Below, one piece after another: positions 1 to 39,466 of a stretch of 39,466 nt of DNA (positions within the stretch are counted from its first letter, which is position 1; every line of letters starts with the position of its first letter). The DNA is taken from positions 1-39,466 of IMG/VR virus record IMGVR_UViG_3300033048_000001; one strand, written 5' to 3'. The stretch comes from a virus. Under the pieces are notes generated by a model. That model was not told the DNA's origin, made no database searches, and was given only the letters and a program-made list of their open reading frames with translations. The translations under genes were made by a program, and so were the position numbers.

Positions 1-239
1 CTCAACAAGATTAACCGACAGATTCAGTCACGAGGATGGACATTCAATATTGAGGAAGGTGTGACTCTTCTACCTGATGCGTTCTCTGGCATGATTCCAT
101 TTAGCTCTGACTATCTGTCCGTAATGGCAACCAGCGGTCAGACCCAATATATCAACCGTGGTGGCTATCTCTATGACCGCTCTGCGAAGACCGACAGATT
201 CCCTTCTGGTGTTCAGGTCAACCTTATTCGTCTGAGAGA
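1..239. repeat. Window-end direct repeat, left copy (contig overlap)
   Basis: These 239 bases are identical to 39228-39466. The repeat lies inside the coding sequence of gene 11 and reads through in frame, so it is the overlap of a circularised assembly and not the biological terminal repeat of the phage. Confidence 0.97.
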
Positions 240-453
240 GTTCGATGAGATGCCTGAGTGCTTCCGAAACTATATCGTTACCAAGGCTTCCCGCCAGTTT
301 AACAACCGCTTCTTCGGTGCGCCGGAGGTAGACGGAGTGTTGCAGGAAGAAGAACAGGAAGCGTGGCGTGCGTGCTTCGAGTACGAACTAGACTACGGCA
401 ACTACAACATGCTGGACGGTGACGCATTCACCTCTGGTCTACTTAACCGCTAA
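1..453 (+). CDS. 11: Tail tubular protein A (gp11), 3' part
   Basis: This is the C-terminal 150 residues of gp11, the dodecameric adaptor/gatekeeper ring that joins the portal to the tail nozzle. Frame 1 is open from the first base to the TAA at 451-453. The missing first 46 codons are at the other end of the window (39090-39227). Joining the two gives 196 aa, exactly the length of T7 gp11. Recognisable T7-like stretches include the [15 protein letters not shown] region near the edge. A strong Shine-Dalgarno sequence for gene 12 follows 15 bases after the stop. An internal ATG at 61 is not a real start. Confidence 0.95.
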
Positions 454-468
454 TAACAAGGAGGCTCT

Positions 469-2874
469 ATGGCTCTCATTAGTCAATCAATCAAGAACCT
501 CAAGGGTGGTATCAGCCAACAGCCAGATATTCTCCGGTTCGCTGAACAAGGTAGCGTACAGATTAACGGTTGGTCTTCTGAGTCCGAGGGTCTCCAGAAG
601 CGCCCACCGATGATTCACCTTAAGACCCTTGGCCCTGCTGGGTATGTGGGTGCGCAACCTTACGTGCATCTTATCAACCGTGATGAGTTCGAGCAGTATT
701 TCGTTGTGTTCACTGGTGAAGACATTAAGGTGTTCGACCTCGATGGTAAGGAGTATCAAGTCCGCGGAGACCGCTCATATGTTCGTACAACTAACCCACG
801 GGAAGACCTTCGGATGGTAACGGTGGCTGACTATACCTTTGTGACTAACCGCAAGGTGGTTGTGCAGAGTAACGACCAATCGGTCAACCTTCCGGGCTTT
901 AAAGACCAAGGCGATGCGCTGATTAATGTTCGTGGTGGGCAATATGGGCGTAGACTCTCAATCGAGTTCAACGGGGCTGAGCGTGCTGCTATTCAACTAC
1001 CAGACGGCTCACAACCAGCACACGTCAATGAGGTTGACGGTCAGGCCATCGCTGAGAAGCTGGCGGCTCAGTTGCGGAATAACCTAGGGAACCCAAACAA
1101 TGAACAAAACCCAAATAAGTGGCGCTTCAACGTTGGCCCCGGATTCATCCATATCCTTGCGCCAAATAACGATAACGTTTGGGGACTACAGACTAAGGAT
1201 GGTTATGCAGACCAGCTAATCAACCATGTAACCCATTACACTCAGTCGTTCCAGAAGCTGCCTATTAACGCGCCAGATGGGTACATTGTGAAGATTGTAG
1301 GTGACACCTCAAAGACTGCCGACCAGTATTACGTTAGGTTCGACCTCAACCGCAAGGTATGGGTAGAAACAATTGGATGGAACACAAGGACTCACCTACA
1401 TTACCACACGATGCCTTGGGCACTTGTTCGCGCTTCTGACGGGAACTTTGACTTCAAGTACCTTGAGTGGGGTGCTCGTACTGTGGGGGACGATACAACC
1501 AACCCATACCCATCCTTTACCGGACAGACAATCAACGATATTTTCTTCTTTCGTAACCGTTTGGGATTCCTTAGTGGGGAGAACATCATCTTGTCTCGCA
1601 CCTCGAAATACTTCAACTTCTTCCCGGCATCCGTGTCAAACTACTCCGACGATGACCCAATCGACGTTGCGGTTAGTCATAACCGGGTGTCAACCTTGAA
1701 GTATGCCGTTCCGTTCTCAGAAGAGTTACTCCTGTGGTCTGACCAAGCGCAGTTCGTTCTGACAGCCTCTGGAATCCTTTCGAGTCGCTCCGTAGAGTTG
1801 AACCTTACGACGCAGTTCGACGTGCAAGACAGGGCACGCCCACATGGTGTAGGACGTAATGTATACTTTGCGTCACCTCGCGCTTCCTTCACATCCATTA
1901 ACCGATACTATGCGGTACAGGATGTAAGCTCTGTGAAGAACGCAGAGGACATGACGGCTCACGTTCCGAACTACATACCGAATGGAGTATTCAGTATATC
2001 GGGGACAACCGCTGAGAACTTCGCGGCTATCCTTACGAGCGGAGCACCGAACCGAGTGTATATCTACAAGTTCCTCTATATTGATGAGGAAATCAGGCAG
2101 CAGTCGTGGTCTCATTGGGACTTTGGGGACAACGTTACGGTGTTTGCAGCACAGGTGATAAACTCAACAATGACTGTATTGATGAGCAATGAACATGCTG
2201 TGTGGATGGGACGCTTACACTTCACGAAGAACTCCATAGACATTCCGGGAGAGCCTTACAGATTATACATCGACGCTAAGAGGAAATACACCATCCCTGC
2301 CGGGACGTATAATGATGATACCTACCAGACGTCCATAAGCCTCGCAACAATTTATGGGATGAACTTCACTAGGGGTAGAGTGTCTGTGGGCTTTCCTGAT
2401 GGGAAGATTGTAGAGATAGACCAGCCAATCAACGGGTGGAGTAGCGACCCAATACTGAGACTTGATGGAAACCAAGAGGGACAAGTAGTCTACATTGGGT
2501 TCAACATCCCGTTCACTTATACGTTCTCGAAGTTCCTCATCAAGAAGACTGCTGAGGACGGCTCGACGGCTACCGAGGATATTGGTCGTTTACAGCTTCG
2601 GCGTGCGTGGGTAAACTATGAGGACTCTGGAGCGTTCACCATCCGTGTGAACAGCCTGTCCCGTGAGTTCATCTACACAATGGCTGGTGCTCGCTTGGGT
2701 TCTGACAATCTGCGTGTTGGCAGGTCGAACATTGGCACAGGGCAGTACCGCTTCCCGGTTGTTGGAAACGCTCAGACGAACATAGTAACTATCGAGTCAG
2801 ATGCATCAACACCACTGAACATCATTGGGTGCGGCTGGGAGGGGAACTACCTTCGTCGTTCTTCTGGCATTTAA
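469..2874 (+). CDS. 12: Tail tubular protein B / nozzle (gp12)
   Basis: The product is 801 aa; T7 gp12 is 794 aa. It forms the hexameric conical nozzle at the tail tip through which DNA and ejected core proteins leave the particle. The N-terminus (MALISQSIKNLKGGISQQP) is the conserved gp12 start, where the protein embraces the gp11 ring. Start choice is supported by AAGGAGG seven bases upstream, in the motif aaggaggctctATG that is repeated exactly before gene 16. Gene 12 follows 11 closely and is read from phi9, phi10 and phi11. The reading frame is intact. Confidence 0.96.
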   Translation: MALISQSIKNLKGGISQQPDILRFAEQGSVQINGWSSESEGLQKRPPMIHLKTLGPAGYVGAQPYVHLINRDEFEQYFVVFTGEDIKVFDLDGKEYQVRGDRSYVRTTNPREDLRMVTVADYTFVTNRKVVVQSNDQSVNLPGFKDQGDALINVRGGQYGRRLSIEFNGAERAAIQLPDGSQPAHVNEVDGQAIAEKLAAQLRNNLGNPNNEQNPNKWRFNVGPGFIHILAPNNDNVWGLQTKDGYADQLINHVTHYTQSFQKLPINAPDGYIVKIVGDTSKTADQYYVRFDLNRKVWVETIGWNTRTHLHYHTMPWALVRASDGNFDFKYLEWGARTVGDDTTNPYPSFTGQTINDIFFFRNRLGFLSGENIILSRTSKYFNFFPASVSNYSDDDPIDVAVSHNRVSTLKYAVPFSEELLLWSDQAQFVLTASGILSSRSVELNLTTQFDVQDRARPHGVGRNVYFASPRASFTSINRYYAVQDVSSVKNAEDMTAHVPNYIPNGVFSISGTTAENFAAILTSGAPNRVYIYKFLYIDEEIRQQSWSHWDFGDNVTVFAAQVINSTMTVLMSNEHAVWMGRLHFTKNSIDIPGEPYRLYIDAKRKYTIPAGTYNDDTYQTSISLATIYGMNFTRGRVSVGFPDGKIVEIDQPINGWSSDPILRLDGNQEGQVVYIGFNIPFTYTFSKFLIKKTAEDGSTATEDIGRLQLRRAWVNYEDSGAFTIRVNSLSREFIYTMAGARLGSDNLRVGRSNIGTGQYRFPVVGNAQTNIVTIESDASTPLNIIGCGWEGNYLRRSSGI

Positions 2875-2894
2875 CTTAAAGTCTCCCTGTGGTG

Positions 2895-2917
2895 AATTAA
2901 CCCTCACTAAAGGGAGA
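2895..2917 (+). promoter_or_regulatory. T3-type late promoter phi13
   Basis: This is a perfect core CCCTCACTAAAGGGAGA preceded by AATTAA, with +1 at G2912. It sits in the 72-base gap between genes 12 and 13. GTCTCCCT at 2881-2888 is the inverse of AGGGAGAC at 2911-2918, so read-through RNA can form a stem here that RNA initiated at phi13 cannot. Confidence 0.95.
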
Positions 2918-2946
2918 CACTAATAGATACGAGGGGTTAAAGCATT

Positions 2947-3372
2947 ATGTACATTACAAAGTGTTTACAAATCCATGCCGACAACTTTCAGCCGTCCATA
3001 GAGGACATTCTGGAAGCTGAGGCACTAGGTGTTGAACCAAAGGTAATTCCTGATGAGAACACTGTGGCAATGCTTAGCGATAACGCTGTGTTGGCAATCG
3101 GTGGCAATCAGGGAGACCGAGTGTGGTTCCTTACCTCTAAGTACGTCCCACTGTTTACCTTGAAGGAGCGCTTAGAGTTTCGTAAGTTAATAATCGAATA
3201 TCGGGATATAATGCTGAACCAGTACGAGTCCATTTGGAACTTCGTATGGGTAGGCAATAAGTCGCACATTCGTTTCCTAAAGACAATCGGAGCGGTATTC
3301 CACAACGAGTACACTCTCGATGGTCAGTTCCAACTATTCACAATCTCAAGGAGGCAACGTGAAGAACTGTAA
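2947..3372 (+). CDS. 13: gp13, internal/assembly protein
   Basis: The product is 141 aa (T7 gp13 is 138 aa). In T7 it is needed for assembly of infectious particles around the internal core. The C-terminal half is strongly T7-like (FVWVGNKSHIRFLKTIGAVF, residues about 97-116). The N-terminus is diverged. The last residues are unusual: T7 ends in FTITKGG, whereas this protein reads FTISRRQREEL because an endonuclease gene has been inserted directly downstream and the old stop is lost. GAGGGG at about 2931-2936 is a usable Shine-Dalgarno site. The last 14 bases overlap the next gene. Confidence 0.9.
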   Translation: MYITKCLQIHADNFQPSIEDILEAEALGVEPKVIPDENTVAMLSDNAVLAIGGNQGDRVWFLTSKYVPLFTLKERLEFRKLIIEYRDIMLNQYESIWNFVWVGNKSHIRFLKTIGAVFHNEYTLDGQFQLFTISRRQREEL

Positions 3373-3748
3373 GAAATGCGGAGAGATGAAAGCTGTCTCC
3401 GAGTTCTATAAGGACAAGAAGAGTAAGGATGGCCTACGAAGTCACTGTAAGCCATGTCACTACACGTATTACAAGAAGGACTACTCAAAGGCGCGAGAGA
3501 TGAACCTTAAGCGTCTGTACGGAATCACTCTGGAAGAATACGAAGCGATGCTCCTTAAGCAAGACGGAGTGTGTGCTATCTGCGGTCTTACCGAGAGAGT
3601 TGAGGGACGGGCGTTAGCGGTTGACCATTGCCACGCCACTGGCGCTGTTCGTGGTCTCCTTTGCTCTGCCTGTAACATCGCTCTTGGGAAGCTCGAGGAC
3701 GACACCGAGCGTCTTCGGAAGGCAATAACATACCTAGGAGGGAAATGA
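3359..3748 (+). CDS. Endonuclease VII-like HNH/zinc homing nuclease
   Basis: The product is 129 aa if translated from the GTG at 3359, which has AAGGAGG at 3349-3355. An ATG at 3320 would lie deep inside gene 13 without such a site. Residues 4-7 and about 31-34 carry CxxC pairs (CKKC, CKPC), a small zinc finger. The C-terminal half has the recombination-endonuclease-VII signature: YGITLEEYEAML, CAICG, VDHCH, GLLCSACNIALG. Such enzymes in T7-like phages act as intron-less homing endonucleases that nick DNA. The gene is absent between 13 and 14 in T7. It ends 2 bases before the gene 14 start, and its own 3' end supplies the gene 14 ribosome-binding site. Its substrate is unknown. Confidence 0.85.
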   Translation: MKNCKKCGEMKAVSEFYKDKKSKDGLRSHCKPCHYTYYKKDYSKAREMNLKRLYGITLEEYEAMLLKQDGVCAICGLTERVEGRALAVDHCHATGAVRGLLCSACNIALGKLEDDTERLRKAITYLGGK

Positions 3749-3750
3749 TT

Positions 3751-4344
3751 ATGTGTTGGATGGCAGCAATTCCTATCGCAATGATGGGTGCCCAAGCTCT
3801 AAGTAGCCAGAACAGTGCTGACAAGGCGCGAGTGGCACAGACCGAAGCTGGACGCAGACAGGCAATGGAGATGGTCAAAGAGATGAATATCCAAAATGCC
3901 AACGCCTCGCTGGAACAACGGGACGCCCTTGAAGCTGCATCCTCTGAGTTGACTTCACGTAACATGCAGAAGGTACAGGCTATGGGAACAATCCGTGCAG
4001 CTATCGGCGAGAGTGTGCTAGAAGGCGAATCCATGAAGCGCATCAAGCGTATCGAAGAGGGCAACTACATTCGGGAGGCAAATAGTGTCACCGAGAATTA
4101 CCGCCGAGACTACGCGAGTATCTTTGCGCAACAGTTGGGACGCACTCAGTCAACAGCAAGTCAAGTCGATGCAATGTACAAGAGCGAGGCCAAGGGCAAG
4201 TCTGGTCTGATGCGTGTATTAGACCCTCTGTCCATTATGGGTCAGGAAGCTGCAAGTCAATATGCGGCTGGTGGATTTGACAAGAAAGGTGGAAACCAAG
4301 CAGCACCTATCAGTGCCGCCAAAGGAACCAAGACCGGGAGGTAA
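3751..4344 (+). CDS. 14: Internal virion protein B (gp14)
   Basis: The product is 197 aa (T7 gp14 is 196 aa). It is the innermost core protein, ejected on infection to form a pore in the outer membrane. MCWMAAIPIA matches the T7 start MCWAAAIPIA. I therefore prefer ATG 3751, which is 8 bases after GGAGGG at 3737-3742, over ATG 3745, which is only 2 bases away. T7-like stretches include SIRAAIGES-like and VTENYRRDYASIFAQQLG, and the identical C-terminus AAKGTKTGR. It is followed by gene 15 with a 2-base gap. Confidence 0.95.
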   Translation: MCWMAAIPIAMMGAQALSSQNSADKARVAQTEAGRRQAMEMVKEMNIQNANASLEQRDALEAASSELTSRNMQKVQAMGTIRAAIGESVLEGESMKRIKRIEEGNYIREANSVTENYRRDYASIFAQQLGRTQSTASQVDAMYKSEAKGKSGLMRVLDPLSIMGQEAASQYAAGGFDKKGGNQAAPISAAKGTKTGR

Positions 4345-4346
4345 TA

Positions 4347-6590
4347 ATGGCTAGTAAACTAAATAGTGTTTTAGGCAACATGGCGACTCCCGGTATGGAA
4401 CGACTCCGGGGCGTCAAAGGTATGGACTACCGGGCAGCAACCATTCAGGCTGAGCAACCAAGAGCGAGTCTTCTGGACTCCCTAGGTCGATTCGCTAAGG
4501 CTGGTGCCGATATGTACATGGCGAAAGAGGAACGTGATAAGCAACGAGCCGATGAGCGCTCCAACGAGATTATCCGTAAGCTTACCCCTGAGCAGCGCCG
4601 ACAGGCTATCCAGAATGGTACACTGCTGTATCAGGATGACCCATACGCAATGCAAGCCTTGAAGTTCAAGACAGGACGTAACGCTGCGTTCCTTGTGGAT
4701 GATGAGGTTCAACAGGCTATCAAAGAGGGTCGCTTCCGTACTCGTGAAGAGATGGAGCAGTATCGTCACTCACGCCTACAGGAGCACTCGAAGTCGTTCG
4801 CTGAGCAGTTCGGCATCAACGAGATGGACGAGGAGTACCAGAAGGGTTTCAATGCGAACATCACCGAGCGCAACATCGCGTTGTACGGGGCACATGATAC
4901 CTTCCTGAGTGACCAAGCGCAGAAGGGTGCAATCCTGAACTCGAAGGTTGAACTCAATGGTGTCCTGTCTGACCCTGACCTACTGTCTCGTCCTGAGTCC
5001 GGTGAGTTCTTCCAGAACTACATCGACAACTCTTTAGTGACCGGGATGACAGACAATCAGGCTCAACAGGTTATCTCTTCGTCCCTGAATGACGTGATAC
5101 AGCGTCCGGGTGGTGCCGCCTTCTTGCAGAACGTTGAGAACCGCAAGGTTACTCTTAATGGCGCTACGACTACCTATCGTGAACTGATGGGCGACGAGCA
5201 GTGGCAGGCCATGATGATTAAGGCACAGCACACTCAATTCCAGAACAACGCGAAGTTAACCGAGAAGTTCCGATTGGACATTAATTCTGCGATTAACCAA
5301 GCGGACACTGGTAAAGGCTGGGAGATGCTTCAAGGTATCAAGGCCGAACTCGATAAGATTCAGCCGGGTGAAGAGATGACTCCTGAGCGTGAGATATTGC
5401 TTAGTGCTCAAGAGCAGATGCGCAACCGTTTCAACCGGGAGTCAGAGGCAGTAGCCAAGGAGATGGACAAGCAGAGGAAGACCTTGAACAAGTCTCTGGT
5501 AATTGACCAGCAGTTCAATAAGCGTCTAAACGGTGAGTATGTTTCAACTGACTACAAAGACATGCCAACAAACGAGAACACTGGTGAGTTTACCCATAGC
5601 GATATGGTCAACTATGCGAACCAGAAGTTGGCGCAGATTGACGCTATGGACCTTCCAGAGGCGCAGAAGGACCGCATGAAGTTGCAGTATCTCCAAGCTG
5701 ACTCTAAAGATGGTGCCTTCCGAACCGCTGTAGGGCAGATGGTGTCGGATGCTCGTGGCGAGTGGAAGGCGGCTGTCATCAATGGCGAGATGCCTGATAG
5801 CACACCAGCCCTTGACTCCCTACGCAAGATGCGCAACATTGACCCCGGATTGTTCGCAGCACTGTATCCCGACGATGCCGAGCTGTTTCACACAATGGAC
5901 CAATTGGATCGACAGGGGATAAAGCCGCAAGCCCTCATTAACGCCACCAAATCCCGTCAAGGGAAAACGCGTGAAATGCAGATTGAGGATGAGCGTGCGT
6001 TCAGTGAGCTGATGAACAACTCTGCGCAGCCCGAACTGAAATACCTTCCGGCTTCCATGCGTGAGTACGCTCAGATTATTTATGACTCTGAGAAGTACCT
6101 AACAGGAAACCCTAAGGATGCCCTATCAGCGGTTAGTTCGTTCCTAAAGGACACTACCTATACATTCTCTTCTGATAATGTAGATGGTGGAACTTATGGA
6201 GTTATTCCTCGCAACATGATGCAGGTAACAGATGACCCTAAATCTTGGGAGCAAGGTAAGGATATCATTGAGCAAGCTGTTAAGAAGTACCAAGAGCAAA
6301 ACCCTTGGGTGACTAACAAGCAACTTAAGGTTAGCCAACAGGGTAACTTAATCAAAATCTATGATACCACTACCAACTTGGGCATAAGTTACGATAACAC
6401 ACTGCTACGCAAGATGTACAAGAACTACGCTGAGCAACAGGCGGCAGCGGCTGAGAAGAAAGCCTTAGCGGAAGCCAATAAGCGAGCACCTATCGTCGCG
6501 GCAACCAGGGCCCGTAAAGAAGCAGCTAAGCGTGTCCAAGAGAAACGGAACAAGGTTCCTAAGTTTATCTATGGACGTAAAGAAGACTAA
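4347..6590 (+). CDS. 15: Internal virion protein C (gp15)
   Basis: The product is 747 aa, the same length as T7 gp15. It is a core protein ejected with gp14 and gp16. In T7 it builds the periplasmic tunnel, and with gp16 it helps drive DNA entry. The sequence is rich in alpha-helix and charged residues, with a basic C-terminal tail (AAKRVQEKRNKVPKF). GGGAGG at 4336-4341 is the ribosome-binding site. The frame is intact and the gene sits in the fixed 14-15-16 order. Confidence 0.95.
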   Translation: MASKLNSVLGNMATPGMERLRGVKGMDYRAATIQAEQPRASLLDSLGRFAKAGADMYMAKEERDKQRADERSNEIIRKLTPEQRRQAIQNGTLLYQDDPYAMQALKFKTGRNAAFLVDDEVQQAIKEGRFRTREEMEQYRHSRLQEHSKSFAEQFGINEMDEEYQKGFNANITERNIALYGAHDTFLSDQAQKGAILNSKVELNGVLSDPDLLSRPESGEFFQNYIDNSLVTGMTDNQAQQVISSSLNDVIQRPGGAAFLQNVENRKVTLNGATTTYRELMGDEQWQAMMIKAQHTQFQNNAKLTEKFRLDINSAINQADTGKGWEMLQGIKAELDKIQPGEEMTPEREILLSAQEQMRNRFNRESEAVAKEMDKQRKTLNKSLVIDQQFNKRLNGEYVSTDYKDMPTNENTGEFTHSDMVNYANQKLAQIDAMDLPEAQKDRMKLQYLQADSKDGAFRTAVGQMVSDARGEWKAAVINGEMPDSTPALDSLRKMRNIDPGLFAALYPDDAELFHTMDQLDRQGIKPQALINATKSRQGKTREMQIEDERAFSELMNNSAQPELKYLPASMREYAQIIYDSEKYLTGNPKDALSAVSSFLKDTTYTFSSDNVDGGTYGVIPRNMMQVTDDPKSWEQGKDIIEQAVKKYQEQNPWVTNKQLKVSQQGNLIKIYDTTTNLGISYDNTLLRKMYKNYAEQQAAAAEKKALAEANKRAPIVAATRARKEAAKRVQEKRNKVPKFIYGRKED

Positions 6591-6612
6591 CAGTAAACTA
6601 TAAGGAGGCTCT

Positions 6613-9600
6613 ATGAGCTACGACAAGACGAAACCATCCGAGTATGATGGGTTATTTCAGAAAGCGGCAGATGAACATGGGGTCTCCTATGACCTGCTTC
6701 GTAAATTAGCATTCAACGAATCTGGCTTCAATCCGAAAGCCAAAAGCCCTACCGGGCCGTTGGGTCTCATGCAGTTCACTAAAGGTACGGCAGCGGGGCT
6801 TGGACTCAAGGTGACAGGGGGAGATGACGATGAGAGATTCAACCCTGAGTTGGCTGTGGACGCAGCCGCTCGTCACCTGAGCGACCTCGTTAGGAAATAC
6901 GACGGGGATGAACTTAAAGCGGCCCTAGCGTACAACCAAGGAGAGGGACGCAATGGTGCCCCACAGATGCAGGCTTATGACCGAGGCGATTGGGCCTCTA
7001 TCAGCGAGGAGGGTCGCAACTACATGCGTAAACTTCTCGATGTGGCTAACAGCCCGCGCAAGGGAGACTTGGAGGCGTTCGGTGGGATAACCCCAAAGGC
7101 TAAAGGGATTCCTACTGAGGACGCCTTTGCTGGAATCGGTAAGGCCGGGAAGGTAGGAACTGAGCTTCCACAATCAACTGGCTTTAAGCTGGAGGGTGTG
7201 GAACAACAGGAACCTGCCGTACCGTTCACTAAGGATTTCTACGATAAACATGGAACTACCGTTGAGGAATATGAAAACCGTTCAACATTCTTCGGGATAA
7301 AGGACACCACAAGTGCCGAGCTTCATAACTCGCTATTGGGTGTTGCCTTCAATGCTGCGCGTTTTGACGATAGTTTTGACATCTTCAAGGACGCTATTAC
7401 CCCAACTCGCTGGAACAGCACTACGTGGACGCCTGAGCAATTAGAGCGTATCCGTAACGAGGTAAAAGACCCAAACTACATCAACGTTGTTACTGGTGGA
7501 GACCCAGAGAATTTGGATGACCTGATTAAGCTGGCTAATGAGAATGCGGCTATGGCTGCGAAGACTCAAGGTGCTGGTGTGGGAGCACAGTTGGTTGGCG
7601 GAATCGTGGGGGCTGGTGTTGACCCATTGAGCTATGTGCCGCTTGTTGGTGTTGCTGGAAAGGGTCTCAAGGTGGTAAACAAGGCTTTCGTAGTGGGTGC
7701 CCAAAGTGCAGCCTTGGGCGCAGTTTCAGAAGCTGTTCGTACATCCGTTGCTGGCGGTGAGGCGCATTATCAGGATGCAATCCTTGGGGGTCTTATGTTC
7801 GGGGCCGGTATGAGTGCAATAGCTGATGGAGTGAGTGCAGCAGTGGGCCGTGTTCGCGCTGGTCAAGTTAGTAATGACTTCGACCGCATGGCTACTCGAC
7901 TGGAGGCGCGTGAGTCTGCCTTTCAAACTGGTGGCGAGGACTTAACACGTATGCCAACAGAGGGTCGCTCCTTTGATGGGGAACATGCTGGGGTGAACTA
8001 TTCTCCACTTGAAACTGAACCGGGGGCTGTGGTGCTGCCGCAAGGTCAAATCTTGAGTGACACCAACCCGATTAACCCTCAGACCCTTCATGAGTTCGAG
8101 CAGGTTAACCCTGAGCGAGCGGCTCGTGGTATCTCTTTGGGTGGATTCGCTGAGATCAGCCTCAAGACCCTTCGCTCTGAGAACCCGACTGTGCGCTCCA
8201 TTGCGAGTGACCTTGTGCGTTCTCCGACAGGGATGGAATCAGGCTCTAATGGTAAGTTCGGTGCGACTGCTTCTGACATTAAGGAGCGGCTACACGCGAA
8301 CAATCAGCGCACCTACAATCAGCTTTATGGTGCTGTGCGTACTGCAATGAAAGACCCTGAGTTCTCTACAGGTGGCGTGAAGATGAGCCGTAAGGAAGTA
8401 CGTCAGGAAATCTATAAGCGTGCGGCCTTGGCGATTGAACGTCCAGAGCTACAATCGGGACTCACAAAGGGAGAACGTAAGGTGATGGATATCCTGAAAC
8501 AACACTTCGACCTCAAGCGCAAACTCATGGAAAACCCTGCTATCTTCGGGAACGTAAAAGCTCGTAGCATATTCCCCGGCTCACGCCATAACGGAACCTA
8601 CGTGCCTAATGTGTATGACCGCTCTATAAAGTTGTACATGGTGAGTCGCTACGGTAACGAGGGACTACAACGGGCAATTGCAGAGTCGTGGCTTACATCT
8701 TACCGCGCTCGTCCAGAAGTCAAGGCGAGAGTCGATGAGTACCTGATGGAGCTTAACGGTCTCAAGACGGTACAGGAAGTAACACCAGATATGGTTCAGA
8801 AGCACGCTATGGACAAGGCGTATGGTATATCGCACACTGACCAATTCACTGCATCCTCTATCATTGATGAAAACCTTGAGGGTCTGGTTGGCATCGAGAA
8901 CAATAACTTCTTGGAGTCCCGTAACATGTTCGACAGCGACATGGCTGTGACTCTCCCGGATGGTAGCACGTTCTCTGTGAACGACCTGCGTACCTACGAT
9001 ATGGCTGACATTCTTCCTGCTTATGACCGTCGAGTTGATGGTGACGTGGCTATCATGGGTGGTTCGGGTAAGACGACGAAGGAGCTGAAAGATGAAATCA
9101 TGGCGCTGGACAAGCAGTCTGAGGGTAACGGCTCACTGAAAGGTGAAGTCGAAGCACTCAAGGACACCGTGAAGATTCTGACTGGTCGTGCCCGCATGAA
9201 CCCAGAGGGAGTTTTCGGTACGATTCTTCGCTCCATGACTGACTTGGCTTTCTTCGCTAAGAACTTCTATATGCCGTTCCAGAACTTCACTGAGGTTGCT
9301 GCTATGTTGAGTAAAGGAAACACCTCTGCGGTACTTCATGGAATCCCACTGCTTAACGATTGGGTTAGCCGGAGGAAGCCTATGAGCGGCTCTGAGATTA
9401 AGGAGATTCACGGTATGGTGTTCGGGAAGGAAATAGACCAGCTTACCCGTCCGGGGCGTGAAGACCATATACGTCGCCTTCGGGAGTCTACTGACACTAA
9501 CGCAGTGGTGGCTAATGTGGTTGGGACTATTCGCTTCGGCACTCAGGAATTGTCTGCGCGTTCACCTTGGACGATGCTGCTTAATGGAACCTCTAACTAC

Positions 9601-10581
9601 ATCATCGATGCTGCCAGACAGGGTGTTCTGGGTGATGTGGCTGGGGCAGCGCTCGCTGGGAAAGGCTCTAAGTTCGGTAAAGCGAATTACCTTAAGTCTG
9701 CCTCTATCAGCCCCGAGCAGTGGAATGGAATCAAGCAGTTGTTCCGTGACCACGCGACTCGTGGTGCTGACGGTAAGTTTACAATCCGGGACAAACAGGC
9801 TTTCGCTAATGACCCACGGACTATGGACTTATGGCGTCTGGCTGATAAGGTTGCTGATGAGACTATCCTTAGGCCGCATAAGGTTTCCTCACAGGACACC
9901 AAGGCTTACGGAGCGGCTGTCAAGATGGCGATGCAGTTTAAGAACTTCGTAATCAAGTCTCTTAACTCTCGCTTCGTTAGATTGTTTTATGACGCGACTA
10001 AGAACAACAGGGCTATCGATTCTGCGCTGACTGCAATCATCTCTATGGGTCTGGCGGGTGGTTACTATGTTGCTCAGGCGCACTTGAAGGCTTACGGCCT
10101 ACAGGAGCACAAGCGTAAGGAGTACCTCAAGAATGCTCTTGACCCTAAAATGATTGCCCACGCGTCATTATCCAGAAGTTCACACCTTGGTTCCCCACTG
10201 TCTGTCTATGATATGATTGGTGGCTTGTTCGGTAATGATACCTACCAGTACACCCGCTCAACGGTGTTACCAAAGGAAAAGACCGAACGTGACCGCAACA
10301 AGGCGTGGACTGGTAAGGAGGTTGCAGGTAACATCGTAGGGGCAATATCCAACCAAGTGCCCGCTGTGGGACTAGTTGGGAACATTGGGTCTACCGCCAT
10401 GAATGCCTCTACGCTACTTAGCTCTGATGGTAAGCAGAGTGAGGTAGAGTTCCGTACTGGCGTGTTCAACTCCATGCGTGAGCTTGTCCCCAATGACCCG
10501 CTGACACAACAGTTGATTATGCACATCTTCGAAGAGCAGGGCATCAAGATTAAGGATGATGCAACACGCCCTCGCCAATAA
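6613..10581 (+). CDS. 16: Internal virion protein D with transglycosylase domain (gp16)
   Basis: The product is 1322 aa (T7 gp16 is 1318 aa). It is the largest ejected core protein. It forms the inner-membrane part of the ejection tunnel and cuts peptidoglycan. The N-terminal lytic transglycosylase (SLT) domain, residues about 10-140, shows FNESGFNPKAKSPTGPLGLMQF with the predicted catalytic Glu36. Glycine- and alanine-rich hydrophobic segments lie at about residues 315-405. Start: AAGGAGG seven bases upstream of ATG. The stop lies inside promoter phi17, so the last gene 16 codons and the promoter overlap. Confidence 0.96.
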   Translation: MSYDKTKPSEYDGLFQKAADEHGVSYDLLRKLAFNESGFNPKAKSPTGPLGLMQFTKGTAAGLGLKVTGGDDDERFNPELAVDAAARHLSDLVRKYDGDELKAALAYNQGEGRNGAPQMQAYDRGDWASISEEGRNYMRKLLDVANSPRKGDLEAFGGITPKAKGIPTEDAFAGIGKAGKVGTELPQSTGFKLEGVEQQEPAVPFTKDFYDKHGTTVEEYENRSTFFGIKDTTSAELHNSLLGVAFNAARFDDSFDIFKDAITPTRWNSTTWTPEQLERIRNEVKDPNYINVVTGGDPENLDDLIKLANENAAMAAKTQGAGVGAQLVGGIVGAGVDPLSYVPLVGVAGKGLKVVNKAFVVGAQSAALGAVSEAVRTSVAGGEAHYQDAILGGLMFGAGMSAIADGVSAAVGRVRAGQVSNDFDRMATRLEARESAFQTGGEDLTRMPTEGRSFDGEHAGVNYSPLETEPGAVVLPQGQILSDTNPINPQTLHEFEQVNPERAARGISLGGFAEISLKTLRSENPTVRSIASDLVRSPTGMESGSNGKFGATASDIKERLHANNQRTYNQLYGAVRTAMKDPEFSTGGVKMSRKEVRQEIYKRAALAIERPELQSGLTKGERKVMDILKQHFDLKRKLMENPAIFGNVKARSIFPGSRHNGTYVPNVYDRSIKLYMVSRYGNEGLQRAIAESWLTSYRARPEVKARVDEYLMELNGLKTVQEVTPDMVQKHAMDKAYGISHTDQFTASSIIDENLEGLVGIENNNFLESRNMFDSDMAVTLPDGSTFSVNDLRTYDMADILPAYDRRVDGDVAIMGGSGKTTKELKDEIMALDKQSEGNGSLKGEVEALKDTVKILTGRARMNPEGVFGTILRSMTDLAFFAKNFYMPFQNFTEVAAMLSKGNTSAVLHGIPLLNDWVSRRKPMSGSEIKEIHGMVFGKEIDQLTRPGREDHIRRLRESTDTNAVVANVVGTIRFGTQELSARSPWTMLLNGTSNYIIDAARQGVLGDVAGAALAGKGSKFGKANYLKSASISPEQWNGIKQLFRDHATRGADGKFTIRDKQAFANDPRTMDLWRLADKVADETILRPHKVSSQDTKAYGAAVKMAMQFKNFVIKSLNSRFVRLFYDATKNNRAIDSALTAIISMGLAGGYYVAQAHLKAYGLQEHKRKEYLKNALDPKMIAHASLSRSSHLGSPLSVYDMIGGLFGNDTYQYTRSTVLPKEKTERDRNKAWTGKEVAGNIVGAISNQVPAVGLVGNIGSTAMNASTLLSSDGKQSEVEFRTGVFNSMRELVPNDPLTQQLIMHIFEEQGIKIKDDATRPRQ

Positions 10582-10599
10582 ACCCTCACTAAAGGGAGA
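10577..10599 (+). promoter_or_regulatory. T3-type late promoter phi17
   Basis: The core CCCTCACTAAAGGGAGA is present, with one departure at -14 (AATAAA instead of AATTAA). +1 is G10594. The promoter overlaps the stop codon of gene 16 and drives the tail-fibre and lysis genes. The leader RNA can fold: 10599-10606 pairs with 10612-10619 around a five-base loop. Confidence 0.93.
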
Positions 10600-10654
10600 G
10601 AGGTCACATTCTGGCCTCTTCTCTCTCTTAATGCTAATTTACAAAGGAGGTCAC

Positions 10655-12364
10655 ATGGCTACAACTATTAAGACCGTGATGACTTACCCGCTGGATGGCT
10701 CCACTACGGACTTTAATATTCCGTTCGAGTATCTGGCGCGTAAGTTCGTCCGAGTGACCCTTATCGGTGTTGACCGAAAGGAACTCATCTTGAATCAAGA
10801 CTATCGTTTTGCGACTAAGACCACAATCTCCACAACGAGAGCATTGGGGCCAGCGGACGGTTATAATCTTATTGAGATTCGGCGGTACACCTCAGCGACT
10901 GAACGTCTGGTTGACTTTACGGATGGCTCAATCCTCCGTGCGTATGACCTGAACATCTCGCAGGTGCAGACCCTCCACGTTGCTGAGGAAGCGCGTGACC
11001 TTGCCGCTGATACGATTGGCGTTAACAACAATGGTGACTTGGATGCTCGTGGTCGTCGTATCGTGAACGTTGCGGACGCTAAAGACCCCGGTGACGCAAT
11101 CAACTTAGGTCAAGTCCAGAAGTGGAACGACTCTGCGTTGAACTCTGCGAACCGCGCACGGGCTGAGGCCGACCGTGCAACTGTGCGTGCTTCCGAGGCT
11201 GCTACCTCTGCGGGTAATTCTGCGAGTTCTGCAAGCCTGTCCCGTGATTGGGCTATCAAGGAATCTCCGGTGGAAGGAACCTTTAAGTCTTCCCGGTCGT
11301 ATGCCCTTGACTCTATGGCGTACCGGGATGCGTCCAAGAGTTCTGCTGATGCTAGTGCTGCAAGTGCTGGTGCCGCTAAGACCTCTGAGATTAACGCGAA
11401 TAACTCAAAAATAGCTGCGAAGACCTCTGAGACCAACGCGAAGACCTCTGAAACCAACGCTAAGGCTTCCGAGGAACGAGCCATTGAGGAAGCAAATAAG
11501 CTGGAGAACATGAATGATTTGGCTGGTGCAATCAAAGAGGTTCTCAAGCCAGAAGGTGCCACTTCGGGCAAGGTTGTGTGGAAATACGATATTGATAGTA
11601 AAGTCCTCCGCGCCTACAACGGTATGTCGCTTGGTTGGCATTGGGATGGTAAAGGTTCCTCTCCGTTCTTCAACTTCTACCGTGGGCAAGGTGAGCCATC
11701 TGGTTCACTACGGCTGGATGCTAACAAGGTTGTTCGCTTCAATGGGATGAACTCTGTTGACTTCGACTCAACCATTAACGCTCAGGCCATCAACGGCTCA
11801 TGGATTCACTCTACAGGTGATTTGGTTGCAGACGAGACTCTGTACGTGCATGGTGGTAACTATATTATTAAGGACAAGTGGGTTCCATCTGGTGTAAACA
11901 AGATGACAAAACTCATTCGAGGCTCTGTGGGCGGTTTTGCTTGCGATGAATACTTTACCGAGATTGTAGGTTATTATATTGAGCGTGGCTGGCGCCTTGT
12001 TGGTGGGGATAACGATACATGGATGCGCATCAAAGGAAATGGTAGCTTTGAGATCAGCGGCAACCGAGGCGCAAGAATCGTCATCAATGGTGGGGCGATT
12101 GTTGAACAGGATGGTAACATTCGTGGAGCTGTCTGGGACGGTAAGTGGTTGAAGGACTTCATGGAAGATCGCTACCTTACCAATATCTGGATTGGCGCGG
12201 GTCGTTCTCGACACGTTGGTCAGCAAACTTGGGAAGGTTGGATTGACAACGGGTGCGTAATGCGGGGAATCAAACAGATTCATTCTGGTGGGGACAGCTT
12301 CATCGAAGAGTTGTACTTCAACGAGATATGGAAAGCAACCGCCCGTGGTCAGTGGATTATCTAA
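10655..12364 (+). CDS. 17: Tail fibre protein (gp17)
   Basis: The product is 569 aa (T7 gp17 is 553). It is a trimeric fibre that binds LPS on the host. Start: ATG 10655 after AAAGGAGG; the encoded MATTIKTVMTYPLDG matches T7 MANVIKTVLTYQLDG, so the in-frame ATG at 10556 is wrong. Residues 1 to about 150 are the conserved tail-attachment domain (FEYLARKFV, DLDARGRRIVN). Residues about 155-300 are an Ala/Ser-rich coiled-coil shaft with KTSETNA repeats. Residues about 300-569 are a receptor-binding end unlike the T7 one I recall, apart from a motif resembling DGNI..VWDGKWL near residue 490. A probable fibre-assembly gene follows after 11 bases. Confidence 0.95.
   Translation: MATTIKTVMTYPLDGSTTDFNIPFEYLARKFVRVTLIGVDRKELILNQDYRFATKTTISTTRALGPADGYNLIEIRRYTSATERLVDFTDGSILRAYDLNISQVQTLHVAEEARDLAADTIGVNNNGDLDARGRRIVNVADAKDPGDAINLGQVQKWNDSALNSANRARAEADRATVRASEAATSAGNSASSASLSRDWAIKESPVEGTFKSSRSYALDSMAYRDASKSSADASAASAGAAKTSEINANNSKIAAKTSETNAKTSETNAKASEERAIEEANKLENMNDLAGAIKEVLKPEGATSGKVVWKYDIDSKVLRAYNGMSLGWHWDGKGSSPFFNFYRGQGEPSGSLRLDANKVVRFNGMNSVDFDSTINAQAINGSWIHSTGDLVADETLYVHGGNYIIKDKWVPSGVNKMTKLIRGSVGGFACDEYFTEIVGYYIERGWRLVGGDNDTWMRIKGNGSFEISGNRGARIVINGGAIVEQDGNIRGAVWDGKWLKDFMEDRYLTNIWIGAGRSRHVGQQTWEGWIDNGCVMRGIKQIHSGGDSFIEELYFNEIWKATARGQWII
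11378..11478 (+). repeat. 21-base coding repeats in the tail-fibre shaft
   Basis: Units at 11420-11440 and 11441-11461 differ at only two bases and encode KTSETNA twice. A diverged unit at 11378 encodes KTSEINA, and another from 11462 encodes KASEERA. The heptad spacing fits a trimeric coiled coil, and the repeat number could change by slippage to alter shaft length. Confidence 0.75.
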
Positions 12365-12375
12365 AGGAGGACGAC

Positions 12376-12786
12376 ATGGAAAAGATTTATGAGAACTTCA
12401 AGCAGCGAGAAGTTACCGATGAGTATCGTAAGGCCGTGGGCGCCCCTTCGGATGCCCGGTTCTTCGTGGACGATGAGGGTAACGATTGGTATGACCTGAT
12501 GTATAAGCTGGACAGTACCGGGAAGTATACCGTGGCATTCTACCCTGATGGCTACGTTTCCTACGCGGCTACCAAGGTGGCTGGTCGTCATGGTTGTGAT
12601 GGTTGCTCTGTGACACAGGTAGACACCCTTCCGGGAGAATTCAAGACAGGCGTCTATTGGTTCTTCAACCGCGAGACACATTCTGTGGAAGAGCGTGAGC
12701 GTCCTACATATGAGGAACCTAAGCGCACCAAGGAAGACATTATGGCTGACCTACTTAAACTACAGAAGGAGCTACAGGCAATGTAA
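12376..12786 (+). CDS. Probable tail-fibre assembly/chaperone protein
   Basis: The product is 136 aa, from ATG 12376 after AAAGGAGG that starts in the gene 17 stop. T7 has no gene between 17 and 17.5. I do not recognise the exact family. The order (fibre gene, then a 130-190 aa acidic protein) and the sequence (FFVDDEGNDWYDLMYKLD, YPDGYVSYAATKV, then a helical charged tail with KEDIMADLLKLQKEL) resemble the tail-fibre assembly (Tfa-type) proteins of enterobacterial phages. It may instead be a second, non-covalent fibre subunit. Two CxxC-like cysteines occur near residue 75 (CDGC). Confidence 0.55.
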   Translation: MEKIYENFKQREVTDEYRKAVGAPSDARFFVDDEGNDWYDLMYKLDSTGKYTVAFYPDGYVSYAATKVAGRHGCDGCSVTQVDTLPGEFKTGVYWFFNRETHSVEERERPTYEEPKRTKEDIMADLLKLQKELQAM

Positions 12787-12826
12787 CGCCGGAGCAACTG
12801 ATGACTAACACATAAGGAGAACAAGA

Positions 12827-13030
12827 ATGTTATCTTTTGACTTCAATAACGAGGTCGTTAAGGCTGCGCCGATTGTTGGCACAGGGGTCGCTGATGGTGC
12901 GGCCCGACTCTTTTGGGGACTATCGTTAAACGAATGGTTCTACGTTGCAGCTATCGCCTACACAGTGGTTCAGATTGGTGCCAAGGTAGTTGATAAAATG
13001 ATTGACTGGAAACGTGCAAATAAGGAGTAA
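12827..13030 (+). CDS. 17.5: Holin (gp17.5)
   Basis: The product is 67 aa, the same length as T7 gp17.5, a class II holin that permeabilises the inner membrane. It has one clear transmembrane segment at about residues 36-52 (FYVAAIAYTVVQIGAKVV), a charged C-terminus (DWKRANKE) and a T7-like N-terminus (MLSFDFNNEVVKAAPIVGTG). Ribosome-binding site AAGGAG at about 12813-12818. It is followed after 3 bases by gene 18. Confidence 0.96.
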   Translation: MLSFDFNNEVVKAAPIVGTGVADGAARLFWGLSLNEWFYVAAIAYTVVQIGAKVVDKMIDWKRANKE

Positions 13031-13033
13031 CCT

Positions 13034-13300
13034 ATGAGCGACAAGACTTTAATCAAGCTGCTGGAGATGCTGGACACGGAGATGGCACAGCGTATGCTTG
13101 CTGACCTCCAGAACGAGGAACGCCGAACGCCGCAGCTTTACAACGCCATCGGCAAACTGTTAGACCGCCATAAGTTCCAAATCAGTAAGCTGACCCCGGA
13201 TGAGAACATCCTTGGCGGTCTCGCGGCTGGTCTGGAAGACTACAACAAAGTGGTCGGCCCTAATGGTCTGACTGATGATGAGACTATCACGCTACAGTAA
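13034..13300 (+). CDS. 18: Small terminase subunit (gp18)
   Basis: The product is 88 aa (T7 gp18 is 89 aa). It recognises concatemer DNA and partners gp19 in packaging. Conserved stretches: LEMLDTEMAQRMLADLQ and LDRHKFQISKL. Ribosome-binding site AAGGAG at 13021-13026. The stop codon begins the R18.5 stem-loop, so gene 18 mRNA is likely processed directly behind the gene. Confidence 0.95.
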   Translation: MSDKTLIKLLEMLDTEMAQRMLADLQNEERRTPQLYNAIGKLLDRHKFQISKLTPDENILGGLAAGLEDYNKVVGPNGLTDDETITLQ

Positions 13301-13351
13301 GTGACATACTCAAGGTTCTCCACGCGGGGAGCCTTTATGGATGTTATTTGG
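13298..13351 (+). promoter_or_regulatory. RNase III processing site R18.5 (predicted)
   Basis: This is an imperfect stem-loop with the motif ACTCAAGG...GAGCCTTTATG, which recurs at six to seven other gene junctions here. AAGGTTCTCC pairs with GGGGAGCCTT around CACGC. T7 has an RNase III site at the same place. Confidence 0.7.
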
Positions 13352-13389
13352 TGCATCTACGTGAAATCTGAAAATTGATGGGAGGTGTT

Positions 13390-13842
13390 ATGCTAAAACT
13401 TTTACGCAGCGCACTCCCTTGGGTACTCGCCGGGACACTCTTTATGGGTGGCTGGCACTTAGGGTCAACCCATGAGAGAGCAAACTGGAAGGAGGTAATC
13501 CAAAATGAATACATTGCGAAAACAAAAGCAACCGCAGCAACTCAGGCAGAGGTCAGTCGGGTATCCCGTGAGTACCAAGAAGAGATTGCAGCCATTGAAG
13601 GCAGCACTGATAGGATGCTTAATGACCTGCGTAGTAATAATAAGCGGCTGTCAGTCCGCATCAAGACCCTTACCGGACTACCAGAAGATAACGGTAGATG
13701 CGAGTTTAATGGTCGAGCCGAACTACACGAGTCAGATGCTAAGCGTATTATCGGAATAACCCAAGCTGCTGATGCTCACGTAAGAGCGCTCCAGCGTACT
13801 ATTAAGGAGATGCAGAATGAGCGACACCCAAGCAAACCGTAA
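13390..13842 (+). CDS. 18.5: Inner-membrane spanin, Rz-like (gp18.5)
   Basis: The product is 150 aa (T7 gp18.5 is 143). It spans the periplasm with gp18.7 and fuses the membranes at lysis. A signal-anchor lies at about residues 10-26 ([17 protein letters not shown]), followed by a long charged helix with Cys at about residue 103. ATG 13390 is preferred because GGAGG is 6 bases upstream and because [15 protein letters not shown] matches T7 MLEFLRKLIPWVLAG. The 3' end overlaps gene 19 by 26 bases, and gene 18.7 is nested inside. Confidence 0.93.
13505..13759 (+). CDS. 18.7: Outer-membrane spanin lipoprotein, Rz1-like (gp18.7)
   Basis: The product is 84 aa (T7 gp18.7 is 83), read in the +1 frame entirely within 18.5. 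It has a basic N-terminus, a hydrophobic signal at about residues 33-47 ([16 protein letters not shown]) and a lipobox (ISGC), then a short proline-containing periplasmic part with LMVEPN as in T7. AAGGAGG at about 13491-13497 supports ATG 13505. The nested arrangement is the normal one for T7-like spanins. Confidence 0.93.
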   Translation: MNTLRKQKQPQQLRQRSVGYPVSTKKRLQPLKAALIGCLMTCVVIISGCQSASRPLPDYQKITVDASLMVEPNYTSQMLSVLSE

Positions 13843-15580
13843 TGCGCTAATCATCGCGCAGCTTAAGGGCGACTTTGTGGCCTTCCTGTTCGTATTGTGG
13901 AAGGCTTTGGCTCTCCCGCCACCGACTAAGTGTCAGATTGATATGGCCCGGTGTCTGGCTAACGGAGACAACAAGAAGTTTATCCTACAGGCTTTCCGTG
14001 GTATCGGTAAGTCATTCATCACTTGTGCGTTCGTTGTGTGGACGTTATGGCGTGACCCTCAGTTGAAGATACTGATTGTCTCTGCCTCCAAAGAACGTGC
14101 GGACGCTAACTCCATCTTCATTAAGAACATCATTGACCTGCTGCCCTTCTTGGCTGAGCTAAAGCCTCGCCCCGGTCAGCGTGACTCTGTGATTAGTTTC
14201 GATGTTGGCCCTGCCAAGCCTGACCACTCTCCGTCTGTGAAGTCGGTGGGTATCACTGGTCAGTTGACTGGTAGCCGTGCTGATATCATCATAGCGGATG
14301 ACGTTGAGATTCCGTCTAACTCCGCAACTCAAGGTGCCCGTGAGAAGCTGTGGACTCTGGTGCAGGAATTTGCTGCGCTTCTGAAACCGCTGCCAACCTC
14401 TCGCGTTATCTACCTTGGCACGCCTCAAACCGAAATGACCTTGTACAAGGAACTCGAAGATAACCGTGGGTACACCACAATCATCTGGCCTGCGCTCTAT
14501 CCGCGTAGCCGTGAGGAAGACTTGTACTATGGCGACCGTCTGGCCCCGATGCTCCGCGAAGAGTTCAACGATGGGTTCGAGATGCTCCAAGGTCAACCGA
14601 CTGACCCCGTGCGCTTCGATATGGAAGACCTCCGGGAGCGTGAGTTGGAATACGGTAAGGCTGGCTTCACTTTGCAGTTCATGCTCAACCCGAACCTGAG
14701 TGATGCTGAGAAGTACCCCTTACGCCTCCGTGACGCTATCGTATGCGGTCTGGACTTCGAGAAAGCCCCAATGCATTACCAGTGGCTTCCGAACCGTCAG
14801 AATCGCAATGAAGAGCTTCCTAACGTGGGCCTTAAGGGTGATGACATTCATAGCTATCATTCGTGCAGCCAGAACACTGGACAGTACCAGCAACGCATCC
14901 TCGTGATTGACCCAAGTGGTCGCGGTAAGGATGAGACAGGTTACGCAGTGTTGTTCACCCTGAATGGCTACATCTATCTGATGGAAGCTGGCGGGTTCCG
15001 CGATGGTTATTCCGATAAGACCCTTGAGTCCCTCGCTAAGAAAGCGAAGCAGTGGAAGGTTCAGACAGTGGTCTTCGAGAGTAACTTCGGGGATGGTATG
15101 TTTGGTAAGGTATTCAGCCCTGTGCTCCTGAAACACCATGCAGCGCAACTTGAAGAGATTCGCGCTCGCGGTATGAAGGAACTACGCATTTGTGATACGC
15201 TGGAGCCTGTGCTCTCTACGCACCGCCTTGTGATTCGTGATGAGGTGATTCGTGAGGACTACCAGACTGCCCGTGACGCTGATGGCAAGCACGACGTTCG
15301 CTATTCGCTGTTCTACCAGTTGACCCGTATGGCCCGTGAGAAGGGCGCTGTGGCCCACGATGACCGACTTGATGCGTTAGCATTGGGTGTGGAGTTCTTA
15401 CGCTCTACGATGGAACTGGACGCCGTGAAGGTGGAGGCTGAGGTGCTTGAGGCGTTCTTAGAGGAACACATGGAGCACCCAATCCATTCGGCTGGTCATG
15501 TAGTTACATCTATGGTTGACGGTATGGAACTCTATTGGGAGGATGACGATGTGAATAGCAACAGGTTCATTGACTGGTAG
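13817..15580 (+). CDS. 19: Large terminase subunit (gp19)
   Basis: The product is 587 aa (T7 gp19 is 586). It is the ATP-driven DNA packaging motor and the endonuclease that resolves concatemers. Walker [10 protein letters not shown] near residue 60. Walker [12 protein letters not shown] near residue 160. C-terminal RNase H-like nuclease: [28 protein letters not shown] and [11 protein letters not shown] with metal-binding acids. Ribosome-binding site AAGGAG at 13804-13809. It overlaps the end of 18.5. Confidence 0.97.
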
Positions 15581-15660
15581 TTATGCATATTGAGCGCATA
15601 AGGATTCAATTAGACCACGGATGGTCACTTTAAGAAACTCCTTAAGAATCAACGAGTTTG

Positions 15661-15683
15661 CATTAACCCTCACTAAAGGGAGA
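15661..15683 (+). promoter_or_regulatory. T3-type promoter phi-OR
   Basis: The core CCCTCACTAAAGGGAGA is preceded by CATTAA; +1 is G15678. In T7 the equivalent promoter lies near the right end, acts as a secondary replication origin and is implicated in concatemer processing. Here it is 560 bases left of the inferred terminal repeat. Confidence 0.93.
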
Positions 15684-15759
15684 GAGGGGACTTAAAGCTA
15701 CTATATAGGTTAGTCATTCAGGTTATGCAATGACCCTTTATGCACTTTAAGTCTCCTCT
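15683..15759 (+). promoter_or_regulatory. Inverted repeat downstream of phi-OR
   Basis: 15683-15697 (AGAGGGGACTTAAAG) and 15745-15759 (CTTTAAGTCTCCTCT) are complementary over 15 bases with one G-U pair. They enclose 47 bases. Any RNA from phi-OR begins five bases before this stem. It could be a leader structure or a processing or pausing site; no T-run follows, so it is not a simple terminator. Confidence 0.7.
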
Positions 15760-15823
15760 ATGATTGATGATATTATCATTGTATAATCACCCTACCTTAG
15801 AGCAACTGAAAGGAGGTGGCTCA

Positions 15824-15973
15824 ATGTTACGCTTGCTGATTGCCCTGCTGCGTCATAGAGTCACTTGGCGATTTCTTCTGGTACTTACTGCTGCCATTGG
15901 GTACGCAGGTCTTAATGACCACCTCGGTCAACTGGAAGTGGCCTTTTGCTCTATACTCTCTTGTGGGGATTAA
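15824..15973 (+). CDS. 19.5: gp19.5, small membrane protein
   Basis: The product is 49 aa, the same length as T7 gp19.5, which it resembles (MLRLLIALLRHRVTWRFLLV versus MFRLLLNLLRHRVTYRFLVV). There is a basic N-terminus and one predicted membrane segment at about residues 16-29. Function is unknown to me. The strong site AAAGGAGGT precedes ATG 15824. It is the last gene before the right end of the physical genome. Confidence 0.9.
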   Translation: MLRLLIALLRHRVTWRFLLVLTAAIGYAGLNDHLGQLEVAFCSILSCGD

Positions 15974-16055
15974 ATTATTGTTGATGAACGACAAGCGGCT
16001 CTGAGGGATTCGTAGGTATAGTTTCACTACACCAACTCATCCCTGTAGATTCAAC

Positions 16056-16531
16056 CCTAAAGGTTATACCTAAAGATGCCCTGTAGTTCGTAATGGTCTT
16101 ACAGGGTCTTCTGGTGTCTCCTATGGTCTCACCTATGGTGTGGCCTTACCTAAAGTGGTTGCCTAAAGTTGTTTCCTAAAGAGACCCTTTAAGAATTTAC
16201 CACAAAAATCTGAATGGGTATCTCATAGTTCAAGAACCCAAAGTACCCCCCCATAGCCCTCCTAAAGCCACCTAAAGCCAGCCCTACCCCTCTGGTTTAA
16301 CCTTCGGTTAACCTTGGGTATCTCCTCAAGTGGCCTATAGGATAGCCTAAAGTGTTGCCTAAAGTCAATACCTAAAGTGATGGATGGCTTAAGGAGGGCT
16401 TAAAGAGGCCTTAAAGAGTGTCCTAGTGTACCAGTTCGATAGTACATCTCTATGTGTCCCTATCTGTTAGCCTCATAAAGTAAACCCTAAAGCCACCACC
16501 TAAAGACCAGACCTAAAGCCACCACCTAAAG
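16056..16531. repeat. Dispersed CCTAAAG heptamer array
   Basis: I count fourteen CCTAAAG heptamers: five left of the terminal repeat, five inside it and four to its right. T7 carries similar arrays next to its terminal repeat, where they are thought to matter for packaging or end formation. Spacing is irregular, so this is not CRISPR. Confidence 0.85.
16221..16461. repeat. Inferred physical direct terminal repeat (single copy here)
   Basis: The left boundary TCTCATAG corresponds to the T7 left end TCTCACAG. The right boundary TGTGTCCCT followed by ATCTGTTA corresponds to the end of the T7 repeat. The predicted length is about 241 bases; the T3 repeat is of similar size. A hairpin at 16297-16311 (TTAACC-TTC-GGTTAA) matches a hairpin at the same relative place in T7. 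The exact ends are inferred by analogy. Confidence 0.7.
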
Positions 16532-16622
16532 AGCGATGCTATCTTAAAGACAACCAGACCGATAGACCCACTGTTAACCTGTAGCGATGCCCTGTAGTTC
16601 TCTATGGTGTCTATCGTCAATT

Positions 16623-16645
16623 CAATTACCCTCACTAAAGGGAAT
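16623..16645 (+). promoter_or_regulatory. T3-type promoter phi-OL
   Basis: The core CCCTCACTAAAGGG has +1 at G16640. One A of the usual AATTAACCC is missing (AATTACCC). It is followed by very AT-rich DNA to about 16700, as expected for a left-end secondary replication origin. Confidence 0.9.
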
Positions 16646-16701
16646 AAGGTGGATACTTAAAGAGGGAATTAAAGATTTAATAAAAAGATTTAAATTAATG
16701 G

Positions 16702-16731
16702 TTGACTTTAAGTAACCCTTAAGGCTATTAT
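16702..16731 (+). promoter_or_regulatory. Host sigma70 promoter A1
   Basis: -35 TTGACT at 16702-16707, an 18-base spacer, -10 TATTAT at 16726-16731. It corresponds to T7 A1, which also starts with TTGACT. Confidence 0.85.
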
Positions 16732-16830
16732 TCATCACGTCAACGGGACAACGGCCTTAAAGCCACTCCCTGAGATACCGGAGCCAACCGGATAAGTAGA
16801 CAGCCTGATAAGTCATACGAAAAACAGGCA

Positions 16831-16859
16831 TTGACAACATGAAGTAAACGCAGTAAGAT
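16831..16859 (+). promoter_or_regulatory. Host sigma70 promoter A2
   Basis: -35 TTGACA at 16831-16836, a 17-base spacer, -10 TAAGAT at 16854-16859. It is nearly a copy of A3: 32 of 36 bases match from the -35 to GTACCAC past the -10. Confidence 0.9.
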
Positions 16860-16940
16860 GTACCACATAACGTTAACCACCGATTCGGTGTCTTCTAGGT
16901 GACTTAAGCGCACCACGGCACATAAAGCGAAACAAAATGG

Positions 16941-16969
16941 TTGACAACATGAAGTAAGCACGGTACGAT
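16941..16969 (+). promoter_or_regulatory. Host sigma70 promoter A3
   Basis: -35 TTGACA at 16941-16946, a 17-base spacer, -10 TACGAT at 16964-16969. It is the nearest host promoter to gene 0.3. The same TTGACA-17-TACGAT arrangement is known from T7 early promoters. Confidence 0.9.
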
Positions 16970-17041
16970 GTACCACGAAATGACGGAACAGTGAGGCGGG
17001 ACACTGAAAGCCGCTAGGGTCTAACGAAACCAGACCGACAC

Positions 17042-17053
17042 GCTCTTTAACAA
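17042..17053 (+). promoter_or_regulatory. boxA-like antitermination element
   Basis: GCTCTTTAACAA matches the E. coli rrn boxA consensus (TGCTCTTTAACA). It lies downstream of A3 at the start of the early transcript. It could recruit NusB/S10 and help host RNA polymerase read the early region up to TE. Confidence 0.7.
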
Positions 17054-17085
17054 TCTGGATAATAGCTCTTGAGTGTACCGATGTA

Positions 17086-17139
17086 TAAGCGAATAACTCA
17101 AGGTCGCACTAAAAGCGTGGCCTTTATGATATTCACTTA
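17086..17139 (+). promoter_or_regulatory. RNase III processing site R0.3 (predicted)
   Basis: Long imperfect hairpin: TAAGCGAATA pairs with TATTCACTTA, and the inner AAGGTCGC pairs with GCGTGGCCTT. It sits just upstream of gene 0.3, as in T7. Confidence 0.75.
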
Positions 17140-17166
17140 ACACGAACTAACATGAGGTAACACCAA

Positions 17167-17625
17167 ATGATTTTCACTAAAGAGCCTGCTAACGTCTTCT
17201 ATGTACTGGTGTCAGCTTTCCGTTCCAACCTCGATGATGAGGTGAACATGAGTCGCCACCGCCACATGGTAAGCACTTTACGTGCCGCACCGGGTCTTTA
17301 TGGCTCCGTTGAGTCAACCGATTTGACCGGGTGCTATCGTGAGGCAATCGCAAGCGCACCGACTGAGGAAAAAACAGTTCGTGTACGCTGCAAGGACAAG
17401 GCGCAGGCACTCAATGTTGCACGCTTAGCTTGCAATGAGTGGGAGCAAGATTGCGTACTGGTATACAAATCACAGACTCACACGGCTGGTCTGGTGTACG
17501 CTAAAGGAATCGACGGTTACAAGGCTGAACGTCTGCCGGGTAGCTTCCAAGAGGTGCCTAAGGGCGCACCACTGCAAGGCTGCTTTACGATTGACGAGTT
17601 CGGTCGCCGCTGGCAAGTACAGTAA
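17167..17625 (+). CDS. 0.3: S-adenosylmethionine hydrolase/lyase (T3 gp0.3)
   Basis: The product is 152 aa and nearly identical to the T3 0.3 protein as I recall it (MIFTKEPANVFYVLVSAFRS... ending GRRWQVQ). It destroys SAM, the cofactor of type I restriction-modification enzymes, and is the first product made. Related phage enzymes are now described as SAM lyases. T7 instead carries the DNA mimic Ocr at this position. GAGGT at 17153-17157 is the ribosome-binding site. RNase III sites lie on both sides, and the TAA stop begins the R0.5 stem. Confidence 0.96.
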   Translation: MIFTKEPANVFYVLVSAFRSNLDDEVNMSRHRHMVSTLRAAPGLYGSVESTDLTGCYREAIASAPTEEKTVRVRCKDKAQALNVARLACNEWEQDCVLVYKSQTHTAGLVYAKGIDGYKAERLPGSFQEVPKGAPLQGCFTIDEFGRRWQVQ

Positions 17626-17676
17626 GTGATAGACTCAAGGTCGCACTGTATGTGTGGCCTTTATGATTATCACTTA
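17623..17676 (+). promoter_or_regulatory. RNase III processing site R0.5 (predicted)
   Basis: TAAGTGATA (17623-17631) pairs perfectly with TATCACTTA (17668-17676). An inner AAGGTCGCAC arm pairs with GTGTGGCCTT. The first three bases are the gene 0.3 stop codon. Confidence 0.8.
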
Positions 17677-17697
17677 GCACGCTATAGGACTAACACC

Positions 17698-17898
17698 ATG
17701 AGTAAACTTCTGGCAACATCTAAAATAGAAGGCCAATGCACCGTGACACTGCGTGAGTATTGCCACGGGTCAATGGGAAGCACCTACGTTGTGCGATACG
17801 GTAAACAGGTCACACATTGGGTAAACCCGATTTTAGCACAAGAGGATTATCAAGCCTGTGTGATACACCAAGCAACATGCGCAGGGTGGAATGACTAA
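17698..17898 (+). CDS. Early hypothetical protein (T3 0.45-type position)
   Basis: The product is 66 aa from ATG 17698 with a weak AGGA upstream, directly after the R0.5 site. I do not recognise a domain. The sequence has five cysteines or histidine-cysteine pairs (for example EYCHG, QACVIHQATCAGW), but no regular zinc motif. Its position suggests the T3/phiYeO3-12 gene usually numbered 0.45. The TAA stop overlaps the next ATG (TAATG), so translation is probably coupled. Confidence 0.75.
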   Translation: MSKLLATSKIEGQCTVTLREYCHGSMGSTYVVRYGKQVTHWVNPILAQEDYQACVIHQATCAGWND

Positions 17899-18101
17899 TG
17901 ACTATGATGACGATATTTGTACTCACTGTGTACACTGCGATTGTGGTGTATTTCCTGAGAGACTTTAAGAACGGTCTGGTAGTCCATAAAGCAACACTGA
18001 GCTACTTTAAGTGGGGATTCGTCCCACGGTTTACGGTTCGTGAACGTAACGGACGCTTTAAGGCCAACAAGGTAGGAGTATTCTACATTGCTACGCACTA
18101 A
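17898..18101 (+). CDS. Early membrane-anchored hypothetical protein (0.6A-like)
   Basis: The product is 67 aa. The N-terminus is hydrophobic (MTIFVLTVYTAIVVYFL, residues about 4-20), a predicted single membrane segment, followed by a basic part (VRERNGRFKANK). ATG 17898 overlaps the previous stop; ATG 17904 is another possibility. Function is unknown. Its C-terminal end overlaps another open frame (18076-18258) that may be reached by frameshift. Confidence 0.7.
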   Translation: MTMMTIFVLTVYTAIVVYFLRDFKNGLVVHKATLSYFKWGFVPRFTVRERNGRFKANKVGVFYIATH

Positions 18102-18132
18102 CTCAAAGCACGTAAATACCGCACTGTATGCG

Positions 18133-18258
18133 ATGGCGTATGGTGCATCGAAACGCAAGGTCAAACGCATCTTAACGAGACACCGCAAGATGACCGCACG
18201 ACAGGCTGCAAGCGCTGTCAAATGGGCTGAATTTATTCTTTACTCTTCTTACAGATAA
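18133..18258 (+). CDS. Small basic ORF overlapping the 0.6-like gene (0.6B-like, tentative)
   Basis: This frame is open from 18076 to the TAA at 18256-18258, +1 relative to the preceding gene, whose stop is at 18099. From the first ATG (18133) it would give 41 aa, very basic (SKRKVKRILTRHRKMTARQAA). No Shine-Dalgarno site precedes this ATG. A +1 shift from the upstream frame, or a TTG start at 18088, are other ways to express it. T7 0.6A/0.6B is, as I recall, a similar pair. Confidence 0.4.
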   Translation: MAYGASKRKVKRILTRHRKMTARQAASAVKWAEFILYSSYR

Positions 18259-18272
18259 CAGGACACTGAACG

Positions 18273-19382
18273 ATGACTTTCACCGAAGCACAAGCCACAC
18301 TCGAAGCTATCCGCAACCTACCGATTGACCGCTTTGATGAACGCCAGCCCATGCTGGTGGCTCTTGCTGCTGCCATTGTGAACGCTGAGACCCAAGATGG
18401 GCAACTGACGCAGGACGCAGGAAACGAGGCGCTCGAATATATGGACTACTGGCAGACGCTGGCGGAGCGTATGCGTGATGTTGGATTTGTACGATTGGGC
18501 AACGGTCACTTTAGCGCAGCATATGAGCACGCATTGTTACCGGGCAAGGTTATCAAGGTAGGCTTTAAGAAAGAGGACTCAGGCGCTGCCTATGCTGCCT
18601 TCTGCCGTATGAATCAGGGTCGTGAGGGTATCCCTACGGTGTACGACATTCAGCGTCATACAGGCTGCTACACGGTGGTCTTGGACTATCTGACACCGCT
18701 TAACGATCGGTGCTACGGTGAAAGCGATAAGATTCGTCACCACTTCAAGGCCGCATGGGAAATCATTGAGGAGGATTGCTTTGATGCTGCCGAAGAGTAC
18801 CCAATAAGTGACGGGTTCATTGAGACCTGCAAGGATATCCGCAAGTTCTTCTTAGGCATCGCATCGTTCGACTGCCATAGCGGTAACATGATGAAAGACC
18901 AGATGGGACGCCTGATTATCACAGACCCGGTATCATTCAGCGCAGACGACAAGTTAAAGCCGGGTGAATTTCACTGTGACCCGGATGAACTAATCGCCGA
19001 GATTGAGGCGCTGAGAGCGCAGGAAGCGATTGACCGCTGTAAGGCACGCAAGGCACGCCGTGACCCTAAAGGAACCTTTCAGGTAGTACGTAAAGCACGC
19101 ATCAAATGGCGCAGAAAGGCCTCTAAGCGTGCTAAACGCGACGCTAAGGTACTCGCTAAGATGCGCATGGACGCCAATCAGAATCGCAGGGATGAGTCTA
19201 GGGCGCGTATGGTGTGGGGCGATAAGCACTGGCGCAACGCTTGGATGCACCACAATAACCTAAACTTTGCAGAACTGGAGCGCCGCGCTGCTGCGGCAAT
19301 GATGATGCACGACGAGGTGCGAATTCAGTGGGGCAAACCGTTACACATAGACGCATACCTTGACAAGCGTCTACAAGGCTGA
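18273..19382 (+). CDS. 0.7: Protein kinase / host transcription shutoff (gp0.7)
   Basis: The product is 369 aa (T7 gp0.7 is 359). It is a serine/threonine kinase that phosphorylates host proteins, including RNA polymerase and RNA-processing enzymes. Its C-terminal part aids host transcription shutoff. Visible kinase-like features: nucleotide-loop region GNGHFSAAYEHA near residue 75, then FDCHSGNMM (catalytic loop-like) and IITDPVSF (metal-binding Asp) near residues 208-229. Residues 250-369 are strongly basic and helical (CKARKARR, KWRRKASKRAKR). There is no AGGAGG-type site (AACAGGACACTGAACG precedes ATG). Confidence 0.92.
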   Translation: MTFTEAQATLEAIRNLPIDRFDERQPMLVALAAAIVNAETQDGQLTQDAGNEALEYMDYWQTLAERMRDVGFVRLGNGHFSAAYEHALLPGKVIKVGFKKEDSGAAYAAFCRMNQGREGIPTVYDIQRHTGCYTVVLDYLTPLNDRCYGESDKIRHHFKAAWEIIEEDCFDAAEEYPISDGFIETCKDIRKFFLGIASFDCHSGNMMKDQMGRLIITDPVSFSADDKLKPGEFHCDPDELIAEIEALRAQEAIDRCKARKARRDPKGTFQVVRKARIKWRRKASKRAKRDAKVLAKMRMDANQNRRDESRARMVWGDKHWRNAWMHHNNLNFAELERRAAAAMMMHDEVRIQWGKPLHIDAYLDKRLQG

Positions 19383-19387
19383 TAGAG

Positions 19388-19430
19388 TCTTATCTTACAG
19401 GTCATCAATCGGTGGCCTGAATAGGTACGA
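19388..19430 (+). promoter_or_regulatory. RNase III processing site R1 (predicted)
   Basis: CAGGTCA (19398-19404) faces TGGCCTG (19413-19419) in the gap between 0.7 and 1. It is weaker than the other sites, but T7 has R1 at the same position. Confidence 0.5.
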
Positions 19431-19452
19431 TTTATTCACAATGAGGTAAGCA

Positions 19453-22107
19453 ATGAACATCATCGAAAACATCGAAAAGAATGACTTCTCCGAAATCGAA
19501 CTGGCTGCTATCCCGTTCAACACACTGGCAGACCACTACGGCAGCGCACTGGCTCGTGAACAACTGGCTTTAGAGCACGAGTCTTATGAGCTAGGCGAGC
19601 GCCGCTTCCTCAAGATGCTTGAGCGTCAAGCGAAAGCTGGTGAGATTGCAGACAACGCAGCCGCTAAGCCATTACTCGCTACGCTTCTCCCTAAGTTAAC
19701 CGCACGCATCGTTGAGTGGCTCGAAGAGTACGCCTCGAAGAAAGGCCGCAAGCCAGTAGCCTATGCGCCACTCCAATCACTCAAGCCGGAGGCGTCCGCG
19801 TTTATCACACTCAAGGTCATCCTTGCGTCACTGACCAGCACGAACATGACAACCATTCAGGCCGCTGCTGGTATGCTTGGGAAGGCCATTGAGGATGAGG
19901 CACGTTTCGGGCGAATCCGTGACCTCGAAGCGAAGCACTTCAAGAAGCACGTTGAGGAACAGCTTAACAAGCGCCACGGGCAAGTCTATAAGAAGGCCTT
20001 TATGCAGGTGGTTGAGGCAGACATGTTTGGTCGCGGGCTGCTGGGAGGCGAGGCGTGGTCTAGCTGGGACAAGGAAACCACGATGCACGTAGGGATTCGC
20101 CTGATTGAAATGCTGATTGAATCCACGGGTCTGGTGGAATTACAGCGCCACAACGCAGGCAACGCAGGCTCTGACCATGAGGCACTGCAACTGGCCCAAG
20201 AGTACGTCGATGTGTTAGCGAAGCGTGCAGGAGCACTGGCTGGCATCTCTCCGATGTTCCAACCGTGTGTCGTACCGCCGAAACCTTGGGTATCAATCAC
20301 AGGTGGCGGCTATTGGGCTAACGGTCGCAGACCTTTGGCACTCGTTCGCACTCACTCTAAGAAGGGACTGATGCGCTATGAGGATGTTTACATGCCAGAA
20401 GTTTACAAGGCGGTCAACATCGCACAGAACACCGCATGGAAAATCAACAAGAAAGTTCTTGCGGTTGTCAATGAGATTGTGAACTGGAAGAACTGCCCGG
20501 TCGCAGACATTCCATCTCTGGAGCGCCAAGAGTTACCACCTAAGCCGGACGACATTGACACCAACGAGGCAGCACTCAAGGAGTGGAAGAAAGCCGCTGC
20601 TGGTGTCTACCGCTTGGACAAGGCACGAGTGTCTCGCCGTATCAGCTTAGAGTTCATGCTGGAGCAGGCCAACAAGTTTGCAAACAAGAAAGCAATCTGG
20701 TTCCCTTACAACATGGACTGGCGCGGTCGTGTGTACGCTGTGCCGATGTTCAACCCGCAGGGCAACGACATGACGAAAGGTCTGTTGACCCTCGCTAAGG
20801 GCAAGCCAATCGGTGAGGAAGGTTTCTACTGGCTGAAAATCCACGGTGCGAACTGTGCGGGTGTCGATAAGGTTCCTTTCCCTGAGCGCATCGCGTTCAT
20901 TGAGAAGCACGTAGACGACATTCTGGCTTGCGCTAAAGACCCAATCAATAACACTTGGTGGGCCGAGCAGGATTCACCTTTCTGTTTCCTCGCGTTCTGC
21001 TTCGAGTATGCAGGCGTTGCGCACCACGGTCTGAGCTACAATTGCTCTCTGCCGCTGGCGTTCGACGGGTCTTGCTCCGGTATCCAGCACTTCTCCGCGA
21101 TGCTCCGCGATGAGGTAGGCGGTCGTGCGGTTAACCTGCTGCCAAGCGAAAACGTGCAGGACATTTACGGCATCGTTGCACAGAAAGTAAACGAGATTCT
21201 CAAACAGGATGCAATCAACGGCACACCTAACGAGATGCTTACCGTGACCGACAAGGACACCGGGGAAATCTCAGAGAAGCTCAAGCTGGGAACCTCAACG
21301 CTGGCGCAACAGTGGCTGGCATATGGTGTAACCCGTAGCGTAACTAAACGTTCGGTCATGACGCTGGCTTACGGTTCTAAGGAGTTCGGCTTTCGTCAAC
21401 AGGTACTGGACGACACCATTCAGCCTGCGATTGACAGCGGTAAGGGCTTGATGTTCACCCAACCTAACCAAGCGGCTGGCTATATGGCTAAGCTGATTTG
21501 GGACGCGGTGAGCGTGACCGTAGTCGCAGCGGTTGAGGCGATGAACTGGCTCAAGTCTGCCGCCAAGCTGCTGGCTGCTGAGGTCAAGGACAAGAAGACC
21601 AAGGAGATTCTGCGCCACCGTTGCGCGGTTCACTGGACTACGCCGGACGGCTTCCCGGTCTGGCAGGAATACCGCAAGCCACTCCAGAAGCGTCTCGATA
21701 TGATTTTCTTAGGGCAATTCCGTCTGCAACCGACGATTAATACCCTCAAGGATTCAGGCATTGACGCACACAAGCAGGAGTCTGGCATCGCGCCTAACTT
21801 TGTTCACTCACAGGACGGTAGCCACCTCCGCATGACAGTCGTTTATGCTCACGAGAAGTATGGCACTGAGTCCTTTGCGCTCATCCATGACAGCTTCGGG
21901 ACTATCCCGGCAGACGCTGGTAAGCTGTTCAAGGCTGTACGTGAGACGATGGTTATCACCTACGAGAACAACGATGTGCTGGCAGACTTCTATGACCAGT
22001 TTGCAGACCAGCTACACGAGACCCAACTGGACAAGATGCCTCCGCTTCCGAAGAAAGGGAATCTGAACCTGCAAGACATTCTCAAGTCTGACTTTGCCTT
22101 TGCATAA
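19453..22107 (+). CDS. 1: DNA-directed RNA polymerase, single subunit (gp1)
   Basis: The product is 884 aa, equal to T3 RNAP and one residue longer than T7 RNAP. Catalytic residues are at the expected places: Asp538 in AFDGSCSG, the KRSVMTLAYGS motif (Lys and Tyr of the O helix), and Asp813 in HDSFG. The promoter-specificity residue is Asp749 (KRLDMIFLG), as in T3; T7 has Asn748. It reads all fifteen phage promoters listed here and is inhibited by gp3.5. ATGAGGTAAGC provides GAGG before ATG. It differs from the T3 sequence I recall at scattered positions only. Confidence 0.98.
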   Translation: MNIIENIEKNDFSEIELAAIPFNTLADHYGSALAREQLALEHESYELGERRFLKMLERQAKAGEIADNAAAKPLLATLLPKLTARIVEWLEEYASKKGRKPVAYAPLQSLKPEASAFITLKVILASLTSTNMTTIQAAAGMLGKAIEDEARFGRIRDLEAKHFKKHVEEQLNKRHGQVYKKAFMQVVEADMFGRGLLGGEAWSSWDKETTMHVGIRLIEMLIESTGLVELQRHNAGNAGSDHEALQLAQEYVDVLAKRAGALAGISPMFQPCVVPPKPWVSITGGGYWANGRRPLALVRTHSKKGLMRYEDVYMPEVYKAVNIAQNTAWKINKKVLAVVNEIVNWKNCPVADIPSLERQELPPKPDDIDTNEAALKEWKKAAAGVYRLDKARVSRRISLEFMLEQANKFANKKAIWFPYNMDWRGRVYAVPMFNPQGNDMTKGLLTLAKGKPIGEEGFYWLKIHGANCAGVDKVPFPERIAFIEKHVDDILACAKDPINNTWWAEQDSPFCFLAFCFEYAGVAHHGLSYNCSLPLAFDGSCSGIQHFSAMLRDEVGGRAVNLLPSENVQDIYGIVAQKVNEILKQDAINGTPNEMLTVTDKDTGEISEKLKLGTSTLAQQWLAYGVTRSVTKRSVMTLAYGSKEFGFRQQVLDDTIQPAIDSGKGLMFTQPNQAAGYMAKLIWDAVSVTVVAAVEAMNWLKSAAKLLAAEVKDKKTKEILRHRCAVHWTTPDGFPVWQEYRKPLQKRLDMIFLGQFRLQPTINTLKDSGIDAHKQESGIAPNFVHSQDGSHLRMTVVYAHEKYGTESFALIHDSFGTIPADAGKLFKAVRETMVITYENNDVLADFYDQFADQLHETQLDKMPPLPKKGNLNLQDILKSDFAFA

Positions 22108-22118
22108 CAAGCACTTAG

Positions 22119-22141
22119 CATTAACCCTCACTAACGGGAGA
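22119..22141 (+). promoter_or_regulatory. T3-type class II promoter phi1.05
   Basis: ATTAACCCTCACTAACGGGAGA is the motif, with C instead of A at -1 and +1 at G22136. The transcript begins with a hairpin (22136-22142 with 22151-22157). Confidence 0.9.
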
Positions 22142-22157
22142 CTACTTAAGGTCTCCC
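22136..22157 (+). promoter_or_regulatory. 5' stem-loop of the phi1.05 transcript
   Basis: GGGAGAC pairs perfectly with GTCTCCC around the eight-base loop TACTTAAG, starting at the first transcribed base. It would cap and protect the 5' end of the gene 1.05 mRNA. Confidence 0.7.
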
Positions 22158-22216
22158 ACTTTAAGACACTTTAGGTACTAAGAGATTTAATTTAAGATAA
22201 CTAAGAGGTTTACTTT

Positions 22217-22726
22217 ATGATTACTTTATGTGTCGCAATCGTTCTTATCACTACACTCTCAATCGTCAACGCTAAGCAGCGCTCTGAGTTAATCAAGCTG
22301 GATGCCCGATACGATAATGCTAACCACCGCCGGAAAGAACTGGATGCAGCACTTGGGCGGTCAACCGATGAGGTTAAGACACTTAAGCGCCAGCTACAGT
22401 ACGCCGAGCAAGACGATAAGAACCGCTGCGAAACAATCCGAGGTCTACGTGAAGAACTCCGGGAGTTGCGCCAGACGATTAAAGAGCGCCACGCTATCCA
22501 CGGCATCAAGTTCGTAGCGAACGTTCCGATGAAGGGCTGGACGCTCACCGAGTTTAAGCTGGGTCTTGGTAAGTGCGGTCTGGAAGTGGCGAGTCTAGTG
22601 TGGGAAGAGAAGTCTGACCGCTATGTGTTGACTCAACGCCACACCGACGGAAGCCGAAAGGTCTTTGAGTACAAGAAGGAAGACGTGCAAGGAAGAATCG
22701 AAGTGTTCTACCCTGCCGTTAAATAA
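22217..22726 (+). CDS. 1.05: gp1.05, coiled-coil membrane-anchored hypothetical
   Basis: The product is 169 aa. Such a gene between 1 and 1.1 is present in T3-like phages but not in T7. The N-terminus is a short hydrophobic anchor (MITLCVAIVLITTLSIVNA), followed by a charged coiled coil at about residues 25-95 and a basic C-terminal domain (TDGSRKVFEYKKEDVQG). Function is unknown. CTAAGAGG is upstream of ATG. The stop lies inside promoter phi1.1. Confidence 0.8.
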   Translation: MITLCVAIVLITTLSIVNAKQRSELIKLDARYDNANHRRKELDAALGRSTDEVKTLKRQLQYAEQDDKNRCETIRGLREELRELRQTIKERHAIHGIKFVANVPMKGWTLTEFKLGLGKCGLEVASLVWEEKSDRYVLTQRHTDGSRKVFEYKKEDVQGRIEVFYPAVK

Positions 22727-22743
22727 CCCTCACTAACAGGAGA
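22721..22743 (+). promoter_or_regulatory. T3-type class II promoter phi1.1
   Basis: ATAACCCTCACTAACAGGAGA; the initiating region is C at -1 and A at +1 (A22738), the CTAACAGG variant shared with three other class II-type promoters. It overlaps the gene 1.05 stop. Confidence 0.88.
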
Positions 22744-22786
22744 GTTAGCCTCAAGGTCATCACCAGCGGTGGCCTTTGTGATTAAC
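22744..22786 (+). promoter_or_regulatory. RNase III processing site R1.1 (predicted)
   Basis: GTTA.CCTCAAGGTCA pairs with GGTGGCCTTTG...TAAC. It is the same motif as R0.3, R0.5 and R4.7 and has the T7 R1.1 position. Confidence 0.75.
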
Positions 22787-22818
22787 TTTCAACACACATC
22801 AACATGAGGTAAGATACT

Positions 22819-22959
22819 ATGCGTACCAACTTTGAGAAATTTACCAAGCGCGATTCAGTGGTCAACGAGCATGGCGAACAGTGGCAAGAGCGCCGTGACC
22901 GCATGAAGAAACGCCACAAGCAACAGCGCGGTAACTCACAGAAACGGGAGTGGAACTAA
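22819..22959 (+). CDS. 1.1: gp1.1, small basic protein
   Basis: The product is 46 aa (T7 gp1.1 is 42), very basic and rich in Arg, Lys and Gln (MKKRHKQQRGNSQKREWN). It starts MRTNFEKFTKR, like T7 MRNFEKMTKR. The role is unknown. The CATGAGGTAA leader gives the ribosome-binding site. TAATG couples it to gene 1.2. Confidence 0.88.
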   Translation: MRTNFEKFTKRDSVVNEHGEQWQERRDRMKKRHKQQRGNSQKREWN

Positions 22960-23237
22960 TGATGATGGGACGTATCTATAGTGGCAACCTGAACGATTAC
23001 AAAGATGCGGTAGCGCGTCTACAGGAAGACCATGACGTGACCGTGAAGGTGGAGTCATTCAGCTATGAAAACCCAGCGAAGATGTGCAGGTCATCCGGTG
23101 AGGTTCTCCGCGTGTTCACACGCTCAGGGCATCCGGTGGCATCCAGAACCTTCGAGCATAGCGACAGCGATGTACAAATCAACGCGCAGACTGCATGGCT
23201 CCGTAAGGTTCACAGCGATTTGAAACACTGGAAGTAA
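22959..23237 (+). CDS. 1.2: Inhibitor of host dGTPase (gp1.2)
   Basis: The product is 92 aa from ATG 22959; further in-frame ATGs at 22962 and 22965 also fit. T7 gp1.2 starts MGRLYSGNL, which corresponds to 22965 here (MGRIYSGNL). The first ATG overlaps the 1.1 stop and has the best spacing from GGGAG. Both proteins end in a DLK.WK motif; the centre is diverged. In T7 it inhibits E. coli dGTP triphosphohydrolase and protects the dGTP pool. Confidence 0.9.
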   Translation: MMMGRIYSGNLNDYKDAVARLQEDHDVTVKVESFSYENPAKMCRSSGEVLRVFTRSGHPVASRTFEHSDSDVQINAQTAWLRKVHSDLKHWK

Positions 23238-23257
23238 TAACCCTCACTAACAGGAGA
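23235..23257 (+). promoter_or_regulatory. T3-type class II promoter before the HNH gene and ligase
   Basis: AATAACCCTCACTAACAGGAGA with +1 at A23252. It starts at the gene 1.2 stop, only 12 bases before the HNH ATG. The promoter's own CAGGAGA also serves as the Shine-Dalgarno site. Confidence 0.88.
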
Positions 23258-23263
23258 AACGAA

Positions 23264-23680
23264 ATGAGAAACATCGAACGGTTCAACGCAAAGACTGAAC
23301 CTTGCGGTGACTGTCTACGTTGGACTGGTCGAATCCAGCCTAACGGTTACGGACAGTTTCGCCTCGAAGGTAAAACACAATGCGCACATCGAGCAGCTTA
23401 CAAGCTGTTTATCGGTGAATTGGACAATAAAGATACAGTCCTCCACTCGTGCGATAACAGGTGGTGTGTGAACCCTGAGCATTTGACCAAGGGAACGCAG
23501 GCCGATAACCTGAAAGACATGGCGATAAAGGGTAGGCACCACGCCATTAAGATTCCGAACGATGCCATTGAGGGCATCCGTAAAGACCCTCGCCCTTCCG
23601 CTGTGATAGCGGCTGAGTGGGGAGTCCACCGCACAACCATCCAAAAGATTAAGCGAAACATCAACAGGAGATTCGTATGA
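23264..23680 (+). CDS. HNH homing endonuclease between 1.2 and 1.3
   Basis: The product is 138 aa. Residues about 14-45 carry RWTGRIQPNGYGQFRLEGK and AHRAAYKLF. Residues about 57-75 hold the HNH_3-type core (VLHSCDNRWCVNPEHLTKG). The C-terminal region ADNLKDMAIKGR and AAEWGVHRTTIQKIKR is a helix-turn-helix DNA-binding end. Such free-standing nucleases resemble T7 gp3.8-type genes. It is expressed from its own promoter and its stop overlaps the ligase start (ATGA), so ligase translation is coupled to it. The target site is unknown. T7 has no gene here. Confidence 0.87.
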   Translation: MRNIERFNAKTEPCGDCLRWTGRIQPNGYGQFRLEGKTQCAHRAAYKLFIGELDNKDTVLHSCDNRWCVNPEHLTKGTQADNLKDMAIKGRHHAIKIPNDAIEGIRKDPRPSAVIAAEWGVHRTTIQKIKRNINRRFV

Positions 23681-24693
23681 ACATTTTTAAGACCAATCCG
23701 TTTAAGGCAGTAGCATTCGTTGAGTCCGCCGTTAAGAAAGCTCTGGAGACCTCCGGCTACCTGATAGCGGATTGCAAATATGATGGTGTTCGTGGGAACA
23801 TTGTGGTTGACAACGTGGCTGAGGCTGCATGGTTGTCCCGCGTCTCTAAGACCATCCCGGCACTGGAACACCTGAACGGTTTCGATAAGCGCTGGCAACA
23901 ACTGATGAATGATGACCGCTGCATTTTCCCTGATGGCTTCATGCTGGATGGTGAACTGATGGTCAAAGGCGTAGACTTCAACACAGGGTCTGGCCTGCTG
24001 CGTACCAAGTGGCTCAAGAAGAACAACTTCATGTTTGACCGTGGTGGTGTTGAGCCGCTGAAAGGTTCAAAAGTAGCCTTTGAGTTAGACCCCAAGCTAC
24101 TCAGTGTTCGCCTGTATGCGGTCATGCCGATTCACATTGCGGAGTCTGGTGAGGACTACGATGTGCAGAACCTGCTGATGCCGTATCATGTGGAAGCCAT
24201 GCGCTCTCTTCTGGTTGAATACTTCCCGGAAATCGAGTGGCTTATCGCTGAGACCTACGAGGTCTACGATATGGATTCGCTGAGTGAACTGTACGAGGCA
24301 AAGCGTGCCGAAGGTCACGAGGGTCTCATTGTGAAAGACCCGCAGGGCATCTATAAGCGAGGCAAGAAGTCTGGCTGGTGGAAGCTAAAGCCTGAGTGTG
24401 AAGCTGATGGTATCATTCAGGGTGTCAATTGGGGAACCGAAGGGTTAGCCAACGAGGGTAAAGTGATAGGCTTTAGTGTGCTTCTTGAGACTGGTCGTTT
24501 AGTAGACGCCAACAACATCTCTCGCGCACTGATGGACGAGTTCACAGCCAACGTTAAAGCCCACGGTGAAGACTTCTACAACGGGTGGGCCTGTCAGGTC
24601 AACTACATGGAAGAGACCCCGGACGGCTCCCTGCGTCACCCTAGCTTCGAGAAGTTCCGAGGCACTGAGGACAACCCTCAAGAGAAAATGTAA
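23677..24693 (+). CDS. 1.3: ATP-dependent DNA ligase (gp1.3)
   Basis: The product is 338 aa (T7 ligase is 359). It joins Okazaki fragments and nicks. Adenylation motif I CKYDGVRGNI has nucleophile Lys34, as in T7. Further motifs: FMLDGELM (III), EGLIVKDPQGIYKRGKKSGWWKLKPE (IV-V, in the range of residues 210-245), and a C-terminal OB fold. AACAGGAGATTCGT precedes ATG 23677. It is the last early gene before terminator TE. Confidence 0.96.
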   Translation: MNIFKTNPFKAVAFVESAVKKALETSGYLIADCKYDGVRGNIVVDNVAEAAWLSRVSKTIPALEHLNGFDKRWQQLMNDDRCIFPDGFMLDGELMVKGVDFNTGSGLLRTKWLKKNNFMFDRGGVEPLKGSKVAFELDPKLLSVRLYAVMPIHIAESGEDYDVQNLLMPYHVEAMRSLLVEYFPEIEWLIAETYEVYDMDSLSELYEAKRAEGHEGLIVKDPQGIYKRGKKSGWWKLKPECEADGIIQGVNWGTEGLANEGKVIGFSVLLETGRLVDANNISRALMDEFTANVKAHGEDFYNGWACQVNYMEETPDGSLRHPSFEKFRGTEDNPQEKM

Positions 24694-24703
24694 CCAACTC
24701 ACT

Positions 24704-24731
24704 GGCTCACCTTAACGGGTGGGCCTTTCTT
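24704..24731 (+). terminator. Early terminator TE
   Basis: GGCTCACC pairs with GGTGGGCC around TTAACG, followed by TTTCTTCG. It lies 11 bases after the ligase stop, where T7 TE ends host-polymerase transcription. Confidence 0.88.
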
Positions 24732-24742
24732 CGTTCCGGGGG

Positions 24743-24765
24743 AATTAACCCTCACTAACAGGAGA
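24743..24765 (+). promoter_or_regulatory. T3-type class II promoter phi1.5
   Basis: AATTAACCCTCACTAACAGG with A at +1 (24760). It lies directly after TE and restarts transcription for the class II genes. Confidence 0.9.
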
Positions 24766-24771
24766 CACACC

Positions 24772-24849
24772 ATGTGGCTTATCCTATTCGCTATCGTCGC
24801 AACGCTGGGATTAATGGTTGCCGACGACGACATTTGGCCTGATTGTTAA
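24772..24849 (+). CDS. 1.5: gp1.5, tiny membrane peptide
   Basis: The product is 25 aa. The first 16 residues are hydrophobic (WLILFAIVATLGLMVA), a likely membrane segment, followed by an acidic end (DDDIWPDC). AGGAG from the promoter is 7-10 bases upstream. It matches T7 gene 1.5 in place, size class and hydrophobicity. Function is unknown. Confidence 0.75.
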   Translation: MWLILFAIVATLGLMVADDDIWPDC

Positions 24850-24861
24850 GGAGACAACATC

Positions 24862-25119
24862 ATGCGTTTACGCTTCAACACATCAAACGGCATCTTTTCG
24901 GTTCGCCGTGAAGACCGCTCTACAGCAGTGGCCTCTGAGCGCAACGCCAAGCTGCCGCTGATTGGTTCGGTCGTCCCACTGTCGCCCCGTGTTCACCTGC
25001 TGATCACTCGTGGAGAGTTCATTAAGGCGATGAACAAAGAGCGCCCGCATCTGGAAGCCGTGGTCACTTACTGGCCTCGCATCCGTCTGTTCGTTAAGTG
25101 GATTAAGGAGGTTCTGTAA
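24862..25119 (+). CDS. 1.6: gp1.6, conserved basic protein
   Basis: The product is 85 aa, almost the same as T7 gp1.6 as I recall it (NGIFSVRREDRSTAVASERN; ITRGEFIKAMNKERPHLEAV). The role is unknown. AAGGAG is at 24849-24854. The stop TAATG overlaps gene 1.7. Confidence 0.9.
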   Translation: MRLRFNTSNGIFSVRREDRSTAVASERNAKLPLIGSVVPLSPRVHLLITRGEFIKAMNKERPHLEAVVTYWPRIRLFVKWIKEVL

Positions 25120-25589
25120 TGTTACAGGAATATTATGACATGCGTAGCCGCTTCCCGGTTAACTCTGCCGTTCGTTATTCAGGAGCGAACCCTTTGTTCA
25201 AGGGTCTGACCGGAACAGTGCAGGGCTACTCTCACACTGGTCGAGTCAAGGTTCGCTTCGGTATTCGTGAGGCTGAGGTGCATCCATCCGTACTAATCCC
25301 GCTACCTAAAGTCGGCCCGAACGTGGAAGCACCGAAGACAGAAGTCAAGTCTGACGTGACCCATCCGAACCACTACATGCTGTTCGACAACGTGGAAGCC
25401 ATTGAGGTTATCGCCCGGTCAATGACCGTCGAGGCGTTCCGTGGGTACTGCCTTGGGAATATTTTGAAGTACCGCCTGCGTGCTGGTAAGAAATCCGAAC
25501 TGGCAACGATGGAGAAAGACCTTAAGAAAGCGGCTTTCTATCAGGAACTGTTTGACAAACACCGGGGGCTGTGTTATGACGCTTCGTGA
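25119..25589 (+). CDS. 1.7: gp1.7, nucleotide kinase-like with a variant N-terminus
   Basis: The product is 156 aa (T7 gp1.7 is 196). The last 75 residues match T7 closely ([36 protein letters not shown]). T7 gp1.7 is an unusual dGMP/dTMP kinase and controls sensitivity to dideoxythymidine. The first 80 residues differ completely: [20 protein letters not shown] looks like a KOW/SH3-type beta barrel instead of the cysteine-rich T7 start. Whether kinase activity is kept cannot be told. It overlaps gene 1.8 by 14 bases. Confidence 0.85.
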
Positions 25590-25722
25590 ATGCTGCGATT
25601 GGTGTGCCGCTAAGTGGAACCAAGCTATTGAGGAGGGTGACAAGGCGGCTGCTGACGCTTACCAACAACTGTACGCGCTGTGGGAGCGGCGCTTTAAGGA
25701 GGCTCAAAGTGGAGCAACGTGA
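25576..25722 (+). CDS. 1.8: gp1.8, small acidic protein
   Basis: The product is 48 aa, the same length as T7 gp1.8. ATG 25576 lies inside the end of 1.7. Cys6, Cys7 and Cys10 (RECCDWC) are followed by an amphipathic helix ([20 protein letters not shown]). Function is unknown. Its 3' end holds the ribosome-binding site and GTG start of gene 2. Confidence 0.78.
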
Positions 25723-25873
25723 ACAGAAATACCTTCTGGCGATAGAAGGCAACACCGAGTCCTTTGAGGTTCCGGTATTCGCCCGGTCTCTCGAAGAGGC
25801 AACGCTACAGGCTGAACATTATGAGGACGCTGGGTTCGTAGTGACTCGCATCCGTCCAGAAGTGAAAGCCTAA
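25709..25873 (+). CDS. 2: Inhibitor of host RNA polymerase (gp2)
   Basis: The product is 54 aa (T7 gp2 is 64 aa). It binds the beta' jaw of the host polymerase and stops sigma70 initiation. The start is GTG 25709, 6 bases after TAAGGAGG, giving [30 protein letters not shown] aligns with T7 HSFEVPIYAETLDEA, and [10 protein letters not shown] with FEVTRVRPCV. It is nested at the end of 1.8 by 14 bases. The region was probably under strong size pressure. Confidence 0.9.
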
Positions 25874-25893
25874 TTACCCTCACTAAAGGGAAC
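25871..25893 (+). promoter_or_regulatory. T3-type promoter phi2.5
   Basis: TAATTACCCTCACTAAAGGG with +1 at G25888. It overlaps the gene 2 stop codon. One A of the AATTAACCC block is lost, as in phi-OL. Confidence 0.9.
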
Positions 25894-25925
25894 AACCCAA
25901 TCATTAACCACAAAGGAGAAACATT

Positions 25926-26624
25926 ATGGCTGGTTTCAAGAAGAAAATCTACACCTCTGGTCTTGGCACTGCTGAGCCTTATGCTTACCTGAGTAAGCCG
26001 GATTACGGCAACGAAGAGCGTGGCTTCGGCAACCCTCGTGGTATCTATAAGGTAGACCTGACTCTTTCCAATAAAGACCCGCGCTGTCAGGCGATGGTCG
26101 ATGAAATCGTGAAGACTCACGAAGAGGCTTATGCTGCTGCCGTGGAAGAGTTCGAAGCTAACCCGCCGCAGGTACAGCGTGGTAAGAAACCACTGAAACC
26201 TTACGAGGGCGACATGCCGTTCTTCGATAACGGTGATGGCACGACTACCTTCAAGTTCAAATGCTATGCGTCTTTCCAAGATAAGAAGACCAAAGAGACC
26301 AAGCACATCAATCTGGTCGTGGTCGATAGCAAAGGTAAGAAGATTCAGGAAGTGCCGATTATCGCTGGCGGCTCCAAGCTGAAAGTGAAATACTCTCTGG
26401 TGCCGTACAAGTGGAACACCGCTGTGGGCGCAAGCGTCAAGCTGCAACTGGAGTCCGTGATGCTGGTCGAACTGGCTACCTTCGGTGGTGGCGGTGAAGA
26501 TGAGTGGGCCGATGAAGCCGAAGATGGCGGTTATACTGCGAGTGAATCCCGTCAGTCCCGCGATGAGCAGGAGTGGCAGGAAGACGAGCACGAAGAAACC
26601 CCGGATGACGACGAGGACTTCTAA
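25926..26624 (+). CDS. 2.5: Single-stranded DNA-binding protein (gp2.5)
   Basis: The product is 232 aa, equal to T7 gp2.5. An OB-fold protein with a long acidic C-tail ending DDDEDF; the tail contacts gp5 and gp4. Start MAGFKKKIYTSGLGTAEPYAY is T7-like. AAAGGAG at 25912-25918. Stop overlaps the gene 3 start (TAATG). Confidence 0.96.
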   Translation: MAGFKKKIYTSGLGTAEPYAYLSKPDYGNEERGFGNPRGIYKVDLTLSNKDPRCQAMVDEIVKTHEEAYAAAVEEFEANPPQVQRGKKPLKPYEGDMPFFDNGDGTTTFKFKCYASFQDKKTKETKHINLVVVDSKGKKIQEVPIIAGGSKLKVKYSLVPYKWNTAVGASVKLQLESVMLVELATFGGGGEDEWADEAEDGGYTASESRQSRDEQEWQEDEHEETPDDDEDF

Positions 26625-27085
26625 TGGCTGGCGCATACGCTGCGCGAGGTGTACGCAAGGTCGGAGCATTCCGTTCCGGCCTAGAGGATAAAGTCTCAAA
26701 GCAGCTTGAGAGTAAGGGAATTAAGTTCGACTATGAACTTTGGCGTATCCCTTACGTCATCCCTGCGAGTGACCACTTGTACACTCCAGACTTCCTGCTA
26801 CCTAATGGCATCTTCATTGAGACCAAAGGGTTGTGGGATTCCGATGACCGCAAGAAACACCTTTTGATTCGTGAGCAACACCCTGAACTGGATATTCGCT
26901 TGGTCTTCTCAAGCAGCCGCTCAAAGCTCTACAAAGGTAGCCCAACAAGCTACGCCGAGTGGTGTGAGAAGCATGGCATTCTGTTTGCTGACAAGCTAAT
27001 TCCGGTGGAGTGGCTCAAAGAACCCAAGAAGGAGGTTCCGTTCGATAAATTTAAGACTAAGAAAGGAGTAAAGAAAAATGGCTAA
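26624..27085 (+). CDS. 3: Endonuclease I, Holliday-junction resolvase (gp3)
   Basis: The product is 153 aa (T7 gp3 is 149). It breaks down host DNA to nucleotides and resolves branched DNA before packaging. Catalytic Glu21, Asp56, Glu66 and Lys68 are all present (GLED, YTPDF, FIETKG), one position further than in T7. The C-terminus is basic (KFKTKKGVKKN). It overlaps gene 3.5 by 8 bases, and the 3.5 ribosome-binding site AAAGGAG lies within it. Confidence 0.96.
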   Translation: MAGAYAARGVRKVGAFRSGLEDKVSKQLESKGIKFDYELWRIPYVIPASDHLYTPDFLLPNGIFIETKGLWDSDDRKKHLLIREQHPELDIRLVFSSSRSKLYKGSPTSYAEWCEKHGILFADKLIPVEWLKEPKKEVPFDKFKTKKGVKKNG

Positions 27086-27533
27086 AGTTCAATTCAAACC
27101 ACGAGAAACCACGGAGGCAATCTTTGTGCATTGCTCAGCAACCAAGCCAAGCCAGAACATTGGCGTTCGTGAGATTCGTCAGTGGCACAAAGAGCAGGGC
27201 TGGTTAGACGTAGGATATCACTTCATCATCAAGCGTGATGGCACTGTGGAAGCAGGCCGCGATGAACTGGCTGTAGGTTCCCACGTGAAAGGTTACAACC
27301 ACAACTCCGTAGGCGTATGCCTCGTGGGTGGGATTGATGATAAAGGCAAGTTCGCCGCCAACTTTACACCTGCGCAAATGCAAGCGCTGCGTAGTCTGCT
27401 GGTCACGCTGCTGGCGAAGTATGAGGGTTCAGTCCTTCGTGCTCACCATGACGTTGCACCCAAAGCCTGCCCGTCCTTCGACTTGAAGCGCTGGTGGGAG
27501 AAGAACGAACTGGTTACATCTGACCGAGGGTAA
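27078..27533 (+). CDS. 3.5: Lysozyme, N-acetylmuramoyl-L-alanine amidase (gp3.5)
   Basis: The product is 151 aa, equal to T7 lysozyme. It is a zinc amidase that cuts peptidoglycan and also binds and inhibits the phage RNA polymerase. After removal of Met the zinc ligands are His17 (FVHCSATK), His122 and Cys130 (AHHDVAPKACPS), with catalytic Tyr46 (VGYHF) and Lys128. The sequence is very close to T7. No signal peptide, so it leaves through the holin-damaged membrane. Confidence 0.97.
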   Translation: MAKVQFKPRETTEAIFVHCSATKPSQNIGVREIRQWHKEQGWLDVGYHFIIKRDGTVEAGRDELAVGSHVKGYNHNSVGVCLVGGIDDKGKFAANFTPAQMQALRSLLVTLLAKYEGSVLRAHHDVAPKACPSFDLKRWWEKNELVTSDRG

Positions 27534-27537
27534 TACC

Positions 27538-27643
27538 ATGAGGATGATTTGTATTCGCTGTGATAAGCCGTTGAAGAGTCGTGTACCGTCACGTCAGTGT
27601 CAGTGCAAAGACCCAATCAAGGCGGAGGAACACACCGAGGAAT

Positions 27644-27645
<2 letters not shown>
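27538..27645 (+). CDS. 3.7: gp3.7, small Cys-rich peptide
   Basis: The product is 35 aa with Cys5-x2-Cys8 and Cys21-x-Cys23, which could bind zinc, then an acidic tail. ATG 27538 lies 4 bases after the 3.5 stop, so it is probably translated by re-initiation; no separate strong Shine-Dalgarno site. Gene place and size match T7 3.7. Function unknown. Confidence 0.75.
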
Positions 27646-29459
<1,814 letters not shown>

Positions 29460-29461
<2 letters not shown>

Positions 29462-29482
29462 TTAACCCTCACTAACGGGAAC
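29460..29482 (+). promoter_or_regulatory. T3-type class II promoter phi4.3
   Basis: ATTAACCCTCACTAACGGG with C at -1 and +1 at G29477. It overlaps the stop of the 4.2-like frame. Confidence 0.9.
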
Positions 29483-29507
29483 AACCTCAAACCATAGGAG
29501 ACACACC

Positions 29508-29720
29508 ATGTTTAAATTCATTAACACTTTAGGCAAGCTGGTAGTAAAACTGTACTTCATCGAAGCCAAGAAGCTGGACAAGAAGGCCAAAGCTGATTCA
29601 CAGCGAGCCCTTGAGTTGGCGAAACAGTCCCGCGAGAAATCCGATGCGGCTGTTAGTGGCATCCACAAGTCGGCAGCGATTGCAGCCAAAGCACAGTCCA
29701 TGAGCAAATTCTTTGAGTAA
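29508..29720 (+). CDS. 4.3: gp4.3, helical basic protein
   Basis: The product is 70 aa, equal to T7 gp4.3 and similar in the first 45 residues (EAKKLDKKAKADSQRALELA). One long amphipathic helix is predicted. Function unknown to me. TAGGAG is 8-13 bases upstream. Confidence 0.88.
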   Translation: MFKFINTLGKLVVKLYFIEAKKLDKKAKADSQRALELAKQSREKSDAAVSGIHKSAAIAAKAQSMSKFFE

Positions 29721-29732
29721 GGAGCGAACACT

Positions 29733-30017
29733 ATGAGCAAGTCAATCACTCACGCAAACACCATCCGTCTGCCAGACACCGCCGACCAGTTCTCCCGCCG
29801 AGTACACATCAATGTGCGTGGTGAGAAGGTCACGATGGTCTACCGCTGGAAAGACCACAAGTCTCCGAAAGCACACACTCAACGCATGACCTTGGACGAC
29901 AAGCAGGTCGGTCGCCTGATGGGTGCCCTGACTATGGCTGCTGACAAGGTGGTCGGTGATAACCGTGAGCGTCTGGTAGAGTTTGGCGCTGGTATGCAAG
30001 AGATTATCGAGAAGTGA
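29733..30017 (+). CDS. 4.5: gp4.5, conserved hypothetical
   Basis: The product is 94 aa (T7 gp4.5 is 89). Conserved: IRLPDTADQFSRRVHINVR and TMVYRWKDHKS. Basic, no membrane segment. Function unknown. AAGGAG at 29719-29724. Its stop lies inside the R4.7 stem. T7 gene 4.7 is missing after it. Confidence 0.9.
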   Translation: MSKSITHANTIRLPDTADQFSRRVHINVRGEKVTMVYRWKDHKSPKAHTQRMTLDDKQVGRLMGALTMAADKVVGDNRERLVEFGAGMQEIIEK

Positions 30018-30060
30018 TAAACTCAAGGTCGCCCAAGGGTGGCCTTTATGATTATCATTT
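30012..30060 (+). promoter_or_regulatory. RNase III processing site R4.7 (predicted)
   Basis: AAGTGATAA (30012-30020) pairs with TTATCATTT (30052-30060). Inner AAGGTCGCCC pairs with GGGTGGCCTT. No phage promoter sits here, so gene 5 depends on read-through and processing. Confidence 0.8.
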
Positions 30061-30084
30061 AATGAGAAACTATAGGAGGGCATT

Positions 30085-32199
30085 ATGCTCGTAAGTGACA
30101 TTGAGGCCAACAACCTCTTAGAGAAAGTCACCAAGTTTCACTGTGGCGTTATCTATGACTACCGTGATGGTGAGTACCATAGCTATCGTCCGGGCGACTT
30201 CGGGGCGTATCTGGATGCGCTGGAAGCCGAGGTGAAGCGAGGTGGGCTTATTGTTTTCCATAACGGTCACAAGTATGACGTTCCGGCTTTAGAGAAACTC
30301 GCAAAGCTGCAACTCAATCGTGACTTCAAGTTACCACGTGAGAATTGTATTGATACACTGGTACTCTCTCGTTTACTTCATGCGAACCTTAAAGACACAG
30401 ACGTGGGGCTTCTTCGTTCCGGGAAACTACCCGGTCGTCGCTTCGGGTCTCACGCTCTTGAGGCATGGGGTTATCGCTTGGGCGAGATGAAAGGTGAATA
30501 CAAGGACGACTTCAAGGCTATGCTGGAAGAGCAGGGCGAAGAGTATGTTGGTGGTGCTGAGTGGGTTTCGTTCAACGAGCCGATGATGGCGTATAACATT
30601 CAAGACGTTGTGGTCACTGTCAAGCTCTTAGAGAAATTCCTTACAGACCTCCACTACTTCCCTGCTGGTATGGACTTCACGAAGTACGATGCGGATTTAT
30701 TCTGGCGTGAAGCTGGAGAGTCTGTTGATATTGAACATCGTGCGGCGTGGCTTTTAGCGAAGCAGGAGCGTAACGGCTTCCCGTTCAACACCAAGGCAAT
30801 TGAGGAACTTTATGTAGAACTGGCAGCGAAACGCGCCGAACTTCTGCGAAAGTTAACCGAAACGTTTGGCTCGTGGTATCAACCGAAAGGTGGTAAGGAA
30901 CTCTTCAAGCACCCACGGACAGGCAAACCACTTCCGAGTTATCCTCGCGTGGTCTATCCGAAACAGGGTGGCGTGTACAAGAAGCCTCGTAATAAGGCAC
31001 AGCGCGAAGGTCTTGAACCTTGCGACTTGGACACGAGGGATTACATGGAGGGTGCTCCGTATACTCCGGTCGAGTTCGTTACGTTCAAGCCAAGTAGCCG
31101 TGACCACATTCAGAAGAAACTACAGGAGGCCGGATGGGTTCCTGAGAAGTTCACCGAGAAGGGTGCGCCCGTGGTGGACGATGAGGTCTTGGAGCATGTA
31201 CGAGTGGATGACCCTGAGAAGCAGGCGTGCATTGACTTGATTAAAGAGTACCTGATGATACAGAAGCGTATCGGTCAGGCGGCAGAAGGTGACAAAGCGT
31301 GGTTACGTTATGTTCAAGATGATGGTAAGATTCATGGAGCCGTTAACCCTAACGGTGCAGTTACTGGTCGTGCTACTCATAGTTTCCCAAACCTTGCACA
31401 AGTACCCGGCGTTCGTTCTCCTTACGGGGAGCAGTGTCGTAGCGCTTTTGGTGCTGAACATCATTTGGATGGGATTACTGGCAAGCCGTGGGTGCAAGCG
31501 GGGATAGACGCCAGTGGCTTAGAGTTGCGCTGTCTGGCACACTTCATGGCTCGCTTCGACAACGGAGAGTATGCGAATGAGATTCTCAACGGTGACATTC
31601 ACACCAAGAACCAGAACGCTGCGGAACTCCCAACGCGCGACAACGCCAAGACATTCATTTACGGGTTCCTTTACGGAGCCGGAGATGAGAAGATTGGTCA
31701 GATTGTTGGTGCCGGGAAGGAGCGCGGGAAGGAACTCAAGAAGAAATTCTTAGAGAACACCCCGGCGATTGCAGCGCTACGAGAAGCTATCCAACAATCT
31801 CTCGTTAAGTCTTCCGCTTGGATTGGCGGTGAGCAGAAAGTACAATGGAAGCGCCGTTGGATTAAAGGTCTGGATGGTCGCAAGGTTCACGTCAGGTCTC
31901 CACACGCAGCGCTCAACACATTGTTGCAGTCTGCTGGTGCTCTGATTTGTAAGCTGTGGATTATCAAGACCGAAGAGATGCTCATTGAGAAAGGCTTGAA
32001 GCATGGCTGGGATGGTGACTTTGCGTACATGGCTTGGGTTCACGATGAGATTCAGGTGGCCTGCCGTACAGAGCACATAGCTCAGATTGTTATTGACACC
32101 GCGCAGGAAGCTGTGCGTTGGGTCGGAGAGCATTGGGCTTTCCGTTGTCGTTTAGATACCGAAGGTAAGATGGGGCCAAATTGGGCCGTCTGCCACTAA
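30085..32199 (+). CDS. 5: DNA polymerase, family A (gp5)
   Basis: The product is 704 aa, equal to T7 gp5. It replicates the genome with host thioredoxin as processivity factor. The 3'-5' exonuclease acids Asp5 and Glu7 are present (SDIEAN). Polymerase metal-binding Asp475 (GIDASGLELR) and Asp654 (VHDEIQ) are at exactly the T7 numbers, with motif B KTFIYGFLYGAGD between. The thioredoxin-binding insertion (residues about 265-335) is more diverged. Ribosome-binding site TAGGAGGG. Confidence 0.97.
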   Translation: MLVSDIEANNLLEKVTKFHCGVIYDYRDGEYHSYRPGDFGAYLDALEAEVKRGGLIVFHNGHKYDVPALEKLAKLQLNRDFKLPRENCIDTLVLSRLLHANLKDTDVGLLRSGKLPGRRFGSHALEAWGYRLGEMKGEYKDDFKAMLEEQGEEYVGGAEWVSFNEPMMAYNIQDVVVTVKLLEKFLTDLHYFPAGMDFTKYDADLFWREAGESVDIEHRAAWLLAKQERNGFPFNTKAIEELYVELAAKRAELLRKLTETFGSWYQPKGGKELFKHPRTGKPLPSYPRVVYPKQGGVYKKPRNKAQREGLEPCDLDTRDYMEGAPYTPVEFVTFKPSSRDHIQKKLQEAGWVPEKFTEKGAPVVDDEVLEHVRVDDPEKQACIDLIKEYLMIQKRIGQAAEGDKAWLRYVQDDGKIHGAVNPNGAVTGRATHSFPNLAQVPGVRSPYGEQCRSAFGAEHHLDGITGKPWVQAGIDASGLELRCLAHFMARFDNGEYANEILNGDIHTKNQNAAELPTRDNAKTFIYGFLYGAGDEKIGQIVGAGKERGKELKKKFLENTPAIAALREAIQQSLVKSSAWIGGEQKVQWKRRWIKGLDGRKVHVRSPHAALNTLLQSAGALICKLWIIKTEEMLIEKGLKHGWDGDFAYMAWVHDEIQVACRTEHIAQIVIDTAQEAVRWVGEHWAFRCRLDTEGKMGPNWAVCH

Positions 32200-32215
32200 C
32201 AGTAGGAGAAACATT

Positions 32216-32521
32216 ATGGCAATGACCAAACACTTTAAAGTAACCTTCGACGTTACCGCTGTGATTGACAGTGAATCCGAGAAGAATCTGAACGAGTTGC
32301 TGGTAGACCTAGCTAAGAAGGCCGGGGCTGGAGAGAAGCTGAATCCGTTCAAACAAGAACTGCTTATTCAAGGTCCGACACACGGGCCGGAAGGTGCTGC
32401 TGCGTTCTGTATCAAGCAAGGTCTCCGTGAGTTTATCCGAGATGGTCACAGTGAGTTAAGCTCTACCGAGCAGAAGCTGATGAGATTCTCACCAGCAACT
32501 GTGCGCGAGGTGTTCAAATGA
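32216..32521 (+). CDS. 5.5: H-NS-binding protein (gp5.5)
   Basis: The product is 101 aa (T7 gp5.5 is 99). T7 gp5.5 binds H-NS and relieves its silencing. Both ends match T7 (MAMTKHFKVTFDVTA and SPATVREVF); the middle is diverged. TAGGAG upstream. Stop overlaps gene 5.7 (ATGA); in T7 a 5.5-5.7 fusion is made by frameshift. Confidence 0.9.
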   Translation: MAMTKHFKVTFDVTAVIDSESEKNLNELLVDLAKKAGAGEKLNPFKQELLIQGPTHGPEGAAAFCIKQGLREFIRDGHSELSSTEQKLMRFSPATVREVFK

Positions 32522-32727
32522 GTGAATACCTGAAAGTTCTGGCAGCTATCAAAGGTTGCCCTAAGTCCTTTCAGTCGAACTATGTGCGAAACAATGCGGC
32601 TCTCGTAGCTGAGGCCGCTTCTCGTGGACACATTAGCTGTTTGACTGTGGGCGGTCGCAATGGTGGAGCATGGGAGGTCACAGCCTCTGGTGTGCGCTTC
32701 CTGAAACGAATGGGAGGTTGCGTATGA
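32518..32727 (+). CDS. 5.7: gp5.7, inhibitor of stress sigma factor
   Basis: The product is 69 aa, equal to T7 gp5.7, with near-identical stretches (FQSNYVRNNAALVAEAASRG, FLKRMGGCV). T7 gp5.7 blocks host polymerase holding sigma-S. It starts in ATGA with the 5.5 stop and ends in ATGA with 5.9, so the three are translated as a coupled unit. Confidence 0.93.
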   Translation: MSEYLKVLAAIKGCPKSFQSNYVRNNAALVAEAASRGHISCLTVGGRNGGAWEVTASGVRFLKRMGGCV

Positions 32728-32906
32728 TTATACCTAAGAGTGACACCGTAACGATGACCCGTGATGCGCGGAACGATGTTAGCGCATACATTGATAAGCT
32801 GGAGAAAGACCTAGAGTTCCTGAATGCGCTTAAGGCGTGTGGTGTGGATAATTGGGACGGATACTCTGATGCAGTCGAAATGGTTTACGGGGAGGATGAC
32901 GAATGA
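32724..32906 (+). CDS. 5.9: gp5.9, RecBCD inhibitor homologue
   Basis: The product is 60 aa (T7 gp5.9 is 52). Residues 8-32 (VTMTRDARNDVSAYIDKLEK) align with T7 VTIPRDVWNDIQGYIDSLER. The C-terminal half differs: the T7 acidic coiled coil is replaced by a short Trp/Tyr-containing acidic end. T7 gp5.9 inactivates RecBCD; conservation of this activity is inferred. Overlaps 5.7 and 6 by four bases each. Confidence 0.8.
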   Translation: MIIPKSDTVTMTRDARNDVSAYIDKLEKDLEFLNALKACGVDNWDGYSDAVEMVYGEDDE

Positions 32907-33814
32907 GCCTAATCACATTGAAAGACTTCGCGGAGATGCGTGAAGGTAAGCCTGTGGAGAAGGGAGTGCTGGTCATGGATGGTGACTGGTTGGTATATCA
33001 GTCAATGGCTGCTGCCGAAGTTGAGACGGATTGGGGAGACGACATTTGGACTCTTGAGTGTGACCACGCCAAGGCACGGAGCATTCTCGATTCTGCAATC
33101 GAATCGTACCGAACCCGTAAGAAGGCTTGGAGTGACGCTATGGTTGTTCTGGCGTTTACCGACGATGTGAACTGGCGTAAGGTACTGGTTGATGAGACCT
33201 ATAAGGAGAACCGTAAGGCGACCCGTAAGCCTGTGGGCTACCGTGACTTCCTGTCGAAGCTGTGGGAGCGCGATGAGTTCATTCACATCAAAGAGGACAT
33301 GCTGGAAGGTGATGACGTTATGGGCATCATTGGGTCTGGTCACGAGGCCTTCGGCTTCAAGAAAGCTGTGTTGGTCTCCTGTGATAAGGACTTCAAGACT
33401 ATCCCGGACATTGACTTCCTGTGGTGTACCACTGGTAACATCTTGACGCAGACCAAAGAGACCGCTGATTGGTGGCATCTCTTCCAGACCATCAAGGGTG
33501 ATATGACTGATGGCTACTCCGGGATTCCCGGCTGGGGCGATACGGCAGAAGGTTTCCTGAATGACCCGTTCATTGTGGAGCCTGTAGAGTCCGTGTTGAA
33601 GTCTGGTAAGAACAAGGGGCAGACAGTAACCAAGTGGGTGAAGCGTGCTCCTGATGCGACTGAGACGCTGTGGGACTGCATTAAATCCATTGGTGCCAAA
33701 GCTGGGATGACCGAGCAGGAAATCATCAAGCAAGGCCAGATGGCTCGCATTCTTCGCTTCGAGGAATACAATTACATTGACAAGGAGATTTACTTATGGA
33801 CGCCGCGAAGCTGA
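32903..33814 (+). CDS. 6: 5'-3' exonuclease / RNase H (gp6)
   Basis: The product is 303 aa (T7 gp6 is 300). FEN-type nuclease that removes primers and degrades host DNA. Metal-binding motifs: [34 protein letters not shown], then the helix-hairpin-helix region [22 protein letters not shown] at 32891-32895 before ATG. The 3' end overlaps gene 6.3. Confidence 0.96.
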
Positions 33815-33909
33815 TTACCATCGCTGTGCTGGTAGGTATGCTGGCGCGAGGTCTCTGGATGTTCGCTCTCATAGTCCGAGACGTGAAGCGAGACTCCGAG
33901 ATTAAGTGA
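33796..33909 (+). CDS. 6.3: gp6.3, tiny membrane protein
   Basis: The product is 37 aa, equal to T7 gp6.3. Hydrophobic residues about 5-25 ([20 protein letters not shown]), then a charged end. AAGGAG at 33782-33787. Its stop is inside the R6.5 stem. Function unknown. Confidence 0.82.
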
Positions 33910-33974
33910 TAAACTCAAGGCTCTCTGTATTAACCCTCACTAAAGGGAAGAGGGAGCCTTTATGATTATTACTT
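33904..33974 (+). promoter_or_regulatory. RNase III site R6.5 with nested promoter (predicted)
   Basis: AAGTGATAA (33904-33912) pairs with TTATTACTT (33966-33974) with one G-U pair, and AAGGCTCTCT pairs with AGGGAGCCTT. Promoter phi6.5 lies in the loop. Confidence 0.78.
33928..33950 (+). promoter_or_regulatory. T3-type late promoter phi6.5
   Basis: TATTAACCCTCACTAAAGGG with +1 at G33945. First promoter of the class III block; major driver for 6.5-8. Confidence 0.94.
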
Positions 33975-34001
33975 TAAGACTTAACCTTAAGAGGTGAAAT
34001 T

Positions 34002-34247
34002 ATGTTACAACCAATTAATCATGTTTTAACTCATCCCGATGATATTCCTAGTATGCCTCGTGCAGCTAAAGAGTATCTACAGGTGCGCTTCAATCAGGCC
34101 TATGTGATGGAGTCCGGGGAGTACCGTGCGCTCCGCGCTGCGGGTTACTCTGAGTCTTTCATTGCTGGTGTGATGCATGGTCTGTACCTTGCCTCTCGAA
34201 CACTTGATGAGATTGAGGTGCGTAAAGAGCAACTGAGACAGGAGTAA
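34002..34247 (+). CDS. 6.5: gp6.5, conserved hypothetical
   Basis: The product is 81 aa (T7 gp6.5 is 84). YLQVRFNQAYVMESGEYRAL and GYSESFIAGVMHGL are T7-like. Function unknown. Ribosome-binding site AAGAGGTG. Confidence 0.88.
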   Translation: MLQPINHVLTHPDDIPSMPRAAKEYLQVRFNQAYVMESGEYRALRAAGYSESFIAGVMHGLYLASRTLDEIEVRKEQLRQE

Positions 34248-34251
34248 TTAT

Positions 34252-34503
34252 ATGTGCTGGAAACCGAAGGTGAAAGTCCCTAAGATGGACACTAACCAGA
34301 TTCGCGCTGCCGAACCAGCACCTTTGACTGAGCCACCGAAATCTGTGGTATGGGGAGGCGATGACGATGAGGACACCAGCGTGTCTTCCTCTGAGGTGCC
34401 AACCTCACCGAGCAGCGGTAAGAGCAGTCTCAAGGTAAAGCTGGATGACAGCGCAGCCAAGAACAAGAGTAAATCCTCCATTCGCTCCAAGGCGTTTGGG
34501 TAA
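34252..34503 (+). CDS. 6.7: Virion protein gp6.7
   Basis: The product is 83 aa (T7 gp6.7 is 88, a minor virion protein ejected early). Similar at the start (KMDTNQIRAAEPAPLT) and end (SSIRSKAFG). Low-complexity Ser/Asp-rich middle. AGGAG upstream at 34239-34243. Followed by 7.3; T7 genes 7 and 7.7 are absent. Confidence 0.88.
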   Translation: MCWKPKVKVPKMDTNQIRAAEPAPLTEPPKSVVWGGDDDEDTSVSSSEVPTSPSSGKSSLKVKLDDSAAKNKSKSSIRSKAFG

Positions 34504-34530
34504 CTGAGTCATAGCATAGGGAGAAACATC

Positions 34531-34851
34531 ATGGGATTCTTCAAGAAAATCAAGAAGGCCGTTAAGAAAGTCGTGAAGGAAGTTACCAGACCAGTCGAGA
34601 AGGCAGGTAAGGAAGTTGGTAAGGTTGTTAGAGGAGCGCTGGGTGCAGGTAAGCAGGAGATTATCCAACAAGAGGCTCCTGTACCAGTAGTCGCTGCACC
34701 GCCACCAGCACAGGTTGTAGATGTGCCGGAACAGGATAAGGCTGAGGGTGAGGATGAAGCGCAAACCGAAAGCGCACGTAAGAAAGCACGCGCAGGCGGT
34801 AAGAAGTCTCTGAGTGTAGCCCGTAGCTCCGGCGGTGGCATCAACATCTAA
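34531..34851 (+). CDS. 7.3: Tail/ejection protein gp7.3
   Basis: The product is 106 aa (T7 gp7.3 is 99). In T7 it is a particle protein needed for adsorption and ejection. Lys-rich N-terminus (KKIKKAVKKVVKEV), Pro/Ala-rich centre, and a C-terminus that matches T7 closely (RKKARAGGKKSLSVARSS). AGGGAGA upstream. Confidence 0.92.
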   Translation: MGFFKKIKKAVKKVVKEVTRPVEKAGKEVGKVVRGALGAGKQEIIQQEAPVPVVAAPPPAQVVDVPEQDKAEGEDEAQTESARKKARAGGKKSLSVARSSGGGINI

Positions 34852-34861
34852 GGAGGACTGA

Positions 34862-36469
34862 ATGGCTGATTCAAAACGTACAGGATTGGGCGAAGACGGT
34901 GCTAAAGCTACCTATGACCGCCTAACGAACGACCGTAGAGCCTACGAGACTCGTGCGGAAAACTGTGCGCAATACACCATTCCGTCCTTGTTCCCGAAGG
35001 AGTCCGATAACGAATCTACCGACTACACGACTCCGTGGCAGGCTGTAGGTGCGCGGGGTCTTAACAATCTGGCCTCTAAATTAATGCTGGCACTATTCCC
35101 GATGCAGTCGTGGATGAAGCTGACCATTAGTGAATATGAGGCGAAGCAGCTTGTTGGAGACCCTGATGGACTCGCTAAGGTGGACGAAGGTCTGTCTATG
35201 GTTGAGCGTATTATCATGAATTATATCGAATCCAACAGCTACCGTGTGACACTCTTTGAGTGCCTCAAGCAGTTGATCGTGGCAGGCAACGCACTGCTTT
35301 ACTTACCGGAACCAGAAGGCAGCTACAATCCGATGAAGCTGTACCGATTGTCTTCTTATGTTGTCCAAAGAGACGCATACGGCAATGTGTTACAGATTGT
35401 CACTCGTGACCAGATAGCCTTTGGTGCTCTCCCGGAAGACGTTCGGTCTGCGGTAGAGAAAGCTGGTGGTGAGAAGAAGATGGACGAAATGGTCGATGTG
35501 TACACCCATGTGTATCTCGATGAAGAGTCCGGCGATTACCTCAAGTACGAGGAAGTAGAGGACGTTGAGATTGATGGCTCCGATGCCACCTATCCTACTG
35601 ACGCTATGCCCTACATTCCGGTTCGCATGGTTCGCATTGATGGCGAGTCTTACGGTCGCTCCTACTGTGAAGAATACTTAGGTGACTTAAGGTCTCTTGA
35701 GAATCTCCAAGAGGCTATCGTTAAGATGAGCATGATTAGTGCGAAGGTCATCGGTCTGGTGAACCCGGCTGGCATCACGCAGCCCCGTAGATTAACCAAA
35801 GCTCAGACTGGTGACTTCGTTCCCGGTCGTCGAGAAGACATTGACTTCCTGCAACTGGAGAAGCAAGCTGACTTTACCGTAGCGAAAGCTGTGAGTGACC
35901 AAATAGAAGCACGCTTATCGTATGCCTTTATGTTGAACTCTGCGGTACAACGAACAGGTGAACGTGTGACCGCCGAAGAGATTCGATACGTTGCGTCAGA
36001 ACTGGAAGATACGCTTGGTGGTGTCTATTCGATTCTGTCTCAAGAACTGCAATTGCCTCTGGTTCGTGTGCTCTTGAAGCAACTCCAAGCAACCTCGCAG
36101 ATTCCTGAGCTACCGAAAGAAGCCGTTGAGCCTACTATCAGCACAGGTCTGGAAGCAATCGGTCGTGGTCAAGACCTCGATAAGCTGGAGCGCTGTATCT
36201 CCGCTTGGGCTGCTCTGGCTCCTATGCAGGGAGACCCGGACATTAACCTTGCTGTCATTAAGCTGCGCATTGCTAACGCCATTGGTATTGATACTTCTGG
36301 TATCCTACTGACGGACGAGCAGAAGCAAGCACTGATGATGCAGGATGCGGCCCAAACAGGTATCGAGAACGCTGCCGCCACTGGTGGGGCTGGTGTGGGT
36401 ACTCTAGCGACCTCAAGTCCAGAAGCTATGCAGGGTGCAGCAGCACAGGCTGGCCTAGACGCCACCTAA
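34862..36469 (+). CDS. 8: Portal / head-tail connector (gp8)
   Basis: The product is 535 aa (T7 gp8 is 536). It forms the dodecameric portal that nucleates the prohead, binds terminase and the gp14-16 core, and joins gp11. Starts MADSKRTGLGEDGAKATYDR after AAGGAGG. The Gly/Ala-rich C-terminus is typical. The stop lies at the edge of promoter phi9. Confidence 0.96.
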   Translation: MADSKRTGLGEDGAKATYDRLTNDRRAYETRAENCAQYTIPSLFPKESDNESTDYTTPWQAVGARGLNNLASKLMLALFPMQSWMKLTISEYEAKQLVGDPDGLAKVDEGLSMVERIIMNYIESNSYRVTLFECLKQLIVAGNALLYLPEPEGSYNPMKLYRLSSYVVQRDAYGNVLQIVTRDQIAFGALPEDVRSAVEKAGGEKKMDEMVDVYTHVYLDEESGDYLKYEEVEDVEIDGSDATYPTDAMPYIPVRMVRIDGESYGRSYCEEYLGDLRSLENLQEAIVKMSMISAKVIGLVNPAGITQPRRLTKAQTGDFVPGRREDIDFLQLEKQADFTVAKAVSDQIEARLSYAFMLNSAVQRTGERVTAEEIRYVASELEDTLGGVYSILSQELQLPLVRVLLKQLQATSQIPELPKEAVEPTISTGLEAIGRGQDLDKLERCISAWAALAPMQGDPDINLAVIKLRIANAIGIDTSGILLTDEQKQALMMQDAAQTGIENAAATGGAGVGTLATSSPEAMQGAAAQAGLDAT

Positions 36470-36489
36470 TAACCCTCACTAAAGGGAGA
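36467..36489 (+). promoter_or_regulatory. T3-type late promoter phi9
   Basis: TAATAACCCTCACTAAAGGG, +1 at G36484. One change at -14. It overlaps the gene 8 stop. Confidence 0.94.
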
Positions 36490-36543
36490 CCTCATCTTTG
36501 AAATGAGCGATGACTAAAGGTTGGAGTCCTTTGGTTTCCCTTT
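36481..36543 (+). promoter_or_regulatory. Branched leader RNA of gene 9
   Basis: AAAGGGA (36481-36487) pairs with TCCCTTT (36537-36543). Inside are two hairpins: CTCAT/ATGAG (36491-36495, 36503-36507) and ACTAAAGG/CCTTTGGT (36513-36520, 36528-36535). The RNA from phi9 could thus fold as a three-way junction before the gene 9 ribosome-binding site. Confidence 0.6.
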
Positions 36544-36570
36544 ATCTTTAACAACTTAGGAGATTTAACA

Positions 36571-37503
36571 ATGGCTGAATCTAATGCAGACGTTTATGCG
36601 TCCTTCGGTGTGAACAACGCGGTAATGACCGGAAGTACACCTACTGAACACGAACAGAATATGCTGAGTCTCGATGTTGCTGCCCGTGATGGCGATGATG
36701 CAATCGTACTTAGCGAGGAACCGAGTTCCCATAACGATGACCCATATGCATCCGGTGTAGACCCGTTCGCTGGGGGCGAGGATGATGAGGGCCGTATTCA
36801 GGTTCGTATCAGTGAAGATGGTAGTGAAGCTGAGTTCGACACTGGTAGCGATAACGCTGAGGTGGAGACCGAAGGTGAGGCCGCTGAGTTTGAACCGCTG
36901 GGTGACACTCCAGAAGAACTGAGCCAAGTGACTGAACAATTAGGTCAGCACGAAGAAGGCTTTCAGGCGATGGTCGAGCAGGCCGTTGAGCGTGGACTGA
37001 GCGCAGAGTCTGTGACTCGCATCTACGAAGAGTACGAAGCCGATGGTATCTCTGAGAAATCCTACGCGGAACTCGAAGCTGCTGGCTATAGTCGTGCCTT
37101 TGTGGACTCCTACATCTCCGGTCAGGAAGCCCTTGTAGACCAGTACGTCAATCAGGTAGTTGCCTTTGCTGGTGGTAAGGAGCGCTTTAGCGCAATCCAT
37201 ACGCACCTTGAAGCAACCAACCCGGCTGCGGCTGAGTCCCTTGAGACTGCCATGATGAACCGAGACTTGGCGACTGTCAAAGCAATTATCAATCTGGCTG
37301 GTGAGAGTTACACGAAGAAATTCGGTAAGCCCGCCAACCGTAGTGTTACCAAGCGTGCTACTCCGGTTAAACCTGTAGCTCGTCAGAAAGAGGGCTTTAC
37401 GAATCAGGCTGAGATGATTAAAGCTATGAGTGACCCGCGTTACCGTAGTGATGCTGCCTACCGTCAAATGGTAGAACAGAAGGTTATCGACTCCAGTTTC
37501 TAA
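36571..37503 (+). CDS. 9: Scaffolding protein (gp9)
   Basis: The product is 310 aa (T7 gp9 is 307). Acidic, helical scaffold that guides capsid assembly and then leaves. Start MAESNADVYASFGVNNAVMTG after TAGGAG. The C-terminal basic helix region (ANRSVTKRATPVKPVARQKE to the end) probably contacts gp10. The stop overlaps phi10. Confidence 0.95.
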   Translation: MAESNADVYASFGVNNAVMTGSTPTEHEQNMLSLDVAARDGDDAIVLSEEPSSHNDDPYASGVDPFAGGEDDEGRIQVRISEDGSEAEFDTGSDNAEVETEGEAAEFEPLGDTPEELSQVTEQLGQHEEGFQAMVEQAVERGLSAESVTRIYEEYEADGISEKSYAELEAAGYSRAFVDSYISGQEALVDQYVNQVVAFAGGKERFSAIHTHLEATNPAAAESLETAMMNRDLATVKAIINLAGESYTKKFGKPANRSVTKRATPVKPVARQKEGFTNQAEMIKAMSDPRYRSDAAYRQMVEQKVIDSSF

Positions 37504-37524
37504 TTAACCCTCACTAAAGGGAGA
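37502..37524 (+). promoter_or_regulatory. T3-type late promoter phi10
   Basis: A perfect match to the T3 consensus from -17 to +6, +1 at G37519. Strongest expected promoter, before the capsid gene. Confidence 0.96.
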
Positions 37525-37582
37525 GACCATAGATGACTATAATGGTTGAATCACCTGAGCACAGAACTTTGTGGTCACTCCC
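37519..37582 (+). promoter_or_regulatory. Leader stem of the gene 10 mRNA
   Basis: GGGAGAGACCA (37519-37529) pairs with TGGTCACTCCC (37572-37582), ten of eleven pairs, starting at the first transcribed base. It encloses a possible 17-codon leader ORF (37533-37586). T7 phi10 mRNA also begins with a hairpin. Confidence 0.6.
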
Positions 37583-37659
37583 GTAGGTGAAACATTGAGA
37601 ACCAACTCGATTCAAGTAGTAACCAAACTTTTCTTTAAATTAACATAAGGAGATTCAAC

Positions 37660-38697
37660 ATGGCTAACATTCAAGGTGGACAGCAAATTGGTACTAATCA
37701 GGGTAAGGGTCAGTCCGCAGCGGACAAATTGGCGCTGTTCCTGAAAGTGTTCGGTGGTGAAGTCCTGACGGCTTTCGCTCGCACCTCCGTGACCATGCCT
37801 CGTCACATGCTGCGCTCTATTGCTTCTGGTAAGTCCGCACAGTTCCCTGTGATTGGTCGCACCAAAGCTGCTTACCTGAAACCGGGTGAGAACCTCGATG
37901 ACAAACGTAAGGATATCAAACACACCGAGAAGATAATCCACATTGATGGTCTGCTGACTGCGGACGTTCTGATTTACGACATTGAGGACGCGATGAACCA
38001 CTACGACGTTCGCGCTGAGTACACCGCACAGTTGGGTGAATCTCTGGCGATGGCGGCCGACGGCGCTGTACTGGCTGAACTGGCTGGTCTGGTTAACCTG
38101 CCGGACGCCTCCAATGAGAACATCAAGGGTCTCGGTAAGCCTACCGTACTGACTCTGGTTAAGCCGACCACTGGCGACCTGACTGACCCGGTTGAGCTGG
38201 GTAAAGCGATTATTGCTCAGTTGACTATCGCTCGTGCATCGCTGACCAAGAACTACGTTCCGGCTGCTGACCGCACCTTCTACACCACTCCTGATAACTA
38301 CTCCGCGATTCTGGCTGCCCTGATGCCGAACGCTGCAAACTATCAGGCACTGATTGACCCTGAGCGTGGTACTATCCGTAACGTGATGGGCTTCGAAGTG
38401 GTTGAGGTTCCGCACCTGACCGCTGGTGGCGCTGGTGATACCCGTGAGGATGCCCCGGCTGACCAGAAGCACGCTTTCCCGGCGACTTCCAGCACTACCG
38501 TTAAGGTTGCTCTGGATAACGTTGTGGGCCTGTTCCAGCACCGCTCTGCGGTTGGTACGGTCAAGCTGAAAGACTTGGCTCTGGAGCGCGCTCGTCGTGC
38601 GAACTATCAGGCTGACCAGATTATCGCTAAGTACGCGATGGGTCACGGTGGTCTGCGTCCAGAAGCTGCTGGCGCTATCGTTCGCCCAAAGGTGTAG
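37660..38697 (+). CDS. 10A: Major capsid protein (gp10A)
   Basis: The product is 345 aa, equal to T7 gp10A, with an HK97-type fold. It begins MANIQGGQQIGTNQGKG; TAAGGAG is 9-15 bases upstream. It ends IVRPKV-stop. The last codons CGC CCA AAG GTG TAG contain a -1 slip site that gives gp10B. Confidence 0.97.
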   Translation: MANIQGGQQIGTNQGKGQSAADKLALFLKVFGGEVLTAFARTSVTMPRHMLRSIASGKSAQFPVIGRTKAAYLKPGENLDDKRKDIKHTEKIIHIDGLLTADVLIYDIEDAMNHYDVRAEYTAQLGESLAMAADGAVLAELAGLVNLPDASNENIKGLGKPTVLTLVKPTTGDLTDPVELGKAIIAQLTIARASLTKNYVPAADRTFYTTPDNYSAILAALMPNAANYQALIDPERGTIRNVMGFEVVEVPHLTAGGAGDTREDAPADQKHAFPATSSTTVKVALDNVVGLFQHRSAVGTVKLKDLALERARRANYQADQIIAKYAMGHGGLRPEAAGAIVRPKV

Positions 38698-38975
38698 GGG
38701 TAATTCCCGACCCCACTGGAGTTACTCTTAGTCAGAAGACTATGAGCTTAGACGTTGGGGCTTCTAAAGCCCTGACTGCTACGGTAACTCCGGCTGATGC
38801 AGTACAGACAGTGACCTTTACGTCTTCCGATGCGAAGATTGCTACGGTCGATGCCTCTGGTACTGTAACGGCTGTGGGCGCTGGCTCCGCTGACATCACT
38901 GCGACTACTGTGAATGGCCTGACGGCTGTCTGCAAGGTCACTGTGAAAGCAGTAGAGCCTCCCGTAGAAGGCTAA
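37660..38975 (+). CDS. 10B: Minor capsid protein 10B by -1 frameshift, Ig-like extension
   Basis: The slip heptamer C CCA AAG (about 38685-38691) precedes the 10A stop. After a -1 shift the frame continues GVGVIPDPTGVTLSQKT and stays open to the TAA at 38973-38975, adding 94 residues (about 438 aa in all). The extension is a bacterial Ig-like (Big_2) domain: KALTATVTPADAVQTVTFTS, then ATVDASGTVTAVGAGSADI. It would be displayed on the head surface. Position and frame (38691 in frame 0) were checked by hand; frameshift frequency cannot be told. Confidence 0.88.
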
Positions 38976-39013
38976 GGTCTTTACCGGGGATTTACTTTCC
39001 TTCATTACTTTAT

Positions 39014-39060
39014 GAACCCCCTTGGGTGCCCTCTGAGGGTATCTGAGGGGGTTTTTTGCT
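39014..39060 (+). terminator. Late terminator T-phi
   Basis: AACCCCCTTGGGTGCCC...GGGTATCTGAGGGGGTTTTTT: a GC-rich hairpin with a T-run, after the 10B stop, as in T7. Only part of the transcripts stop, so genes 11 and 12 are still read. Confidence 0.92.
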
Positions 39061-39082
39061 TTAAACCCTCACTAACAGGAGG
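39060..39082 (+). promoter_or_regulatory. T3-type promoter phi11 (CTAACAGG variant)
   Basis: TTTAAACCCTCACTAACAGG with A at +1 (39077), directly after T-phi. Its GGAGG also serves as the gene 11 ribosome-binding site. It is the only member of the CTAACAGG class in the late region. Confidence 0.87.
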
Positions 39083-39089
39083 TAACATC

Positions 39090-39466
39090 ATGCGCTCTTA
39101 TGAGATGAACATTGAGACCGCAGAAGAGCTATCAGCCGTCAACGACATTCTGGCTTCCATCGGTGAGCCACCAGTATCAACCCTTGAGGGCGATGCAAAC
39201 GCTGATGTTGCAAATGCTCGACGTGTGCTCAACAAGATTAACCGACAGATTCAGTCACGAGGATGGACATTCAATATTGAGGAAGGTGTGACTCTTCTAC
39301 CTGATGCGTTCTCTGGCATGATTCCATTTAGCTCTGACTATCTGTCCGTAATGGCAACCAGCGGTCAGACCCAATATATCAACCGTGGTGGCTATCTCTA
39401 TGACCGCTCTGCGAAGACCGACAGATTCCCTTCTGGTGTTCAGGTCAACCTTATTCGTCTGAGAGA
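39090..39466 (+). CDS. 11: Tail tubular protein A (gp11), 5' part
   Basis: ATG 39090 after AGGAGG starts [19 protein letters not shown], like T7 gp11. It runs off the window end after 125 complete codons. Codons 47-125 are the same DNA as at the window start, where the gene is completed to 196 aa. Confidence 0.95.
39228..39466. repeat. Window-end direct repeat, right copy
   Basis: Exact copy of bases 1-239; see the left copy. It shows that the molecule was assembled as a circle. Confidence 0.97.

Follow-up and report, generated by a model that had tools for sequence, protein, structure and literature searches.

An optional, probably homing-type endonuclease gene at the gene 13/14 junction of T7-group phages

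How can a free-standing nuclease gene enter an essential late operon and leave its expression undisturbed? The junction between genes 13 and 14 of T7-group phages offers a compact test of such an entry, since T3/T7 relatives are easily grown and crossed. We analysed this junction in a T3-like (Teetrevirus) phage known from a virus record of 39,466 nucleotides (IMGVR_UViG_3300033048_000001), hereafter the window. In the following, junctions with the nuclease are called occupied and junctions lacking it empty. The features considered are:

2947–3372, + strand: gene 13, encoding gp13 (PF11090, E 1.3e-44)
3280–3354, + strand: 3' end of gene 13, apparently imported with the nuclease (fixed occupied/empty differences at 3303–3348, 10/10)
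3348–3354, + strand: AAGGAGG within gp13 codons, predicted ribosome-binding site of the nuclease (4-base spacer)
3355–3369, + strand: QREEL codons, a gp13 extension missing in empty relatives, which end in ...FTISRR
3359–3748, + strand: gene 13.5, encoding a 129-amino-acid nuclease of the Endonuclease VII type from a GTG start
3359–3571, + strand: N-terminal half of the nuclease with CxxC...CxxC, probably for DNA recognition (only 55% amino acid identity to phiYeO3-12)
3572–3745, + strand: catalytic beta-beta-alpha-metal half (93% amino acid identity to phiYeO3-12)
3736–3742, + strand: AGGAGGG in the last nuclease codons, predicted new ribosome-binding site of gene 14 (9-base spacer counted from AGGAGG)
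3751–4344, + strand: gene 14, encoding gp14 (PF24072, E 9.5e-43), conserved start, ATG 2 bases 3' of the nuclease stop
26624–27085, + strand: gene 3, encoding endonuclease I, which is the Holliday-junction resolvase of this phage (PF05367, E 4.9e-84)

The nuclease gene overlaps gene 13 by 14 bases and occurs once in a search of its own record. Its product matches the Pfam profile PF02945, Endonuclease_7 (E 1.6e-29), as well as PHROG 2633 (E 3.4e-46). Together with the absence of the gene from close relatives these matches bear out the first-pass annotation, which had described an Endonuclease VII-like gene inserted between genes 13 and 14. Given this absence, the arrangement of the junction has not come about by chance. 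The gene belongs to a known type: Gene 13.5 is already part of the deposited annotation of Yersinia phage phiYeO3-12 (NP_072072, endonuclease VII), where it lies in the same slot, is of the same family (72% amino acid identity) and shows the same handover of binding sites, but has a TTG start and a gp13 tail ending in RRNP. Among the matches listed, the nearest named records over the region were Yersinia phage AP5 and Klebsiella phage mtp15, each 97.9% identical. The protein of AP5 itself (ORF36 / gene 13.5, two records) is 98.5% identical to that of the window, and counterparts in 10 further phage records are at least 93% identical and, where annotated, lie in the same slot. The AP5 paper gives the product as a hypothetical protein of unknown function (PMC4283147). 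The open-licence literature searched yielded no functional work on the gene 13.5 product of a T7-group phage.

The anatomy of the junction, the optional presence of the gene, the takeover of gene 13's binding site and the substitute site for gene 14 can be read directly from the sequence. In empty T3-like relatives gene 13 ends in SRR-stop, with AGGAGG 5 bases 5' of the gene 14 ATG (10/10 read); this motif is the predicted binding site of gene 14 and corresponds to that at 3348–3354, which in the window would serve the GTG start of the nuclease, as had been proposed. The motif had been placed one base too high, at 3349–3355. Gene 14 in turn would use the site in the last nuclease codons, again as proposed: The gene ends CTA GGA GGG AAA TGA, followed by TT and the ATG of gene 14. 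The predicted pairing energies with the 16S tail are kept, with -11.5 kcal/mol for gene 14 of T3, -11.4 kcal/mol for the nuclease of the window (GTG 3359) and -10.7 kcal/mol for its gene 14. VAC1, phiYeO3-12 and ESh7 have lost a further in-frame ATG that stands upstream in the window, at 3745, which makes ATG 3751 the likelier start of gene 14. The unit of gene 13, nuclease and gene 14 is thus as seamless as first described, yet this is unremarkable in itself, since in the same phage the end of gene 14 also carries the binding site of gene 15.

A start of the nuclease at ATG 3320 is unlikely. This codon has no binding site (only -2.5 kcal/mol), lies in an ordinary region of gp13 codons that is also found in empty phages, and in phiYeO3-12 does not share the reading frame of the nuclease. 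In the deposited annotations the nuclease of VAC1 begins at the equivalent ATG and that of Poynor at an internal codon.

Occupied junctions of several genera carry GGAGG at the 3' end of the nuclease in 16 of 20 cases and AAGAGGAG in the remaining 4 of 20 (the gene 14 start of Ro45lw being uncertain), and the start codon of the nuclease varies between GTG, TTG and ATG. Base-by-base comparison of occupied junctions covered 8 of the 15 full-coverage records. We rejected GGAGG at the 3' end of the gene as a portable trait of the nuclease family: It was found in 5/76 homologs on viral contigs and in 13/350 control frames (P 0.34), which ran from stop to stop and included non-genes. A looser set of motifs gave raw counts of 13/76 and 30/350. 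The count omitted locus L048, which lies on the same contig as locus L002 (see below), and one of 77 loci had no countable row.

The tail of gp13 required a different comparison than the one first made. The KGG end of T7 had been taken as the ancestral state; as the empty T3-like phages end in SRR, T3 is the right reference and only QREEL was added. The tail SRRQREEL itself was read correctly, and gene-less close relatives do end differently (10/10 read). The change is not a general effect of occupancy: Occupants end in RRQREEL, RRNP, GGNHE, an unchanged RR or RRR, and others.

That the insertion simply altered the tail, as had been supposed, does not agree with the comparison of 9 occupied junctions (window included) with 10 empty T3-like phages. 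All fixed differences within the stretch compared (10/10) fell into the final 52 bases of gene 13, and there were none in the first 330 bases of gene 14. Identity between occupied and empty phages drops to 0.67–0.82 over the last 75 bases of gene 13, where the window's type and the empty type are each at least 0.95 identical within their group. The last ~50–75 bases of gene 13 therefore seem to have arrived along with the nuclease, which argues against the insertion as the simple cause of the tail change. Imported gene 13 ends, a possible footprint of flank co-conversion, are seen in the T3-like set and in the two cross-genus islands described below, but not in kpssk3, where the sequence on either side agrees with that of an empty relative right up to the junction.

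Locus L002 (3001–4218, contig IMGVR_UViG_3300038674_000011) was omitted from this comparison because its junction is duplicated. Here, an empty-type gene 13 with 23 bases of gene 14 is fused, at 5 bases common to both sides (ATTCC), to the tail of an occupied-type gene 13 followed by nuclease and gene 14. On this metagenomic contig the duplication might stem from homing that failed, or the contig might be chimeric.

At least 15 of 116 matching records span the query in full, nuclease included; among the 60 listed, the remaining 45 span 81% of it. Occupied and empty alleles coexist within one genus. The edges of what was transferred are best seen between genera, where islands of high identity provide natural borders for a homing event. 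Between phiYeO3-12 (Teetrevirus) and PP74 (Berlinvirus) the gene 13 end is identical at 71/74 and the nuclease at 382/389 positions, versus 191/343 for the rest of gene 13 and 318/579 for gene 14 after its first 15 bases. The nuclease and about 70 bp of gene 13 thus form an island of 96–98% identity. Genome-wide, 42 of 3207 windows of 100 bp reached at least 93% identity between the two phages, 40 of them in the island and 2 elsewhere. A second island, shared by RN5i1 (Berlinvirus) and Kp_Pokalde_002 (Przondovirus), begins ~250 bases into gene 13 and stops ~25 bases into gene 14. The right edges of both islands are similar and lie within the conserved start of gene 14. Of 38 records matching the RN5i1 block, 18 contain 98% or more of its length, 17 contain 69–72% in two pieces, and 3 contain the gene 13 part alone, such that this gene 13 end is not tied to the nuclease. 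The islands favour a laterally mobile gene 13.5 and, as judged from these alignments, lateral transfer between genera with short flanks has occurred more than once. One clade for the nucleases of the 13/14 slot was not recovered in a tree with 5 changes and weak deep branches.

The residues and the modelled fold of the enzyme fit the F-CphI homing family. D89, H90, H92, R98 and N106 as well as C72, C75, C102 and C105 are invariant in 48 sequences; the roles of the catalytic and zinc residues in Endo VII-motif enzymes have been described (PMC6083498). The predicted structure (mean pLDDT 91, pTM 0.65) best matched Hpy99I (E 9.6e-6), followed by T4 EndoVII, with modest TM-scores of 0.40–0.44. Like the window nuclease, F-CphI of cyanophage S-PM2, a DHHRN homing endonuclease, has its Endo VII motif at the C-terminus, and the two share their catalytic residues (PMC6083498). 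F-CphI works together with a psbA intron and its cleavage is proven (PMC6083498), whereas the window nuclease is a candidate for such an activity. The gene appears to be a mosaic: Compared with phiYeO3-12, 143/225 bases of the first part versus 156/165 of the catalytic part are identical (Fisher P 5e-14).

The seg genes of phage T4 encode nucleases of another catalytic family. The mob genes of T4 encode an HNH nuclease domain (PMC2988022). These free-standing endonucleases are optional like gene 13.5, and for several of them overlap with upstream genes has already been described (PMC2988022). T4 segG embeds the promoters of gene 32 (PMC2988022), where gene 13.5 embeds a ribosome-binding site instead. 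In the T7-like Hafnia phage Ca a 397-bp insert of similar size lies between lysin and terminase, overlaps both neighbours and is missing from part of the population (PMC8861465). It occupies another slot and is annotated as HNH, unlike the EndoVII type of the window, and a search of the window nuclease against this stretch gave no match.

Gene 13.5 also decays in place, as far as deposited sequences tell. The nucleases of PP74 and locus L021 are frameshifted in their N-terminal part, although sequencing errors could account for such frameshifts in deposited genomes. In Klebsiella phage SH-Kp 152410 (L172:1151–1336) an in-frame loss of 201 bp removed the N-terminal half. The start codon and the 3' AGGAGG were kept, leaving at the 13/14 junction a short ORF with the catalytic half alone, which is unannotated in the deposited record. 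The 17 two-piece records mentioned above resemble this phage by coverage, the base-by-base comparison being that of SH-Kp 152410 alone. Decayed copies retain the binding site of gene 14, which raises the question whether a mobile gene that has died can be held at its site by the ribosome-binding site embedded in it.

We consider it probable that gene 13.5, an optional free-standing gene, encodes a homing-type endonuclease of the Endo VII-motif family (DHHRN, F-CphI-like). It resides between genes 13 and 14 in T7-group phages, where it has crossed from one genus to another on more than one occasion. When a carrier and an empty phage infect the same cell, the enzyme would cut the uninterrupted 13/14 junction of the latter, most likely in the region formed by the final ~50 bases of gene 13 and the start of gene 14. 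The gene plus part of gene 13 would then be copied from the carrier during repair, and the changed junction would protect the carrier from cutting. Against this reading weigh the free recombination of T7-group phages, the conserved gene 14 start as a natural crossover point, the kpssk3 junction without imported tract, and the failure of the slot's nucleases to form one clade in the tree. The main rival, which we regard as unlikely, is a passive cargo gene that needs no target cleavage and travels with ordinary homologous recombination where the gene boundaries of T7-group phages are conserved. In agreement with it, both islands end in the conserved gene 14 start, and 3/38 records have the RN5i1 gene 13 part but no nuclease. 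Against it speaks that the catalytic residues are conserved and that just 2 of the 42 highly identical windows of phiYeO3-12 and PP74 lie elsewhere, i.e. exchange between these phages is concentrated on the nuclease.

Fold and catalytic set are shared with T4 EndoVII, such that the product might instead be a resolvase of Holliday junctions or other branched DNA that aids replication, recombination or packaging. This appears very improbable for an optional gene in a phage that has its own endonuclease I (26624–27085). Podoviruses with a protein in the endonuclease clade, that of F-CphI, all carry endonuclease I, and its presence marks podoviruses of this clade and not those with resolvases (PMC6083498). 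The motif is moreover C-terminal (residues 49–126 of 129 in the Pfam match), unlike in T4 EndoVII-like resolvases as described in the same source (PMC6083498), and instead of the full length residues 59–115 alone align, to residues 10–71 of T4 EndoVII. Least probable of all, in our view, is an enzyme that attacks host DNA or co-infecting phages and is kept for exclusion, being mobile only incidentally. The closest solved structure, Hpy99I, is indeed a restriction enzyme, but no methylase adjoins the gene, whose neighbours are genes 13 and 14, and decayed copies are tolerated. This reading also overlaps with homing, for which cutting the rival is the first step too.

For a homing-type gene 13.5, we tentatively entertain a modular organisation, though we doubt it somewhat: The N-terminal recognition half and the last 50–75 bases of gene 13 may form one module that combines target specificity with an immune junction to match; the catalytic half would be common to the lineages. 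As the binding site of gene 14 now lies in the last codons of the nuclease, a dead copy could then not simply be discarded, and decay would remove the recognition half and keep the start and the 3' end.

Other nuclease genes occupy further slots. In phage ECA2 (L133:1065–1490) an EndoVII-type nuclease lies between genes 18.5 and 19 and ends in AGGAGG just 5' of the next gene. Its border, the 15-mer AGGAGGAACCCTTGA, equals the gene 13/13.5 border of phiYeO3-12; by raw counts this 15-mer occurs in 5/133 loci examined and in 35 stretches of the viral collection. On Klebsiella-phage-like contigs EndoVII-type nucleases are found upstream, apparently before gene 12 (L022:151–546, L020:151–546 and L010:157–540), and L022 has one in both this apparent slot and the 13/14 slot. 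The window itself contains an HNH-type endonuclease gene (PF13392) at 23264–23680, flanked by gene 1.2 and the DNA ligase gene. It overlaps the ligase start by 4 bases, has a phage-promoter-like site just 5' of it, and is present in 19 phage records.
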